From the NCBI GenBank assembly GCA_009377375.1, contig WHUE01000009.1, positions 1 to 64,000 on the forward strand: 64,000 nucleotides of DNA. Direction: 5' to 3'. The notes beneath the pieces were generated by a model. The model did no database searches. It was not told the DNA's origin and saw only the letters and a list, made by a program, of their open reading frames with translations. A program made the position numbers and the translations under genes. Source of the stretch: Alphaproteobacteria bacterium (GTDB lineage Bacteria > Pseudomonadota > Alphaproteobacteria > MPNO01 > UBA2964). Below, in pieces: positions 1-64,000 of this stretch (position 1 is its first letter; every line of letters starts with the position of its first letter).

Positions 1-274
1 CAGCAGGCAGGCCATGTGGGGGCAGCAGGGCGAGAAGGAATGGGAGGCGCCGGCGGAGTTGCGGAACACCGCCGTCTTCCCGTCCTCGGTGCTGAGTATC
101 GCGCCCTCGCCGTTCGCGAGCTCGGAACGGCGGCGCCGCGCGTCGCGCTCCAGCATGCCGCTCACCCAGTGCTGCGCGACATGCGCGTTCCGCCGGACGA
201 ACCGCGCCGTCGCCGCCGAGCGCAGGCGGAGCGGGTCGTAGACCCCGGCCCAACGGCTTCTCCTGGCTCGTAAT
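1..274 (-). pseudogene. C-terminal fragment of a Rieske-domain FAD-dependent oxidoreductase, frameshifted and cut by the window edge
   Basis: On the minus strand the frame running from 252 down to 1 reads WAGVYDPLRLRS, then an acidic stretch with GEGAIL and KTAVFRN, then SPCCPHMAC. This matches the join between the FAD-oxidoreductase body (family pattern PWAxLYDPxR) and a C-terminal Rieske domain, whose first cluster motif is CxHxxC (here CPHMAC). The codons just upstream, ITSQEKP at 254-274, lie one base out of frame. A single extra base at 253 would explain this. No FAD-binding domain lies upstream, so the gene is broken at its 5' side. The rest of the Rieske domain lies outside the window. 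The frameshift is an inference from how the two frames join; the Rieske assignment is more secure. Confidence 0.55.
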
Positions 275-516
275 CGCCCTGATCCTCGTCCGCCAGCGGC
301 ATCTCGTCGGGCGAGCGTTCGTCCGCCGGTCCTGCCTGCCGCCCCGGCGGGCTCGTCTTTTTCGCCACCGTCGAAGTCTCCTGTCCGTGGATCGGTCGCC
401 GATATGAACACCGGCCGGATCGCGCAGGTTCCCCCGCCGCCTGCCGGCCCTTGAAGACCGGCCTGCGGGAGAATACGTCTTGTAGTGGCGCGCACGTTGT
501 CGCGCGCGGGGATGGC

Positions 517-768
517 ATGATGGACCGAAACGATGGAGTCCTTCTCACGGCCCGGGAGGTTCAGGGCTGGCGAGACCGGAAGGCGGAGCTGGACAGGGAG
601 ATCGCCGAGGCGCAGAGGGAGCTGGCGGAGATCGACCGCCGCCTCGATGCCGCCGCGGTTCTGACCGACCGGGCGGGCGGCGGGGAGCCCGGCGCTTCCG
701 TCGAGACCGCCCCCGCCGACCAGTCGTCGGACGAGGATGACGGGTTCGGGTCTCCTGTCGCCGGGTAG
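517..768 (+). CDS. small coiled-coil hypothetical protein (83 aa)
   Basis: Begins at tandem ATG codons (MMDRNDG) in preference to the ATG at 451, because a purine-rich GGGG lies just upstream of 517. Residues about 12-45 are rich in K, R and E with regular leucines (DRKAELDREIAEAQREL), a short coiled-coil pattern. The remainder is low-complexity Gly/Pro/Asp. There is no signal peptide and no recognised family. It could be a small scaffold or a regulator's partner, but nothing in the sequence shows a function. Codon use fits the neighbouring genes. Confidence 0.45.
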   Translation: MMDRNDGVLLTAREVQGWRDRKAELDREIAEAQRELAEIDRRLDAAAVLTDRAGGGEPGASVETAPADQSSDEDDGFGSPVAG

Positions 769-869
769 CCCGGCGCGCCGCCGGACCGCGAGGGAATAGG
801 GAGTAAGACCTCCAGCCGCGGAAAACCCTGTGGCGCGTGCAGCGTTAACTCACCGTATCACGTCAGGAG

Positions 870-1319
870 ATGCCGCCGGTGCCGTCCCATCCGTTTCGCT
901 TGATCCCCGTTGGCGCGATCGCGCTGCTGCTGGCGGTCCCCGCCGTCGCCGGCGAGGGGCATATCGGCGCGCCGACGGTCCGCGACGCGGGCGCGGTGAT
1001 CGGCGAGTGCGAAAGCCGGTACCGGGTCTCCCTCGACAGCCGGCAGCGGCGGGAGATGGAGTCCGGCTATCTCGGCGTCGTGCGCTGCCTGCGCGCCGCC
1101 GCGCTGGAGGACGCCGTCCTCCTCCTCGGCGAGGAGAGGCGGGCGCGGATTGCCGAGAGCTTCGAGCAGATCGAGAAGGGGTTCGAGCGGTTCTACACGA
1201 CGCTCAACGACGGCGCCCTCGGCACGTTCGAGCCGTTCTGGGCGAGCGCGCTGCGGGACGCCTATGCCGACATCCTGCACGACGTGCTGCGGCAGCGGTC
1301 GTTGCGCGCTCCCATGTAA
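870..1319 (+). CDS. exported hypothetical protein (149 aa)
   Basis: The N-terminus is a good Sec signal peptide: a short start region, the hydrophobic run IPVGAIALLLAVPAVAG, and a likely Ala-x-Ala-type cleavage after about residue 27. The mature part is helical and charged with two cysteines (near residues 46 and 72) that could pair in the periplasm. No family was recognised. It lies 40 bases upstream of the carboxypeptidase gene on the same strand, so the two may be co-transcribed. Confidence 0.6.
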   Translation: MPPVPSHPFRLIPVGAIALLLAVPAVAGEGHIGAPTVRDAGAVIGECESRYRVSLDSRQRREMESGYLGVVRCLRAAALEDAVLLLGEERRARIAESFEQIEKGFERFYTTLNDGALGTFEPFWASALRDAYADILHDVLRQRSLRAPM

Positions 1320-1359
1320 CGGGTGCGGGCGCTTGGAACTCCGGCGAAGCGCATATGCA

Positions 1360-2973
1360 ATGGTGGCCGCTCTGACGGCGGCGGGGCTGTTGCTCTGGCC
1401 GGATGGCGCCGCGCCTGCGCAGTCGGCGGAGCCGGCGGCGGCCCAGGATGCGCCCGGCGGCGGTGCGCGGACCGGCCAGGCGAGACCGGAGCCCGGCGCG
1501 GCGGCCGCCGGGCCGCTGGACACCGAGACGCGCCATTCGCTGACCGTCGACGGCGGCGGGTTCGAATACATCGCCCGCACCGGCACGCTGACGGTTCCCT
1601 CCGGCGAGGCGAAGGGCGGGCGCGGCCGCATGTTCTTCGTCTCCTACGCCAGGGCCGACCCGGACCGCGCGCGCCGGCCGGTCACCTTCGTCTTCAACGG
1701 CGGGCCGGGCGCGGCTTCGGCCTATCTCCATCTCGGGCTCATGGGCCCGAAGCGCCTCGCCTTCGCAGAGGACGGACGGGTCGCCGAGGCGACGCGGCTC
1801 CTCGACAACGCGCAGAGCTGGCTGCTCTTCTCCGACCTTGTCTTCGTCGATCCGGTCGGCACCGGGTTCAGCCGCACCGCCCCGCCCGAGGGCAAGGGCA
1901 AGGGGAGCAAGCGCGAGGGCGGGTCGGGCGACGACCGGTCGCCGTTCTGGGAGACGGGGCGCGACCTGGACGCGTTCGGCGCGTTCATCCGGCTCTACCT
2001 CAGCCGCAACGACCGCTGGCTGGCGCCGGTCGTCCTGGCGGGGGAAAGCTATGGCGGGTTCCGTGTCGCGGCGCTTGCCGACCGGCTTCAGTCCGGCTTC
2101 GGCGTTTCGGTGCGCGGGCTGGTGATGATCTCGCCGGCGCTCGAGCTCGGCCTGCTGTCCGATGACCGGTTCCGGCTGATGCCGTGGATCTCCCGCCTGC
2201 CGTCCTTCGCGGCCGCGGCGCGCCGGCACGGCAAGATGGAGGCCGAGACCGACGGCGCCGGCGACGAGGGCGACGCCTTCGCCGCGGTCGAGCGGTTCGC
2301 GCTCGACAGCCTGCTGCCCGGCCTCGCCATGGGGAGGGCGCTCGGGGACGGCGATCGCACGGCGCTGCTCTCCCGCGCCGCGGAGTATATCGGCCTGCCG
2401 CGGGATGTGGTGATCCGCTACGGCGGGAGAATCCCGAGCGAGGTCTTCGCCGCCCGCCTGCTCGAAAACGAGGATCGCGTCCTCAGCGTGTACGACGCCT
2501 CCATCGCCTATCCGGCGCCGCACCCGGTGGACGCGCAGTACAGCGACCCGCGGCTCGCGCGGATCAGCGCCGCCATCGCCGCCGCCTTCAACCACGAGAT
2601 CCGCACCCGGCTGGGGGTGAAGACCGACCTGCCCTACGAGGTCCTGAACAGGCGGATCAGCGCGCGCTGGGTGTGGCAGAGGGGCGGCGGCCGGCAGGGC
2701 GCGCCGGGCGCCACGGAGAATCTGGAGAGCGCGTTCAAGACCGTCCCCGGCCTGCGCGCGCTGATCGCCCACGGCCGCTACGACCTCGTCACGCCCTATT
2801 TCGGCTCGGCCTATCTCGTCAACCAGCTCGACCTGGACGGGGAGCCGGGCGGCCGGCTCATTCTTCGCACCTACGACGGCGGCCACATGTTCTACAGCCA
2901 TGAAACCGCACGGAAGGCGTTCTTCGAGGATGCGCGCCACCTTTACGGGAAGATCGCGGGCGCCACGCCGTAA
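1360..2973 (+). CDS. secreted serine carboxypeptidase, peptidase family S10
   Basis: Hydrolyses C-terminal residues from peptides by the alpha/beta-hydrolase mechanism. The S10 hallmarks are present in order: NGGPG at about residues 113-117 (oxyanion region), nucleophile Ser230 in GESYGG, Asp475 in HGRYDLVTP, and His509 in YDGGHMFY. The 537-aa length is usual for bacterial S10 enzymes. The start chosen is the ATG at 1360, which gives a hydrophobic leader (MVAALTAAGLLLWP) followed by an Ala/Pro/Gly-rich linker, suggesting export. The open frame continues upstream but there it runs antisense to, or out of frame with, the preceding gene. The substrate is unknown. Its 3' end converges with the minus-strand gene that ends at 2986. 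Confidence 0.85.
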   Translation: MVAALTAAGLLLWPDGAAPAQSAEPAAAQDAPGGGARTGQARPEPGAAAAGPLDTETRHSLTVDGGGFEYIARTGTLTVPSGEAKGGRGRMFFVSYARADPDRARRPVTFVFNGGPGAASAYLHLGLMGPKRLAFAEDGRVAEATRLLDNAQSWLLFSDLVFVDPVGTGFSRTAPPEGKGKGSKREGGSGDDRSPFWETGRDLDAFGAFIRLYLSRNDRWLAPVVLAGESYGGFRVAALADRLQSGFGVSVRGLVMISPALELGLLSDDRFRLMPWISRLPSFAAAARRHGKMEAETDGAGDEGDAFAAVERFALDSLLPGLAMGRALGDGDRTALLSRAAEYIGLPRDVVIRYGGRIPSEVFAARLLENEDRVLSVYDASIAYPAPHPVDAQYSDPRLARISAAIAAAFNHEIRTRLGVKTDLPYEVLNRRISARWVWQRGGGRQGAPGATENLESAFKTVPGLRALIAHGRYDLVTPYFGSAYLVNQLDLDGEPGGRLILRTYDGGHMFYSHETARKAFFEDARHLYGKIAGATP

Positions 2974-2985
2974 CCGGCCGGGCCG

Positions 2986-3468
2986 TTACAGCCCCGCCAG
3001 AAAGCGGCGGCAATCCTCGATCCTGTGGGTCCTGCCGACCTCGCGCTGCGCGAGCTTGTTCAGCCCGACCTTGTCGTTCTTCACCTCCGCCCCGACGACT
3101 TTCAATTCGCATGTGCGGTCGTCGAGCAGGCCGCGCGCCTCGATCTCGACCGTGTAGCTGAAGAGCCGGTAGCCCGACTGGAGCGCATGCTGGTTGAGCA
3201 GCGTGGCGAGCCCCCTGACCGCATAGCGGTGGGCGTCCAGCCGGCGCACGACGATCTCGCGCAGCGTGGCCGCCTTCTGGTTTCCCTGGCAGTAGGTCCG
3301 GCAAACCTCCTGCAGCCGCTGGTCCAGCACGGTCGTCTTCCGCACCAGAGCGGTGACGTCCCTTTCCTGCGCCGGCGCGGCTGCCGGAGTTCCCGGGGGC
3401 ATCGACAGCAGGACGCCGAGGACGAGCAATCCCCGCGCTGCCTTGCGATGCTGAACGGACCCGGCCAT
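2986..3468 (-). CDS. exported hypothetical protein (160 aa)
   Basis: Starts at the ATG at 3468, behind the purine-rich GAGGGGG. The longer frame upstream has no comparable site. Residues about 8-30 (ARGLLVLGVLLSMPPGTPAAAPA) form a signal peptide. The mature protein has four cysteines, two of them in a VCRTYC motif, with alternating charged stretches. No known domain was recognised. It converges on the carboxypeptidase gene with only 12 bases between the stops. Confidence 0.6.
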   Translation of the reverse strand: MAGSVQHRKAARGLLVLGVLLSMPPGTPAAAPAQERDVTALVRKTTVLDQRLQEVCRTYCQGNQKAATLREIVVRRLDAHRYAVRGLATLLNQHALQSGYRLFSYTVEIEARGLLDDRTCELKVVGAEVKNDKVGLNKLAQREVGRTHRIEDCRRFLAGL

Positions 3469-3695
3469 GACCCCCTCAATGTGGGGATCGCCGGCGCGCG
3501 ATCCAGAGTCGGTGCTTTCGGCAGTCAGGAGCCCGGCGCATCCTCGTCGGGGATCAGGGACGCCAGCGCAGCGATCAGCGGGTCGAGGCGATCCCGCGCG
3601 ACAGCCCATTCATTCCGCAAGGATCGTCGACCTGGCCGCGCTTTCGCAGCAGGTGCGCGTCCTGAAGTGGGAGAGGCGCCGGAAATACAATTCTT

Positions 3696-3732
3696 CGTCC
3701 CCGGGGGACAGGAATTCGGTCCCCCGGGGACG
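3696..3732. repeat. perfect 14-bp inverted repeat, GC-rich, next to parS
   Basis: The arm CGTCCCCGGGGGAC (3696-3709) is matched by its exact reverse complement at 3719-3732 across a 9-base spacer. It could fold into a strong hairpin or cruciform. Neither side carries a long T-run, so it is a poor intrinsic terminator, although it lies downstream of the minus-strand TctC gene. The parS palindrome begins seven bases to the right. Confidence 0.8.
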
Positions 3733-3738
3733 TTACAA

Positions 3739-3754
3739 TGTTCCACGTGGAACA
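3739..3754. promoter_or_regulatory. parS centromere-like site (ParB binding)
   Basis: The 16-bp perfect palindrome TGTTCCACGTGGAACA matches the known alphaproteobacterial parS consensus bound by ParB. It lies in non-coding DNA between two minus-strand genes. A short minus-strand frame beginning MFHVEH merely reads through the site. A 16-base exact match is not expected by chance in a window this size. parS sites usually cluster near the chromosome origin or on large secondary replicons, so the window probably lies in such a region. No parA or parB gene is in the window. Confidence 0.85.
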
Positions 3755-3790
3755 TTCTTGACGCGGTGTCTCAGGACGGCGTCGGCAATC

Positions 3791-4822
3791 CTAGTTCGTG
3801 AGCGCCCAGCGGGCCATTTCCTGCACGTCCTTCGGCGCGTCGTAGATGGCGCGGACGAGCTGCTCGACCCGCGGCCCCGGCGTCGGGCTCCAGGCGAGGC
3901 GGGACTTCTCCAGCTCTTTCCTGAAGGCGGGGTCGTTCATCGTGTCCATGAACGCCGTCTGCAGCGCGGCGAGCCGTTCCTCCGGCACGCCGGGCGGAGC
4001 GATGTAGGGGCGGCCGAAGACCTGCACGTTGGCGAACAGCTCCATGGCCGCCTTCTTCTTCGGGTCCTTGATGAAGTCCCACACCTGCGGGATGCCGCGC
4101 CTCGTCATCTCCTCGTGCGGCTCCAGCCCGAACTGCACGACAACGTTTACCTTGTTGTCCGTCACCAGGTGCGGCGCCTGGCTCATCAGCGACGCCCAGG
4201 CGTAGCCGCAGAACCCGTCGAGCTCCTTCTGCTCGACCGCCAGCACCAGGTTCTTGGTGCCGCGATAGCCCTTGACCAGCTTGATATTGGCCCCGGCGAG
4301 GTTGCGCATGAGCTGGACGTGGTCGTGGGTGGTGGAACCCAGGTTGTCGCCGCCGAACACCGCCTGCTGCGTCTGCATCTTGGCGAAGGTGTCGACCTTC
4401 GAATGCCCGCCGACGAGGCAGAGCGTGGTGAAGCCCGAGGCGCTGCCGACATAGCCGAACTCCAGCGCGTCGTACTTGGCGTTGGATTTCTGCCCCAGCA
4501 CCGGCTCGACCAGCGTGCCCGGCTGGGCGCCGAGAATCGTCGCGCCCTCCCGCGGGGCGACATTGTAGAGATAGGCGACGGCCTTGCGCCCGCCGCTGCC
4601 CGGCATGTTCTGCACGATCATCGACGGCTTGCCGGGCATATGGTTGACCATGTGCTTCGCCACGGCGCGGGCATGGGCATTGAATCCTCCGCCCACCGGG
4701 GTGGCGACGAGCATCGTGGTGGTGCGGCCCTTGTAGAAATCGGTGACGGCGCCGGCGGAGGCCGGCCCGGCGAACGTGGCGGCCGCGACGGCGGCCAGTG
4801 CGGCCATGGCCTTGTATTTCAT
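3791..4822 (-). CDS. Bug/TctC-family tripartite tricarboxylate transporter substrate-binding protein
   Basis: Periplasmic solute-binding protein of 343 aa with a clear signal peptide (MKYKAMAALAAVAAATFAGPASAG). The family pattern follows: a beta strand and Gly-rich loop ATPVGGGFNAHARAVAKHM, HMPGKPSMIVQNMPGSGG near residues 60-78, and a C-terminal region with PPGVPEERLAAL. Bug proteins bind carboxylates or small amides for TctAB permeases or act as sensors. No tctA or tctB gene is nearby, which is common for these orphan proteins. Its ribosome-binding site AGGGAGG lies in the 3' arm of a perfect hairpin (4828-4858), so translation may be regulated. The ligand cannot be told from sequence. Confidence 0.88.
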   Translation of the reverse strand: MKYKAMAALAAVAAATFAGPASAGAVTDFYKGRTTTMLVATPVGGGFNAHARAVAKHMVNHMPGKPSMIVQNMPGSGGRKAVAYLYNVAPREGATILGAQPGTLVEPVLGQKSNAKYDALEFGYVGSASGFTTLCLVGGHSKVDTFAKMQTQQAVFGGDNLGSTTHDHVQLMRNLAGANIKLVKGYRGTKNLVLAVEQKELDGFCGYAWASLMSQAPHLVTDNKVNVVVQFGLEPHEEMTRRGIPQVWDFIKDPKKKAAMELFANVQVFGRPYIAPPGVPEERLAALQTAFMDTMNDPAFRKELEKSRLAWSPTPGPRVEQLVRAIYDAPKDVQEMARWALTN

Positions 4823-4827
4823 GATGT

Positions 4828-4858
4828 CCTCCCTGTGCGAATGTCTCGCACAGGGAGG
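4828..4858 (-). promoter_or_regulatory. perfect 13-bp hairpin that sequesters the ribosome-binding site of the TctC gene
   Basis: On the minus strand the leader reads CCTCCCTGTGCGA, a 5-base loop, then the exact complement TCGCACAGGGAGG, followed by ACATC and the ATG at 4822. The AGGGAGG Shine-Dalgarno sequence is therefore the 3' arm of the stem and would be paired in the folded mRNA. No T-run follows, so it is not a terminator. It is best read as a translational control element or an RNA-stability hairpin. Confidence 0.75.
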
Positions 4859-4901
4859 CTAGCGCAATCAGGCGAAGGGTGGAATCGCCGGAATGCGTCG
4901 C

Positions 4902-5081
4902 TCAGGGCACCGGGGGCGAGCGACTGCGCACGAGATGCACCAGCAGGGTGAGCAGGAACAGGGCGATGAAAACCACGAACAGAATCTTGGCGATCCCCGC
5001 CGCCGCCGCGGCGATGCCGCCGAAGCCGAACAGCGCCGCCACCAGCGCGATAAGAAAAAAGAAAATGGCCCAGCCGAGCAT
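4902..5081 (-). CDS. DUF1328 small membrane protein (59 aa)
   Basis: Short integral membrane protein with two helices: [20 protein letters not shown] and, after a Gly/Ala turn, [19 protein letters not shown]. The length and the start MLGWA with FGFGGIAA match DUF1328 (YtjA-like) peptides, which in many Proteobacteria are stress or stationary-phase induced. GGAGG lies nine bases upstream of the ATG at 5081. The stop is 79 bases from the downstream TctC gene, on the same strand. Function is unknown. Confidence 0.9.
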
Positions 5082-5167
5082 TGAGGTTGTCCTCCATTGT
5101 TGATGCCATCGTTGCTGTCCCTGATGAGCTTGGCTTCGGGCTGTGGCCCTGCAACCGAAGAATGGTG

Positions 5168-6310
5168 TCAATGCGGTGGCATTGACGTGACGCCGCTCCC
5201 CGCCGGCAGCCGGGTGACGGCGGCGCAGAGCCGCAGCAGGGCCGGCGCCGCCCGCGCGGCGACGGCGAGCGGCGACTGCGCCTGCGCCCGCACCATCAGC
5301 CGGGCCAGCCACAGCGCACGGCGCACCGGCCCCGCGACGTCGCGGGCGAGGCGGCGGTAAAACGCGGCCGGGGCGCCGCCGTCGAGATACGCCGCCGCCG
5401 CCAGCTGCGCGCTGTGCAGGGCGATCGCCACGCCGTCGCCCGTGAAGGACGGCGCCACCGCCGCCTGGTCGCCGAGCCGCCAGGGCTGCGCCGCGCCTTC
5501 GGCCTCGCGCTGGACATGCCCGAAGGGCAGGCGTCCGATGGCGAGCGGGCGGAGCGTGCAGGGCGTCGCCCCCCCGAGCCGGAGATCGAGCAGCGGCGCC
5601 TCCGCACGGATCGCGGCCAGCAGCGCCTCCCAGTCCGCGCCGATGGCGGCGAAGCGCGGCTCTTCCACCAGCAGGCAGAGATTGGCCCGCCCGCCCTCCA
5701 CCGGCTCGAGGCCCGCATAGCCGCCGGGGAACAGTGCGATCTCCACGCTGCGCGCCAGCGCCTCGTCCTGCGCCGGAGCTAGCCGCCAGTGCAGCTTGAA
5801 GCCGAGCAGGCCGTTCTGTCCGCCGGGCGGGCGCTGCCAGCCGCGCAGCTCGTGTTTGCCGGTGGCGAGGAAAGCAGCGCGGGATTCGACGGGTTCGCCG
5901 CCGCCCGGCCGGGCGTGCCACAAGCCGTCCCGTGGCGCCAGCGCCTCGACCCGCACGCCGCGGCGAATCTCCGCGCCGGCCTCGGCGGCCAGGTCCAGCA
6001 GCGCGGCGTCGAGCGCGTGCCGGGTCAGGCTCATCGCGGCGAAGGGCAGCCGCGCCTCGGCGGCCCGGCCGCTGCGGCCCGCAAGCCGCACCCGGTCCAC
6101 CGGCACGGCGCCGAGCCGGCGGAGGTCCAGCCCGAGCGCGGTCAGGTAGCGCACCGCCTCGACGCTCAGGAACTCGCCGCACACCTTGTCGCGCGGCGCC
6201 GTATCGCGTTCCAGCAACACCACATGGCGTCCCGCGCGGGCGAGCAGCGCGGCCGCCGCCGCCCCGGCCGGGCCGCCGCCGATCACCAGCGCGTCCGCCG
6301 GCCCGGTCAT
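5168..6310 (-). CDS. FAD-dependent oxidoreductase, geranylgeranyl-reductase-like
   Basis: 380-aa flavoprotein with the dinucleotide-binding motif [19 protein letters not shown] at residues about 10-28. Next come [14 protein letters not shown], the CxE-type signature of the geranylgeranyl reductase/halogenase group, and the second FAD motif [18 protein letters not shown]. It starts at the ATG at 6310, overlapping the stop of the methyltransferase gene by four bases (ATGA), so it is translationally coupled. In known bacterial clusters this oxidoreductase accompanies a type III PKS and a methyltransferase and is taken to oxidise or reduce the polyketide-derived lipid. The substrate is inferred only. 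Confidence 0.85.
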
Positions 6311-7032
6311 GATCCCTTCAGCCGCGAGACGCAGAGCCGGAACGGCACGCGCCACTCGATCTGCGCGGCACCGTCCGGAATTCCTGCGGCGGCGAGGCTG
6401 CGCCGCCAGTCCCCGGCGACGAAGGCGCGGGCGATCGAGACCGGCCCGTCGTGATGCACGAAGCGGTGCCACCGGGCGGCGCGCGACCAGGCGACGAAGA
6501 CGGCCCAGGGCAGGGGGTGGCGGTGCAGGTCGTTGACGAACCAGCCCAGCCGCACCGTCGCCTCCATCCAGGCGAGGAAACGGATCAGCGCCGCGTCGTC
6601 GAGATGGTGGCCGAACAGCGAGCTGACGACCACGTCGATCCCGCCATCGGGCCGGAACTGTTCGAACCGGCCGGTATGCCAGCGGATCGAACTGTCGTGA
6701 GGCGTCGCCGCGGCGGCGGCCCTTGCTGCGCGGGGATCGAGGTCGAGCCCGGTCAGCGTGACCGCGATGCCGCGCCGTTGCGCCCAGCGGTCGATGCGGC
6801 GCAGCATGTCGCCGTAGCCGCAGCCGACATCGACGATGGTGAGCGGCCGGTGCGGCGACACGCGGCCCGACCGCGCCAGCCGCGTCAGAAAGTCCAGCGT
6901 CGGCCGGTAGGCGAGGGTGAGCCGGTTGACCGTGGCGAGATCGCGCAGGCAGGCGCAATAGTCCTCGAACGGCACGTCCTCGGCGTCCATCAGCTCCGGC
7001 GTCGTCGCGCGGCGGGAGAAGTCGGGCGCCAC
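6307..7032 (-). CDS. class I SAM-dependent methyltransferase of the type III PKS operon
   Basis: 241-aa Rossmann methyltransferase. Motif I is [12 protein letters not shown] (residues about 66-77), followed by the acidic strand end [21 protein letters not shown] resembles motif IV. It starts three bases after the polyketide synthase stop and overlaps the next gene, so all three genes form one operon. It probably O- or C-methylates an alkylresorcinol or alkylpyrone product of the synthase, an inference from the cluster. [10 protein letters not shown], 14 codons in, is an alternative start. Confidence 0.85.
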
Positions 7033-7035
7033 AGC

Positions 7036-8091
7036 TCAGGCGGCGCGGCGGAACGTCAGGCTCTCGACGGAGAGCCCGGGGCCGAACGCCATGGCGCAGC
7101 CGCGCTCCCCCGCGGCGGCGGCCTCCATCACGGATTTCAGCACGAACAGGACGGTGCCGGAGGACATGTTGCCGAAGCGCCGCAGGATGTCACGCGACGC
7201 CTCCAGCGCCGCCGGGGCGAGGCCGAACCCGGACTGTACCGCGTCGAGGATCGTCCGCCCGCCGGGATGCACGGCCCAGTGGCTGAACTCGTCCGCCGCC
7301 GCCCCGCCGGTGATCGCGCGGGCGCCGTCCTGTATGGCGGCACGGATCGCCCCGGGCACTCTGCCGGACAGGAACATGTCGAAGCCGCTGTCGCGGACAT
7401 GCCAGGTGATCAACCCTTCGGTGTCCTGCGCCACCAGCGAACTGAATCCCTCCAGCGCCAGCCCGTCCGGCTCCGCCGAGACCAGTGCCGCGGTGCAGCC
7501 GTCGCCGAACAGCAGGAAGGACAGGATCCTGTCCAGCGCGTCGGTGTCCTGCAGGTGCAGGGTGCAGAGCTCCACGTTCAGCACCAGCACCTTCGCGTCC
7601 GGTTCCGACCGCACGATGTGGCGCGCGAGGCGGAGCGCGTTGATTCCGGCCTGGCATCCCATGAAGCCGATATTGGCGCGCTCCACCGATGTCGGGAGAC
7701 CGCACCGGCGGACGATCTCGAGATCCAGCCCCGGCGCCATCAGTCCGGTGCAGGTGACGGTGATCAGGTGGGTGACGCCGCGCAGCGCGCTCGGCGGCCC
7801 CAGCCCCTCGACCGCACGCTGCGCCAGCGCCGGCGACTCCGTCTCGAACCGGCGCATGCGGTCCGCCGTGGAGGGAAAGCGGCCGGCGGCGTAGAACCCG
7901 CGGCCGAGATCGGTCTCGGGTGAAAGGCAGGACCAGCGATGCTCGATCTGCGCGCGTTCCGCCATGCGCTCGAACGTGCCGCGGCGGCGGTTGTCGCCGA
8001 GCAGCGTCCGGGCAAAGCCGACGAACGGCTCGTGTACGTCGTGCGGCGGCGCTGCCGTGGCGATGCGGTTCAGATAAGCCGTGGCGGGCAT
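7036..8091 (-). CDS. type III polyketide synthase (chalcone/stilbene synthase family)
   Basis: 351-aa homodimeric ketosynthase that extends a CoA-linked starter with malonyl-CoA. All three catalytic residues are visible: Cys146 in IGFMGCQAGINAL, His275 in HWAVHPGGR, and Asn308 in RRFGNMSSGT. The C-terminal GFGPGL-type loop is represented by MAFGPGLSVE. The length and the NMSSGTVLFVL block are typical. It is first of three tightly packed genes, followed by a methyltransferase and an FAD reductase, as in clusters making methylated alkylresorcinols or pyrones. The start at 8091 (MPATAYLNRIAT) fits the family N-terminus. Confidence 0.92.
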   Translation of the reverse strand: MPATAYLNRIATAAPPHDVHEPFVGFARTLLGDNRRRGTFERMAERAQIEHRWSCLSPETDLGRGFYAAGRFPSTADRMRRFETESPALAQRAVEGLGPPSALRGVTHLITVTCTGLMAPGLDLEIVRRCGLPTSVERANIGFMGCQAGINALRLARHIVRSEPDAKVLVLNVELCTLHLQDTDALDRILSFLLFGDGCTAALVSAEPDGLALEGFSSLVAQDTEGLITWHVRDSGFDMFLSGRVPGAIRAAIQDGARAITGGAAADEFSHWAVHPGGRTILDAVQSGFGLAPAALEASRDILRRFGNMSSGTVLFVLKSVMEAAAAGERGCAMAFGPGLSVESLTFRRAA

Positions 8092-8168
8092 GACAGCCGG
8101 TCCTCGCTATATGGAGCTGCCGGAAGCGGCAAGAGTGAATCGAGTGCGACGAGGTCTTTATTCCACAT

Positions 8169-8221
8169 CGTCATTGCGAGCCCGGCGCGCAAGCCGCGGC
8201 GCGGCAGGACAGGATTGCTTG
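8169..8221. repeat. fragment resembling a dispersed CGTCATTGCGAG / GGATTGCTT palindromic repeat
   Basis: Between the divergent PKS and TctC genes, CGTCATTGCGAG (8169-8180) is followed by a GC-rich stretch and CAGGATTGCTT (8211-8221). These two words are the ends of a widely dispersed intergenic palindrome in Proteobacteria, usually written CGTCATTGCGAG...GCAATCC. Here the second word is in the opposite orientation to a simple unit, so this looks like a rearranged or partial copy. The identification is from memory of the motif. Confidence 0.35.
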
Positions 8222-8316
8222 CCCGCCCGGTCCGTCCGTGACAGCATTCCGGCTATCAGGGCTGACGTAGTCGATTTTCCTGTAAATGAATTATCCGCGA
8301 TGAAGGGAGACAACTC

Positions 8317-9366
8317 ATGACGAGGACACGCAGCACGGCTTTCACCTGTGGACTGGCGGCGCTGGCAGCCGTTTCTTTCGTTCCGGCCGGAGCATCGGCC
8401 GCTATGGACTTTTCCGGCAAGACGATGACCATCGTCATTCCTTACGGGCCGGGCGGCACATACGACACCTATGGCCAGACCTTCGCCAAGCATCTGAACA
8501 AGCACATTCCGGGCAAGCCCACGATCATCGTTCAGCACATGCCGGGCGCGGGCGGGATCAAAGCCATGAACTGGGCTTACACCGTGATGCCCAAGGACGG
8601 ACTCCACGTTATCACGCCGCTCGACAATTCGGTGGTGAACCAGCTCATGCGGCCGGAGAAGGTGCGTTACGACGCCCGGAACTTCACCTGGATCGGCTCC
8701 TCCAACCAGACCAACATCGTGCTCGTGGTGCGTTCCGACACGGGGGTGAAGACCTTCGAGGACATGAAGGGCAAGAAGGGCATGGTCGCCGGCGCCAGCG
8801 GCCAGGCCTCCACGGGCTACCTGTTCCCGGGGCTGCTGCGCGGGCTGTTCGGGCTCGACCTCAAGGTCGTCACCGGCTACAGCGGCTCGTCCAAGACCAT
8901 CTTTTCGGTGGAGCGGGGCGAAACCCAGATGGCGGCCTATAACTGGCTCGCGTGGAGTTCCAAGGTGCTGCACTGGTTCGAAGGCGACAAGCCCTTCGCC
9001 AGGGCGATTATCCAGATCGGCGTGTTCCGCGATCCCGATCTTCCCAAGGACGTGCCCATGGTATCCGACCTGGTGACAAAGGACATAGACAGGAAGGCGG
9101 TCGATTTCATCAAGCTGCTGGGTCTGCTCGGCCGCGGCCTGACCTTGCCGCCGGGGACGCCGAAGGAAACGGTGGCGACGCTCCGGGCCGCATACGATGC
9201 GATGAATGCGGACCCGGCTTTCGAAGCGGAACTGAAGAAGCGCGGCCTGAGGCTGATCCCGTCGAAGGGCGCGGAGATCCAGAAGCTCGTGAACACCGCC
9301 ATCGACGGAGCGACGCCGGAGGTGGTGAAGCATGCCCGCCACCTGATCTATGGCGGCGAAAGCTGA
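8317..9366 (+). CDS. Bug/TctC-family tripartite tricarboxylate transporter substrate-binding protein
   Basis: 349-aa periplasmic binding protein. The signal peptide ends near ASAAMDF. Family features are MTIVIPYGPGGTYDTYGQTFAKHL, HIPGKPTIIVQHMPGAGG and the late LPPGTPKETVATLRAAYDA. GGGAG lies nine bases before the ATG. It is only distantly similar to the protein at 3791-4822 but has the same architecture, so the two are paralogues with probably different ligands. No transporter membrane subunit accompanies it. A 225-base gap separates it from the divergent polyketide synthase gene. Confidence 0.88.
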   Translation: MTRTRSTAFTCGLAALAAVSFVPAGASAAMDFSGKTMTIVIPYGPGGTYDTYGQTFAKHLNKHIPGKPTIIVQHMPGAGGIKAMNWAYTVMPKDGLHVITPLDNSVVNQLMRPEKVRYDARNFTWIGSSNQTNIVLVVRSDTGVKTFEDMKGKKGMVAGASGQASTGYLFPGLLRGLFGLDLKVVTGYSGSSKTIFSVERGETQMAAYNWLAWSSKVLHWFEGDKPFARAIIQIGVFRDPDLPKDVPMVSDLVTKDIDRKAVDFIKLLGLLGRGLTLPPGTPKETVATLRAAYDAMNADPAFEAELKKRGLRLIPSKGAEIQKLVNTAIDGATPEVVKHARHLIYGGES

Positions 9367-9493
9367 TCCCGGCGGTGTGTCCCGGACATGCGGCGGCGCT
9401 CCGGCGCCGCCGCTCTCATGACGGACGCGGGACACGGGGCCGCATTCGGCATCCGGCGAGGGAACCGGAACGGTCCCCGGCCGTTAGCGCCGG

Positions 9494-9847
9494 GTGAACG
9501 ACCGCGAAACGCGTCGCAAGGTGGAAAGGCTGGAGCGTCTCGCCTGGTGGCTGGACGACCGCTTCCGGATTCCCGGAACGAACATCACGTTCGGGCTGGA
9601 TTCGCTGATCGGGCTGGTGCCGGGCGTCGGGGACTCGGCCACCGCCCTCGGCGCCGCCTATTTCATTGTCCTGGCACACGAACTCGGCCTGCCGCGCAGG
9701 GTGCTGTTCCGCATGGCATTCAACGTGCTGCTGGATCTGGCGGTCGGTTCGATCCCGCTTCTGGGCGACATATTCGATGTCGGCTTCAAGGCGAACCGGA
9801 GGAACATGGCGTTGCTGAAGCGCCATCTCGACGCGCGGCGGCGCTGA
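9494..9847 (+). CDS. DUF4112 membrane protein (117 aa)
   Basis: Small membrane protein with a charged N-terminus and the family core FGLDSLIGLVPGVGDSAT, a hydrophobic segment YFIVLAHELGLP, and GSIPLLGDIFDVGFKANRRN. These two Gly/Pro/Asp blocks are the hallmark of DUF4112. The start is GTG at 9494 (VNDRETRRKVERLERL), since no ATG precedes the conserved region. It stands alone between two unrelated plus-strand genes. The biochemical role of the family is unknown. Confidence 0.85.
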   Translation: MNDRETRRKVERLERLAWWLDDRFRIPGTNITFGLDSLIGLVPGVGDSATALGAAYFIVLAHELGLPRRVLFRMAFNVLLDLAVGSIPLLGDIFDVGFKANRRNMALLKRHLDARRR

Positions 9848-10027
9848 GGCAGGCCCGGGAAGCTTGCGCGCCCGCGTTCGCCTTCCTCCACCCCCAACAC
9901 CGGCACGAGTAACTTGATCGGGATCCATTCCGGACGCTGGCTGTGCACAGGTTGCCAGATTCCGAATGGCGCAATATGGTGCGGACCGCACGTAAAGCGT
10001 GTGGGGGAAAACAGGGGGAGAAGCAGA

Positions 10028-10708
10028 ATGAACAGGACCGTTGCTGTGCTGGCTGTGGCCGGTGCGCTTGTGACCGGCTGCGCGCTCGACAGGAGCGTGA
10101 TCGACGTGTCGAACGGATCGATCCCGCCTAATCCGGCGGGACCGGCCGCGGTCGCAGTCAAGATCGTGGAGGTAAAGGACCAGCGTCCGTTTCACATCGA
10201 TCCGCCGAGACCCGATATGCCCTCCCTTATGAACGACGAGGAAATCAAGAACAAGGCGATCACCGGCCGGGCCATCGGACGAAAGCGGAACACCTACGGA
10301 GCCGCGCTGGGCGACGTTCTCCTTCCGGAGGGTCGCAACGTGACACAATTGACGACGGAGGCGCTGACCTCGGCGTTGCGTCAGGCGGGTTACCGGGTGC
10401 TGGCGTCCGGCGAGCCAGGCTATGCGGATGCTGTGCCGCTGACGGCGACAGTGCATCAGTTCTGGGCGTATTTCAGTCCCGGCTTCTGGCAGATCACGCT
10501 GCGCTACGACGCGAAGGTCACTCTGGTCGGCGACTGGCCGCTGGCTGGCGACCGGCGCGAGATCACCACCACGGTGCAACAACAAGGTATGGCGGCGACC
10601 GAAGATGCATGGGCTTCCGTAGTCAACACCGGCCTCGCGCAGTTCGTCAGTGACGTGAAGGGCGCGCTCAGGACGGCGGCAGTGCGGATCAGCCGCCTGT
10701 TCGACTGA
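10028..10708 (+). CDS. putative lipoprotein (226 aa)
   Basis: Starts at the ATG at 10028, directly behind GGGGAG. The upstream part of the frame is not protein-like. The leader MNRTVAVLAVAGALVTGC ends in a lipobox LVTGC, so the mature protein should be lipid-anchored at Cys18. The mature region has VAVKIVEVKDQRPFHID and a regular beta-rich pattern reminiscent of YajG-type lipoproteins, but this resemblance is weak. It overlaps no neighbour. Function is unknown. Confidence 0.7.
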   Translation: MNRTVAVLAVAGALVTGCALDRSVIDVSNGSIPPNPAGPAAVAVKIVEVKDQRPFHIDPPRPDMPSLMNDEEIKNKAITGRAIGRKRNTYGAALGDVLLPEGRNVTQLTTEALTSALRQAGYRVLASGEPGYADAVPLTATVHQFWAYFSPGFWQITLRYDAKVTLVGDWPLAGDRREITTTVQQQGMAATEDAWASVVNTGLAQFVSDVKGALRTAAVRISRLFD

Positions 10709-10728
10709 TGCCGCGCCGCTGGATACGA

Positions 10729-11154
10729 TCACGGGATCGGTTTGCCCCGGACGTCCTCGGCGCGTTCGATCCTGATCAGCACGCCGACTCCGGTGTCGGC
10801 ACCGTCATGGGTCTGCTCGCGCTCGTTCAGCAGCGAGAAGATGCGGCTGTGGATCTCCCCCTCGGTGTGGATGGTGGCGGCGCCGTAAAAGCGCAGGATG
10901 CCGGATTCCAGAATCCCGTCCGTCTGGGCCTGCTGGTTGGAGTAGCAGACGATGACGCGGGGGTCGTGCTCGAGGTTTTTCTGCGCCGAGCGGTGCGACC
11001 GTTCCCAGTAGGCGAGGTGATCGTCGTCGTAGACGACCAGGCTGCCCTTGGGGCTGATATTGGGGCCGTCCGGCCCTGCGGTGCCGACGAGGCACACATG
11101 CCCGTCCTCGCGCGCGTTCTCCAGCAGCGTCTTGACCTTTTCACTGAATGCCAT
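10729..11154 (-). CDS. pyridoxamine 5'-phosphate oxidase-family flavoprotein
   Basis: 141-aa split-barrel protein. The family pattern is VCLVGTAGPDGPNISPKGSLVVYDDDHLAYWE followed by NLEHDPRVIVCYS. It probably binds FMN or a related cofactor and may act as a small reductase, but this subgroup is largely uncharacterised. The start chosen is the ATG at 11154 with AGGGAG upstream. The frame extends further 5' into the promoter region of the divergent SDR gene without a good site. It converges with the lipoprotein gene on its left. Confidence 0.8.
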   Translation of the reverse strand: MAFSEKVKTLLENAREDGHVCLVGTAGPDGPNISPKGSLVVYDDDHLAYWERSHRSAQKNLEHDPRVIVCYSNQQAQTDGILESGILRFYGAATIHTEGEIHSRIFSLLNEREQTHDGADTGVGVLIRIERAEDVRGKPIP

Positions 11155-11300
11155 TGCTGTTCTCCCTGAAATACGGTGGCGCATTCGCATTCTACGCCGG
11201 GAGCCGGCAAAGGGAAGCCGGGACCGGTCTCCGCAGCCGGAGATGTCCTTGCGCCGACGCCGACCTATGATGGGCGTCTGCGCGCAACAAGGGGACCGGG

Positions 11301-12149
11301 ATGAGCACGTTTCCACTGCCCGATATCGACCTCGGCGGCCGGGTCGCGATCATAACCGGCGGCGACCGCGGGCTCGGCTTCGCGATGGCGGAAGCGCTGG
11401 CGGCGCGCGGGGCCCGGGTGGCGCTGGCCTCGCCGGACGCGCCGCGGCTGCGCGACGCCGCGGCGGCGCTCGAGGCGCAGGCGGGGCAGGGTTGCGCGCT
11501 GGCGTTGCCGACCGACATCACCGATGAAGACGCCTGCCATGCGCTGGTCGCGGCCACGCTGGCGGCCTGGGGCCGGCTCGACGTGCTGTTCAACAACGCG
11601 CGTCGGCTGCATCGCGGGCCGGGGATTCCGCCCGACGGCAACAACCTGCCGATGCAGGATACCGACACGGCGATCTACCGCGAGACGGTGATGGTCAACG
11701 TGGTAGGCACGTTCCTGATGACGCGGGCGGCGCTGACGCATTTCCTTGCACGGGGCGGGGGCAAGGTGGTCAACCTGACCACGTCGCTGCGCAACCATTT
11801 CCGCCCGCACCAGTCGCCCTACGGGGTCACGAAGGCGGCGCTGGAATCGTCCACGCTGATCTGGGCCGGCGACCTGGCGGGGACGGGGGTGACGGTGAAC
11901 GCGCTGCTGCCGGGCGGCGCTTCTGACACCGATCCGGACCGGCCGAAGCGGCCGGGCATGGCGCTGCTCCCCGCGGACATCATGAATCCGCTGGCGGTCT
12001 GGCTGGCGAGCGCGGAGTCCGACGGCGTGACCGGGGCGCGCTTCGTGGGCGCGAAATGGAACCCCGGCCTGCCGCCCGGCGAAGCCGCCATGGCGGCGCG
12101 CGAGCAGCCGGTCTTCGCGGCCGAAGCGGACGGCTGGAGCATGCTCTAG
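11301..12149 (+). CDS. short-chain dehydrogenase/reductase (282 aa)
   Basis: NAD(P)-dependent oxidoreductase of the classical SDR type. The cofactor motif is TGGDRGLGFAMA (residues about 18-29), the structural motif is NNAR in place of NNAG, and the catalytic tyrosine and lysine are in SPYGVTKAA. Catalytic Ser lies in the VVNLTTS region. AAGGGGA precedes the ATG. The C-terminal tail after FVGAKW is longer than usual and Ala-rich. The substrate is unknown. The end converges with the kinase gene that stops at 12166. Confidence 0.85.
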   Translation: MSTFPLPDIDLGGRVAIITGGDRGLGFAMAEALAARGARVALASPDAPRLRDAAAALEAQAGQGCALALPTDITDEDACHALVAATLAAWGRLDVLFNNARRLHRGPGIPPDGNNLPMQDTDTAIYRETVMVNVVGTFLMTRAALTHFLARGGGKVVNLTTSLRNHFRPHQSPYGVTKAALESSTLIWAGDLAGTGVTVNALLPGGASDTDPDRPKRPGMALLPADIMNPLAVWLASAESDGVTGARFVGAKWNPGLPPGEAAMAAREQPVFAAEADGWSML

Positions 12150-12165
12150 AGGCGGCTGTCCGGCG

Positions 12166-13845
12166 TCAGTTGTCCCCGGCGTCTGCCAGCGCCTCGGCCA
12201 GGATGCTTTTCAGCGAGCTGCGGTCATAGGGCTTGCGCAGGAAATGGCTGCCCCCCGAGCCTTCGGCGATGTGAAAGGCGCTGTGGCTGTTGCCCGAGGT
12301 GAAGACGACTTTCAGCCCCGGGCGCCGCCGGACGGCCTCCTCCCACAACACCAGCCCGCTGATCCCGCCGGGCATGACAATGTCGGTGAACAGCAGGTCC
12401 ACCTCTGTGCCCTCGCCGAGGATGGCAAGGGCGCGCGCGCCGTTTTCGGCCGTCAGACAGCGATATCCCATCTCCTCGACGAACGTCGCGGCGAGGTCCC
12501 GCACGTCGGGATCGTCTTCGACGATCAGCACGGCGGCCGTATCGTTCCCCGCCGTCGCCGCGCCTGCCCGAGGCGACGGAGCCGCCGCGTCGGGCGCGGC
12601 GGAGGCCTCGTCCGGTTCGGACGCGCGCGGCAGGTACAGGGTCACTGTTGTACCATCGCCCGGCCTGGACTCAATGGTCGCGCCGCCGCCCGACTGGATG
12701 GCGAAGCCCTGCACCATGCTGAGCCCCAGCCCGGCGCCATCGCGCGTGTCCTTGGTGGTGAAGAACGGCTCGAAAGCGCGCTCGCGGACCTCGTCGGACA
12801 TGCCGGCCCCGGTGTCGGTGACGGCGATCGCGACATACTCGCCGGGCGAAAGCGTGGTTTCGGCGAGCGTCATGCGCTGTTCCAGACGCCGGTTGGCAAT
12901 GGAGATGTTGACCATGCCGCCGTTGCGCATGGAATCGCGCGCGTTGAGACCGAGATTGATAATGGCTTCCTCGAGCCCGGACGGATCCACCCGCACCGGC
13001 CAGAGGTCGCCGGGCAGCATCAGCCCGACGCGGACTTCCTCGCCGAGCGAGGCGTCCAGCAGCTCGCGCAGCGAGGCCATGGCGTCGGACAGGTCTATGG
13101 CCCGCGGCGACAGGCGTTCCTTGCGGGCATAGGACAGGAGCTGCCGCGTCAGCTTCGCCCCGTACCTGGCGCTGCGGTCGATCGCGTTGATCCACTGCAC
13201 GCGCTGTGCGCTCTGGGGCCCCGCCTCCTGGGCGATGTCCTCGGCCAGAAACTGGAGGTTGCCGAGCACGACGGTCAGCATGTTGTTGAATTCGTGGGCG
13301 ATGCCGCCGGTGAGACGGGCGACGGATTCGGATTTCTGAAGATGGTCGAGCCGGGCTTCCATCGCCGCCGCCTGTATCGAAAGGCGGCGCTTCTCGAGGC
13401 AGCGATAGACGACTGCGAGGGCTTCCTCGGGCTGAAGCGGCTTGCGCAGGAAGTCGTTGGCGCCCCGTCGCAGCGCCTCGATCGCGGTCTGCGTGTCGGC
13501 GTAGGCGGTGATCATGACGCAGAACAGCGTGTCGTCCGCGGCGCGCAGCCTCGAAATCTGGTCCAGCCCGGAACTCTGGCCCAGCCGGATATCGATGAAA
13601 ACCAGCGCCGGCGCGAACTCGGCGACGGCGGCCGCGGCGCTCTCGGCGTCGTACACGGCCCGGGGAACGAAATCGTTGATCGCCAGCATCTCGACCAGCG
13701 CATCGGCGAAATCGGGATCGTCGTCGACAATCAGAATACGGCGGTCGTCGTCCGCGACCGTGTCCCGCCTCTTCATGCTGGCGGAGGCGTTCATGATCTC
13801 CGTTCCGGAGTCATGGAGGGATGCCTTTGCGCCATCGGCGGACAT
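12166..13845 (-). CDS. hybrid signalling protein: receiver, histidine kinase, receiver (559 aa)
   Basis: An N-terminal receiver (residues about 36-150) has the phospho-acceptor Asp85 in LVFIDIRLG and the conserved Lys in FLRKPL. A short helical linker leads to the kinase dimerisation region with His184 in GGIAHEFNNML, then an ATPase domain with the N-box LGLNARDS and G-boxes DTGAGM and GAGLGLS. A second receiver at the C-terminus carries DLLFTDIVMPGG and FLRKPY. There is no membrane segment, so it is cytosolic. A kinase with receivers on both sides suggests it is itself phosphorylated by another kinase, plausibly the six-PAS kinase encoded 52 bases upstream on the same strand. No DNA-binding output is present. 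Confidence 0.92.
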   Translation of the reverse strand: MSADGAKASLHDSGTEIMNASASMKRRDTVADDDRRILIVDDDPDFADALVEMLAINDFVPRAVYDAESAAAAVAEFAPALVFIDIRLGQSSGLDQISRLRAADDTLFCVMITAYADTQTAIEALRRGANDFLRKPLQPEEALAVVYRCLEKRRLSIQAAAMEARLDHLQKSESVARLTGGIAHEFNNMLTVVLGNLQFLAEDIAQEAGPQSAQRVQWINAIDRSARYGAKLTRQLLSYARKERLSPRAIDLSDAMASLRELLDASLGEEVRVGLMLPGDLWPVRVDPSGLEEAIINLGLNARDSMRNGGMVNISIANRRLEQRMTLAETTLSPGEYVAIAVTDTGAGMSDEVRERAFEPFFTTKDTRDGAGLGLSMVQGFAIQSGGGATIESRPGDGTTVTLYLPRASEPDEASAAPDAAAPSPRAGAATAGNDTAAVLIVEDDPDVRDLAATFVEEMGYRCLTAENGARALAILGEGTEVDLLFTDIVMPGGISGLVLWEEAVRRRPGLKVVFTSGNSHSAFHIAEGSGGSHFLRKPYDRSSLKSILAEALADAGDN

Positions 13846-13897
13846 TCGTTTTGGACCTGTTGATGCTGCGGGATTTTACGCATGGACGTGTTCCCGA

Positions 13898-16800
13898 TCA
13901 AGAACCGCTCGCGGCGGCGGCCGGGGCCGGAAAACTGGCCGGAAACCACAGAATGACCGTGGTGCCGGCGCCCTCGACCGAATTCAGCGTCACGCCGCCG
14001 TCGTGCTGTTCCATGATCTGCCGGATCACCGGCAGCCCGAGGCCCACGCCGAAGTTCCGGGTGCTGAACAGCGGCTCGAAGACCTGCTGGCCGATCTCGG
14101 CGGGAATGCCGGGTCCGTTGTCACGGATCGTGATCTCGACCCGGTCGTCTCTGAGCGCGGAGCCGATTGTCACCTCGGGCGACCGGTCCCCGGCCGGCGG
14201 CGCGGTCTCGGCCACCGCCTGCAGGGCGTTCTCGAGCGCGTTGACCACCGCGCGCCGCATGCGGGCGGGATCCATGTAAACGGCCGCCGCGGGCATGCGA
14301 AAATCCCGCCGCAGCGTCACACCGGGCGGTATGGGGTGCTCGTCCAGCACCTCTTCGATCCAGGCGTCCACGGTCACCGGAACCGGTGCGAGGGCCCGGA
14401 TACGGGTGTAGTCCAGCAGTTCCTCGATGATGCCGTCGCAGCGGGTGATGTTGCGGTCGATCCTGTCGAGCGTCGTCGAAAGCTGGCTGTCGGTCCCGTC
14501 GATGCGGTTGCGCACGACGTACAGCGAGTTGCGCATCGCCCCGAGCGGGTTCCGCAGCTCGTGGCTGACGGTGGCGGTAAGCTGGCCCAGCGTGGCCAGA
14601 CGCTCCTGCTTCACCAGTTCCGACTGCGCCTGGCGGAGCTGTTCGGTGCGCTGCTCGACCCGCGCCTCGAGTTCCTGGTTCAGCTTCTGCACCTCGTGTT
14701 CGGCGCGCTTCACGTCGGTCAGGTCGACGAGCGTCGTGTAAACGACGGGCTCTCCCATCCACTCCGTTTCCCGGACGTAGAAATGCGCGGGGAAGACGAT
14801 GCCGTCGGTGCGGATGCAGTCGGCCTCGTAATCGGTCGGGCGGGAGTCGCCGGCGCGCCGGCGATAGACGTAGTCGCACACCCTGTCCCGGTCGTGCGGC
14901 GCGACGAAAGCGCCGTCCTGATCCAGCTTCATGACGTAGTCGGCGCTCTCGTAGCCGATCATGTCGACCAGCGCCTGGTTGACGTAGACGCGCTCGCCGT
15001 TCTTGCGGCGGATCATCACGCCGAGATGCGAGTTCTCCACCATGTCGTGGAAATTCTCCTCGCTGGCGCGCAGCGCCTGTTCCGCATGCTTCAGATCGGT
15101 CAGGTCGAAGACGCTGATATGAAACGCCGGCGCGCCCATCCATTTCAGCTCCCGCACGTAGAAATGCGCCGGAAAGACGGTGCCGTCGGCGCGGATGCAG
15201 TCGACCGGATAATCCGCCGGCGCATCGGCACCGCCAAGGCGCGCCATGGCATGGCGGGACACGCGCTCACGCTCGTACGGCGCGACAAAGCCGCCCGGCG
15301 GGGCGTTCAGCGCCGCCTCCACAGACTCGAAGCCGAACATCTCCAGAAGCGCGCGGTTCACGTATCGCCGCTCACCGTCCCAGTTGCGGATCATGACGCC
15401 CTGCACTGAGCCTTCGACCAAATCGCGGAAGCGCTTCTCGCTCTCGCGCAGTTCCGCTTCCACGAGCTTCTGCTCGGTCACGTCCTGCGTGATGCCGCGC
15501 AGCCTGCCCTTGGGCCCATTCTTGCCGGACAGATATTCGCGGGTCGTGCGCAGATGGCGGACGTCGCCGTTCGGCAGGATCACCCTGTAGTTGCTGGTGA
15601 CCGCCGTGCCGGTCTTCTCGGTCATCGACATGCTCAGGAGGAGCGCTTCCCTGTCCTCCGGATGCACCATGTCGATGAAGGCCTGCCGGGTGCGCGGCGC
15701 GTCGGCCGGCGGCGTCCCGAATATCCGGTACAGCTCGTCCGACCACAGCGTCGTGCCGGCATCGAGGTCGTGCTCCCAGTCGCCGACCATGGCGATGCGC
15801 TGGGCTTCCTTCAGCCGGGATTCGCTGTCGCGCAGCGCGCCTTCCGCCTCCAGCCGCGAGGCAATGTCGCGATTGATGATCAGTCGCGCCGGCTTGCCCT
15901 GCCAGATGATCGGGGCGGAGCAGGATTCGGCCTCGAAATACGACCCGTCGAGACGACGGTATCGGAACCGGGCATAGGGCGAGCGCTGGCCGACGATCGT
16001 ATAGGACGACCGCCTGGCGCGGATCGCCCTTACATCCTCGGGGTGGATCAGCGTGTCGGGGTCGCGGCCGAGTATGTCGTCGAGCGAATCCGCGCCGAAC
16101 ATGCTGACCGTCGCGGCATTGGCCATGACGATCCGGTTGTCGACATGGATGTAGATGGTGTCGGGGAGGATTCCGATCAGCTCGCGGTAGAAGCTTTCCT
16201 GCTCCCACAGCGTATCCTGCGCGCGCCGCAGCTCGGTGACGTCCTGCACCACGCCCGAGAGCCTTTCGGGGCGTCCGTCTTCCCCGCGCGCGACCTCGCC
16301 GCACTCGCGCACGAAGCGCGTTTCGCCGTCCCCGGTGACGATCCGGTAATCGACCGCATAGGGGGTGTCGTTGCGCATGGCGCCCGCGCGGGCCTGTTTC
16401 ACCGTGGCGATGTCGTCCGGGTGGAAGCGGGACAGCACCTCTCCGACCCTGAGAGGGTGGGCCGATTTTCCGAGGCCGAGCATGCGCAGCCCTTCCTCTG
16501 ATATCTCCAGCCGTTCCGTATCGAGCCACATGTCCCAGCTGCCGAACCGGGCGATGCGCTGCGCGTTGTTCAGCCGCTCCTCGCTCTGTCTGACGGCGTC
16601 CGCCGCGCGGAGACGCTGGGTGACGTCGAAGTGAATCTGGAGGATGGAGTCCTCGCCGTTCCAGCGGACCTGCTGCAGGTGCGTTTCGGTACGGAACCGC
16701 CCGCCGTCCCGTGTGAGCGTTTCGCACTCCACCAGAATCCGGCCCCGGTCCCGCCTGATGAGATCGATAAGCGCCTGCCTCACGGTCTCGCGGTCTTCCG

Positions 16801-17110
16801 GCGCCACCATCGCAAAAGGCGACAGCGCCAGCAGCTCTTCCGGCCGCTCGAAGCCGAACAGCCTGGCGCAGGCACGATTGATAAAGAGCCGGCCGCCGTC
16901 GGGCCGGAGAATCTGTATCGCGAGGTCGGAATTTTCCACCAGCATAGGGAACGAGGTGTCGGCGCCGTCCGCCCTTCCATCCGCTGCATCGTCGTCCTGC
17001 ACCCCGGCGGGACGGGAGCGGAGGCGCTGCGAAATCGCGACGGCCGCGACGCCCGCGGCGAACATCGCCGCGCCGATGGCCGTCATGAGCGCAACCGAAT
17101 GCCAGATCAC
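13898..17110 (-). CDS. membrane-anchored sensor histidine kinase with six PAS domains (1070 aa)
   Basis: One N-terminal transmembrane helix (residues about 5-27) is followed by six consecutive PAS/PAC units at roughly 50-170, 180-300, 305-425, 430-555, 560-680 and 685-800. Then come a coiled coil, the dimerisation box with His850 in SHELRNPLGAM, and an ATPase with NALENALQ, DNGPGI and GVGLGLP. PAS units 5 and 6 are close copies, both carrying VFPAHFYVRE and WMG, which points to recent internal duplication. It starts at GTG 17110 behind AGGAGG. It has no receiver, and the downstream receiver-kinase-receiver protein is a likely partner. The signals sensed are unknown. Confidence 0.92.
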   Translation of the reverse strand: MIWHSVALMTAIGAAMFAAGVAAVAISQRLRSRPAGVQDDDAADGRADGADTSFPMLVENSDLAIQILRPDGGRLFINRACARLFGFERPEELLALSPFAMVAPEDRETVRQALIDLIRRDRGRILVECETLTRDGGRFRTETHLQQVRWNGEDSILQIHFDVTQRLRAADAVRQSEERLNNAQRIARFGSWDMWLDTERLEISEEGLRMLGLGKSAHPLRVGEVLSRFHPDDIATVKQARAGAMRNDTPYAVDYRIVTGDGETRFVRECGEVARGEDGRPERLSGVVQDVTELRRAQDTLWEQESFYRELIGILPDTIYIHVDNRIVMANAATVSMFGADSLDDILGRDPDTLIHPEDVRAIRARRSSYTIVGQRSPYARFRYRRLDGSYFEAESCSAPIIWQGKPARLIINRDIASRLEAEGALRDSESRLKEAQRIAMVGDWEHDLDAGTTLWSDELYRIFGTPPADAPRTRQAFIDMVHPEDREALLLSMSMTEKTGTAVTSNYRVILPNGDVRHLRTTREYLSGKNGPKGRLRGITQDVTEQKLVEAELRESEKRFRDLVEGSVQGVMIRNWDGERRYVNRALLEMFGFESVEAALNAPPGGFVAPYERERVSRHAMARLGGADAPADYPVDCIRADGTVFPAHFYVRELKWMGAPAFHISVFDLTDLKHAEQALRASEENFHDMVENSHLGVMIRRKNGERVYVNQALVDMIGYESADYVMKLDQDGAFVAPHDRDRVCDYVYRRRAGDSRPTDYEADCIRTDGIVFPAHFYVRETEWMGEPVVYTTLVDLTDVKRAEHEVQKLNQELEARVEQRTEQLRQAQSELVKQERLATLGQLTATVSHELRNPLGAMRNSLYVVRNRIDGTDSQLSTTLDRIDRNITRCDGIIEELLDYTRIRALAPVPVTVDAWIEEVLDEHPIPPGVTLRRDFRMPAAAVYMDPARMRRAVVNALENALQAVAETAPPAGDRSPEVTIGSALRDDRVEITIRDNGPGIPAEIGQQVFEPLFSTRNFGVGLGLPVIRQIMEQHDGGVTLNSVEGAGTTVILWFPASFPAPAAAASGS

Positions 17111-17164
17111 CGCGACCTCCTGAATTCGCCCGGCGGACCGAACGGCGAAGCGCCTTCGGCGAGG

Positions 17165-17188
17165 TTAATATTGATTAAGAAGGATTAA
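17165..17188. promoter_or_regulatory. three TTAA boxes at 10-bp spacing between divergent kinase genes
   Basis: TTAA occurs at 17165-17168, 17175-17178 and 17185-17188, each separated by six bases, so all three lie on one face of the helix. CtrA sites in alphaproteobacteria pair TTAA half-sites seven bases apart, so this is similar but not canonical. The DNA is AT-rich against a GC-rich background and lies in the divergent promoter region. Confidence 0.45.
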
Positions 17189-17236
17189 CAACAGGTTATC
17201 GCAATCGCTTCGTAACGACCTTGTTGCGTTTCTTAA

Positions 17237-18577
17237 ATGAGAATTTACATTTTTTGCCCAGTCTCGCGCGCCATGAAGTCCTTTCGTAAAATTGCGGGCG
17301 GCGACGCCGTGAACGTTGCTGGCGCGGCCGGAACACGCCCCGCGCCACGCGGTGGGGAGGGCGTCGAGCGCGGGCTGGTCGAAGCGGCGCAGGCGTTGGC
17401 GTTCGAGGGCCTGCCCGACCCGGTGCTGATAGAGACAGAGCGCGGCATCGTCTATGCGAACCGCCGCGCCACGGCATTTCTGGGGGCGGATCGCCGCGAG
17501 TCGCTGCTTGGTCAGCGGCTTGCGGATCTGCTCGACGCCGAGGCCGCCGGCCTTCCGTTCCGGCCGGTGGCGCCTGGGACGGGCGCGGGGGAGGCGCAGT
17601 TCCTCGGCGAGGCCAAACTCCTGCGGCGCGACGGCGAATCGGTGGACGCGGAGCTTCATGCCTCTTCCTTCGTCTGGTTCCGCGAGGCGGCGCGCATGAT
17701 CGTGCTGCGCGACCTGACCCGGGTGCGCAGGACCGAGAACGACCTGCACGCGCGGATAACCGAGCTGGAGCTGACCAAGAATCTCCTGGAGATGAGCAGC
17801 TCCAAATACGCGGAGCTCGCCGAGCAGCTTCACAGGGCCAAGGAGGCCGCCGACACCGCGAACCAGACCAAGAGCGAGTTCCTCGCCAATATGAGCCACG
17901 AGCTGCGTACGCCGCTGAACGCCATCATGGGGTTCTCGGAAGTGGTGAAGGACGAGATGTTCGGCCCGGTCGGATTGCCGCAATACGTCGAATACGCGCG
18001 CGACATCTATAACAGCGGCTCTCACCTGCTGGAGATCATCAACGACATTCTCGACCTGTCGAAGGTCGAGGCCGGCAAGTTCGAGCTGTGCGAGGAGGAA
18101 TTCTGCCTCGAGGACGTGGTGCTGGCGGTGCGCAACCTCGTCAAGGGCCGCGCCAGCGACCGCAGGATCACGGTCGCCGTCTCCCTGCCGCACGGCCTGC
18201 CGCATCTTTTCGCCGACAAGCGCACGTTCAAGCAGATGCTGCTGAACCTGACCTCCAACGCGGTCAAGTTCACCGGAGAGGAGGGCGAGGTCGTCATCGC
18301 CGCCGCGCTTCGTCCCGACGGCGCGTTGAGCGTGTCGGTGCGCGACAACGGAATCGGCATCGCGGCGGAAAACCTGGAAAAGGTGCTGGCGCCGTTCGGT
18401 CAGGTCGACAGCCCGCTGGCGCGCGAACATCAGGGCACCGGGCTCGGCCTGCCGCTCGTGAAGGCGATGATCGAGCTGCATGGCGGCACGCTCCGCCTCG
18501 ACAGCGCGGAGGGGAGGGGCACGCTCGCGACGCTGACGCTGCCGCCCGACCGGACGCTCCGCGGCGGAGGGCGCTGA
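17237..18577 (+). CDS. PAS-domain sensor histidine kinase (446 aa)
   Basis: Cytosolic kinase with a PAS domain (residues about 50-165: [20 protein letters not shown] and [12 protein letters not shown]), a helical linker, and the dimerisation box with His221 in [13 protein letters not shown]. The linker motif [20 protein letters not shown] continues into the HisKA domain, and the ATPase domain follows with the N-box [16 protein letters not shown] and GTGLGLP. The likely start is the ATG at 17237; an alternative is MKSFRK at 17273. It is divergent from the six-PAS kinase and has no receiver or adjacent regulator, so it is an orphan sensor. This [11 protein letters not shown] type often feeds DivK/PleD-like regulators in alphaproteobacteria, which is inference here. 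Confidence 0.9.
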
Positions 18578-18670
18578 CGCCGCCGGGTCGGCTCGCACGG
18601 CGGCGGGGCCCGGTTTCCCGGCCGGCCCCGATGGATTAGTCTGGCCTCCTCGACAGACAGGGGGACGGAC

Positions 18671-19438
18671 ATGCAACTCGAGGGACGCGCCGCGATCGTC
18701 ACCGGCTCCAGCTCAGGCACGGGCATCGGCGCTGAATGCGCCAAGGCGCTGGCCGGGCGCGGCTGCAACGTCGTCATCAACTACGCCTCCAACGAGGATG
18801 GCGCGCGCCGGACCGCGGAGGAATGCGCGGCGGCCGGGGCGGATACGCTTATTTGCCGGGGCGATGTCTCGGTCGACGCCGACTGCCGCCGCATGGTGGC
18901 GGAGGCGGTGGAACGGTGGGGGCGGCTGGACGTGCTGGTCAATAACGCCGCGACCACGAAATCGATCCCGCACGCCGACATGGAGGCGCTCGACGGAGAC
19001 GAGTTCCTGCGCATCTATTCGGTGAACGTGGTCGGGGCCTGGCAGATGACGCGCGCCGCGGCGCCGCATCTGAAGGCGTCCGGCAACGGCGCGGTGGTCA
19101 ACATCTCGTCCATCGGCGCCTTTCGCGGCAACGGCTCGTCCATCGCCTACGGCGCTTCCAAGGGCGCGCTGAACACGATGACGGTCTCGCTGGCACGGGT
19201 GCTGGCGCCGGAGGTGCGGGTCAACGCCGTCTGTCCCGGCGGGCTGCTCGGCAGCTGGACCGAGAAGATCCTCACCCCTGCGCAGTACCAGGCCCGCGTC
19301 GCCGAGGCGGAGACGGAGTATCCGCTGCGCCGCGCGATCTGGCCGAAGGACGTGGCCGCCACCGTGCTGTGGCTGGTGGCCGAGGCGGAAACGATGACAG
19401 GCGAGGCGATCCGGATGGATTCCGGCATGCATCTGTGA
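18671..19438 (+). CDS. short-chain dehydrogenase/reductase (255 aa)
   Basis: Classical SDR fold enzyme. It has TGSSSGTGIGAECA (cofactor Gly-rich loop, residues about 11-24), NNAAT, NISSIG with the catalytic Ser, and YGASKGAL with the catalytic Tyr/Lys. NPGG is replaced by VCPGGLLGSW, and the C-terminal MTGEAIRMDSGMHL is the usual SDR ending. GGGGAC precedes the ATG. The substrate is not evident. It follows the kinase gene by 93 bases and precedes a cyclophilin gene on the same strand. Confidence 0.88.
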   Translation: MQLEGRAAIVTGSSSGTGIGAECAKALAGRGCNVVINYASNEDGARRTAEECAAAGADTLICRGDVSVDADCRRMVAEAVERWGRLDVLVNNAATTKSIPHADMEALDGDEFLRIYSVNVVGAWQMTRAAAPHLKASGNGAVVNISSIGAFRGNGSSIAYGASKGALNTMTVSLARVLAPEVRVNAVCPGGLLGSWTEKILTPAQYQARVAEAETEYPLRRAIWPKDVAATVLWLVAEAETMTGEAIRMDSGMHL

Positions 19439-19532
19439 CGGGGCGGGGACGGCCATATCCCGGTTGCCCGATGCCGCGCCAGCGCATAATCTCCCGCCGC
19501 AACGGGACAGACTGTGGTGACGGAGCGATGAC

Positions 19533-20084
19533 ATGCAGTTCCTTCTGCGCGCCTTGTGCGTATTTGTGGTGGCTTTCACGATCGGGGCCGGCCCGGTGAG
19601 CGCGACCGATGCCGAGAACACGCTCTACATGGAGCTGGAATGGGGCCGGGTGGTGATCGAGATGCGGCCCGACCTGGCGCCGAAGCACGTCGCCCGCATC
19701 AAGCAGCTGGCGCGTCAGAAGTTCTACGACGGCGTCGTGTTCCACCGCGTGATCCGGGGCTTCATGGCCCAGACGGGCGATCCGCGGGGCGACGGCACGG
19801 GGGGATCGGGCATCAAGCTGCAGGCCGAGTTCAATCAGGAACAGCATCTGCGCGGCGTCGTCTCGATGGCGCGCGCCGGGAGCCCCGACAGCGCGGACAG
19901 CCAGTTCTTCATCATGCTCGGCGATGCGCCGCATCTTGACGGCCAGTACACCGCCTGGGGCAAGGTGACGTCCGGGATGGATCATGTCGACCGCATCAAG
20001 AAGGGGCTGACGCGCGAGAACGGATCGGTGAACGACCCCGACAAGATCGTCACCCTGCGCGTCGCGGCCGACGTGAAGGAGTAG
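19533..20084 (+). CDS. periplasmic cyclophilin-type peptidyl-prolyl cis-trans isomerase
   Basis: 183-aa folding catalyst with a signal peptide (residues 1 to about 24) exporting it to the periplasm. The cyclophilin active-site run FYDGVVFHRVIRGFMAQTGD (about residues 69-88) is intact, including Arg and Phe of the FHRVI motif, and is followed by GTGGSG, SQFFIML and HLDGQYTAWGKV. It lacks the Trp of eukaryotic cyclophilins, as bacterial forms usually do. It isomerises Xaa-Pro bonds in exported proteins. Confidence 0.93.
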   Translation: MQFLLRALCVFVVAFTIGAGPVSATDAENTLYMELEWGRVVIEMRPDLAPKHVARIKQLARQKFYDGVVFHRVIRGFMAQTGDPRGDGTGGSGIKLQAEFNQEQHLRGVVSMARAGSPDSADSQFFIMLGDAPHLDGQYTAWGKVTSGMDHVDRIKKGLTRENGSVNDPDKIVTLRVAADVKE

Positions 20085-20280
20085 CGTCGCCGCCGCGGCC
20101 GGTCAGCCCCGGCGTCCTCGCAGATAGACGAACCAGTAAACGGCGCCGAACGGAAGCCCGCCGCCGGGGCGCGGCCGACCGGTTGCGGTTCGGTCACGGG
20201 TTGCCCCTGTTGTTGCCGGGCTCTCCGTGGCCGGTGTACCCTGCCCCCGTCCAGCCCCCAAGCAAAGGCGCCGCATCGCC

Positions 20281-20943
20281 ATGGTCGAAGTACCGCCGAT
20301 CTACGAACAGCAGGGACTCGGCGGACGCATCGGCTTCGGCCGGCGGCCCGCGCTGCTGGTGATCGATTTCATCAATGCGTTCAACGACCCGGCCCGGTTC
20401 GGCGGCGGCAACATCCAGGACGCTATCGATGCGACCGAAGGGCTGCTCGCCGTCGCCCGGCATTATGCGCTGCCCATCGCCTATACCAGCCACTGCTATG
20501 CAGGCGACGGCAGTGACGAGGGCGTGTTCAACCGCAAGATGCCGCGCATGGGCAAGGTGCTGGTGCGCGGCAGCGAGGCGGTGCAGGTGGTCGATCAGCT
20601 CGCGCCGCGTCCCGGCGAATACGTGCTGGAGAAACGCTACCCGTCCGGCTTCTTCGGCACGGATCTCGCCGGCTGGCTGGCCGCGCGCGGCGTCGACACG
20701 GCCATCGTCACCGGCTGCACCACCTCGGGCTGCGTGCGGGCGACGGTGGTCGACGCCATGGGGTACGGGCTGCGGCCCGTGGTGCCGCTGGAATGCGTCG
20801 GCGACCGCGCCGAGGCGCCGCACCAGGCCAATCTGTTCGACATGGCGCAGAAATACGCCGACGTGCTGCCGCTGGCCGACGTGCTGGCCGAGCTGGAGGC
20901 GCTGTTCCCGCAGCAGCGCCGCACCGACGACAATTCCCTCTGA
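20281..20943 (+). CDS. isochorismatase-family cysteine hydrolase, maleamate amidohydrolase-like
   Basis: 220-aa alpha/beta hydrolase. The Asp-Lys-Cys triad is in place: Asp in LLVIDFINAF, Lys in VLEKRYPSGFFGTDL, and Cys in VTGCTTSGCVRATVVDAM. The family includes N-carbamoylsarcosine amidase and NicF-type maleamate amidohydrolase. It starts at the ATG at 20281; the 18 codons of open frame before it are not protein-like. The downstream gene, 10 bases away, belongs to the maleate isomerase superfamily, and NicF and NicE catalyse consecutive late steps of nicotinate breakdown, so a similar amide-to-acid step is plausible. The true substrate is unknown. Confidence 0.85.
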   Translation: MVEVPPIYEQQGLGGRIGFGRRPALLVIDFINAFNDPARFGGGNIQDAIDATEGLLAVARHYALPIAYTSHCYAGDGSDEGVFNRKMPRMGKVLVRGSEAVQVVDQLAPRPGEYVLEKRYPSGFFGTDLAGWLAARGVDTAIVTGCTTSGCVRATVVDAMGYGLRPVVPLECVGDRAEAPHQANLFDMAQKYADVLPLADVLAELEALFPQQRRTDDNSL

Positions 20944-20953
20944 AGGAGCAGAC

Positions 20954-21727
20954 ATGACGGACGCGCTGGGCTGGCGGAAGAAATTCGGCGTGATCGCGCC
21001 CTCCACCAACACGATCGTGCAGCCCGAATACGACGAGATGCGGCCGCGCGGCGTGACCAACCATTTCTCCCGCATCTGGATTCCTGACGACCCCGTGGAA
21101 AGCGACGATGACTTCAACCGGCTGATGGAGAACATCCGCCGCGAGACCGACAGCGCCATCGAGCGGGTGATGACCTGTGAGCCGGACTACATGGTGATGG
21201 GCATGTCGTCGGAGACGTTCTGGGGCGGGCTGGCGGCGAGCATCGCCCTGCGCGAGCGCGTCGAGGCGCTGTCGGGGCTGCGCGTCGCGATGGGCTCGGA
21301 CGCCTGCCAGGCGGCGCTGAAATGCTACGGCGACATAAGGCGCATCGGGGTGGTCACGCCTTACTGGCCGGTCGGCGACGAGAACGTGCGCCGCTTCTTC
21401 ACCGATTGCGGGTTCGAGGTGGTGCGGCTCACGGGGCTCAAATGCCGGAGCCCGGTGCAGATCGCCCATGTGCAGGAGGAGACCCTGCGCGACGCGCTGC
21501 TCGCGCTGGACGGCGAGGACGTCGAGGCGCTGGTGCAGGTGGGCACCAACCTCGCCATGGCGAGGCTCGCGGGGGCGGCGGAGACGATGCTGAAGAAGCC
21601 GGTGCTGGCGATCAACACCGCGACCTACTGGTATGCGCTGCGCGCCAACGGCATCGACGACGTGGTGGAAGGATTCGGCTCTCTGCTCAGCGATTATAGG
21701 TCTCTTCCCGTCGCCGCCGCCGAATAG
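20954..21727 (+). CDS. aspartate/glutamate racemase-superfamily protein (maleate isomerase/arylmalonate decarboxylase type) lacking the usual catalytic cysteines
   Basis: 257 aa, starting at the ATG at 20954 behind AAGGAG. The fold pattern is clear: KFGVIAPSTNTIVQPE at the N-terminus, RIGVVTPYWPVGDENVRRFF in the middle and AINTATYWYALRANGI at the end. Maleate isomerases use two cysteines. Here the first site reads MGMSSETFWGG and the second VQVGTNLAMA, both without Cys. Similar Cys-less sequences exist as a recognisable subgroup in alphaproteobacteria (recalled, not searched), so this is probably a functional variant with other chemistry. It sits in an operon with the amidohydrolase-like gene. 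Confidence 0.82.
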   Translation: MTDALGWRKKFGVIAPSTNTIVQPEYDEMRPRGVTNHFSRIWIPDDPVESDDDFNRLMENIRRETDSAIERVMTCEPDYMVMGMSSETFWGGLAASIALRERVEALSGLRVAMGSDACQAALKCYGDIRRIGVVTPYWPVGDENVRRFFTDCGFEVVRLTGLKCRSPVQIAHVQEETLRDALLALDGEDVEALVQVGTNLAMARLAGAAETMLKKPVLAINTATYWYALRANGIDDVVEGFGSLLSDYRSLPVAAAE

Positions 21728-21912
21728 CGTAAAGAGAAGCGTCTCTCGGCGCAATTTTAGAGAAATTTGTCTATCACGTGACTTTAATAAGCCGATAATT
21801 TTATTATCATTATTAATTATTTCGAAACTGTTCTCATTGACGCGAGGACTGCTTTCGCCGCATCCTGTCGGAACGTATAAGGCCAGGAGGGCATTATTGA
21901 AGGAATGGCGCG
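21728..21912 (+). promoter_or_regulatory. AT-rich promoter region before the FlgC-like gene
   Basis: This stretch is markedly AT-rich, above all 21750-21830 (AATTTTATTATCATTATTAA), in a GC-rich genome. It lies between the stop of the racemase-like gene and a separately controlled small gene with a terminator of its own. No specific sigma-factor box could be assigned. A CACGTG at 21776 is only a short palindrome. Confidence 0.4.
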
Positions 21913-22356
21913 ATGATTGCATCGGTCCGAAATTCCTTGTCCGGCATGAGGCTGAGCGCGAAGGCGACCGCCGTTTCGGTATCCAATACCGCCAATGCGC
22001 ACAATACGGCGAGCCTGGACAGCATGGCGGTTGCCGGCGCATCCGCCGGGCGGCAGAGCGGCGGCTATGACGAGGCGCCGCACGATCCCCTCTATACCCC
22101 GCAGCGGGTGGAAGGGGAGTCGGTGGAAGGCGGCGGCGTTCGCGCGGTCCTGCGCGATGTGACGCCGGCGCATGTCGTGGCTTACGCGCCGGGCGATCCG
22201 CATGCGGACGAGCATGGCCGCGTCGCCCGGTCGAACGTGGATATGGCGGAGGAGGCCGTGCGGACCAGGCAGGCGCGCACGCACTACGCGGCCAATCTCC
22301 GGGTTCTTCTCACGACGGACGAGATGCTGGGGACCCTGCTGGACAACAAGGCTTAG
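21913..22356 (+). CDS. flagellar rod protein FlgC-like protein, orphan (147 aa)
   Basis: The N-terminus MIASVRNSLSGMRLSAKATAVSVSNTANAH has the pattern of the flagellar basal-body rod N-terminal domain (SALSGMxAxxxRLxVxAxNIANAxT). The C-terminal VDMAEEAVRTRQARTHYAANL matches the rod C-terminal motif (NVDxxxEMxxMIxAxRxYxAN). The middle is Asp/Gly-rich and GDPHADEHGRV resembles the FlgC D-P-A-D loop. No other flagellar gene is in the window. It has its own AT-rich upstream region and a strong terminator, so it is a monocistronic unit. It may be a diverged rod protein or an unrelated secreted filament subunit. Confidence 0.7.
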   Translation: MIASVRNSLSGMRLSAKATAVSVSNTANAHNTASLDSMAVAGASAGRQSGGYDEAPHDPLYTPQRVEGESVEGGGVRAVLRDVTPAHVVAYAPGDPHADEHGRVARSNVDMAEEAVRTRQARTHYAANLRVLLTTDEMLGTLLDNKA

Positions 22357-22410
22357 GCCCCGGAAGTTTAAGTGGCGGCGGAGCCGTCGAAAGCACGGGA
22401 TGAAGACCGG

Positions 22411-22453
22411 CGGGGCCGCCAGTCCGGACAGGGGCTGGCGGCTCCGCTTTTTT
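22411..22453 (+). terminator. intrinsic terminator after the FlgC-like gene
   Basis: The stem CGGGGCCGCCAG (22411-22422) pairs with CTGGCGGCTCCG (22435-22446) with one G-U pair, a 12-base loop, then C and six T residues (22448-22453). It follows the plus-strand gene by 55 bases and ends six bases before the stop of the convergent MFS gene. Confidence 0.85.
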
Positions 22454-22458
22454 CTGCA

Positions 22459-23700
22459 TCAGCGCCGCCGCGTGATCCGCCACATCCCGACGGTGAGCAT
22501 CAAGAGGATGATCGTGTCCACGGTCAGTATCAGCAGCGCCGCGGTGAAGCCGCCGGTGAGGTTCGACACCAGGCCGACGGTCATCGGGCCGAGCATGCCG
22601 CCGATCTCCCCGGCCGAGAAGTAAAGCCCGCTGGCCTGGCCGACATTGCCGCTGCGCCCGCCTTCCGAATCCATCAGCGTCAGCACCGCGATGCTGCTCA
22701 GCGTGCCGCGGGCGAGGCCGGAGAGGAGCAGCCCGGCGGTCGTCGCGCCCGGCCCGCCATAGGCGATGAGCAGCGTCGCCGCGCCGGCGCAGCAGATCAG
22801 GACGGCGAGGATGGGAAACCGCTTGTCCGGCGTCGCCAGGCGCGGGATGGTCAGCGCTGCCGCGATCCCCACCATCACCGGGATGGCGGCCCAGTACCCC
22901 GCCTCGGCCGCCGTCATGCCGCCGGTGCGCAGGATTTCCGGCAGCCAGTTGTTCATGCTGTGATTGTAGAACAGGATGCCGACCGACATGACGATGATGA
23001 TCTGCACCGTCGGCCGCCGGATTAGGGCGAGGAAGCCTTCCAGCGAGGTGCCGGTGCGGGTGTCGGCCTCGTGCTTTTCCATCGCCCGGCTCAGCGGATG
23101 GCCGGCGAGGACGAACCAGGCGACGCCGGCGAGGAAGGTGACGGCGGCGTAGACGTAGAGCGCGAGCCGCCAGTCGCCCTCCATCAGCGGCACCATCACG
23201 CTGTTGGTCAGGGTCAGCGCGGTGATCACGCCCAGCGTGTTGCCGGTGAAGTAGACGCCGATGGCGAGGCCCCGGTCGGCGCCGCGGAACCACTGGCTGA
23301 TGACCTTGGGCGCGCCGGTGGAGACCAGCGGCCCGCCGAGGCCGAACACCGCGACGGCGAGGAACAGACTGACCGGCCCTTCCGCCGCGCCCCGCATCAC
23401 CTGCGAGACAGCGATGACGGTAGTGGCGATCAGCAGCCCGCGCCGCGGCCCGATCCGGTCCAGCAGCGCGCCGCAGGGCACGGCGGTGAAGATGTAGACC
23501 AGCGCCCAGGCACCGAGCACAAGCCCCATCTCGGCGTTGTCCATGCCGAGGTCGCGGCTGACGGCGTGCACCAGCGGGGCCATCGACGCCATCGTCAGCC
23601 CGAAGGCGTAATAGATCATCGAGACGCCGCCGAGCATCGCCCAGCGCCAGGGGCCGGCGCGCGCGGCCGCGCCGGAGGACGTCTGGGGCGCCAGGCTCAC
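22459..23700 (-). CDS. major facilitator superfamily transporter
   Basis: 413-aa polytopic protein with about 12 membrane helices. The MFS loop motif between helices 2 and 3 is present as GALLDRIGPRRG, and the C-terminal half begins with a cytoplasmic loop near residue 210. It is a generic MFS type, most like the anion/nitrate or cyanate transporter group. The start is GTG 23700 (VSLAPQTSS), ten bases from the stop of the molybdopterin fusion gene, so it is the last gene of the Cox-type operon and might import the hydroxylase substrate. That role is inference. Confidence 0.85.
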   Translation of the reverse strand: MSLAPQTSSGAAARAGPWRWAMLGGVSMIYYAFGLTMASMAPLVHAVSRDLGMDNAEMGLVLGAWALVYIFTAVPCGALLDRIGPRRGLLIATTVIAVSQVMRGAAEGPVSLFLAVAVFGLGGPLVSTGAPKVISQWFRGADRGLAIGVYFTGNTLGVITALTLTNSVMVPLMEGDWRLALYVYAAVTFLAGVAWFVLAGHPLSRAMEKHEADTRTGTSLEGFLALIRRPTVQIIIVMSVGILFYNHSMNNWLPEILRTGGMTAAEAGYWAAIPVMVGIAAALTIPRLATPDKRFPILAVLICCAGAATLLIAYGGPGATTAGLLLSGLARGTLSSIAVLTLMDSEGGRSGNVGQASGLYFSAGEIGGMLGPMTVGLVSNLTGGFTAALLILTVDTIILLMLTVGMWRITRRR

Positions 23701-23710
23701 CGGGTTTCGG

Positions 23711-25357
23711 TCAGTTTCCGGCTTCCCGCGCGGCCTTGTGGGCGGCGAGGGCGGCAGGGGTGTCGAGGTCGTTGAGCACGGCGTCGTCCGGCATCGCGAC
23801 CTCGCGCACCGCGTCCTCGTGCTCGCCGATCAGGTGCCGCGCGCCGACGTCGCCGGTGACCGCGCCCATCTCGGCGAAGAACCGCCTCGCCCACAGCACC
23901 GGGTTGCCGCGCTTGCCGTTGAAGCTGGGCACGCAGATGGCGGCGCCGCCGTCGGGGTCGAAGCTCTCGACCAGCCGGTCGATGAGCGCGGACGAAATGT
24001 CCGGCATGTCGCCGAGACACACCATCGCGCCTTCCACGCCGTCGTCCAGCACCGCCAGACCGGCGCGCAGCGAGGTGGACAGGCCTTCCGCATAGCCGGG
24101 ATTGTGAACGAGGATGACGTCGTATCGGGCAAGCGCCGCATGCACGCGCTCCGGCTCGTGCCCCGTCACCACGACGACCGGATCGCAGGAGGAGGCCAGC
24201 GCGGCCTCGACCGCCCAGGCGACCATCGGTTTGCCGCCTATATCGGCCAGCAGCTTGTTGACCGATCCCATGCGCTGCGAGCGGCCGGCGGCAAGCACCA
24301 GCGCCGCGACGCGGCGCGCAGCCGGCCTGCGTGCGCCCCGCCGGCGCGGCGCGGCCCGGTCGCGCGGCATCGGCCGGCCGGGAATCTCCTTCAGCAGCCC
24401 GCCGACGCCCATCGCGGCGAGGTCCGCGCCCGTGACCTCGATCCCCGCGGCCACCCGTTCCAGAACCCAGTCGAAGCCGTGCAGCCGGGGGGAGCGCGCC
24501 GAGCCGGGCAGGCCGAGCACGCGCATCCCGTCGATGCGGGCCAGCAGCATCAGATTGCCGGGATCGACGGGCATGCCGAAATGTTCGACCTCTCCGCCGC
24601 AGCGCAGGATCGCGGCGGGCACCACGTCGAGGCGGTCGGCGATGGCGGATGCGCCCAGCGCCAACGCCACGTCGCGCCCGGCGGTGCGGAGGGTCTTCAG
24701 CGCGTCCGCCACCTGCGCCTCGTCGTGATCGCAACGGATCTCCTCCGCCAGGGTCGCGCCGATGCCGGCCAGCCGGGCGCGGGTGACGGCTACAGCCTTG
24801 TCGATCACGCTTTCCTTGATGCCCGGCAGCCGGGTCTGCACGAGCCCCACGGTCATCGGCCGGAATGCGGCGAGCTGCACCGGGGCGGGGCGCCCGTCCA
24901 GCACGGCGCGGCAGCGCGTCACGGTCGCGCCGGGGACGGCGAAGGTGATGATCTTGACGGTCGCCGCCAACTCGCCCGCGGCAAGCCGCGCGTAGCGCGG
25001 TACGGTGGCGATGGTCACGGATTCGTCCACGGCGTTGACCGCGTCGATGGCTTCGGCGTCGATCACTGCGAGCCCGTCCCGCTCGGCATAGAGGTTGCAC
25101 CGCCCGGTGGCGGGCGCGCTCGCGGTCAGTCCGTCGCCGCAGACCGCCTCGGCGACGCGGCCGGCCGCCTCGTTCTCGCCGAGATCGCCGGGCTCCATGC
25201 GCAGCGCGGTGACGCTGTCGATTCCCGCGTCTTCCAGCGCGGCGACGTCGTCCGGCGAAAGCAGGCTGCCCTTGCGGAAGCGGACACCGCCGACGCGCAG
25301 GGAGTGGGCGAGGATCGCGCCCGCCGCCTCGCACACCGGGATATCGCCGAACTTCAC
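23711..25357 (-). CDS. molybdopterin-binding (MoeA-like) and MobA-like nucleotidyltransferase fusion protein
   Basis: 548-aa two-domain enzyme. Residues 1 to about 340 form a MoeA/MogA-type molybdopterin-binding domain, with GLVQTRLPGIKESVIDKAV and VALALGASAIADR. After a basic Arg-rich linker, residues about 355-548 form a MobA/MocA-type nucleotidyltransferase with VLAAGRSQRMGSVNKLL, GDMPDISSALIDRLV and NGKRGNPVLW. It would attach a nucleotide (CMP or GMP) to molybdopterin for the hydroxylase encoded upstream. The start is GTG 25357, overlapping the XdhC stop by four bases. This fusion occurs in other alphaproteobacteria. It is part of the Cox-type operon. Confidence 0.88.
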   Translation of the reverse strand: MKFGDIPVCEAAGAILAHSLRVGGVRFRKGSLLSPDDVAALEDAGIDSVTALRMEPGDLGENEAAGRVAEAVCGDGLTASAPATGRCNLYAERDGLAVIDAEAIDAVNAVDESVTIATVPRYARLAAGELAATVKIITFAVPGATVTRCRAVLDGRPAPVQLAAFRPMTVGLVQTRLPGIKESVIDKAVAVTRARLAGIGATLAEEIRCDHDEAQVADALKTLRTAGRDVALALGASAIADRLDVVPAAILRCGGEVEHFGMPVDPGNLMLLARIDGMRVLGLPGSARSPRLHGFDWVLERVAAGIEVTGADLAAMGVGGLLKEIPGRPMPRDRAAPRRRGARRPAARRVAALVLAAGRSQRMGSVNKLLADIGGKPMVAWAVEAALASSCDPVVVVTGHEPERVHAALARYDVILVHNPGYAEGLSTSLRAGLAVLDDGVEGAMVCLGDMPDISSALIDRLVESFDPDGGAAICVPSFNGKRGNPVLWARRFFAEMGAVTGDVGARHLIGEHEDAVREVAMPDDAVLNDLDTPAALAAHKAAREAGN

Positions 25358-26064
25358 GCCGCGGCCTTCGTTTCCTTTTCGTGCAGCACCCCGGTGATCT
25401 GGCCCAGGATGGACACGGCGATCTCCGCCGGAGATACCGCGCCGAGCGACAGCCCGACAGGGCCGTGGATGCGGCCGATCTCGGCGTCGTTGAATCCGGC
25501 CTCGCGCAGCCGCTCGATGCGGCCGGCATGGGTGCGCCGGCTGCCGAGCGCGCCGATATAGAAGGCGTCGGATTTTAGCGCAACGTGCAGCCCCGGATCG
25601 TCGATCTTCGGGTCGTGGGTCAGCGTGACCACCGCGGTGCGGCGGTCGAGATCGAGCCCCGGCATCGCCTCGTCCGGCCATTCGGCGATCAGCGTCACGC
25701 CGGGGAAACGGTCATCGGTGGCGAAGGAGCCGCGCGGATCGACCACCGTGACGTCGTAACCGGCCACCGCCGCCATGCGCGACAGCGGCTGGGCGATATG
25801 CACGGCGCCGACGATCACCATGCGGAGCGGCGGATTGAAGACCTGGAGGAAGACCTCGCCCTCGGTAGTCTGTACCGTAGTGCTGCGGTCGTCGCGCATG
25901 GCCTCGCGCGCGGCCTCGACCACGGTGGCGTTCTCGGCCAGCGGGCCGTCGGCGCGGTTGCGATAGACCAGCGCCTGCGCGCCGGTTGCCAGGTTGGTGG
26001 CCAGCACCACCGGCGTCTTGGCCTTGCGGTCCTTCAGGAGCTGGGTCAGCGTGGCGGCTTTCAT
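25354..26064 (-). CDS. XdhC/CoxF-type cofactor-insertion protein, C-terminal (Rossmann) half as a separate gene
   Basis: 236 aa. The Rossmann domain reads MVIVGAVHIAQPLSRMAAVAGYDVTVVDPRG, then TLTHDPKIDDPGL and YIGALGSRRTHAGRIERL, the typical XdhC C-terminal pattern, ending in GLSLGAVSPAEIAVSILGQI. XdhC proteins deliver sulfurated Mo cofactor to xanthine dehydrogenase-like enzymes. The N-terminal XdhC domain is encoded by the gene just upstream, overlapping by one base, so here the protein is split in two. It probably works as a complex with that partner. Confidence 0.9.
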   Translation of the reverse strand: MKAATLTQLLKDRKAKTPVVLATNLATGAQALVYRNRADGPLAENATVVEAAREAMRDDRSTTVQTTEGEVFLQVFNPPLRMVIVGAVHIAQPLSRMAAVAGYDVTVVDPRGSFATDDRFPGVTLIAEWPDEAMPGLDLDRRTAVVTLTHDPKIDDPGLHVALKSDAFYIGALGSRRTHAGRIERLREAGFNDAEIGRIHGPVGLSLGAVSPAEIAVSILGQITGVLHEKETKAAA

Positions 26065-26429
26065 CAGTCCAGTGCCTCCACGAAGACGCGGACCTGGCCG
26101 CCGCAGGCCAGACCGACCTCCCAGGCCAGCTCGTTGGTAATGCCGTATTCCAGCGTCTTCGGCGCGCCGGTCTTCATCACCTCCAGCGCTTCGGTCACCA
26201 CCGCGCCCTCGATGCAGCCGCCGGAGACGGAGCCGACGAAGGCGCCGTTCTCGTCCACCGCGAGCTGGCTGCCCGCCGGGCGGGGCGAGGAGCCCCAGGT
26301 CTTGACCACGGTCGCCAGCGCGACCTTGCGGCCGGATTCGCGCCACTTTGCGGCCTCGGCCAGCACCTCGTCGTCCTTCGACGCCCTGTTCAGGTCGAGC
26401 ACGTTCTGAGTCACATTGCTTCCAGCCAT
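26064..26429 (-). CDS. XdhC/CoxI-type protein, N-terminal half as a separate gene
   Basis: 121 aa. It carries the XdhC N-terminal signature: KVALATVVKTWGSSPRPAGSQLAV, then GSVSGGCIEGAVVTEA with the conserved Cys, and GLACGGQVRVFVEAL. These two cysteine motifs are associated with cofactor handling. Its stop shares a base with the ATG of the Rossmann half (TGATG), indicating coupled translation. It overlaps the 3' end of the CoxE-type gene by 19 bases. Confidence 0.9.
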   Translation of the reverse strand: MAGSNVTQNVLDLNRASKDDEVLAEAAKWRESGRKVALATVVKTWGSSPRPAGSQLAVDENGAFVGSVSGGCIEGAVVTEALEVMKTGAPKTLEYGITNELAWEVGLACGGQVRVFVEALD

Positions 26430-27703
26430 TCGCCCATTCCTTCCTTTCGACGACCCGCCGCGGCGTTCAACGCGTCCACGAGCTGGGTCAGGCTCTCTAA
26501 ATTATGCACGGGGCGGAATTCGTCAACGTGCGGCAGAATCGCCCGGATTCCCTGCGACTTGGGTTCGAACCCCTCGAACCGCAGCAGCGGGTTGAGCCAG
26601 ATCAGCCTGCGGCACGACTTGTGCAGCCGTTCCATCTCGCGCGCCAGCCCGCGCCCGGCGTCCCGGTCGAGCCCGTCGGAGATCAGCAGCATCACCGCGC
26701 CCTGGCCGAGAACCCGGCGCGACCAGTGCTGGTTGAACTCCCGCAGCGCCTCGCCGATGCGGGTGCCGCCGGACCAGTCCTCAACCGCGTCGGTGCACTT
26801 GTCGAGCGCGACGTCGATGTCCTTGTTGCGCAGGTGCCGGGTCACGTTGGTCAGCCGCGTGCCGAACAGGAAAGTGTAGACCCGGTCCCGGTCGTTGGTG
26901 ATGGCATGCATGAAATGCAGCAGCATCCGTGTGTATCGGCCCATCGAGCCCGAAATGTCGCACAGCACCACCAGCGGCGGGGTGCGCCGCCGGGGGGCGC
27001 GGAAGCGGAGCGGGATCACGGCGCCGCCGCTGCGCATCGCGGCGCGCAGCGTGCCGCGCATGTCGATGCGCCGGGGCAGGGGGCTGGGACGGAAGCGCCG
27101 CGTCGGCACCTCCTGGATCGGCAGCCGCATGCGGGAGATGGCGGCCTTGGCGCGGGCGATCTCCTCCACCGACATGTCCTCGAAATCCATCTTCTGCAAA
27201 AGCTCGTTGCCGGAGGCCGTCATCGTCGCCTCGACCTCGATCTCCGGCTCCTCCGGCTCGCGGTCCTCGTCGGATTCGCCAGGGCTCATCGCCTCCATGA
27301 TGCGGCGGCTCGGCGGTTCCTCCTCGGGCGGGGCCTCGTCGTCCCCCGGCAGGGCGGGCATCAGCATGCCGAGCATGCGTTCCAGCAGCCGCGGGTCGCG
27401 CCAGAAGATGTGAAAGGCCTGGTCGAACATCTCGTGCTGGTCGCGCCGGTTGACGAAGACGGCGTGCAGCGTCCAGTAGAAATCGCGCCGGCTGGCGACG
27501 CCGACGGTTTTCACCGCTTCCACCGCGTCGAGCACCTTGCCGGGCCCGACGGGCACGCCGGCGGAGCGCAGCACGCGGCCGAAATGCATGATGTTGTTGA
27601 CCAGCTTCGAGCCCTCGAGCCGGTCGAGGAGCTGCATGCCGGGGGTCGGCGCAATCATGGCGCCGCCTGTGTCCTCGCCGTTGCCGCCCGACGGGCCGGC
27701 CAT
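26411..27703 (-). CDS. CoxE-type VWA-domain protein (430 aa)
   Basis: Works with the MoxR-type ATPase of the next gene in assembling the Mo-hydroxylase active site, as shown for CoxE of the aerobic CO dehydrogenase system. The VWA metal-site motif DxSxS is present as CDISGSMGRY (around residue 245), with a later Thr/Asp in SGGTRIGEAL and LLISDGLDRDAGR. The acidic region EEEPPSRR...EEPEIEVE around residues 120-155 is low-complexity. It overlaps the XdhC N-terminal gene and starts four bases after the ATPase gene stop. Confidence 0.9.
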   Translation of the reverse strand: MAGPSGGNGEDTGGAMIAPTPGMQLLDRLEGSKLVNNIMHFGRVLRSAGVPVGPGKVLDAVEAVKTVGVASRRDFYWTLHAVFVNRRDQHEMFDQAFHIFWRDPRLLERMLGMLMPALPGDDEAPPEEEPPSRRIMEAMSPGESDEDREPEEPEIEVEATMTASGNELLQKMDFEDMSVEEIARAKAAISRMRLPIQEVPTRRFRPSPLPRRIDMRGTLRAAMRSGGAVIPLRFRAPRRRTPPLVVLCDISGSMGRYTRMLLHFMHAITNDRDRVYTFLFGTRLTNVTRHLRNKDIDVALDKCTDAVEDWSGGTRIGEALREFNQHWSRRVLGQGAVMLLISDGLDRDAGRGLAREMERLHKSCRRLIWLNPLLRFEGFEPKSQGIRAILPHVDEFRPVHNLESLTQLVDALNAAAGRRKEGMGEWLEAM

Positions 27704-27707
27704 CGGC

Positions 27708-28637
27708 TCAGCCCCTGCGGCCGGCGAGGTCGGCCTTTACCTGCTGGAGCAGGTTCGCGGCCTCGCTGCCCTTCACCTTCTCGATGTCGTCCTGGTACTT
27801 GAGCAGCACGCCGAGCGTGTCGTTCACGGTCTGCGGGTCCAGGTCGATCTTGTCGAGCTGCACCAGCGCGTTGGTCCAGTCGATGGTTTCCGCCACGCCC
27901 GGCACCTTGAACAGGTCGGTCGAGCGCAGCTTCTGCACGAACGCCACCACCTGCTGGGACAGCTGCGTGTCGGCGCCCGGCGCCTTGATGGAGAGGATCT
28001 CGAGTTCGCGCTTCGCATCCGGGTAATCCACCCAGTAATAGAAGCAGCGCCGCTTGATCGCGTCGTGGATCTCGCGCGTGCGGTTGGAGGTGATGATGAC
28101 GATGGGCGGCTCCTTCGCCTTCACCGTGCCGATCTCCGGGATCGTCACCTGGAAATCCGACAGCACCTCCAGCAGGAAGGCCTCGAACGGCTCGTCGGTG
28201 CGGTCCAGCTCGTCGATCAGCAGCACCGGCGCCTTGCCGTTGACGTCGGGTTCCAGCGCCTGCAGCAGCGGGCGCTTGATCAGGAACCGCTCTGAGAAGA
28301 TGTCGTGCTCGATCTGCTCGCGATCGCGGTCGCCCGCCGCTTCCGAGATGCGGATATCGATCATCTGCAGCGAATAGTTCCACTCATAGACGGCCGAGGA
28401 AACGTCGAGCCCTTCGTAGCATTGCAGCCGGATCAGCCGGCGGCCCAGCGTCTCCGACAGCACCTTGCCGATCTCGGTCTTGCCGACCCCGGCCTCGCCT
28501 TCGAGGAACAGCGGGCGGCCCATCTTGAGCGCGAGGTACAGCGCCGTCGCCAGCGAACGGTCGGCCACGTAGCGGCCGTCCTTCAGCAGCGCGGCGGTGT
28601 CGTCGATGGTGGCGGGAATTTCGGCGGTCATCGGCAA
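27708..28637 (-). CDS. CoxD-type MoxR-family AAA+ ATPase
   Basis: 309-aa ATPase with Walker A GEAGVGKTEI (about residues 47-56), Walker B LLIDELDR and sensor-1 IITSNRTREIHDAIKRR. The RPLLQALEP and CFYYWVDYPD blocks match CoxD. In carboxydotrophs CoxD acts with CoxE in inserting sulfur and copper into the Mo cofactor. It begins at MPMTAEIPATI; MTAEI two codons later is a possible alternative. A 122-base gap with an imperfect GC-rich hairpin (28670-28705) separates it from the upstream FAD-subunit gene, so the maturation genes may be partly uncoupled. Confidence 0.9.
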   Translation of the reverse strand: MPMTAEIPATIDDTAALLKDGRYVADRSLATALYLALKMGRPLFLEGEAGVGKTEIGKVLSETLGRRLIRLQCYEGLDVSSAVYEWNYSLQMIDIRISEAAGDRDREQIEHDIFSERFLIKRPLLQALEPDVNGKAPVLLIDELDRTDEPFEAFLLEVLSDFQVTIPEIGTVKAKEPPIVIITSNRTREIHDAIKRRCFYYWVDYPDAKRELEILSIKAPGADTQLSQQVVAFVQKLRSTDLFKVPGVAETIDWTNALVQLDKIDLDPQTVNDTLGVLLKYQDDIEKVKGSEAANLLQQVKADLAGRRG

Positions 28638-28759
28638 TGCGTTCCTAGCAGATCCCTACAGATGTAACGACGGGACGGCGTTAGTGCCGCCGCCCCGTCT
28701 GGCACTGGATAGTCGGCGAGGCCGGCAGGGGCCGGAGCCCCGTGCCGCCGTCCCCGCGA

Positions 28760-29557
28760 TCAGCCGTTGGCCTCGGCCACCGCGCGCTTGGCCATCACGG
28801 TGACCAGGTGGGCGCGGTACTCGGCGCTGGCGTGGATGTCGCTGTTCAGGTCGCCGTCGGGGATGGAGATCTTCTCCACCGCTTCCGCCGCGAAATTCGC
28901 CTTCAGCGCGTCCTCCATCTCCTTCACCCGGAAGGCGCAGGCGCCCGCCCCGGTGACGCCGACGCGCACATTGCCGCCCTTGGACGAGACCATCACGCCG
29001 ACGATGCAGTAGCGCGAGGCCGGGTTGGGGAACTTCATGTAGCCGGCCTTGTCCGGGATCGGGAAATCGACCTGGATGATCAGCTCGTCTTCCTCCAGCG
29101 CAGTCTCGAACAGGCCCTGGAAGAAGTCGTCGCCGGCGATGGTGCGGCGGTCGGTGTGGATGGTCGCGCCGAGCCCGACAATGGCGGCGGGGTAGTCGGC
29201 GGCCGGGTCGTTGTTGGCGAGCGAGCCGCCGATGGTGCCGCGGTTGCGGACCATCGGATCGCCGATGCCGCCGGCCAGCTTGGCCAGCGCGGGGATCGCC
29301 TTCTTGACCTCGGCGTTGGCCGCGACGACGGCATGCGGAGTGCGCGCCTTGATCGAGACCGTGTCGCCGGTGACGGCGATGCCCGACATGTCCGGCACGG
29401 CGGCGAGGTCGATCACGTCCGACGGGCGCGCCAGCCGCTGCTTCAGCGTCGGCAGCAGCGTCATCCCCCCCGACATGTACTTGGCGTCCTCTCCCTTGGA
29501 GAACAGATCCTTCGCCTCGTCGAGCGAGGCCGCCTTCCTGTAGTTGAATTCATACAT
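28760..29557 (-). CDS. molybdenum hydroxylase medium (FAD-binding) subunit, CoxM-like
   Basis: 265-aa flavoprotein subunit that passes electrons from the Fe-S subunit to an acceptor. It has the FAD motif YMSGGMTLLPTLKQRL (about residues 27-42) and the CO-dehydrogenase-flavoprotein motif GIGDPMVRNRGTIGGSLANNDPAADYPA. GGAGA lies upstream of the ATG at 29557. Stop-to-start distance from the CoxL-like gene is 16 bases. It is part of the S-L-M set of the operon. Confidence 0.93.
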   Translation of the reverse strand: MYEFNYRKAASLDEAKDLFSKGEDAKYMSGGMTLLPTLKQRLARPSDVIDLAAVPDMSGIAVTGDTVSIKARTPHAVVAANAEVKKAIPALAKLAGGIGDPMVRNRGTIGGSLANNDPAADYPAAIVGLGATIHTDRRTIAGDDFFQGLFETALEEDELIIQVDFPIPDKAGYMKFPNPASRYCIVGVMVSSKGGNVRVGVTGAGACAFRVKEMEDALKANFAAEAVEKISIPDGDLNSDIHASAEYRAHLVTVMAKRAVAEANG

Positions 29558-29573
29558 GATTCGCTTTCTCCAC

Positions 29574-31952
<2,379 letters not shown>

Positions 31953-31956
31953 GGGA

Positions 31957-32436
<480 letters not shown>

Positions 32437-32628
32437 CGGACCCTTCCCTAAATCATTGGCCGGACGATCGCGCACCGCCGGCACCCGGTTACTCTTGATC
32501 TGGTCGTCTTCTCGGCCGCAGCGCGGACTTTCCGCGTCGACGGGCCGTCCCGTCGGCCAAGTATCACGCGCCCGAACGCACGGTCAAGCCGACCGCCCCG
32601 ACGCTGGACTGCGGAAAGCGCTTTCCCC

Positions 32629-33261
32629 TCAACCGAGGTTAAAGACTAGCAAAAGAACGACCACCACGGCAATCAGCCCGCCGACCCAGACGGCGGTGCG
32701 GATGCCGCCCTTCGGCGGGGCCGAGGGCATCTCCTGCGACGTCACGGGAGTCTCGGTGGTGACTTCGGCCTGCTGCTCGGCGAAGGTCTTCTCCTCTGGC
32801 GGCTTCGCGGCGGCGGCGGCGCCGTCACCGACCTCCTGAGCGAACTTGCTGAAGAACTGGTCAGCCATCTTCTTGGCGGTGGAATCGATCAGCCGCGAGC
32901 CGATCTGCGCCAGCTTGCCGCCGACCGCCGCGGTGGCGGCGTATTTCAGCACCGTCTCCCTGCCGTCCTCGGTCAGGTTGACGGTGGCGCCCCCCTTGGC
33001 GAAACCGGCGACGCCGCCCTGGCCTTCTCCGCTGATCTTGTAGCTTTCCGGCGGGTTCATGTCGGTCAGGTTGACCTTGCCGGTGAATGTGGCGGAGACG
33101 GGCCCGACCTTGGTCTTCACCTTGGCGGTCATTTCGGTGTCGGACTGCTTGTCCAGTTCCTGACAGCCCGGGATGCATTTCTTGAGCACTTCGGGGTCGT
33201 TCAGCGCTTCCCAGACCTTTTGGCGGGCGGCGGGAATCCGGTATTCACCGGTCATGTCCAT
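32629..33261 (-). CDS. CoxG-like SRPBCC-fold protein with C-terminal membrane anchor
   Basis: 210 aa. Residues 1 to about 145 form the CoxG domain ([54 protein letters not shown]). A charged linker leads to a C-terminal helix ([17 protein letters not shown]) that would anchor it in the membrane, as CoxG does when it recruits CO dehydrogenase. GGAGAG precedes the ATG at 33261. The open frame continues upstream antisense to the neighbouring Mo-hydroxylase gene, but that part is not protein-like. It is the first gene of the operon, 192 bases before the Fe-S subunit gene. Confidence 0.9.
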
Positions 33262-33396
33262 GGCTTGTCTCTCCATAGGTTTCGGGGGTCGCCCCGCTGG
33301 CCTAATAACTAGACGTTCGGCGGCGTACGGGCAACCCCACCGCCCTTTGTGGAAGGGGATTAACGCGGCATTGACCAATTGGCGCGATAACCGGGC

Positions 33397-33981
33397 ATGC
33401 CCAGCACCGCAGTTCCCGCCATGGCGCCTGCCGCCTTCACCAGCTTCGATGTCGCGATCTGGTTCATGGAGCGCGCACGCGCCGACGACAGCTATCTGCA
33501 GCCGCGCAAGCTGCAATCCATAATGTTCATGGCGCAGGGGCACTACGCCGCCGCCAACCGGGGGCGGCGGTTGATGCCGTCGATCTTCGTCTTCGACGAG
33601 GGCGGGCCCCTCGACCCCAATATCTTCCGCGCCTTCGAGCATGGCCGTCCCACGGTGACGCAGACGCAGCTTTCGGCGCCGGTGACCAGGTTCCTCGAGG
33701 CCATCTGGCGGCGCTACGCCGACTGCGACGCGCTGAGGCTGGACCAGATCGTCGCGCGGCGCGGTGCGGCCGAGACGGCGATCCAGAACCGCGACGGGTC
33801 CGAAATCACGCTCGCGGCGATGGTCCGCATGTTCTCCCGCGAGGCCGCTGCGGGCTCCACCGCGCCCCCCGCGGCGTCGGCGACGCCCGCGCCCTACGTG
33901 CCCCAGGTGCTGCGTACGCATACCGGCCGTCCTGTCACCGTGCAGAAATGGGCCCCGGGAAAGAAGGCGCCCGCCGTGTGA
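33397..33981 (+). CDS. Panacea/DUF4065-like protein (194 aa)
   Basis: The region FDVAIWFMERARADDSYLQPRKLQSIMFMAQGHYAAANRGRRLMPSIFVFDEGGPLDPNIFRAFEHGRP resembles the Panacea (DUF4065) fold: helix, then LQKLLFYAQGW-type motif, then xGPVxPxVY-type motif. Panacea proteins are antitoxins in many toxin-antitoxin pairs, but here neither flank encodes a small toxin. The C-terminal 60 residues are Ala/Pro-rich. Stand-alone copies are widespread in Rhodospirillales (recalled). It sits between the divergent CoxG gene and an orphan CoxL gene. Confidence 0.6.
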   Translation: MPSTAVPAMAPAAFTSFDVAIWFMERARADDSYLQPRKLQSIMFMAQGHYAAANRGRRLMPSIFVFDEGGPLDPNIFRAFEHGRPTVTQTQLSAPVTRFLEAIWRRYADCDALRLDQIVARRGAAETAIQNRDGSEITLAAMVRMFSREAAAGSTAPPAASATPAPYVPQVLRTHTGRPVTVQKWAPGKKAPAV

Positions 33982-34074
33982 GCCCGGCCTGACCGGCAGT
34001 TTCCCGGCCGTCGTCCTTGACCGCCCGGCCCATCCCGGCGACGTTTCATCCGTGGAGCAGGCAGGGGGACCGCG

Positions 34075-36411
34075 ATGGACGGAATGATCGGGCGGTCGGT
34101 GACGCGCACCGAGGACGAGCGGCTGCTGACCGGCAGGGGCTCGTTCAGCGACGATATCGTCCTGCCGGGCCAGCTCTGGGCGGCGATGGTGCGCAGCCCG
34201 CATGCCCATGCGCGCATCCGCGGCATTGACAAGGCGCCCGCGCTCGCCATGCCCGGCGTGGCGGCGGTGCTGACGGGCGCCGACGCGCTGGCCGACGGCC
34301 TGCGGCGCATCCCGCACAACCCGACCCATTCCTCGCCGCCCGACATCATCCTGGAGAACCGGGACGGCTCCGACATCTACATCCCGCACCAGCACGTGCT
34401 CCCCGTCGACAAGGCCCGCTACGTCGGCGAGGCGGTGGCGATGGCGGTGGCGGAAACGCGGGCGCAGGCGATGGACGCCGCCGAAGCGGTGGCGATCGAC
34501 TGGGAGGTCCTGCCGGCGGTCGTCGACACCTGGGAGGCCGCTGCACCGGGCGCGCCGAAAGTGTGGGACGAGGCGCCGGGCAATGTCTGCATCGATGCCG
34601 AGGTCGGCGATCGCGCCGCGGTCGAGGCGGCGTTCGCGGGCGCGCATTACGTGGCCAGTCTGCGCACCGCGGTGGCGCGGCTGGCCGGCGTGCCGATGGA
34701 GCCGCGCGCCGCCACCGCCGTATGGGATGCCGACGGGAACCTGACCGTTTGGCACGGCAGCGGCGGCGTGGTGCGCCAGAAGAAGGAGCTCGCCCACGTG
34801 CTCGGCGTCGAGGATGCGAAGGTGCGCGTCGTCGCCGGCGATGTCGGCGGCAATTTCGGCACGCGGAACCCGATGTACGTGGAAGCGCCGCTGGTCGCCT
34901 GGGCGGCGCGGCGGACGGGGCGTCCGGTGAAGTGGCGCGGCGACCGGACGGAGATTTTCCTCACCGACTGCCAGGCGCGCGACCTCGCCGCCGAGGCGGA
35001 GATGGCTTTCGACGCGGAGGGCAACATCCTCGCCCTGCGCTCGCTCAACATCGGCAGCCTCGGGGCGCATACCATCTCCTTCGTCCCGGTGACCAAGGGG
35101 GTGGAGATCATCTGCCTCGCCTACCGCATCCCGCATGTCTGGATCCGCGCGCAGGCGGTGCACAGCCATACCCCGCCGACCTACCCGTACCGCGCGGCCG
35201 GCAGGCCGGAAGTGCACTGGATCACCGAGCGGCTGGTAGAGATCGGGGCGCGGGCGCTGGGGTTGGACCGGGCGGAAATCCGCCAGCGCAACCTGGTGCG
35301 GCCGGACGAGTTCCCGCACGACAACGGACTCGGGCTGGTCTACGACGCCGGCGACTTTCCGAACAACATGGCGCTCGCGCTGGACGACGCCGACTGGGCG
35401 GGGTTCGAGGCGCGGCGCGCGCAGTCGGCGGCGACCGGCAGGCTGCGCGGCATCGGGGTCTCGACCTATCTCGACCTGTCCACCGGCGCGCCGTTCGAGC
35501 GCAGCGACGTCACCGTGAAGCCGGAGGGCGAGATCGAGGTGGTGATCGGCACCGGGGATTCCGGGCAGGGGCACTGCACCTCCTTCGCCCAGATCGCCGC
35601 CGACGTGATCGAGGCACCGTTCGAGACCATCCGCGTGGTGCAGGGCGACACTGCCCGGGTGAAGGTCGGCGGCGGCAGCCATTCCGGCCGCTCGATGCGC
35701 ATGGGCGCCATCGTGATCACCCAGGCGGTGGACGCGATCCTGGAGAAGGGCAAACGCATCGCCGCCATCGCGCTGGAGGTGGCGGAGGCCGACATCGAGT
35801 ACGCGGGCGCGCAGTTCCGCGTCGCCGGCACCGACCGCCGCATCGGGCTGTTCGAGGTCGCCCGTCTGGCCGAGGCGGGGGAGGGGCTGCCGGATGAGCT
35901 GCGTGGACCGCTGCGCGACGAGGCCCAGATCGAATTCCGCAAGGCGGTGATCGGCAACGGCGCGCAGGTGGTGGAGGTCGAGGTCGATCCGGAGACCGGA
36001 GTCGTGACCTTCCCGCGCTACGTCGCGGTGGACGACGTCGGCCGCGCGATCAACCCGCAGCTCATCGACGGCCAGACCCATGGCGGCATCGCCCAGGGGA
36101 TCGGCCAGGCGATCTTTGAGGCTTGCGCCTACGACCCGGAAAGCGGCCAGATGCGGGCTGCGAGCTTCATGGACTACGCCATGCCGCGCGCGGACGTGCT
36201 GCCCAGCTTCACCACGCGCATCACCGAGAGCCCGAGCCCGACCAACCGGCTCGGCATCAAGGCGGGCTCCGAGGGCGGCACCCCGCCGGCCCCGCCCGCC
36301 ATAGTAAACGCGATCCTCGACGCGCTGCACGGGCTTGGCGTGGAGCACATCGAGCTGCCCGCCACACCGCTGGCCGTGTGGCAGGCGATCCGCAACGCGC
36401 GCAGCGGCTAA
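34075..36411 (+). CDS. orphan xanthine-dehydrogenase-family molybdopterin subunit
   Basis: 778-aa large subunit of the xanthine oxidase family, starting at MDGMIGRSVTRTEDERLLTG. The substrate-site motif reads YPYRAAGRPE (residues about 370-379) instead of AYRGAGR, and the catalytic Glu region is KAGSEGGTPPAPPA instead of the usual KGVGEAGTIGA. GGNFGTRNP replaces the GGFGxK loop. It has no adjacent S or M subunit, so it must borrow partners from the operon to its left or act differently. It is transcribed in the opposite direction and its stop overlaps that of the amidohydrolase by four bases. Confidence 0.9.
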   Translation: MDGMIGRSVTRTEDERLLTGRGSFSDDIVLPGQLWAAMVRSPHAHARIRGIDKAPALAMPGVAAVLTGADALADGLRRIPHNPTHSSPPDIILENRDGSDIYIPHQHVLPVDKARYVGEAVAMAVAETRAQAMDAAEAVAIDWEVLPAVVDTWEAAAPGAPKVWDEAPGNVCIDAEVGDRAAVEAAFAGAHYVASLRTAVARLAGVPMEPRAATAVWDADGNLTVWHGSGGVVRQKKELAHVLGVEDAKVRVVAGDVGGNFGTRNPMYVEAPLVAWAARRTGRPVKWRGDRTEIFLTDCQARDLAAEAEMAFDAEGNILALRSLNIGSLGAHTISFVPVTKGVEIICLAYRIPHVWIRAQAVHSHTPPTYPYRAAGRPEVHWITERLVEIGARALGLDRAEIRQRNLVRPDEFPHDNGLGLVYDAGDFPNNMALALDDADWAGFEARRAQSAATGRLRGIGVSTYLDLSTGAPFERSDVTVKPEGEIEVVIGTGDSGQGHCTSFAQIAADVIEAPFETIRVVQGDTARVKVGGGSHSGRSMRMGAIVITQAVDAILEKGKRIAAIALEVAEADIEYAGAQFRVAGTDRRIGLFEVARLAEAGEGLPDELRGPLRDEAQIEFRKAVIGNGAQVVEVEVDPETGVVTFPRYVAVDDVGRAINPQLIDGQTHGGIAQGIGQAIFEACAYDPESGQMRAASFMDYAMPRADVLPSFTTRITESPSPTNRLGIKAGSEGGTPPAPPAIVNAILDALHGLGVEHIELPATPLAVWQAIRNARSG

Positions 36412-37517
36412 CCGTCCGCGCCCAGCCGGAACAGGCGCCGGGCGTTATCGTAGGCGATGGCGCGGGCGACGGGCGGCGGCAGGCCCTTCAACAGGGCCTG
36501 CGCAGGGCGCGCGGTGAACCGGTTGCGGCGCGCCCCCGGGTAGACATGCGTGTCCGTCGCCATCAGGAAGCGGTCCGGGAACCGCTCCATCAGGCGCAGC
36601 CAGCCCGGACGGATGGAAGCGTTGCCATCCAGCGGGTTGGTTGCCCCTCCGGCCCCCGGGCGTCGGAACTTCAGCGACATGTACAGGTTGGGGTGCGCCG
36701 CGAGGAGTTCCCCCATCAGCGCAGGGGTGCGGCCGCCCGTGTTGTCCCACCCGGCGTGCGCCCAGATGATCGCCGCCGCCGGGTTATGCGACAGCAGCCG
36801 CTTCAGCGCCGCGATGTTCGCATGCACGCGCGGCGGGTTCGCGGCGCCCTGGCCCCTCACCCGATCCGGCACCGGCATATCTTCCGGCACGGCTTCCACG
36901 TGCAGGTCGATGGGCACGCGGTGTCGCGCCGCGATGTCCGCCAGGCGGAGGAACAGGGGGTGGTCCGGCGCGATTTCCTCGAACGGGTGCCCGGCGTGGA
37001 ACGAGAAATGCAGGGCGGTCATCTCGCCGAATCCGCGGGCTCCCGCCGCGAGGACGGCTTCGGCCTCGGCCTCGAAACGCCGCTGGATATCCGGCGTGAC
37101 CGAGCCGGCGGGGGTGGCGTGGATCATCGGGTTGAGCGTGCCGCCGCCGCCGAGAAAGGCGAAGCGGTCGGGATGGGTGCGCACGGCCTTGCGTAGCTCC
37201 GCGTAGTCGTAGGTCCCGTCGCGGCCCGGAGGAAACGGCGGCGGCATGATGATCGCCGCGGCGATCCCGTTCGCGTCCATCAGCCGGAGCGCCGCACGGG
37301 CGGCGCCGTCCATGTCGAAGGCGATGTTTCCGCCGCGGCCGGACTGAGGGTGCGCGTGGAAGTGGGCGTCTATGTAGCGTCCGTCGAACTCGGCCCGGCC
37401 GGCCTGGCTGACCACCGGCCCCCCATCGGGCTGGCACGCGGCGAGCAGAAGGGCGGCCGCGAAAGCGGGGCAGGCGACGGCCGGAGCGCGGGACGGCGTT
37501 CGGTTGGTGGAATTCAT
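36408..37517 (-). CDS. lipoprotein amidohydrolase (metal-dependent hydrolase, amidohydrolase_2 type)
   Basis: 369 aa. The leader ends in the lipobox LAAC at about residue 28, so the enzyme should be membrane-anchored outside the cytoplasm. Metal-ligand positions of a TIM-barrel amidohydrolase are visible: YIDAHFHAHP, DLHVEAVPED, IWAHAGWDN and MATDTHVYPG. The start is the ATG at 37517 with AGGGAGG upstream. It likely hydrolyses or decarboxylates a cyclic or amide substrate. It is 46 bases downstream of the Mrp operon on the same strand and may be the last gene of that transcript. Confidence 0.85.
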   Translation of the reverse strand: MNSTNRTPSRAPAVACPAFAAALLLAACQPDGGPVVSQAGRAEFDGRYIDAHFHAHPQSGRGGNIAFDMDGAARAALRLMDANGIAAAIIMPPPFPPGRDGTYDYAELRKAVRTHPDRFAFLGGGGTLNPMIHATPAGSVTPDIQRRFEAEAEAVLAAGARGFGEMTALHFSFHAGHPFEEIAPDHPLFLRLADIAARHRVPIDLHVEAVPEDMPVPDRVRGQGAANPPRVHANIAALKRLLSHNPAAAIIWAHAGWDNTGGRTPALMGELLAAHPNLYMSLKFRRPGAGGATNPLDGNASIRPGWLRLMERFPDRFLMATDTHVYPGARRNRFTARPAQALLKGLPPPVARAIAYDNARRLFRLGADG

Positions 37518-37563
37518 GCGATGCGCCTCCCTGTTCGCATGCACAAACCGGTAGCGGCAGCGG

Positions 37564-39258
37564 CTACACGAAGTAGAAGATCAGGTACAGCACCAGCAGC
37601 ACCGCGACCCAGAGCACGGTCGAACCGGTCTGCCAGGTGCGGGCCAGCACGCCCTCGGGGCCGTGATGGCGGAACGTCACGGCAATCAGCCATTTTACCT
37701 GCCGCTGCAACCCGGTCATGAATCCGATTTGGGTGCGGCTGCCGGCGTCCCGGAAGGCGTGGGCGATCATGATCGCCGGCCGGCGGTAGAACCAGTCGAA
37801 ATCCAGGTTCACGGATCTCAGCTCGGGCGGGTACAGCCCGGTGCGCATCAGGAACCCGAACGCCAGCGCCGAGAAGATCAGAAGCTGAAGCTGGGTGATG
37901 ACATGGGTCGTCGTATAGGGCTCGAAATTCACCTGATAGGGCAGAATGGCGTAGAGCGGCCCGGGCAGGACGCCGATGGCGATGCACAGGAACGCGGTGA
38001 TGCCCATCGCCACCAGCATGTTGAACGGCGCTTCCTTCGGCCGTTTGCCGGAATCGTGCTGGAAAAAGGCGAAGTATGGAATCTTGATGCCCGAATGGTG
38101 GAACACGCCGGCGGAGGCGAACAGCAGCACCATCCAGACGATCCAGTGTCCGCCGTCGGCCGCCGCCGTGATGATCAGCGACTTGGATATGAAGCCGCTG
38201 AACAGCGGGAAGGCCGAGATCGAGGCCGCGCCGACGATGCAGAACCCGGCGGTCCACGGCATGGTTTTGTAGAGCCCGCCGAGCTCGCTGCCCTTGCAGG
38301 TGCCGGTGCGGAACAGCACCGCGCCCATCGACATGAACAGCAGCGCCTTGTACAGGATGTGCGAGAATGCATGCGCCGCCGTGCCGTTCAGCGACATCTC
38401 GGTGCCGATGCCGACGCCGACCACCATGAAGCCGAGCTGGTTGTTGAGGCTGTACGCCAGCACCCGGCGCAGGTCGTTCTCTATCACCGCATAGAAGATC
38501 GGAAACGCCGTCATGGCGGCCCCGACCCAGATCAGCATGTCGAGCCCCGGGAAACCGCGCGCCAGTGCGTAGATGGCGAGCTTGGTGGTGAAGGCGCTGA
38601 GGAAAACGGTGCCGGTGACGGTGGCGTTCGGATAGGCGTCCTGCAGCCAGTTGTGCAGCAGCGGGAAGGCCGCCTTGATGCCGAACGCGATCAGGATCAG
38701 CGTTGGGCCGAGCCCACTGAGCGTCATCTTGTCGAAGGCCACGGAGCCTGTGGCGCGGTAGTGCAACATCGCGCCAGCCAGCAGCAGCACGCCCGACCCC
38801 ACATGGATGATCACGTAGCGCATGCCGCTGCGGAGCGCCGCGTTGTTGCGGCTCGCCCAGATGAGGAAAACCGACGAAACCGCCGTCCCTTCCCAGTAGA
38901 CGAACAGCGTGATCAGGTCGCCCGCGAACGCCCCGCCGATGGCGGCGCCCGCGTAGACCAGCCCCGCAACCTGCTGAACCGCGTCGCGGATATGGAAGGC
39001 GTAGACGATGCTGAGCGCGGCGGCGATGTGGAATATATAGCCGAAGATGAGGCTGAGCTGATCCACCCGCACCGGCGCGAGCCGGTACCCGAAGGCCTCG
39101 AACGCCCAGTGGGTTCCGGGCGCCATCTGCGTGAGCCCCCACAGCCCGACAAGGGGCAGCAGCAGCATGTATGCATTGCGCACGGCCGGGTTGCGCAGAA
39201 GCGGTACGAGGACCGCGCCGGCAATGAGGATTACGCCTGGGGGGATATGCTCAATCAT
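37564..39258 (-). CDS. MrpD/NuoL-type antiporter subunit, third copy (564 aa)
   Basis: Integral membrane protein with about 14 helices. The ion-path residues of Mrp/complex I pumps are visible: Glu in LFVYWEGTAVSS, Lys in AFGIKAAFPLLHNWL, Lys in HILYKALLFMSMGA, and a late Lys in SGFISKSLI. It is last of three MrpD-like genes in the operon and carries the C-terminal extension usual in such end subunits. It overlaps the small gene upstream by eight bases. It probably moves protons or Na+ as part of a multi-subunit complex. It could equally be called MrpA-like because MrpA's N-terminal domain is homologous. Confidence 0.88.
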   Translation of the reverse strand: MIEHIPPGVILIAGAVLVPLLRNPAVRNAYMLLLPLVGLWGLTQMAPGTHWAFEAFGYRLAPVRVDQLSLIFGYIFHIAAALSIVYAFHIRDAVQQVAGLVYAGAAIGGAFAGDLITLFVYWEGTAVSSVFLIWASRNNAALRSGMRYVIIHVGSGVLLLAGAMLHYRATGSVAFDKMTLSGLGPTLILIAFGIKAAFPLLHNWLQDAYPNATVTGTVFLSAFTTKLAIYALARGFPGLDMLIWVGAAMTAFPIFYAVIENDLRRVLAYSLNNQLGFMVVGVGIGTEMSLNGTAAHAFSHILYKALLFMSMGAVLFRTGTCKGSELGGLYKTMPWTAGFCIVGAASISAFPLFSGFISKSLIITAAADGGHWIVWMVLLFASAGVFHHSGIKIPYFAFFQHDSGKRPKEAPFNMLVAMGITAFLCIAIGVLPGPLYAILPYQVNFEPYTTTHVITQLQLLIFSALAFGFLMRTGLYPPELRSVNLDFDWFYRRPAIMIAHAFRDAGSRTQIGFMTGLQRQVKWLIAVTFRHHGPEGVLARTWQTGSTVLWVAVLLVLYLIFYFV

Positions 39259-39520
39259 CGGCCTTGTCGTAATAGTCCTCGGGCCGTATCAGCATCCGGC
39301 GCAGCACCCGGGCGGCCAGGACAAGAAACACGCAGGCGACGAAGCCGTAGACTCCGTAAAAGCCGAACCAGCTCTCCGCGCCGAAATGGACATGCTTGTG
39401 ATAGAACGCGTCGGCGGCGAAGAGTAGGGCGCAGACCGCCAGCAGCCCGTACCAGATCTTGTCGACATTGCGTTTGTCGTCGAGCCAGTAGGTCTTGTCG
39501 TCTCGGGGGGCGTCATTCAT
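39251..39520 (-). CDS. small two-helix membrane protein of the Mrp operon (89 aa)
   Basis: Starts MNDAPRDDKTYWLDDKRNVDKIWYGLLAVCALLF, followed by a short loop (HKHVHFGAESWFGFYGVYGF) and a second helix ending VLRRMLIRPEDYYDKADD. Two membrane segments with charged ends. It sits between two MrpD-like genes and overlaps the last of them. Similar small proteins accompany the same three-pump operons in other alphaproteobacteria (recalled). Probably a structural subunit. Confidence 0.75.
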   Translation of the reverse strand: MNDAPRDDKTYWLDDKRNVDKIWYGLLAVCALLFAADAFYHKHVHFGAESWFGFYGVYGFVACVFLVLAARVLRRMLIRPEDYYDKADD

Positions 39521-39539
39521 TGTCCGATCTCCTGGCCCG

Positions 39540-41081
39540 TCACCTGATGCCTGCGATCGGCGCGAGCAGGTCGACGATGCGCTCCGCATAAAAGAACAGG
39601 AGGACGCATCCGGCCGACGTGACCGCCATGGCGATCAGGCAGCATGCCGGCGCCTCGTGGATGCCGCCCTCCGCGTGGCCGCGATGTTCCCCCGGCGTCG
39701 CCGCAGCCCCCGCGGAGGCCGGTGCGTGCGCGTGCCCTTCCGCGCCGTGCGCGTCCGGCCGCGCCCTGGCGAAAAAGCCGCGGGCGACCACAGGCAGCAG
39801 ATAGGCGACGTTGAGCAGCGAACTGATCATCAGGATGACGACGAAGACGATCTTGTCCGCCTCCGCCGCGCCGAGCATCAGGTACCACTTGCTCCAGGCG
39901 CCGCCGAGCGGCGGCAGCCCGATCACGCTCAGCGACCCGATCAGGAACGCGAAGAACGTGAACGGCATGATCCGCCCGAGCCCGTCCATCTGCGAAATTT
40001 CGGTCCTGTGCGCGGCGACCATGATCGCGCCGGCGCAGAAGAACAGCGTGATCTTGCCGAAGGCGTGCATGGCGATATGCATGCCGCTGCCGACGATGCC
40101 GAGTCCGGTCGCCAGCGATGCGCCGAGGATGATGTAGGAGAGCTGGCTGACGGTGGAATAGGCGAGCCGGGTCTTCAGATTGTCCTTGGTCATCGCGATG
40201 ATTGAGGCGGTCACAAGGGTGAAGGCGGCGACCCAGCTCAGCCAGTCGTCCTGGGTCATGTTCGCCAGCGTGTCCGTGCCGAAGATGTAGACGATCACCT
40301 TCACCACCGTGAACACGCCGGCCTTGACCACGGCGACGGCGTGCAGCAGCGCGCTGACCGGCGTGGGCGCGACCATCGCCGCCGGCAGCCATCGATGTAT
40401 CGGCATCAGCGCCGCCTTGCCGATGCCGAACATGTAGAGGAACAGCAGCAGACCGATCACCGGCCCGTCCGCCTTGCCCGCCAGGATGCCGCCCGGTGTG
40501 AAATCCAGCGTCCCGGCGATCACCCAGGTCCACAGCGTGGCCAGCAGGAGGAAGCCGATCGAGGTGGAGATCAGGATGCCGAGATAGACGCGCCCGGCGC
40601 GCCGGGATTCGTCGTCCCCGTGATGGGTCACCAGCGGATAGGTGGACAGCGTCAGCGCCTCGTAGAACACGAACAGCGTCAGCATGTTGCCGGCGAAGCA
40701 GATGCCCATCGTGCTCGACAGCGCGACGGCGAAGCAGACATAGAACCGGGTCTGGTTCTGTTCCCCGTGGCCGCGCATATAGCCGATGGAATAGATCGAG
40801 GTGACGATCCACAGCCCCGATGCCACCAGCGCGAACAGCATTCCCAGCGGCTCGGCTTTCAACGCCAGCGGAAGCCCCGGCATCATCTCCAGCATCACCA
40901 GGGACGGCCTGTCGCCGGCCGAAACCTGCGGCAGCAGAGACAGCACCGTCAGGAACAGGCAGCTCGCGGTCAGCAGCGTGACCGCTTCGCGCAGGTTCGG
41001 GTACTGGGCGTTCAGCGCGATGAACAGCGTGCCGATCAGCGGGATGCCGATGGAGAAGGCGAGGGCGAGTTCGGGACTCAT
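39540..41081 (-). CDS. MrpD/NuoM-type antiporter subunit, second copy (513 aa)
   Basis: About 14 membrane helices. The conserved Glu is in LFVFYEALTLSTYPLVTHH, Lys in MFGIGKAALMPIHRWLPAAMVAPTPVSALLHAVAVVKAG, and the C-terminal Lys in GGAWSKWYLM. A His-rich, low-complexity segment (AHGAEGHAHAPASA, near residues 450-465) lies in a cytoplasmic or periplasmic loop and could bind metal or sense pH. It overlaps the first MrpD gene by four bases. Antiporter function is inferred from family. Confidence 0.9.
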   Translation of the reverse strand: MSPELALAFSIGIPLIGTLFIALNAQYPNLREAVTLLTASCLFLTVLSLLPQVSAGDRPSLVMLEMMPGLPLALKAEPLGMLFALVASGLWIVTSIYSIGYMRGHGEQNQTRFYVCFAVALSSTMGICFAGNMLTLFVFYEALTLSTYPLVTHHGDDESRRAGRVYLGILISTSIGFLLLATLWTWVIAGTLDFTPGGILAGKADGPVIGLLLFLYMFGIGKAALMPIHRWLPAAMVAPTPVSALLHAVAVVKAGVFTVVKVIVYIFGTDTLANMTQDDWLSWVAAFTLVTASIIAMTKDNLKTRLAYSTVSQLSYIILGASLATGLGIVGSGMHIAMHAFGKITLFFCAGAIMVAAHRTEISQMDGLGRIMPFTFFAFLIGSLSVIGLPPLGGAWSKWYLMLGAAEADKIVFVVILMISSLLNVAYLLPVVARGFFARARPDAHGAEGHAHAPASAGAAATPGEHRGHAEGGIHEAPACCLIAMAVTSAGCVLLFFYAERIVDLLAPIAGIR

Positions 41082-42559
41082 CGGGGCATCCCCAGCAGCG
41101 CCGTCGCCGCGTCACGCGCCACGCCGACCGTCAGCTCGGTCTGGACGCCGAAATAGAGGCTGGCGCCGATCAGCACCCAGGTCGGGATCAGCATTGAAAG
41201 CCTGGTGTCCATCCCCTCGGGCACGGTCTCCGGCGGTGGGGTGAAATACATCGCCTCCACCATGCGCCAGACATAGGCGACGGCCAGCAGCGAGCTCAGC
41301 ATGATCAGCACCGCGACCGGCCACCAGCCCCGCTCGATGGCGCCCAGCACCAGATACCACTTGCTGATGAAGCCCGCGGTGAGCGGCACGCCGATCAGCC
41401 CGAGCCCGCCCGCGACCAGCGCCGCCGCGGTCAGCGGCATGGTGCGCCCGAGCCCGGCCAGATCGCGGATATGGACGGAGCCCAGCCGGTACATGCAGCA
41501 GCCGAGCGCCAGGAACATGCCGCCCTTGATCATGGCGTGGTTGAACATGTGGACGATGGTCGCGGTCAGCCCGGTAACGTTGATGTAGCTGAGTCCCAGG
41601 ATCATGTAGCCGATCTGGGCGACGCTCGAATAGGCCAGCATCCGCTTCAGGTTGTTCTGGAAGATGGCGACGGTCGACGCCGCGAACATCGCGAACAGGG
41701 CAAGACCGAGGAACATCGCGTACATCGGCACGAGGCCCAGCGTCAGATCGGACTCGAAGACGGTGTAGACCATCCGAAGCAGGGCGTAGAGCGCGACCTT
41801 GGTTGCCGTTGCAGCGAGGAAGGCGCTCACCATCGATGGCGCGTAGGTGTAGGCGTTGGGCAGCCAGAGATGCAGCGGGAAGAGGGCGAGCTTGAGCGAC
41901 AGTCCGATGACGATGAAGCCGAAGGCGACGCCGATCGAACGGCTGCCGGGCTGTTCCGCGATCCGGCTGGCGAGGTCCGCCATGTTCAGCGTGCCGGTCT
42001 CCGCATAGAGCAGGCCGATGCCGATGACGTAGAACGTCGCGCCGATCGTCCCCATGACCAGATACTGGTACGACGCCGTCAGCGCCCGCCGGTTCCGTCC
42101 CATGGCGATCAGCACGTAGGACGACAGCGACGAGATCTCGAGGAACACGAACAGGTTGAAGGCGTCCCCGGTGATCGCGATGCCCAGCAGCCCCGTCAGG
42201 CACAGCAGGTAGCAGGTGTAGAACATATAGACGCGGCGGGTGCCGAACTCCGCGCGGACGCTTTCGCGGGCGAACGGCATGACCACGGCGCCGATGCCGG
42301 AGACGATGAGCAGCACGAAGGCGCTGAGTTCGTCGACGCGGTACTCGATGCCGATGGGCGGAGCCCAGTTGCCGAGGTGGTAGCTGATCGGCCCGCTGGC
42401 CAGAACCTGCTGCAGCAGCAGCCAGGCGATCGCCAGCGACGCCCAGGACGCCGCCAGCGCGACGCCCCACGCCGCGTCCCGCAGGCGGACCAGCATGCAG
42501 GCGGGCGCCAGGATCAGCGGCACCACCACCTGGAGCGCGGGGAGATGCGCGGCGATCAC
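41078..42559 (-). CDS. mrpD: Na+/H+ antiporter subunit MrpD (first copy, 493 aa)
   Basis: Polytopic subunit closest to typical MrpD in length and motifs. The conserved Glu is in LFVFLEISSLSSYVLIAMG, Lys in VIGLSLKLALFPLHLWLPNAY, Lys in ATKVALYALLRM, and SKW near the C-terminus (TAGFISKWYLV). It follows MrpC with four bases of overlap, the usual C-D order of Mrp operons. It is one of three pump subunits here. Confidence 0.92.
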   Translation of the reverse strand: MIAAHLPALQVVVPLILAPACMLVRLRDAAWGVALAASWASLAIAWLLLQQVLASGPISYHLGNWAPPIGIEYRVDELSAFVLLIVSGIGAVVMPFARESVRAEFGTRRVYMFYTCYLLCLTGLLGIAITGDAFNLFVFLEISSLSSYVLIAMGRNRRALTASYQYLVMGTIGATFYVIGIGLLYAETGTLNMADLASRIAEQPGSRSIGVAFGFIVIGLSLKLALFPLHLWLPNAYTYAPSMVSAFLAATATKVALYALLRMVYTVFESDLTLGLVPMYAMFLGLALFAMFAASTVAIFQNNLKRMLAYSSVAQIGYMILGLSYINVTGLTATIVHMFNHAMIKGGMFLALGCCMYRLGSVHIRDLAGLGRTMPLTAAALVAGGLGLIGVPLTAGFISKWYLVLGAIERGWWPVAVLIMLSSLLAVAYVWRMVEAMYFTPPPETVPEGMDTRLSMLIPTWVLIGASLYFGVQTELTVGVARDAATALLGMPR

Positions 42560-42924
42560 GGCTCGTCGTCCTGGCTGTGAATCTCGTCGTCCTCGATCGT
42601 GCCATAGGCTTCGTTGATGCGCACCACGAGCGCGAGCCCCAGCGCCGTGGTTGCGACGCCGACGACGATGGCGGTTAGGATGAGGACATGCGGCAGGGGG
42701 TTGGAATAGACGTGGAAGGCCTCTCCCAGGATGGGCGCCGTGCCGCCCGAGACCTTGCCGAAGGTGATGTAGAGCACGAAGACCGAGGCCTGGAAGATAT
42801 TGAGCCCCACCAGCTTCTTGATGAGGTTGTCATGGGCGACGACGATATAGAAGCCGCACATCATCAGGAAGATGACGATCCAGTAGTTGTACAGCCCGAG
42901 AACGGTGTTGATCAGGTCGGACAC
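42556..42924 (-). CDS. mrpC: Na+/H+ antiporter subunit MrpC
   Basis: 122-aa NuoK-like protein with three membrane helices: YWIVIFLMMCGFYIVV, VGLNIFQASVFVLYITF and HVLILTAIVVGVATTALGLALVV. The NxFQ block (GLNIFQASV) matches MrpC. It ends in a charged tail IEDDEIHSQDDEP. It overlaps MrpD by four bases and follows MrpB by four bases. Confidence 0.93.
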   Translation of the reverse strand: MSDLINTVLGLYNYWIVIFLMMCGFYIVVAHDNLIKKLVGLNIFQASVFVLYITFGKVSGGTAPILGEAFHVYSNPLPHVLILTAIVVGVATTALGLALVVRINEAYGTIEDDEIHSQDDEP

Positions 42925-42928
42925 GGCA

Positions 42929-43345
42929 TCAACGTCGGTAGCCGGCGAAGGTGTAGAAGATCGTGACCATGACCGTGCTGACGGTGATGCCGACGCCGAG
43001 CTCCACCAGCAGGATGCCCAGATGCTGGCCCTTGACGCTGTCCTGCGCCATGACGGAGTAATCCAGATACATGCCGCCCGCGAGGATGTCGTAGAGCCCG
43101 ACCCCGGCGTAGAGCATCACCCCGGCCGCGAAGCAGAACCGAAGCAATCCGCGCGGCAGCACCAGCTCCGCGTTCTCCACCCCCCACACGAGCGCATAGA
43201 GGATGAACCCCGCGGCGAAGATCACCCCGGCCTGGAACCCGCCGCCCGGCCCGTAATCGCCGTGAAACTGAACGTAAAGCGCGAACAGCAGGATGAAGGG
43301 CAGCAGCAGCTTTGCGATGACCCGCAGGACGAGGAAGTTATGCAT
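42929..43345 (-). CDS. mrpB: Na+/H+ antiporter subunit MrpB
   Basis: 138 aa with four membrane helices. Family motif FHGDYGPGGGFQAGVIFAAG is intact (residues about 28-47), and ELGVGITVSTVMVTIF ends the protein. Matches the MnhB domain. It starts at MHNFLVLRVIAKLLLPF, overlapping the upstream DUF4040 gene by eight bases. Confidence 0.93.
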   Translation of the reverse strand: MHNFLVLRVIAKLLLPFILLFALYVQFHGDYGPGGGFQAGVIFAAGFILYALVWGVENAELVLPRGLLRFCFAAGVMLYAGVGLYDILAGGMYLDYSVMAQDSVKGQHLGILLVELGVGITVSTVMVTIFYTFAGYRR

Positions 43346-43892
43346 CGTCGTCCTCCTTCCGCCGCCAGCTTCCCAGCAGCAGGACGACGCCGACCCCGGC
43401 CGTGAAGATCACCGTGGTCTCGCCCAGCGTGTCGTATCCGCGATAACTGGCCAGGACCGAGGTGACGACGTTGGGGACGCCGGTATCCGGGATTGACCGC
43501 GCCAGGTACTCGGGGCCGACATGGTGGTGCGGAGCCGCCGAGGGATCGCCGTAATGCTCGAGGTCCAGCGTGCCGTACACGAGCGCCGCGCCCGTTATGC
43601 CGCACACCGCCAGCGGCAGAATCCTGGTGTGGCGCGGCGTTTTCTCGCGCGACTTGGTCAGCGCCAGCGTGCCGAGCGCCAGCACGGTCGAAATGCCGGC
43701 GCCCACTGCGGCCTCGGTGAAGGCGACGTCGACCGCGTCGAGAACCACGAACATGACGGCGGCCAGCAGGCTGTATATCCCCGCCAGCATCACCACGGCG
43801 TAGAGGTTGTGCAGCCGGGCGACCGCATAGGCGGTCAGCGCCATGAACGACAGCAGGACGATGTCGACGATCTGTTCGATGAGGGGCTCTAT
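43338..43892 (-). CDS. MrpA C-terminal-type subunit (MbhD-MbhE fusion, DUF4040), apparently with an ATA start
   Basis: Residues 1 to about 80 form the DUF4040/MbhD part with LDAVDVAFTEAAVGAGISTVLALGTLAL. Residues about 95-184 form the MbhE part with GDPSAAPHHHVGPEYL and NVVTSVLASYRGYDTLGET, which equals the end of a standard MrpA. The first canonical start (ATG 43844) would remove a conserved first helix. Reading upstream gives EPLIEQIVDIVLLSF, which matches family N-termini (MEPLIEQ-type, recalled), preceded by the codon ATA at 43892 and AGGGAGG. ATA overlaps the MrpG stop as ATAG. No ATG, GTG or TTG lies in between. The ATA assignment is uncertain; 43844 is the conservative start. Confidence 0.75.
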   Translation of the reverse strand: MEPLIEQIVDIVLLSFMALTAYAVARLHNLYAVVMLAGIYSLLAAVMFVVLDAVDVAFTEAAVGAGISTVLALGTLALTKSREKTPRHTRILPLAVCGITGAALVYGTLDLEHYGDPSAAPHHHVGPEYLARSIPDTGVPNVVTSVLASYRGYDTLGETTVIFTAGVGVVLLLGSWRRKEDDDA

Positions 43893-44227
43893 GACCGGTC
43901 CTCCCTGATGTCGCCGTCATCCGGCTTCCTGAGCACCGGCTCGACGCCGCTGGTCATGGCGGCGTGGGCGAGGGAAAAGCTTGAAGTCGGACTGGTGAAG
44001 AACAGGAAAATCAGGATCAGCGCCAGCTTCACCGTGACCAGCGTGGCGCCTTCATGGACCATCAGACCGCCCAGCAGAAGCCCCGCGCCCATCGTGTCCG
44101 TGATGCCCGCCGCATGCATGCGCGTATAGACGTCGGGAAACCGCAGCATACCGATGCCGCCGATCAGAATGGCCGCCGACCCGCCGAGGACCATCGCCCA
44201 GGCCAGAATATGGAGCGCGAGTTCCAC
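43889..44227 (-). CDS. mrpG: Na+/H+ antiporter subunit MrpG
   Basis: 112 aa with three helices and the family block IGGIGMLRFPDVYTRMHAAGITDTMGA (residues about 22-48). The C-terminus ends in an acidic tail (PDDGDIREDRS). It lies two bases after MrpF and its stop overlaps the DUF4040 gene's apparent start. Confidence 0.93.
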   Translation of the reverse strand: MELALHILAWAMVLGGSAAILIGGIGMLRFPDVYTRMHAAGITDTMGAGLLLGGLMVHEGATLVTVKLALILIFLFFTSPTSSFSLAHAAMTSGVEPVLRKPDDGDIREDRS

Positions 44228-44229
44228 GT

Positions 44230-44514
44230 TCAGCCTCCGTCCCCGGATTCGCCGCCGCGGCCGAGGTCGCCGTACTTGAACACCTTGAGGATGGCGATGG
44301 TGCCGACGAAGTTGATCAGCGCGTAGACCAGCGCGATGTCCATGAATTCCGGCCGGCCCATCAGGTAGCCGAGCACGGCGATCATCAGCACCGTCTTGGT
44401 GCCGAACATGTTGCCGGCGAGAATCCGGTCGTAGATCGTCGGTCCCTTGACGGCGCGGACCAGCGCCAGGGCCATGGTGACGAGGATCGCCGCCGCGGCG
44501 GCGGCGAACATCAC
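44230..44514 (-). CDS. mrpF: Na+/H+ antiporter subunit MrpF
   Basis: 94 aa with three helices. The conserved segment RAVKGPTIYDRILAGNMFGTKTV (residues about 20-42) carries the Asp of MrpF (YDRIL). LVYALINFVGTIAILKVFKYG ends the last helix. It overlaps MrpE by four bases. Confidence 0.93.
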   Translation of the reverse strand: MMFAAAAAAILVTMALALVRAVKGPTIYDRILAGNMFGTKTVLMIAVLGYLMGRPEFMDIALVYALINFVGTIAILKVFKYGDLGRGGESGDGG

Positions 44515-44990
44515 TTGTCCTCTCCCATCATGCGGGTGACGCGCCGGTCCATTGCGCCTTCCTCGACCGCCGCGGCGCCTTCGCGCGTCAGCGCATGGAC
44601 CAGGATGTAGCCGCCGCCGGCCTCGACCGAGACGGTGCCGGGGGTCAGCGTGATGGAATTGGCGTAGATGACGAGGCCGAGATCGGTTTTCTGGCTGGCC
44701 CGCGTCCGGAATACGGTCGGGGTGATCGGCATCGACGGGGACAGCACCAGCTTCGCCACGTCCCAGTTGGCCTTGGCGATTTCCCAGCCGAGCCAGGGCC
44801 AGTAGGTGAGCGCCCGCCAGGTGAGGTGGATGGGATGCCCCTCATGGTCGATCACCTCCATGCGCGAGGTGACGACGACGACGATCACGCAGGAGACGAG
44901 TCCAAACGCAATAAACAAAGGCTCAAAATGGCCGGACAGGAGAAGCCAGACGCCGAACAGCACCGCGCCGAGCGATATAGAATGGATCAA
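44511..44990 (-). CDS. mrpE: Na+/H+ antiporter subunit MrpE
   Basis: 159 aa, first gene of the operon. Two N-terminal helices (GAVLFGVWLLLSGHFEPLFIAFGLVSCVIVVVV) precede a cytosolic part with TPTVFRTRASQKTDLGLVIYANSITLTPGTVSVE, which is diagnostic of MrpE. The start is most likely TTG at 44990 (LIHSISLGAVLFG), because the frame further upstream is not protein-like and no ATG is near. Shine-Dalgarno support is weak. Confidence 0.88.
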   Translation of the reverse strand: MIHSISLGAVLFGVWLLLSGHFEPLFIAFGLVSCVIVVVVTSRMEVIDHEGHPIHLTWRALTYWPWLGWEIAKANWDVAKLVLSPSMPITPTVFRTRASQKTDLGLVIYANSITLTPGTVSVEAGGGYILVHALTREGAAAVEEGAMDRRVTRMMGEDK

Positions 44991-45288
44991 ACTGAGTCCC
45001 GCCCTCGTCCTTTCCCTGCCTCGCCGCAACGACGCGCCTTCTGGGAACGCTGCCTTCGCGGGCCGAAACCCTATAATTACGCCGCCGGATTTTCCAGCCC
45101 AAACTGCTATTAAATCGTCATCGGTCCGCCGGGGCGCGGTGCCGGCCGGCAGGTTTTTTGTCCCGGGCCGGGATTCGCCGCCGCAGGGCGGCCGATTGTC
45201 AGGGTTCGCGGCCGAAAAAAACCTTTGCACCACCTGCGGTCAAGGGTGCTAAAGTATTGCGATGTAAATGCCGGGGGGAGCGTAGGCG

Positions 45289-45822
45289 TTGAGTGAGTAC
45301 GACACGCAGCGGGGCGCCGTTGAGTCGGTCGAAGTCCGTGGCACCGTAAAGTGGTTTAATGTAGTCAAGGGGTACGGCTTTCTGACACCGGAAGACGGCT
45401 CTCCAGATGTATTTCTGCATCTGACAGTACTGCGCATGGCGGGGTACGAGCGCCTATCGCCGGGCGCGACCGTGGCGTGTGAGGCGGTGCGGGGCGCGAA
45501 GGGGATGCAGGTGCTTCGCGTGACCGAGGTCGACGTCAGCACCGCCGAACCCGAGCCCGAGCCGCCGCACCGGGACCGTTCGGACCCGGGGGACGAGCCT
45601 TCAGGGCCGAGCACCGATTTCCTGCCCGGCACCGTCAAGTGGTTCAATCCGAACAAGGGCTATGGCTTCGTCTGTCCCAACGAGGGCGAGGGCGATATCT
45701 TCGTCCATATGGTGACGCTGCGCCGGTCGGGGCTGAGCGCGCTCATCACGGGCCAGAGCGTCGAGGTGCGGGTCGCCGACGGCAACAAGGGACGCCAGGC
45801 GACGGAGATCAAGCTGCTCTGA
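45289..45822 (+). CDS. double cold-shock-domain protein (177 aa)
   Basis: Two cold-shock domains joined by an acidic, Pro-rich linker. Domain 1 (residues about 17-82) carries [27 protein letters not shown]. Domain 2 (about 112-177) carries [27 protein letters not shown]. Both keep the RNP1 (KGYGF) and RNP2-type (VFLH/IFVH) aromatic residues, so both should bind single-stranded nucleic acid. The start is TTG 45289 behind GGGGGGAG. This two-domain type is typical of alphaproteobacteria, where it is linked to RNA chaperoning and stress. A DUF192 gene follows 39 bases downstream, a conserved pairing. Confidence 0.92.
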
Positions 45823-45861
45823 CCCCGTTCCGGCGGCGCGCGGATTTCGCGCCGGTCCGCA

Positions 45862-46371
45862 ATGCGTTATTTTCCCTCCATGACACCGATATCACGCCGA
45901 GCGATGCTGGTGGCGCTGCTGGCGCTGGCGGCTCTGGGCTGCGGCCGGGCCGGCGGCGCAGGCGCGCAGGCGCTGCAGCCCTTCGAACGGGAGACGCTGG
46001 CCATTGTGTCGGACGGCAACGAGCACCGCTTTACCGTGGAGATCGCCCGCACCCCGGCCCAGCAGTCCCAGGGCCTGATGTTCCGGAAGCGGATGGCGGC
46101 CGATGCCGGAATGCTGTTCCTTCACGATCCGCCCCGCCGGGCCATGATGTGGATGAAGAACACGTTCATCCCGCTGGACATGGTGTTCATCGCGTCGGAC
46201 GGCCGCATCGACCAGATCGTTCAGCGCACCACGCCGCAGTCGCTGCAGAACATCGTTTCCGACAATCCGGTGCGCGCCGTTCTCGAGCTCAACGGCGGGA
46301 CCGCCGCGCGGCTCGGATTCAGGCCGGGCGACCGGATCGTCCACCCTGCCTTCGGCGCGCCGCCGGGCTAG
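45862..46371 (+). CDS. exported DUF192 protein
   Basis: 169 aa. The N-terminal hydrophobic region AMLVALLALAALGCGRAGG acts as a signal peptide; a Cys follows, but the lipobox is not canonical. The DUF192 core is complete: FTVEIARTPAQQSQGLMFRKRMAADAGMLFLHD, MWMKNTFIPLDMVFI and VLELNGGTAARLGFRPGDRI. Its function is unknown in general. The start could be ATG 45862 or MTPISRR at 45880. It probably shares a transcript with the cold-shock gene. Confidence 0.88.
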   Translation: MRYFPSMTPISRRAMLVALLALAALGCGRAGGAGAQALQPFERETLAIVSDGNEHRFTVEIARTPAQQSQGLMFRKRMAADAGMLFLHDPPRRAMMWMKNTFIPLDMVFIASDGRIDQIVQRTTPQSLQNIVSDNPVRAVLELNGGTAARLGFRPGDRIVHPAFGAPPG

Positions 46372-46423
46372 GATTGAGCAATTCCTGCGGGGGGCGGAAG
46401 AGTCTGCCGGGCAGGGGGACGGA

Positions 46424-46729
46424 TCAGGCTGTCGGGCCGGCCTTGAGTATCCGGGGCAGGGATTCCCAGCTTTCGCCGGCGGCGATCATGCAGGCCACGC
46501 CGTTCGGCATGGTCAGGATGATCGTCCAGCTCTTGCCGGCCTTGGACGACAGAATTTCGATGACGCCGCCATTATTGGCGATCCCCAGGGCCACCGGCTC
46601 CTCGGAATACTCGCTGGAGAGGTGGCTCACCACTTCGGACCGGTTGGTGCAGGCCAGCTGCTGGGCGCTTGCGGGCTGGCCGACGACGAACATGGCTGCG
46701 GCGGTCGTGATCAGGGCGATGCGGAACAT
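46424..46729 (-). CDS. exported hypothetical protein (101 aa)
   Basis: Signal peptide MFRIALITTAAAMFVVGQPASAQQ with cleavage after ASA. The mature part (about 78 residues) has two Cys that could form a disulfide, and reads LACTNRSEVVSHLSSEYSEEPVALGIANNGGVIEILSS. TGGAGA precedes the ATG at 46729. No family name was recognised, though small secreted proteins of this pattern occur widely in alphaproteobacteria. Confidence 0.65.
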   Translation of the reverse strand: MFRIALITTAAAMFVVGQPASAQQLACTNRSEVVSHLSSEYSEEPVALGIANNGGVIEILSSKAGKSWTIILTMPNGVACMIAAGESWESLPRILKAGPTA

Positions 46730-46888
46730 GTCGGTCTCCAATTCCCTTTCAGGGATACTCCAACCATCGGTGCAATGTTCGGGCCAACGGCGTTAATAAA
46801 CTCTTTTCGCCAGGACGTTCGAGACGCATTTTTCGAAAAATTTCGTGAATTCTGACAAGTTTCATGCCGATTTCGGCTGAATACGCAT

Positions 46889-46920
46889 AAAAAACGGCGG
46901 CGGCCCGAAGGCCGCCGCCG
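46889..46920 (-). terminator. intrinsic terminator after the UbiD gene
   Basis: On the minus strand CGGCGGCGGCC, loop TTCG, GGCCGCCGCCG, then six T residues (46889-46894). A perfect 11-bp stem with a UUCG tetraloop and a T-run, so a strong terminator. Between it and the UbiD stop, a second palindrome GACGCG-TTTT-CGCGTC (46931-46946) may fold as well. Confidence 0.9.
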
Positions 46921-46950
46921 CAATCGATCCGACGCGAAAACGCGTCGAAC

Positions 46951-48468
46951 TCAGAGCTGGTCGAGGATGTAGCCGAACTTCTCCAACGTCTTCTTCTTGA
47001 GCTCCGGGGTCGATTCCGCCGTGTGCGGGAAATCGTGGCGCCAGTCATACGGCTTGCAGGCATCGATCAGGGCGCGCGAGTTGAAATTGTCGCCGACCTT
47101 CTTCCGCGGGTCCAGCGGCCCGGACCAGCAGTTGCGGATGATGTCGATGTCCTCCGCCGGATCGCAGCGGGTGGAGATCGCCCACATAACCGACCAGATG
47201 TCGCCCGGATCGATGTCCTCGTCCACCACGACGACGAAACGGCCGATATAGTTGCCGCCGTGGGAACCCGCCGCCAGCAGCAGCGCCTGGCGGGCATGGC
47301 CGGCATAGGCCTGCTTGATCGAGATGACGTTGAAGAGCCGTCCGCCGCCGAACTCCATGCACCACACGCCCTGCACGTTGGGCAGCCCGGCCTTTTCCAC
47401 CTGGTCCCAGATCATCGCCGCCTTCACCACGCATTTGGAGAAGGAGTAGTCCGATGGCGGCCGGCCGGGGCGGGCCGTGGTCAGGATCGGATTGGTGCGG
47501 TAGTAGACGCGCTTCACCTTGACCACATGGTCTTCGCGGATGTGGCTGGCGTAGTAGCCGGTCCACTCGCCGAACGGGCCTTCGCTCTTCTTCTCGTTCA
47601 GCATGATCTCGCCTTCGAGGCAGATTTCGCCGTAGGCCGGGATCGGCAGGCCGTGCAGCTCGGATCTCACCACCTCGAACGGGCGGCCGCGATTGGCGCC
47701 GGCATGGGCGAACTCGGAAATGCCGGGGCCGACCTCGTTGGCGCTGGACAGGTGCAGCAGCGGATCGTGGCCGACGCTGATCAGCACCGGGCAGTTCTTG
47801 CCCTCGGCGAAGTACTTCTCCTTGATCAGCGTGCCGTGCTTTCCGGGCGACATCCACAGCCCGACCGTGTTCTTGTCGTGGATCTGGACGCGGTAGGTGC
47901 CGTGGTTCACCCAGTCGGAATCGCGATCCTTCATGATGACCAGGTCGCCGGTGCCGATATAGCGCCCGCCGTCCTCCTCATGGAAGAACGGGACGGGGAA
48001 CTTGTAGAGATCCACCTCGTCGTCGCGGTCGATGTTCTCGAGGACCGGGGCGGTCTCCACCTCGGCCTCGACCTCCTTCGGGGGGATCAGCTCGAAATCC
48101 TTGATCCGGTCGCGATAGGCCAGGACGACGTCCTTCATGCTGCGCGGATCGTCGAAGCCGAGCGTCATGGCGAGGCGGCGAGGGGAGTTGACGGCGCCGG
48201 ACAGGACCTTGAAGTCCTTGGGATAGCCCGGAATCTCCTCGAACAGGATGGCCGGCGGGTTGTCCGGCTTGTTGTGGTAGATCATCTCGGCGACGGCGCC
48301 GATCTCGAGATCCCAGTGGACCCCCTTGAGCCGGATCAGCTCCCCGATTTCCTCGCAGCGCTCCAACCAGTCCCGCAGGTCGCGGTGGCGCGGCCCCCAG
48401 TTGCGAAAGCGATGGCCTGTGCTGTCTTCGGCCGCCTTGGCGGCAGTCTGGGAAGTTGCGTCCGACAC
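46951..48468 (-). CDS. UbiD-family decarboxylase
   Basis: 505 aa, about the usual length of UbiD enzymes, which use prenylated FMN to decarboxylate (or carboxylate) unsaturated or aromatic acids. Motifs include GRYIGTGDLVIMKD, NHGTYRVQIHDKN, GEICLEGEIMLNEKKSEGPFGEWTGYYA with the catalytic Glu-rich pattern, and GSHGGNYIGRFVVVVDEDID. The start is GTG 48468 behind AGAGGAG. No UbiX flavin prenyltransferase gene is nearby, so the cofactor would come from elsewhere. Its terminator is clear. The adjacent GlcG/HbpS-type gene is on the same strand, 180 bases upstream. Confidence 0.93.
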   Translation of the reverse strand: MSDATSQTAAKAAEDSTGHRFRNWGPRHRDLRDWLERCEEIGELIRLKGVHWDLEIGAVAEMIYHNKPDNPPAILFEEIPGYPKDFKVLSGAVNSPRRLAMTLGFDDPRSMKDVVLAYRDRIKDFELIPPKEVEAEVETAPVLENIDRDDEVDLYKFPVPFFHEEDGGRYIGTGDLVIMKDRDSDWVNHGTYRVQIHDKNTVGLWMSPGKHGTLIKEKYFAEGKNCPVLISVGHDPLLHLSSANEVGPGISEFAHAGANRGRPFEVVRSELHGLPIPAYGEICLEGEIMLNEKKSEGPFGEWTGYYASHIREDHVVKVKRVYYRTNPILTTARPGRPPSDYSFSKCVVKAAMIWDQVEKAGLPNVQGVWCMEFGGGRLFNVISIKQAYAGHARQALLLAAGSHGGNYIGRFVVVVDEDIDPGDIWSVMWAISTRCDPAEDIDIIRNCWSGPLDPRKKVGDNFNSRALIDACKPYDWRHDFPHTAESTPELKKKTLEKFGYILDQL

Positions 48469-48647
48469 GAGATGCTCCTCTCTTGAATCCCTGAATTTTA
48501 CGCCGAACCCTGCGCAGGGCGGGGCGGCGTCGCCCCCGGCCTGCGCGCGGCGCCCGACCTCAATGCGGCGGGCGGCACCCCGGCCGCGGGCAAATTACTT
48601 CGAAACCACAGCTTTGAAAAGAGCTGCGGCCCCGGGGGCGTGCACGC

Positions 48648-49115
48648 TCAGTTTTCCAGCCGCACATGGTGGGCGGTGCCGACCGCGTCGTCGTCGGTCT
48701 TGTACCCCGCGGCCCGTATGGCGTGGGCGCAGAGCTCCTCGTCCAGCTCCGGCGTCTCGCCGGTCACGCCGACGGCGCCGATCACGGCCCCGTTCTCGTC
48801 GCGCACCAGCATGGCGCCGTTCTCGCAGAACATGCGTCCGTCGGACACCTTCAGCAGGTAGTCCATGAACAGCGGACGCTGCTCGGCGCGATAGCGGACC
48901 AGCGAGCTGGAGCGGCCCAGCGCCAGCGCGGCGTAGCATTTGCCGTGCGCCATTTCGTAGCGCAGCATCGAGGAATCGTCCTGCTTCTTGAAGGCGATCG
49001 TGCTGGCCCCGACATCGGTGACCACCGCCGCCATCGGCTTGCACTTCATCTCCCCGGCGCGTGCGAACACCGCCTCGATGATCTCCTCGGCTTTCTTGAG
49101 GGTGATATGGCTCAT
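48648..49115 (-). CDS. GlcG/HbpS-family heme-binding-like protein (155 aa)
   Basis: The domain reads ITLKKAEEIIEAVFARAGEMKCKPMAAVVTDVGASTIAFKKQDDSSMLRYEMAHGKCYAALALGRSS, the usual HbpS/GlcG pattern. GLxxGALxVxG is replaced by GAVIGAVGVTGETPELDEELCAHAIRAAGY. Some family members bind heme or act as accessory proteins to transporters and catabolic enzymes. No signal peptide, so cytosolic. AGGATAG precedes the ATG at 49115. A role in the UbiD pathway is inference from position. Confidence 0.85.
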   Translation of the reverse strand: MSHITLKKAEEIIEAVFARAGEMKCKPMAAVVTDVGASTIAFKKQDDSSMLRYEMAHGKCYAALALGRSSSLVRYRAEQRPLFMDYLLKVSDGRMFCENGAMLVRDENGAVIGAVGVTGETPELDEELCAHAIRAAGYKTDDDAVGTAHHVRLEN

Positions 49116-49610
49116 GCTATCCTGTCCGTGTTCCCTGGTTCGACGCGGGCGCGTGGATGCCGCCCGCCGTCTCGGCCGATGGCGCCGCCCGCCGCGGTTA
49201 CCAGTATCGCTACCCGGAGCTGCGCACAAGTGGCCGTGCCACCGCCGGGAAGGGGGCCGCTCGGCGGATGCCGGCCGCACGGCCATGCCATGGATCAGGA
49301 GAACTCCGCGATAAAACAATGGGATAAATAATATTTCTAAGATGTGAGTTTCTTGCAGTGCATCGTGGCCGTCCCGGCACCCGCATAGAGGGTGAACAAT
49401 TTCCCGGTAGTGCCCCGTCAGACGTCCAGTGCGGCCGAAAAGTGGCTTTCGTAGAGCCGGGGCAGATGGGGTAGTGCCACCCTCCGGGCGCAACTCAGCC
49501 CGTTCCACCGCGCCCGGCCCGTTTCTTGGTCAGCACGGTTTCTCCCGCCACGCCGGCCCTCGGAGCCTTTGTCTTGCCGACTCCGCGAGAAATCCCTAGT
49601 TTCCGCCTGT
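49116..49610. other. intergenic region between the GlcG/HbpS gene and tRNA-Pro; no gene seen
   Basis: This stretch holds no convincing reading frame. It has a short AT-rich block at 49306-49345, probably the promoter region of the minus-strand GlcG/HbpS gene or of the tRNA. The rest is GC-rich and without clear repeats. Confidence 0.5.
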
Positions 49611-49687
49611 CGGGGCGTAGCGCAGCCTGGTAGCGCATCTGCTTTGGGAGCAGAGGGTCGCTGGTTCGAATCCAGTCGCCCCGACCA
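49611..49687 (+). tRNA. tRNA-Pro (anticodon TGG)
   Basis: 77 bases including an encoded CCA. The acceptor stem CGGGGCG pairs with CGCCCCG. The anticodon stem TCTGC/GCAGA encloses loop TTTGGGA, giving anticodon TGG (49645-49647), which reads Pro codons CCN. The T-arm GGTTCGAATCC is intact. It is followed directly by the sparse segment that looks like an island. Confidence 0.95.
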
Positions 49688-50423
49688 AATCACCCTTTAT
49701 TGCCAAGGGGTTATAAGATCGCCCCATTTGGGCCGAACGGCTGGGGTCACAAACGGGGTCACAAAGGCAGCGTTTCCGGTGCCGGTGGGGTCTAGCTTCT
49801 TCCACGCGCGGCGGGTGCGGACACCTTTCGTCCGCTATTGATGAGCGACCGGCTACCGTTGTCTCGGCCCTTGAGGTTCAGGTCAGGCAATGAGCGCGCA
49901 GGGCAAGACCTTCGTACTCAGCCAGCCGGAGTGGGGCGCGTCCCCTTGGCAGTAACTGGCAGCAATAGGTCGAGGGATCATCTAGTAGCGCGCCAACTTT
50001 CGGGAGGAGGGGGGAGGGCTCTTTTCTCCAGCCGCATTAAGGGCGAATGGGTCCCGTCGAACTCGGCCGACCGAAGTCCGGACGCCAGCGGTTGCCCGGC
50101 CGCAGATCAAGATCAACATCTCCATGCCGCTCTCGCCGGAGGAAACATTTTTTTCCACAGGCGGGGCTTCTCAAAACCGCCGCCCTTCCGCGCACCAGTT
50201 TTCACGGGCCCACCCGCTGCGAGGGCCCTTCAGCGCGTTCCTGCTCAGGAGAGCCGCATAGCTGTTCGCAGCCCGGCCCACGCCGACCATACAGTCCAGC
50301 GTCCGCGCCCCGGATATAGGCCCAACCGAAACGGCGATCGGCGGCTTCCGGGGAAGCCGCCGATCATACGCGCCCAGGGGCGGGGGGAGGGTTGCGAGTG
50401 GCGCCCCGGGACGGGGGACAGGG
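49688..50423. other. low-coding flank of tRNA-Pro, candidate island junction
   Basis: No believable gene in 735 bases. Frames reading across are tRNA shadows or random GC-rich codons. It contains the tandem direct repeat at 49743-49765 and a Ser/Gly-poor GC-rich stretch to 50420 leading into the 3' side of the PEP-CTERM gene. Sequence beside a tRNA 3' end is a common integration spot, and the low coding density fits a scar. Confidence 0.5.
49743..49765 (+). repeat. tandem direct repeat GGGGTCACAAA, two copies, 12-bp period
   Basis: GGGGTCACAAA occurs at 49743-49753 and 49755-49765, one base apart. It lies 55 bases beyond the tRNA 3' end. Short direct repeats near a tRNA attachment site resemble arm-type sites of tyrosine integrases, but no integrase gene is present. 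Confidence 0.6.
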
Positions 50424-51404
50424 TTACGAGCTCCGGCGACGATACGTCGTCGTGAAGCCGACGAGCAGCAGGCCCGCACCGAAGAGGGCGAGCATGCCCG
50501 GCTCCGGAACGAACAACGTCGCGTTCGCGCGGCTCTGCTGGTTGACGCTGAGCTGATACGTCTGGCCGGCCAGCATCGTGAAGATGCCGCTGACCAGGCT
50601 GCCGGAGTCGACGAGCGGTATGTTGGCGTCGACCGACAGGTTGATTGTCTGCTGCAGTTCCGAGGGCGAGTAGTTGAGCCTGTTCAGCGGATTGGAGAGC
50701 TGGACAATACTGAGGCTCCAAGCGGTCGCCGACTGCGTGTTGCCGCTGGTGTCCGGCTCACTGGTGTCGAGAAAGGCGAGCAGGCTCATGGCGAAATCGA
50801 AGGAGAATTCGACGTCCATGTTCTGGTTGGCCGTCAGTCTGGCCGCGACATCCGCGCCGCCGCTGCTCGAAGAGCTGCCATCGTTGGTGCCGCTGAAGAT
50901 GGAGACGTCAGCACGGGTGCGAACGGTCGAACCGCCCGCGGGGCCGCCGAGCGCCGACGCGTCGAACATGGAGCCTGACATCACCATGTCGCCGACCACG
51001 TAGGTCGAGGTCGGAGGCGCGACCTGGCCGATGCTTCCATACATGTTCTCACCGAACGGAGAGCAGCCGGGGCCAAGGCATTGCTGAGCCAAATCGATCG
51101 CGCCGTAGGGAGGCAACGCCGACGGTACGGCGGGAGATGCGGCGGCGACGTTGACGCCGTTCAGCCCCACGCCGATGCCGGCGGTGCTGTTGCCCTGGAT
51201 CACGGTGATGTCGCCGCCGGGATTGCCGGCGCCGGCCAGGGTCAGCTGTGCCCCGCCGCCCGCATGGCGAAGCTGGAAGTCGAAGATTTCGAGGACGGAG
51301 GACCCGATCGCGCCCGCTCCTGCGGGGACCGAAAGGGTGAGGACGCCGGCAGCCGCAAACCCTGCGATCACGAGGCTCCTCGTTCTGGTACTCAACCTGA
51401 TCAT
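50424..51404 (-). CDS. PEP-CTERM-sorted exported protein (326 aa)
   Basis: Signal peptide in residues 1 to about 30 (SLVIAGFAAAGVLTLSVPAGAGA). The C-terminus has the PEP-CTERM signal: VPEPGMLALFGAGLLLVGF followed by the basic end TYRRRSS. Such proteins are processed by an exosortase and displayed at the cell surface, often with extracellular polysaccharide. The middle is Ser/Gly/Asn-rich with GGPAGGSTVRTRADVSIFSG, consistent with an exposed beta-rich protein. No exosortase gene is in this window. It starts at the ATG at 51404 with CAGGAGA upstream. No close functional family was assigned. Confidence 0.88.
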   Translation of the reverse strand: MIRLSTRTRSLVIAGFAAAGVLTLSVPAGAGAIGSSVLEIFDFQLRHAGGGAQLTLAGAGNPGGDITVIQGNSTAGIGVGLNGVNVAAASPAVPSALPPYGAIDLAQQCLGPGCSPFGENMYGSIGQVAPPTSTYVVGDMVMSGSMFDASALGGPAGGSTVRTRADVSIFSGTNDGSSSSSGGADVAARLTANQNMDVEFSFDFAMSLLAFLDTSEPDTSGNTQSATAWSLSIVQLSNPLNRLNYSPSELQQTINLSVDANIPLVDSGSLVSGIFTMLAGQTYQLSVNQQSRANATLFVPEPGMLALFGAGLLLVGFTTTYRRRSS

Positions 51405-51984
51405 TGCATGTCTCCTGTTGTCCGATTGGCCGAAGTGGCAAATGGCGTTTCCGATATCCGCGCTACGCGGCGGGAGCACAGGAGACTATGCAAGAAGCGT
51501 GCCACTTCTCTTTTTTACTACGATTTCCGCCGTTTATTGTGGCCAAAATAAATGACTGATCTCCAATTTCTCCGGTCATTCTCGCGTTTTGTTTCATATA
51601 AAAAAACATCATAAACTTAATTCATATAGATCAATGGCTTAGATCCATGTGGACGAGCGCCATATACTTTGCAGCAGCGGGATTACTTTTCACTTGGCGC
51701 ACCCCGAATCCGGTGCCGTCCTGCCGGTTCCTCCGTCGTATGTTCATGCTGCAGTCCCGATGCGCTGACGCGGCATCCTCGCGTTGGGTCGTGGCGGCGG
51801 CCACTGGGTTCGGGGTCCCGAACGACCGTGGATGCGCATTCGTATTCCGACACCGTGGACGGTGCCTCGACAACAGCCGAAGCGGCGTCGACATCGTTCT
51901 CGCCAGCGAGAGTGGGCTTCGGCCGGTGACCGGGCGTTCGAAGCGCAGCGGCCGACTGTGGGCGGCGCGGCTTCTTCCGGCGGC
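51405..51984. other. AT-rich intergenic region upstream of the PEP-CTERM gene
   Basis: 580 bases without a convincing gene. The part 51520-51640 is AT-rich (AAAAAACATCATAAACTTAA) in a GC-rich genome, consistent with a promoter for the minus-strand PEP-CTERM gene or foreign DNA. The right part (51700-51984) is normal GC and lies 3' of the zinc-ribbon gene. Confidence 0.45.
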
Positions 51985-52608
51985 TCACGCAGTCTGGAGC
52001 AACCGCCCGCAAATTTCGGGAATCGACCTCGGTCTGAGGGAGACCCGTCCGACGTGCTTCCGCCCTTGCCCGGCAGTGTCAGTGCCCTCGTCCGAGGGAT
52101 CGAGAACGCTGAGGATCCGGTTCAGCAATGCGCGGGCGGAATTGTACGAGATTCCCAGCTCCGCGCCGATTTCTCCTGCACTCAAACCGCGATTGCAGGA
52201 ACACAGCATATGGATCGAATAGACCCACAGATTCAGCGGGATACGCGTGGAGGACAGCGCCGTACCGACGGTCACCGTAAACTGTCTGCGACAGTCTCCG
52301 CACCGCCACAGTCCGGCCCGGCCCGTCGTGGTATTCAGTCGCCGGGATGCGCCGAGCGTCATGCAGTGCGGACAAATCGTGACGGCGGGCCATCGCAAGC
52401 GCTCCATCATCAGACGTGCGGCGTCCTCGTCGATGAGGCAGCGGGCCAGGTCGTACGGCCGCTCGGTCGCGGTGTAACGGCGGAACACCGGAGTCTGGAG
52501 AGATGTATGCGCATCGGCGTTCCCATCGCGATACGGAAGAACGGGATCCGACCCGCGTGTAGCAGGCGCTTCGGAGCCGTTGCGAAACGCGTCCGGGCTA
52601 CCAGCCAT
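51985..52608 (-). CDS. IS1595-transposase-type zinc-ribbon/HTH protein without a nuclease domain (207 aa)
   Basis: Residues about 50-170 match the N-terminal part of IS1595-family transposases: a zinc ribbon with CPHC (Cys79, Cys82) and CGDC (Cys103, Cys106) around TTTGRAGLWRCGDCRRQF, then TVTVGTALSSTRIPL, LWVYSIHMLCSCNRGLSAGEIG and a helix-turn-helix-like LGISYNSARALLNRI. The ISXO2-type DDE nuclease that should follow is missing; the protein ends 37 residues later. It is either a truncated transposase or a domesticated DNA-binding protein. It starts at ATG 52608, overlapping the upstream small membrane-protein gene by 11 bases. Confidence 0.75.
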   Translation of the reverse strand: MAGSPDAFRNGSEAPATRGSDPVLPYRDGNADAHTSLQTPVFRRYTATERPYDLARCLIDEDAARLMMERLRWPAVTICPHCMTLGASRRLNTTTGRAGLWRCGDCRRQFTVTVGTALSSTRIPLNLWVYSIHMLCSCNRGLSAGEIGAELGISYNSARALLNRILSVLDPSDEGTDTAGQGRKHVGRVSLRPRSIPEICGRLLQTA

Positions 52609-52867
52609 TGTGAATCGCTTCTCGTTCGGCCGTGCCGGGCATGGCGGGGTATAACCCCTGATGGTACTCGATGCCGGGGTCGCGCGATGCGTTGCTGGAA
52701 TTGTTTCCTACCGCCGACGCAGCGCTATGGATTGACGTGTTTCTGTTGTCGTTTTCGTTGATGGCCGTCACGCGTCCGAATATCGCGTAGGCCGTCATGA
52801 TGCATCCAAGAATCAATATCGAGGAGATATGAAACCTGCATTTTCTCTCTTTCGATTCGTTGTACAT
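52598..52867 (-). CDS. small single-helix membrane protein, probably co-expressed with the zinc-ribbon protein (89 aa)
   Basis: Basic N-terminus MYNESKERKCRFH, then one membrane helix (ISSILILGCIMTAYAIFG), then an Asn/Ser/Ala-rich outside or periplasmic tail (NENDNRNTSIHSAASAVGNNSSNASRD). No family recognised. Its end overlaps the zinc-ribbon gene's start by 11 bases, so the two are probably co-translated. Tandem 9-bp repeats lie just upstream (52894-52911). Shine-Dalgarno match is weak. Codon use (AAT, AAC, ATA) is less GC-rich than the genome average. Confidence 0.5.
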   Translation of the reverse strand: MYNESKERKCRFHISSILILGCIMTAYAIFGRVTAINENDNRNTSIHSAASAVGNNSSNASRDPGIEYHQGLYPAMPGTAEREAIHNGW

Positions 52868-53408
52868 GTCATCTGACTTTTAATATGATCAATACGATCT
52901 TTACGATCTTTTGAGCTTGAAAGAACAAATAGTTTGCCGGGGAAGGCGTTTCCAGCCTCGGAAAATACCCAAGCACTGTCCGGCGGGCATCCCGCAGCCG
53001 CGGCATGGCCGTTCAGGTCGCATGTCCCCGAGATGCGAATCCAGTAGCAGCCGGCGTGTACATGCCTCGTGTGGAGGGTCCGCTCGCGCGCGATCCGGGT
53101 GACAAGGAAAGCCCTTCGCGCACGAACGCGAAGGGGCATGTCACGGCATTCTCTTGCCGGATGCGTAGTCGGAGCGGACGATGATCGGACGCTCATGACA
53201 GCAGCTCGACCTGCGCCTCGCGCATGGCCCTTCTGCCGGTGACGCTCGCCTGTATCCGGGCCATGCCTCGGCAGGTGCGCGCATACCCCGCACTGAGTAG
53301 TTTCCGAGTCTATGGCAATTCATCGTCTCTCCGTAAGGTTCCGCCCGCTAGCGACCACGCCGCCGAACGCGGTCCGGCTCCGTCGGCATCTCCGACAATA
53401 AGGAAACA
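52868..53408. other. intergenic region between the small membrane-protein gene and the OmpA lipoprotein gene
   Basis: 540 bases with no gene supported. It has an AT-rich segment near 52870-52930 holding the tandem 9-bp repeat, then GC-rich DNA of no recognised content up to the ribosome-binding site (AAGGAAACA) of the OmpA-type gene. Confidence 0.5.
52894..52911. repeat. tandem 9-bp repeat ACGATCTTT x2, candidate operator
   Basis: ACGATCTTT occurs twice end to end, 52894-52902 and 52903-52911, 27-44 bases upstream of the start of the minus-strand small membrane protein gene. A direct repeat in that position suits an operator, perhaps for the DNA-binding protein of the same pair. Confidence 0.5.
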
Positions 53409-53903
53409 ATGATGGACGGACTTCGGAGACACTTACGCGGTCTTGCCCCGATACTTGCGATCGGCCTGCTTGCCAGCTGCGCTCAGGAGACCGTGCCGCC
53501 GACGCAGGCGGCAGCGAGCCTCGCGCCGCAGGCGGCAACGAGCATGACACCGCACCTGGCGAGTGCCTGGTACCAGGTTCTTTTCAACACAAACAGTTCG
53601 GCGATCGATGAGCGGGGCCGGATGATTGTCAGGACCGTCGCCTACGTCGTAGCCAACGACGGTACGACACGAGTAACGGTGATCGGCAAGACGGACCGCG
53701 TCGGCGCGCCGCCCGCCAACCTCGCCCTGACGCAGAGACGGGCGGAGGCAATTCGCGATGCGCTCGTCAACATCGGAGTGCCGGCCGCGCGCATCGACAC
53801 GAGCTGGCTGGGCGAAGGCAAACCGGAGGTGACGACGGCTGACGATGTCGCAGAACCACGCAACCGTGTGGTCGACGTCACCGTCGTCCAGGCGCCCCGA
53901 TGA
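53409..53903 (+). CDS. OmpA-family outer-membrane lipoprotein (164 aa)
   Basis: The lipobox LLASC lies at about residues 20-24 (ILAIGLLASCAQE), then a Pro/Ala/Thr-rich linker and a C-terminal OmpA domain (about residues 60-162) with VLFNTNSSAIDERGRMIV, VTVIGKTDRVGAPPANLALTQRRAEAIRDALV and EPRNRVVDVTVV. The Asp and Arg that contact peptidoglycan diaminopimelate are in TDRVG and PRNRVV. It starts with tandem ATG codons behind AAGGAAA. The stop overlaps the next small gene by four bases. Confidence 0.88.
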   Translation: MMDGLRRHLRGLAPILAIGLLASCAQETVPPTQAAASLAPQAATSMTPHLASAWYQVLFNTNSSAIDERGRMIVRTVAYVVANDGTTRVTVIGKTDRVGAPPANLALTQRRAEAIRDALVNIGVPAARIDTSWLGEGKPEVTTADDVAEPRNRVVDVTVVQAPR

Positions 53904-54043
53904 GTTCGTCGGGCGGCCAGGATTGTTGGCGCGGAGGATCGTCGATCGCAATGCTGTTCATGCGACTGCTGCTTTTCACCATCCCTGCCGCGCTGGCGAC
54001 CGTCTATCTGATAGCGGTGCAGGACCTGATTCAGAATTTTTGA
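53900..54043 (+). CDS. 47-aa single-helix membrane peptide, coupled to the OmpA lipoprotein gene
   Basis: Starts at the ATG of ATGA, sharing bases with the OmpA stop. It reads MSSSGGQDCWRGGSS then one membrane helix (MLLF-type: LLLFTIPAALATVYLIAV) and ends QDLIQNF. The translational overlap and hydrophobic helix support it as a real but very small gene. An inner start at Met18 (MLFMRLLLF) is possible. Function is unknown. Confidence 0.55.
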   Translation: MSSSGGQDCWRGGSSIAMLFMRLLLFTIPAALATVYLIAVQDLIQNF

Positions 54044-54138
54044 AGCATGGCGCCACAGGCGACATGGATCCGTGGAGTCGCAGGCGACGGCGCCGGCCAC
54101 GGAGAAGGCATTTCAGCATCACCGCGGAGCGCGTCCCC

Positions 54139-54357
54139 ATGAATACGAAACCAGTTGCACTCGGCGAAACGTATCATAAGGCCGGCCGGCCCCGGATCGT
54201 CTGGACGGTCGAACGCTTCAGCCCGGACATCGGCATCGCCCACGTCATGCTCACCAGGGTCGACGACCCCACGACCAAAATCACGATATCGACCGTGGCG
54301 CTTTCCAACCCCCAGTATTATTGCCGGTCGCATCCGCTGAAATCGGGCGCGATCTGA
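54139..54357 (+). CDS. small hypothetical protein (72 aa)
   Basis: Starts MNTKPVALGETYHKAGRPRIVWTVERF and continues with HVMLTRVDDPTTKITISTVALSNPQYY. It looks like a small beta-rich protein (SH3-like), similar to short conserved proteins of Rhodospirillales whose function is unknown (recalled). No signal peptide. It lies 95 bases after the 47-aa gene. Confidence 0.5.
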   Translation: MNTKPVALGETYHKAGRPRIVWTVERFSPDIGIAHVMLTRVDDPTTKITISTVALSNPQYYCRSHPLKSGAI

Positions 54358-54557
54358 CATGGTCGCAATGGAGCGTGCGGTATCGCGCGCCGCAGAACGG
54401 CGCCAACGGACTCCAGTAGGTATTTTCCGGGCCTGTCCGCGGACCGCGAAAATGCCAACTCTGCAATGTTCCCGCGGGAACGGAAGACAGATTCGGAACG
54501 GCAGCCGATCCGACGCTTCCGTCTCCCCCAACGATCTACAAATCCGGAGAAAACTCG

Positions 54558-54866
54558 ATGAACAAATACGTCGGCGTCCTGCTGGTCGCTCTCGCCTCGG
54601 GCCTCGCGCTCTCCTCCTGCGCAGAAACGCCAACCAGCGCGAGCACCGGCGGCTATATCGACGACAGCGCAATCACGGGCAAGGTCAAGAACGCCATTCT
54701 TCAGGATTCCGACCTCAAGGTGATGCAGATCCACGTCAAAACCTTCAAGGGCACCGTCCAGCTGAGCGGCTTCGTGGATACGCCGCGGATGGTCGCCCAT
54801 GCCGGAACTGTCGCAAACCAGGTAAACGGCGTCGTATCGGTGAAGAACGATCTCCTCGTCAAATAG
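54558..54866 (+). CDS. BON-domain lipoprotein (102 aa)
   Basis: The leader ends in the lipobox LSSC (about residue 21), so it should be lipid-anchored. Residues about 36-102 form a single BON domain: YIDDSAITGKVKNAILQDSDLKVMQIHVKTFKGTVQLSGFVDT and VNGVVSVKNDLLVK, as in OsmY/DolP-type proteins that bind phospholipid and help in osmotic or envelope stress. GGAGA precedes the ATG. Confidence 0.88.
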   Translation: MNKYVGVLLVALASGLALSSCAETPTSASTGGYIDDSAITGKVKNAILQDSDLKVMQIHVKTFKGTVQLSGFVDTPRMVAHAGTVANQVNGVVSVKNDLLVK

Positions 54867-54894
54867 GCGAGTTCGACCGGGCACGAATTCCGAC

Positions 54895-54927
54895 AAAAAG
54901 ACGGGGCGCCCGAAACCGGCGCCCCGT
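54895..54927 (-). terminator. terminator between the convergent BON and OmpA genes
   Basis: ACGGGGCGCC (54901-54910), a 7-base loop, GGCGCCCCGT (54918-54927), a perfect 10-bp stem. On the minus strand it is followed by CTTTTTG, a T-run, which fits termination of the minus-strand OmpA gene. It may also slow plus-strand transcription. Confidence 0.75.
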
Positions 54928-54961
54928 ATAGTCAGGGGAGTTCACTGGGCGTTTTGCAGCC

Positions 54962-55879
54962 TCACATGCCCGCCCGGCGCGTCATAAGCTCGATCGACAC
55001 ATAGCGGTTCTGAGGTTCGCGCACGCCATCGGCGGTTGCCACCAGCGCATCGCGCTGGCCGCGTGCCTCGGACGTGATCGCGTTGCGCGTGATGCCGCCG
55101 ACGGTCAGGTAGCGCGCGACCGTTGCAGCGCGGCGCTCCGACAGGCCCATATTGTAGGCATCGGTCCCCGACGAATCGGCATGGCCGATCAGGTGGATGC
55201 CCTGGTTGCTAGCCCGGGCGCGCTGGACCGCCTGGTCGATAACCTGGCGGGCGGCGACCGAGAGCCCCGACCTGTCCCAATCGAAGAACACGCGATAGAG
55301 ATTGCCCTGCGGCATGGCGGGAGCGGGCGCCGCCGCTACAGGAGGAGGCGTCGTCGCCACAGGAGGCTGCACGGTCACCGCCGCCATTGCCGTCTCGGTC
55401 GCGAGCATGGCCCGCCAGAACCCGTCCTTGCAGGCGGCGATATGGTCTTGCTGATGACCTTCCTCCTGCTGCTCCACCCAGCAGTCGAAATTGCTTTGCG
55501 CGCTCGCGGCATTTCTGGGCGATCCTTGCGGGGCGCCGGCAGCGAAGGCCGTCATGAGGCGGGCTCGCGCGGTCCGCAGCTCCGCCGCCTTGCCGTCGTC
55601 CGCGATCCGCCGCTTGGCCATATCGTCCGGGGCGGGCGGCGTGCCGGCGGCAGAGGCCATCGCCTTGTCCGCGTATGTCACCGCATCCCTCATGTCATAC
55701 ATCTCGTCGGACTCGTAGTTGGCCAGATCCCGGTAGTCGCGCGCCAGGTAGTGATTGAAGTCATTGTTCGTCATGTCGACGAGGTTCATCTGCGGAACGC
55801 GTTGCTCCGCGCACGCCGTCAGCAGAATTGCCGGCAACGCCACCACGGCCAGCCGACCTATTCGCGATATCGTTGTCAT
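54962..55879 (-). CDS. OmpA-family lipoprotein with long N-terminal region (305 aa)
   Basis: Lipobox LLTAC at about residues 19-23 (PAILLTACAEQ). The N-terminal half is helical with FNHYLARDYRDLANYES and FDCWVEQQEEGHQQDHIAACKDGFWRAM, a pattern shared with other alphaproteobacterial OmpA lipoproteins. A Pro/Ala-rich linker (about residues 170-195) leads to an OmpA domain with YRVFFDWDRSGLSVAARQVI, IHLIGHADSSGTDAYNMGLSERRAATVARYL and REPQNRYVSIEL. It probably ties the outer membrane to peptidoglycan. GGAAG precedes the ATG at 55879. Confidence 0.9.
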   Translation of the reverse strand: MTTISRIGRLAVVALPAILLTACAEQRVPQMNLVDMTNNDFNHYLARDYRDLANYESDEMYDMRDAVTYADKAMASAAGTPPAPDDMAKRRIADDGKAAELRTARARLMTAFAAGAPQGSPRNAASAQSNFDCWVEQQEEGHQQDHIAACKDGFWRAMLATETAMAAVTVQPPVATTPPPVAAAPAPAMPQGNLYRVFFDWDRSGLSVAARQVIDQAVQRARASNQGIHLIGHADSSGTDAYNMGLSERRAATVARYLTVGGITRNAITSEARGQRDALVATADGVREPQNRYVSIELMTRRAGM

Positions 55880-56152
55880 CTCTTCTTCCTCTCATGGTTG
55901 GAAGGCCCGCCGGCACATCGGCCGCCAGGTGGGAATATCCGATTCCGTTTCTGCGAGACGCGTCCTCTTCCCCATTAACGGACGCCGACTCTGCCCCTTC
56001 AGCCGCGTGAGAGCGGTCGCTACCCAGCCTTCGCGCCGGTACGCGCGGTCGTGCCGAGGGCTATAGTGCAAATTATGGGGCCGGCGACACGGCGGCGGTA
56101 GACTCGGAAAGTACCTACCGAAAGTCAGCCGGCGACGGGTGCCGGCGAGCGG

Positions 56153-59100
56153 TCAGTCGGCCTCCGGGGAAGCGGCGGCAACCGCGAGCCGCGCCAGCGC
56201 CGGCAGGGACTTCGTTCCTGTCCTCATCATGACGGCGGCCCGATGGTTCTCGACGGTACGCTGGCTGATGCCGAGGTCCGCGGCGATATTCTTGTTCGGA
56301 TGGCCGGAGAGGACCAGGTCCATGATCTCGCGCTGGCGCTGCGTGAGCCCGCCGATGCGGCTCGCCGCCTCCACCCGCCAAGCGGCCTGCTTGGCCGCGT
56401 CGCGGGACCGTCCGAGCGCGCGGTCGACACTCGCGAGCAGCCCGTCGACGCCGATCGGCTTTTCGATGAAGTCCGACGCGCCCGCTTTCATCGCCTGAAC
56501 CGCCATCGCCACGTCGCCCTTGCCGGTGAACATGATGGTCGTCAGCCGACGGTCTTCCCTGCCCAGCCGCTCCAGCAGTTGGAGCCCGCTGATTCCCGGC
56601 AGGACAGCATCGATCAGGAGACACGCCTCGCGGCTCGGAAGGTCCGCTTCGAGGAATGCCTCGGCGCTCGAATAGGTTTCGACGGTGCGGCCGTCGTCCT
56701 CGAGCACGCGGCGAATATCATCCAGCACGCGGCTGTCGTCGTCGATGACATAGACGGCGGGCGAGGCGGCTCCGCCGTCCGCGCCGTTTTCGCGCGGCCC
56801 GCGCGCGGCGGACGGGAACCGTGGCGACGGCAGGAAACGACGGATGGCGTGCGTGAGCTCCTCCAGCTTCACCGGCTTGGTGAGGTGCGTGCAATCCTGC
56901 TGCGCGATGTCGCGCAGGGCTTCGGCGGATATATCGCCGGTCAGTACGGCGACCGGGACGGGGCGACGAAGCCTGTTCCGCGCCTTCTCGGCGAACTGGA
57001 GCCCGTTCATGCCGCCGGGCAGGTTGTAGTCCGCCAGGATGAGGTCGGGCTGCACCGTTTCCGCGGCCATCAGCGCCAGCGCGCGCGGCCCATCGGGCGC
57101 GGTGACCACGCGATGGCCTTCCTCGCTGAGCGCCACTTCGAGGATGTCGCGTATCAAGGGATCGTCGTCGACGACCAGGATCACGCCCGCGCGGCGCGCG
57201 GCGCTCTCCGCTGCATCCGTTCCGCTGCGCGGGGCGCTTTCGCGCCGCGATGCCGGTTCGCCCGGCGCCATCGTGACCTCGATGGCGAAGACCGACCCCT
57301 TGCCGGGAACCGAGTGGACGCTCACCCGATGGTCCAGCAGATCCGCGAACCGCTGCACGATGGAAAGCCCGAGACCCAGTCCGCGGGACGGGTCGCGTGC
57401 GGGGTTGTCGATCTGATGGTACTCTTCGAAGATCTCTCGCTGTTCCCCTTCGGCGATGCCCATCCCCGTGTCCCAGACCTCGATGCGCAGCTTTCCTTCG
57501 CGCCGGCGGCAACCGAGCAGCACCCTGCCGCTGCGGGTGTATTTCACCGCGTTCGAAAGCAGGTTGCGGATCATCTGTTCGAGCAGATGCGGATCGCTCC
57601 GTATCGAGCGGCCGCACGGGACCACATGCATGGCAAGTCCCCGCGATCCCGCCAGATAGGTGAATTCCTCCCCCAACCGGTCGAGCAGACCGCCGATCGG
57701 GAACTCGTCCGGCTCGGCGCGGATCGTGCCCGCCTCGATCTGGTTCAGGTCGAGCAGCGCGTTCAGCATGCGCGACATGGCCCCCAGCGCCTCTCCGAGC
57801 CGCCCGAGCAGCTTCCGCGCCTTCTCGTCCTTCGCGGACTTCGCCAGCAATCCCTGAAGCAGGAAGAGCGTCTGAAGCGGCTGGCGAAGATCGTGACTCG
57901 CGACGGCGAGAAAGCGCGATTTCGCGACGTTGGCCAGATCCGCCGTCCGCTTGGCCGCGTCCAGCGCGCCCGCTTCGTTCCGCCGCTCGGTGATGTCGGT
58001 AAAGGTGATGACCACGCCCTCGACCCCGTTGTCCTCCGCGCGGTAGGGCAGTATGCGGCGGCTGTACCAGACCCCGCCGCGGCCACCGACCTCCCGCGCG
58101 ATCGGCGTGTGGGTCCGCAGCACCGCCTCGGCATCCTCCAGAAGAGCGCTGTCGGCGGCCAGCGAGCGAAGGTCGACGAGCGGCCGTCCGACATCGCTCG
58201 GAATGATGTTGAAGAGCGCCCTGGTGGCCGGCGTGAAGAAGCGGATGTTGAGGTCGGGATCGAGGAAGAGCGTCGCGACGTCGGTGCTGTACAGCACGTT
58301 CTGCAGATCGTTGGCGGTCGACCGCTCCCGCTCCAGCGTTTCGTGGAGCTGGCTGTTAAGGGCCGTCAGTTCCTCGTTAAGCGATTGCAGTTCCTCCTTG
58401 GAGGTTTCCAGCTCCTCGTTCGCCACCTGATATTCTTCATTGACGGACAGGGCCTCCTCGTTCACCTCCCTCTGCCTTTGGATCATCTCTTCAAGGCTGC
58501 CGTTGGCTTCCGACAGCTCGCCTCTCACGGCCTCGAGCTCCTGTTCGAGCTCGGCGACCCGCGACGCGTCCTGCGGCGTGAGAGGACCGTCCGGCTTGCG
58601 CTCGCGCTCCGGCTCGTCGACGAAGCACACCAGATGCAGGTTCTCGCCCTCCCTCGAAACCGGATGCACGACGATGCTGAAGGAGAGCGGCTTGCCGTCC
58701 TGTATCGTCCGGCCGCCCGAAACCTCGACACGGGCGTTCTCCTGAACGGCGCGCTGGACCGCCGATCTGAGCTTGGTCCGCACGTCGTCACGCGCCATGG
58801 CGAAGAGATCGTGTGTGGGCGGGCCCGGCACGGCGCGCAGATAGCGGTCGGTCGGTCCCAGCGAATAGAGGCATTCATGCTCGCGGTTGATCAGGACCGC
58901 AGCCGGCGCATAGCTCTCCGTCACCATCCGCTGACACAGGTCGGCGAACACGGCGCGGTTCGAGCGTGACCGGTCCTGTCCGGCGCGCGCAGAAACGCGG
59001 AGGCCTTCGCCGGCGCCCGTCGCGAATTCGAGATCTGCCAGACGGCCCTGACCGATGTGCCGGTAGAGCCGCGCCGGCTTGGAAATCACCTTGAAGCGGC

Positions 59101-60547
59101 CATCGACCTTGCCCGCCGTCTCCGAGGCGCCGAGAAAGAGAACGCCTCCGTCGCGCAGGGCGAAATGAAAGCGTGAGATGACCGTCGCCTGGGCCTCGGG
59201 CTGCAGGTAGATAAGAAGGTTTCGACAGGAGATCAGGTCGAGCCGCGCGAATGGCGGATCCGTCAGCACATCGTGCACCGTGAAGACGACCGCCGCGCGC
59301 AGCTCGGGCCTGACCCTGTATGCGTGTTCCTCCTTCGCGAAGAAGCGGGCGAGCCGTTCCGCCGCCACTTCCGCCTCGATCGTTTCCGGGTAACGACCCT
59401 CGCGGGCGGTGGCGACGGCGTCCGCATCGACATCGGAGGCGAATATCTGCAGCTTGACGTTGTGCTTCGACGCCTTGATCTGCTCCTGGAAAAGCATGGC
59501 GAGGGAATAGGCCTCCTCGCCCGTGCTGCATCCGGCGACCCATATGCGGAGGGTGGAACCGGCCGCGTGTTCGCGAACCAGGTCGGGAACGACCTTTTCC
59601 GCCAGAAGATCGAACACCGCCTGGTCGCGGAAGAAGCTGGTGACGTTGATGAGCAGGTCCTTGGCGAGAAGGTCCAGCTCGTCCGGGTCGCTTCGCAGAA
59701 CATCCAGATACCGGTCCAGGTCGTCGGACTCGATCGCCGCCATCGCCATGCGCCGCTCGATCCGCCGGCGCAGCGTGCCCTGCTTGTATAGCGTGAAGTC
59801 GTGGCCGGTCTCTGCGGAAAGCAGGTCGATGACCGCAGGCAGCCAGTCCCGCGCGTCGCCCTGCGGGACCGCCGCGCTCCGCATGCCCATGAGCGCCATC
59901 CGCCGGTGGTACTTGACCAGCGCCTGGGGAATCTTCGCCACCGGAAGCACCAGGTCCACGCTGCCCGTCCTGATCGCGTTCCGCGGCATGCCGTCATGGC
60001 CGGCCTCGCCGGGGTCCTGCGCGATGACGAGCCCGCCGGTTTCCTTCACGGCCTTCAGTCCAAGACTGCCGTCGGCACCCGTTCCCGACAGGATCACGCA
60101 GACGGCGCGCTCGCCGAACTCGTCGGCCAGGGAGTCCAGCAGGAAATCGAACGGCAGGCGGACGTGACGCCCCGGGGGCTTCGAAAGCTGGAGCGCGCCG
60201 TCGCGTACCGAGAGATAGACCCCGGGGGGAATAACGTAGATGCAGTTGCGCGCCGGCCGCATCCCGTCGGCGGCGTGCTCTATCTTCATCGACGTATGCG
60301 GGGCCAGCAGATCGACCATCATGCTCTGGTGCGTCGGATCGAGATGCTGGACGAGGATGAATGCGATGCCACTGTCGGGCGGCATGGCGTCGAAGAACTT
60401 CTGGAAGGCCTCCAACCCGCCGGCGGACGCGCCGATTCCGACCACCGAGAGGCCGACAGGCTCAGCCGACGACGCGTGTCCCGAAGAGACACGCCCGCGG
60501 CGCGGCGCAGTAGAGGCGCCGTCGCGTGCACGCCGGCGACCGGCCAT
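56153..60547 (-). CDS. giant hybrid signalling protein: CheB-CheR-PAS-histidine kinase-receiver-receiver-LuxR HTH (1464 aa)
   Basis: Domains in order: CheB methylesterase (about residues 31-215; Ser41 in GIGASAGG, His68 in VQHLDPTHQ, Asp159 in SGTGADG), CheR methyltransferase (about 235-500; SAM site WVAGCSTGEEAYSLA), a coiled coil (about 660-745, VNEEALSVNEEYQVANEELETSKEEL), PAS (about 745-855), HisKA with His885 (ASHDLRQPLQ), ATPase (about 985-1095; RNLLSNAVKY, DTGMGI, GLGLGLS), receiver 1 (Asp1173 in ADYNLPGG), receiver 2 (Asp1313 in LIDAVLPG) and a FixJ-type HTH (about 1398-1450). All catalytic residues are kept. No membrane segment, so it is cytosolic. It combines adaptation enzymes, kinase, phosphorelay and transcription output. 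It starts at ATG 60547 behind GGGGGAG. Target genes are unknown. Confidence 0.93.
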   Translation of the reverse strand: MAGRRRARDGASTAPRRGRVSSGHASSAEPVGLSVVGIGASAGGLEAFQKFFDAMPPDSGIAFILVQHLDPTHQSMMVDLLAPHTSMKIEHAADGMRPARNCIYVIPPGVYLSVRDGALQLSKPPGRHVRLPFDFLLDSLADEFGERAVCVILSGTGADGSLGLKAVKETGGLVIAQDPGEAGHDGMPRNAIRTGSVDLVLPVAKIPQALVKYHRRMALMGMRSAAVPQGDARDWLPAVIDLLSAETGHDFTLYKQGTLRRRIERRMAMAAIESDDLDRYLDVLRSDPDELDLLAKDLLINVTSFFRDQAVFDLLAEKVVPDLVREHAAGSTLRIWVAGCSTGEEAYSLAMLFQEQIKASKHNVKLQIFASDVDADAVATAREGRYPETIEAEVAAERLARFFAKEEHAYRVRPELRAAVVFTVHDVLTDPPFARLDLISCRNLLIYLQPEAQATVISRFHFALRDGGVLFLGASETAGKVDGRFKVISKPARLYRHIGQGRLADLEFATGAGEGLRVSARAGQDRSRSNRAVFADLCQRMVTESYAPAAVLINREHECLYSLGPTDRYLRAVPGPPTHDLFAMARDDVRTKLRSAVQRAVQENARVEVSGGRTIQDGKPLSFSIVVHPVSREGENLHLVCFVDEPERERKPDGPLTPQDASRVAELEQELEAVRGELSEANGSLEEMIQRQREVNEEALSVNEEYQVANEELETSKEELQSLNEELTALNSQLHETLERERSTANDLQNVLYSTDVATLFLDPDLNIRFFTPATRALFNIIPSDVGRPLVDLRSLAADSALLEDAEAVLRTHTPIAREVGGRGGVWYSRRILPYRAEDNGVEGVVITFTDITERRNEAGALDAAKRTADLANVAKSRFLAVASHDLRQPLQTLFLLQGLLAKSAKDEKARKLLGRLGEALGAMSRMLNALLDLNQIEAGTIRAEPDEFPIGGLLDRLGEEFTYLAGSRGLAMHVVPCGRSIRSDPHLLEQMIRNLLSNAVKYTRSGRVLLGCRRREGKLRIEVWDTGMGIAEGEQREIFEEYHQIDNPARDPSRGLGLGLSIVQRFADLLDHRVSVHSVPGKGSVFAIEVTMAPGEPASRRESAPRSGTDAAESAARRAGVILVVDDDPLIRDILEVALSEEGHRVVTAPDGPRALALMAAETVQPDLILADYNLPGGMNGLQFAEKARNRLRRPVPVAVLTGDISAEALRDIAQQDCTHLTKPVKLEELTHAIRRFLPSPRFPSAARGPRENGADGGAASPAVYVIDDDSRVLDDIRRVLEDDGRTVETYSSAEAFLEADLPSREACLLIDAVLPGISGLQLLERLGREDRRLTTIMFTGKGDVAMAVQAMKAGASDFIEKPIGVDGLLASVDRALGRSRDAAKQAAWRVEAASRIGGLTQRQREIMDLVLSGHPNKNIAADLGISQRTVENHRAAVMMRTGTKSLPALARLAVAAASPEAD

Positions 60548-60687
60548 GTATGTCTCCCCCCGGCTGCCTTCTTGGCCCTTTCGGGTTCAACGAGGTGAAT
60601 TACATTAGCACAACTGAAATTATTTTATCACGGTAAGTCCCGATTGAGGTGCGAGTTCGGATCCGTCCAGGATTACCGGCCATCGTT

Positions 60688-60846
60688 CTAGATCCGCCCG
60701 AGCAGCAGAAGCACCAGGACAATGACCAGAACGACGCCCAACCCACCGGTCGGGAAATAGCCCCAGTTCCTGCTGTGAGGCCATGCCGGCAGTACGCCGA
60801 CCAGCATGAGCAGCAGTATGACGATTATAATGGTTCCGAGACTCAT
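60688..60846 (-). CDS. DUF3309 membrane peptide (52 aa)
   Basis: Too short to be obvious but clear: MSLGTIIIVILLLMLVGVLP, then WPHSRNWGYFPTGGLGVVLVI and a final helix ending LLLLGRI. The central AWPHSRNWGYFPTG is the diagnostic DUF3309 block. GGAGCGAACG precedes the ATG at 60846. It is encoded 27 bases after the DUF3185 gene, so the two form an operon. Such peptides are often stress-inducible in alphaproteobacteria. Confidence 0.9.
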   Translation of the reverse strand: MSLGTIIIVILLLMLVGVLPAWPHSRNWGYFPTGGLGVVLVIVLVLLLLGRI

Positions 60847-60873
60847 CGTTCGCTCCAGATCGGGTTGCGAAGC

Positions 60874-61092
60874 TCAGGCGCGCTGCTTGCGGACTCCGAA
60901 CGTTGCAAGCAGGCTGCCTCCGACGGCGGCGGCGATGCCGACGGCAAAGTACCACATGGTCTCGTTCGTGTAGCGACCGGTCATCGTGTCGGAAAGCCGT
61001 TCCAGCGGCGCATTCGTGGAATCGTACACCACCGCCAGCAGCGCCGCGCTGATCGCCAGGAGGGCGATACCGATAATGCGTTTCATGTCCAT
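60874..61092 (-). CDS. DUF3185-type small membrane protein (72 aa)
   Basis: Two helices: KRIIGIALLAISAALLAVVYDS near the N-terminus and MWYFAVGIAAAVGGSLLATFG near the C-terminus, with LERLSDTMTGRYTNET between them. Length and helix-loop-helix pattern match DUF3185. It starts at MDMKRIIG (61092) with GGAGA upstream. The frame extends far upstream but that part is not protein-like. It is followed by the DUF3309 gene. Confidence 0.85.
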   Translation of the reverse strand: MDMKRIIGIALLAISAALLAVVYDSTNAPLERLSDTMTGRYTNETMWYFAVGIAAAVGGSLLATFGVRKQRA

Positions 61093-61624
61093 GCGAGTTC
61101 TCCTGCTGGTCGTCGTCTGCCGGCTCAACCCCGGCTGCACGCATTCGAATGCGACGATCCGGCTGCCATCCGGATCGTCCCCGAAACTGCCTGTACGTGG
61201 CATGGCCGATAACGACGCTGCCAACGCCGGAAAGGGACCGACCAGAAACGCCGCAAGCGGGACGAGGGCGACGAAACGGGCACGGCGTCCGAGAAGCATT
61301 TTCGCCGCTTTCAATTTCCAGCAGGCCTTTCTCGCCAAATTCAACACGACGAAGAGCTTGCGCCGTACCGTCATTCGCGTTCCGGTTCGGGCTCTCCCGA
61401 ATAGCGTTCAGGAGCAGCCCCGATGGACTCGGGCTACGATCCGTCCGCCGGGAAATATACCGGGCAGGGAAGCAGCAACGGTAGGTTCGGAAACTACTCA
61501 GTGCCGTGAAGACGCTGCCCGCCGGGGTACTGGAGTCCGATGCCAATGGGGCACAATTGGGGCCGCAAATAGCGTGCTCTCTGAACGATCGCCGTGTGCC
61601 CGCCCGACGAAGGGGGAACAGGGG
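61093..61624. other. intergenic region upstream of the DUF3185 gene; no gene supported
   Basis: 530 bases between the DUF3185 gene and the large membrane-protein gene. Overlapping open frames on both strands here give Arg/Pro-rich, non-conserved sequences without a ribosome-binding site, so they are taken as chance. A promoter for the DUF3185-DUF3309 pair must lie here. Confidence 0.5.
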
Positions 61625-62896
61625 CTAATTCCCACTCGACACGCCGTGCGATACCTCATGAGCCGAAAGCCGCCTCTGTTCATACAGCTTCATGTGCGTT
61701 GACTGCATGGAACTCCTGTCGAGCACGTCGCGCAGGATTATGCCGTCCTTCAGGAACAGGCCGAGGCTTATCTCCCCCGTCGTAGATCGCCCCGCGATGA
61801 CGACCGGATTTCCGGTCAGTGCGACGTCGATCGATGGCGCGGGCGAAGCGGCAAACGAGAACACCTGCAGGGACACCGCCGCGTGCAGCACCTGCAGCCC
61901 GATCACAGTCCCTAGCAGAAACTGGACGGGACGACCTTCTCTGCGAGGTCCGGCGAGCAGGAGGCATATGACGCTGATCGCAAGGGGAATCGTGGGCAGA
62001 AGGTATTTCCACTCCAGCGGGAACTTCAGGTAAAGCACGAGGTGATAGACCAGCGCCGCGGCAAAGACTGTGGGTAGCGGGGATATGAAGAAATGGTCGC
62101 TCCTCGCCAGGCGGCTGTCGCGTATGGCCAGAAGGGCCGCGCCGGTCAGAAGCAGCAGGCTCGGCAGCCCCCAGATCAGCAAATTGCCGTGCAGAAAGCT
62201 GCCGGCGTGCCGCAACAGCTGGAATTCGCCGGGGTCGTATGGGCGCATGGCATTAATCACGCTGCCGTAGTGCAAGGCGGACGGCAGATAGGCGATGAGC
62301 GAAATTCCTGCGAACACGGTCGCCCCGGCCAGGTAGCGCGAGAGACGGGGCGGGTCGCGCCACGCCGGCCACAGCGGAAAGATGACAAATAGAACAGCGC
62401 AGACCGGCAGGTAGCCGAGGCGACTGGCCACGCAACACGCAAGGGCCACGCCGGCCCACGCGCAGCGTCGGCTGTGTAAGCACCAGACGCCCAGCGTCCA
62501 GAAGAACACCGCGTAAATATGATCCATTGCGGTCGCCGCCAGGATTATCCACGTGGGATTGACGCCGATGGCCGCCAGGACCAGCAATCTGACCGGCGGG
62601 GGGCAGTATCCGGACAGAAGCTCCCACCATAGCCAGAGGGTGGCCGCAGCCAACGCTGCCGAAATGAAGTTGGCCGCATAGTACCCGCCCAGAGCGTACG
62701 CCGCCCCGATCGTCAGTTCCGGTAACGGGTTTCCCGGGCCCCTTGATGGCGCGTATTCGAAAGACGTGGCAAGTGAATGCCACGTCTCCAACATCGCGTA
62801 GGTGTCGTTGTCGTTGCCGGGCCCAAGTATGGCGAACGCGCAGTAGAGGGAAAGAAGCAGCCCAACAACAAGAACGGGGCTCGAACCTGCCTTCAC
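61625..62896 (-). CDS. polytopic membrane protein, GT-C glycosyltransferase-like (423 aa)
   Basis: About ten membrane helices. After the first helix (VLVVGLLLSLYCAFAILGP) comes a loop GPGNDNDTYAMLETWHSL with an acidic pair, the position of the catalytic acidic motif in GT-C enzymes such as PMT/ArnT. A large loop after the helices and a C-terminal soluble tail follow. The family is uncertain. No ATG lies near the start of the conserved region; GTG 62896 (VKAGSSPVLVVG) is the best start. Its role could be to transfer a lipid-linked sugar. Confidence 0.6.
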   Translation of the reverse strand: MKAGSSPVLVVGLLLSLYCAFAILGPGNDNDTYAMLETWHSLATSFEYAPSRGPGNPLPELTIGAAYALGGYYAANFISAALAAATLWLWWELLSGYCPPPVRLLVLAAIGVNPTWIILAATAMDHIYAVFFWTLGVWCLHSRRCAWAGVALACCVASRLGYLPVCAVLFVIFPLWPAWRDPPRLSRYLAGATVFAGISLIAYLPSALHYGSVINAMRPYDPGEFQLLRHAGSFLHGNLLIWGLPSLLLLTGAALLAIRDSRLARSDHFFISPLPTVFAAALVYHLVLYLKFPLEWKYLLPTIPLAISVICLLLAGPRREGRPVQFLLGTVIGLQVLHAAVSLQVFSFAASPAPSIDVALTGNPVVIAGRSTTGEISLGLFLKDGIILRDVLDRSSMQSTHMKLYEQRRLSAHEVSHGVSSGN

Positions 62897-63187
62897 CGGC
62901 TTCCGGCTCCGCGACTGACGAAGCGGAAATCCGTATGCGCGAGCCCCGCTTCCACGGGCGGCAGCAGGTAGCCATGCGTCGGGGACGTCTCGGCATCCCG
63001 CCACAGAAATCCTGTTGCCACTCCAGTTCCTCTCCGTTCCCCCGAACGCGCCCACCCTTAGCACGAAACAGCGGCAAACGTCCCGGTGAGCCGATCCACG
63101 GGGCAGCCGGGAGGGAACAAAACCGCCTCCCCGGAGTTTCTCCTGAGCGGGAGTATCGTGCCCCGCGACGACGAGGGAAGGTCTCCC
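62897..63187. other. short non-coding gap
   Basis: 290 bases between two divergently transcribed genes, without a gene that can be supported. It should hold promoters for both. Confidence 0.4.
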
Positions 63188-63712
63188 ATGGCGGAACACG
63201 AGCAGGACGAGTCCGGCATGTGGTCGAGCCGCTCGCATCCGGTTAGCGAGGACATGGGCTTTCAGACTGCCGAGTGGACGGTGGAGCGGATCGCCTGGGG
63301 TGCTCTTTTCGGGCTGGTCGTACTGGCCTGCCTCGGCCTGTTCTCCGTCGGGCCGCTGAGCTCGACCACGATCCGGGACGGAACGGGCCGCCTTCAGGCG
63401 GAGCTGGACCGGTTCTACCGGAATGGCGCGACGGAGAACATGCGGCTGCGGGTGGAGGCCGGCCCCGGCGACGAGACGCGCATCCTGCTGGGCGCGGCCT
63501 TCCTCGACGCCTTCACGGTGGAGGCCATGCAGCCTGAGCCTTCGGAATCGCGGAGCGTACCGGGCGGTCTTGAGCTCCTGTTCCGGCGCGGCGAGAACGC
63601 GCCGCTGTCGGTCTACCTGTCGCTGCGGCCGGATGCCATCGGCTTCACACGGTCGGAAATCGGCCTGGCCGGCGGTGGGAAGGTGGCGCTCGGCCAGTTC
63701 ATCTATCCCTGA
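63188..63712 (+). CDS. single-helix membrane-anchored hypothetical protein upstream of a DUF421 gene (174 aa)
   Basis: Cytosolic N-terminus (MAEHEQDESGMWSSRSHPVSEDMGFQTAEWTVER), one membrane helix (IAWGALFGLVVLACLGLFSVG), then an extracytosolic beta-rich domain with LQAELDRFYRNGATENMRLRVEAGPGDETRILLG. The start is ATG 63188 with GGGAAGG upstream. This arrangement (small membrane-anchored protein, then DUF421) is conserved in alphaproteobacteria (recalled). Ten bases separate it from the DUF421 gene. Function is unknown. Confidence 0.7.
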   Translation: MAEHEQDESGMWSSRSHPVSEDMGFQTAEWTVERIAWGALFGLVVLACLGLFSVGPLSSTTIRDGTGRLQAELDRFYRNGATENMRLRVEAGPGDETRILLGAAFLDAFTVEAMQPEPSESRSVPGGLELLFRRGENAPLSVYLSLRPDAIGFTRSEIGLAGGGKVALGQFIYP

Positions 63713-63722
63713 GGAGCGGAAC

Positions 63723-64000
63723 ATGGATGCCGTCCTGCGAGCCGCCGCGATTTACCTTTTCATGCTGCTGCTGTTCCGGATCGCGGGACGGCGCACGCTT
63801 TCGAACCTGACCAATTTCGATTTCGTTCTGCTGCTCGTCATCGGCGAGGCGACGCAGCAGGCTCTGCTGGGCGACGATTTCTCGGTGACGAACGCCTTTA
63901 TCGTCATCGTCGCACTGATCGGCATCGATATCGGCCTGTCGCTGGTGAAAGAGCGCTCGCCGCGCCTCGGCAAGGTCCTCGACGGGGTTCCGATGGTGAT
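63723..64000 (+). CDS. DUF421 (YetF-type) membrane protein, cut by the window end
   Basis: The first 92 codons are visible: MDAVLRAAAIYLFMLLLFRIAGRRTLSNLTNFDFVLLLVIGEATQQAL, then DDFSVTNAFIVIVALIGIDIGLS and the start of the cytosolic domain (KERSPRLGKVLDGVPMVM). RIAGRRTLSNLTNFDFVLLL is the DUF421 signature. GAGGAG precedes the ATG. The remainder lies beyond the window. Confidence 0.9.
   Translation, partial: MDAVLRAAAIYLFMLLLFRIAGRRTLSNLTNFDFVLLLVIGEATQQALLGDDFSVTNAFIVIVALIGIDIGLSLVKERSPRLGKVLDGVPMV

Follow-up and report, generated by a model that had tools for sequence, protein, structure and literature searches.

The minus-strand gene at 56153-60547 of the window (the whole analysed stretch of 64,000 nucleotides) encodes a single-chain hybrid histidine kinase that carries CheB and CheR domains at its start and its own FixJ-type helix-turn-helix (HTH) output at its end, and a DNA box, AGnnTCGGAAAnTACTCA, which is very probably bound by HTH domains of this type according to comparative sequence evidence, stands upstream of its neighbours. 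We predict a local stress/envelope regulon around the hybrid kinase gene, and judging from the box sites the flanking genes are quite likely to be targets of the kinase in this genome. The whole model, in which a self-contained stress regulator governs a box regulon and is methylated in cis on its linker helix, is one that we would hold with moderate confidence.

The ORF begins with ATG and runs in a single frame of 1464 aa without an internal stop. A frameshift or fusion artefact was ruled out, because single-ORF orthologs of the same order occur in independent assemblies and on complete plasmids, so that no stop or frameshift separates the parts, a point on which the first-pass annotation had asked for confirmation. 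The gene and its parts are as follows.

56153-60547, minus strand: CheB-CheR-PAS-coil-PAS-HisKA-HATPase-REC-REC-HTH hybrid kinase, 1464 aa (ORF, Pfam and residue alignment)
59918-60442, minus strand: CheB methylesterase domain, aa 36-210, triad S41/H68/D159 (Pfam, residue conservation)
59075-59833, minus strand: CheR_N (239-288) and CheR (301-491) methyltransferase, aa 239-491 (Pfam, residue conservation)
58613-58909, minus strand: first PAS fold, aa about 547-645 (AlphaFold2 and Foldseek; Pfam below cut-off)
58292-58573, minus strand: helix of about 94 residues, aa 659-752 (AlphaFold2, alignments)
58370-58438, minus strand: Glu pairs 704/705, 711/712, 718/719 and 725/726 of the linker helix
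57989-58306, minus strand: PAS_10, aa 748-853 (Pfam)
57272-57925, minus strand: HisKA (875-940) and HATPase_c (985-1092), H885 (Pfam, residue conservation)
56834-57190, minus strand: receiver 1, aa about 1120-1238, D1173 (Pfam, residue conservation)
56426-56755, minus strand: receiver 2, aa 1265-1374, D1313, FixJ-like (Pfam, residue conservation, PDB match)
56183-56347, minus strand: LuxR/FixJ-type HTH (GerE), aa 1401-1455 (Pfam, residue conservation, PDB match)

Every Pfam domain called from CheB to the HTH was above its gathering cut-off, and the catalytic CheB and CheR domains, full kinase, two receivers with intact Asp and FixJ-type output that had been read into this chain were all confirmed. 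The CheB domain has its Ser-His-Asp triad; CheR combines the all-alpha N domain with a SAM-binding domain and keeps F306-R307-D308, G339-C340, G343, E345, D372, N443 and Y447; HisKA, HATPase_c and receivers lie in one chain with H885, N999, the G-boxes, D1173 and D1313 intact, as in a hybrid histidine kinase; and the output, with the recognition helix SQRTVENHR, has FixJ as its best PDB match (5xso, E 2e-38). Across 35 full-length homologues the active-site residues were essentially invariant, the exception being one CheB, and the HTH (0.83) and the linker helix (0.81) were the best-conserved regions. CheB starts at aa 36, and Pfam found no receiver ahead of it of the kind that chemotaxis CheB carries at its N-terminus. 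The Pfam scan also found no HPt domain in the hybrid kinase, as a BarA/ArcB-type phosphorelay would have; H885 must therefore reach D1313 directly or via another protein, and the word phosphorelay, used in the first-pass annotation, does not apply in its strict sense. Of the linker described there, a coil and a PAS domain, PAS_10 and the long helix are present, but a second PAS fold had been overlooked, which Pfam recorded as PAS_4 at E=0.04 only. An AlphaFold2 model of residues 495-870 (alignment of eight orthologs; mean pLDDT 74.6) places this fold at about 547-645, followed by a single helix of about 94 residues (659-752), whose Glu-pair stretch is modelled at pLDDT of about 94-96, and then by PAS_10; the Foldseek matches of the model were tandem-PAS proteins, such as FixL and LOV-PAS-HK.

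In its REC-HTH output the hybrid resembles FixJ (Bradyrhizobium and S. meliloti) and StyR (1yio, E 5e-35), but here the output is fused to its own kinase and to CheB-CheR; the chain scores 218 on the FixJ NCBIfam equivalog, below the cut-off of 255, and its predicted targets are stress and envelope genes, not fixK. The kinase-REC1 part matches NF041832 of the NahK/ErcS-type hybrid kinases at 357 bits, below the 400-bit cut-off, whereas the N-terminus and output differ. CheB-CheR fusions to kinases are common, and the HTH-less CheB-CheR-PAS hybrid kinases (e.g., the paralog G000:C110) have the same core of CheB, CheR, Glu-pair helix and PAS, with about 40% identity over the shared part, but they have neither the second receiver nor the HTH and mostly end in a different kinase part. 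The R. centenum CheB-CheR hybrid RC1_3878 (PMC2890560) is counted among these HTH-less hybrids by its name in that paper. Literature searches for CheB-CheR hybrids and for the motif string turned up no functional study, and in the searched literature we found no paper on what CheB-CheR-kinase fusions methylate or regulate.

Palindromic dyads upstream of the orthologs were just GC-rich ones in slight excess, and because of this weak signal k-mers were counted de novo instead in the 600-bp upstream regions of 35 orthologs. The word TCGGAAA was present in 22 of these regions against 2.5 expected, the shared upstream word aligns to GTCGGAAACTACTCA, and the box common to the regions is AGnnTCGGAAAnTACTCA. 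Its reverse complement, TGAGTnGTTTCCGA, agrees with the FixJ SELEX consensus GTAGTTTCCC as well as with the fixK site TAAGTAATTTCCCTTA, both published FixJ sites (PMC4999443), so that the box is FixJ-like on sequence comparison alone; relative to the SELEX class, the hybrid's box is extended, reading TCGGAAAnTACTCA, and has AG four bases 5'. That the box might be a general motif was rejected, as the reversed pattern gave 5 matches against 105 for the box at the same loci. Motif discovery and some of the tests drew on the same ortholog loci; the count in the own genome, a scan of the window with a position weight matrix (PWM) and the genome-wide association in genomes outside the discovery set are independent tests.

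The PWM, built from 145 sites outside the window, found exactly five sites in it at 20.8-32.2 bits, the best shuffle reaching 13.5, and all five obey the orientation rule towards a gene start. These sites and the genes ahead of which they stand are listed below.

52598-52867, minus strand: ORF of 89 aa without a Pfam match, possible target
52954-52971, plus strand: box AGCCTCGGAAAATACCCA, 27.9 bits, about 90 bp ahead of the minus-strand ORF 52598-52867
53294-53311, minus strand: box AGACTCGGAAACTACTCA, 31.8 bits, about 100 bp ahead of the OmpA lipoprotein gene at 53409
53409-53903, plus strand: OmpA-domain lipoprotein, predicted target
54417-54434, minus strand: box AGGCCCGGAAAATACCTA, 20.8 bits, about 130 bp ahead of the BON gene at 54558
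54558-54866, plus strand: BON-domain lipoprotein (OsmY-like), predicted target (Pfam)
54962-55879, minus strand: OmpA-domain lipoprotein, predicted target (Pfam)
56100-56117, plus strand: box AGACTCGGAAAGTACCTA, 22.2 bits, about 225 bp ahead of the minus-strand OmpA gene 54962-55879
60688-60846, minus strand: small DUF3309 membrane protein, its gene lying between those of DUF3185 and the kinase
60874-61092, minus strand: DUF3185 membrane protein, predicted first gene of the kinase run (Pfam; start codon inferred)
61483-61500, plus strand: box AGGTTCGGAAACTACTCA, 32.2 bits, facing the minus-strand run of DUF3185, DUF3309 and the hybrid kinase

The site of the kinase run at 61483 is the weakest fit of the five: the distance is 113 bp to the longest ORF start (61374) but about 395 bp to the start codon that DUF3185 probably uses (61092). 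The specific box at these promoters lends support, at the level of sequence, to the earlier suggestion that the flanking envelope and stress genes may be the targets. The own genome (4.36 Mb, 373 contigs) contained five box matches at one mismatch or fewer, three of them within an 8.5-kb part of the window; an exact match at C305:1883 falls inside a RidA-like ORF and is probably due to chance. Farther along the window, a long membrane-protein-like ORF without a Pfam match occupies 61625-63268 on the minus strand.

The box has the same kind of position on plasmids. In 13 annotated stretches, whose gene tables were entered by hand and some of which overlap, 77 of 79 boxes were intergenic in DNA that is 21% intergenic, 71 had AG four bases 5' (AG was outside the search pattern), and 61 faced a gene that starts no more than 350 bp away (median 110 bp), against 29 in the opposite direction. 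The boxed genes encode PRC-barrel, SHOCT, slipin, BON, universal stress protein, CsbD, DUF3309 and Dps proteins; phosphoketolase, 6-phosphogluconate dehydrogenase, the acetate-kinase operon and an alternate F1F0 ATPase; and alcohol dehydrogenases, oleate hydratase, cydAB and a single receiver divergent from the kinase. A boxed plasmid island holding a set of pentose-phosphate, phosphoketolase and acetate-kinase genes, with an alternate F1F0 ATPase and stress genes, was seen in Lichenicola (L236), in Sphingomonas (L235) and on a Polymorphobacter plasmid (L237, L238), which has two near-parallel copies of the boxed island. The target genes, fermentative and redox on plasmids and envelope or osmotic-type here, suggest energy or envelope stress as the signal.

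Across 385 genomes, the exact box was found in 16, namely in 12 of 17 gene carriers and 4 of 368 others (Fisher p 6e-16, kinship ignored). The box tracks the HTH subfamily (E below 1e-19; 19 of the 385 genomes): 14 of 19 genomes with this HTH had the exact box against 2 of 366 without it (p 1e-19, kinship ignored); of the five HTH genomes without an exact box, some have 2-mismatch versions. It is unlikely that the box belongs to another regulator travelling with the same stress islands. Such a regulator would fit the other regulators present in some neighbourhoods and the same HTH found in separate proteins in G286, G077, G349 and G153, but in the own genome (assembly 93.5% complete) this HTH occurs just once, in the hybrid (E<=1e-14), the box resembles FixJ sites as the hybrid's HTH resembles that of FixJ, and of the four genomes that have the box and lack the HTH part of the hybrid, G286 and G077 encode the same HTH in a separate protein (the remaining two are G261 and G366). 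That the hybrid is a chemotaxis protein is very improbable: 'chemotaxis protein CheB' is the usual database label of the orthologs, but the plasmid neighbourhoods shown have no annotated CheW, CheA or MCP, it is to stress and energy genes that both neighbours and boxes point, and the output is a DNA-binding domain. In G286 (L203/L320, contig C83) the separate protein has 224 aa and no receiver and lies beside a PRC-barrel-like gene; in G077 (L309) a 377-aa remnant-kinase/REC/HTH protein is divergent from an HTH-less CheB-CheR hybrid kinase. G349 (e.g., L215, L216), with 17-18 exact boxes over many contigs and six HTH copies, is a large expansion of the regulon.

The four Glu pairs of the linker helix are spaced exactly seven residues apart, with E in 35 of 35 orthologs (one D), and pairs are also present in relatives of about 40% identity. 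Spacing by seven on a long helix is likewise a feature of the Tar/Tsr MCP adaptation helices (EExx[A/S/T]), and the linker helix has this MCP-like substrate pattern; Tsr is methylated at 297, 304 and 311 within EExxA[S/T], the MCP consensus (PMC1079850), and for a non-receptor, PhoP, methylation of consecutive acidic residues by CheR has been reported (PMC8546571). The hybrid is not an MCP: its helix connects PAS folds and precedes a class I kinase, and the pairs fit EExx[ST] but the small residues before the pair in the full MCP pattern are missing. We surveyed 67 PAS_10 relatives, of which 58 have intact CheR residues, six have a deleted or decayed CheR and three are split-frame or contig-edge sequences. 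All 58 with CheR had at least four EE pairs seven apart (runs of 4-7), while none of the six without it did (p 1e-8, kinship ignored; CheR losses perhaps amounting to five events), these (L144, with FDT..H; L145, L163, L216, L119, L301) retaining 0-2 pairs; the three incomplete relatives kept six. The pairs were lost in L163 and L301 despite an intact CheB triad, and in L143 CheR and most pairs were kept with the CheB triad decayed (F/S/T), which indicates that the pairs follow CheR.

This is expected of a cis substrate and less well of a spacer role, and on these sequence patterns we give about an even chance to CheR and CheB modifying the linker helix in cis; adaptation by methylation, as the first-pass annotation had put it, is so far backed by the correlation between Glu-pair helix conservation and CheR. 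The alternative, in which CheR and CheB either serve ordinary chemoreceptors in trans or are vestigial, with the Glu-rich helix as no more than a rigid spacer, is possible and somewhat doubtful. The own genome does have a separate CheB/CheR pair, which probably marks a chemosensory pathway, and the helix could be conserved because of its coiled-coil geometry and, once CheR is lost, decay as an unneeded spacer. The retention of the active-site residues in all 35 homologues, bar one CheB, argues that CheR and CheB are not vestigial, a spacer needs no paired Glu at fixed heptad positions, and in three of the six relatives without CheR (L163, L301, L144) the pairs were lost with the hydrophobic core leucines intact (4/4 positions).

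The domain order, the intact residues, the box with its position and orientation, its association with the HTH and the dependence of the Glu pairs on CheR, all read from sequence, lead us to propose that the hybrid kinase is a putative soluble, self-contained stress regulator. Its two PAS folds would sense an intracellular signal, upon which the kinase may autophosphorylate at H885 and pass phosphate to both receivers by one of the routes above. Phospho-D1313 would then dimerise the FixJ-type output, which would bind directly to AGnnTCGGAAAnTACTCA about 50-250 bp upstream of envelope and stress genes and of its own gene run, and presumably activate rather than repress them. The linker helix would connect the two PAS domains and join them to the kinase, and putative methylation of its Glu-Glu pairs by the fused CheR, reversed by CheB, would reset the kinase set point as in a chemoreceptor.

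To our knowledge, methylation-based adaptation has so far been known from chemoreceptors, and if our model is true, it extends to gene regulation, and a plasmid-borne stress/energy regulon gains its regulator. More tentatively, this would be a one-chain adapting pathway with a methylation memory on the linker helix of a soluble kinase that doubles as its own transcription factor, and the same cis-methylated Glu-pair helix may be in use in every CheB-CheR-PAS fusion. The work names four Glu pairs as a hypothetical substrate and provides a DNA box together with a list of predicted target promoters, and the predictions are testable in ordinary soil bacteria.

The architecture had been thought rare, which proved wrong: it is common in Alphaproteobacteria and on plasmids. 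The GTDB scan gave eight full-length relatives, and among 385 species sampled from the class, the domain-order count found 13 with the full order in one frame and four more in which it is split or shortened, so uniqueness was rejected. The full-length order was also found on about 18 plasmids, with Methylocystis, Phyllobacterium, Acidiphilium, Lichenicola, Sphingomonas and the betaproteobacterial Caballeronia among the hosts; outside the class the order is known from plasmids only (Caballeronia, and Roseateles XES5, which is marked UNVERIFIED). No copy was found in 12 other genomes of the source's family, and the 27 genomes searched from its order, the own genome among them, contained no further full-length copy. 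The plasmid location suggests transfer of the gene between orders; this is suggested and not proved, since the tree of 35 orthologs is poorly resolved (15 of 32 inner branches open). Orthologs or paralogs broken by a stop or frameshift were seen at L129, L142, L154 and L306, and at L154, on a Methylocapsa plasmid, CheB is apart from the remainder in two adjacent frames. In an Agrobacterium/Neorhizobium-type group (L153, L158, L161, L163), the gene is part of an exopolysaccharide cluster, where its neighbour is a LuxR-type regulator in place of stress genes.
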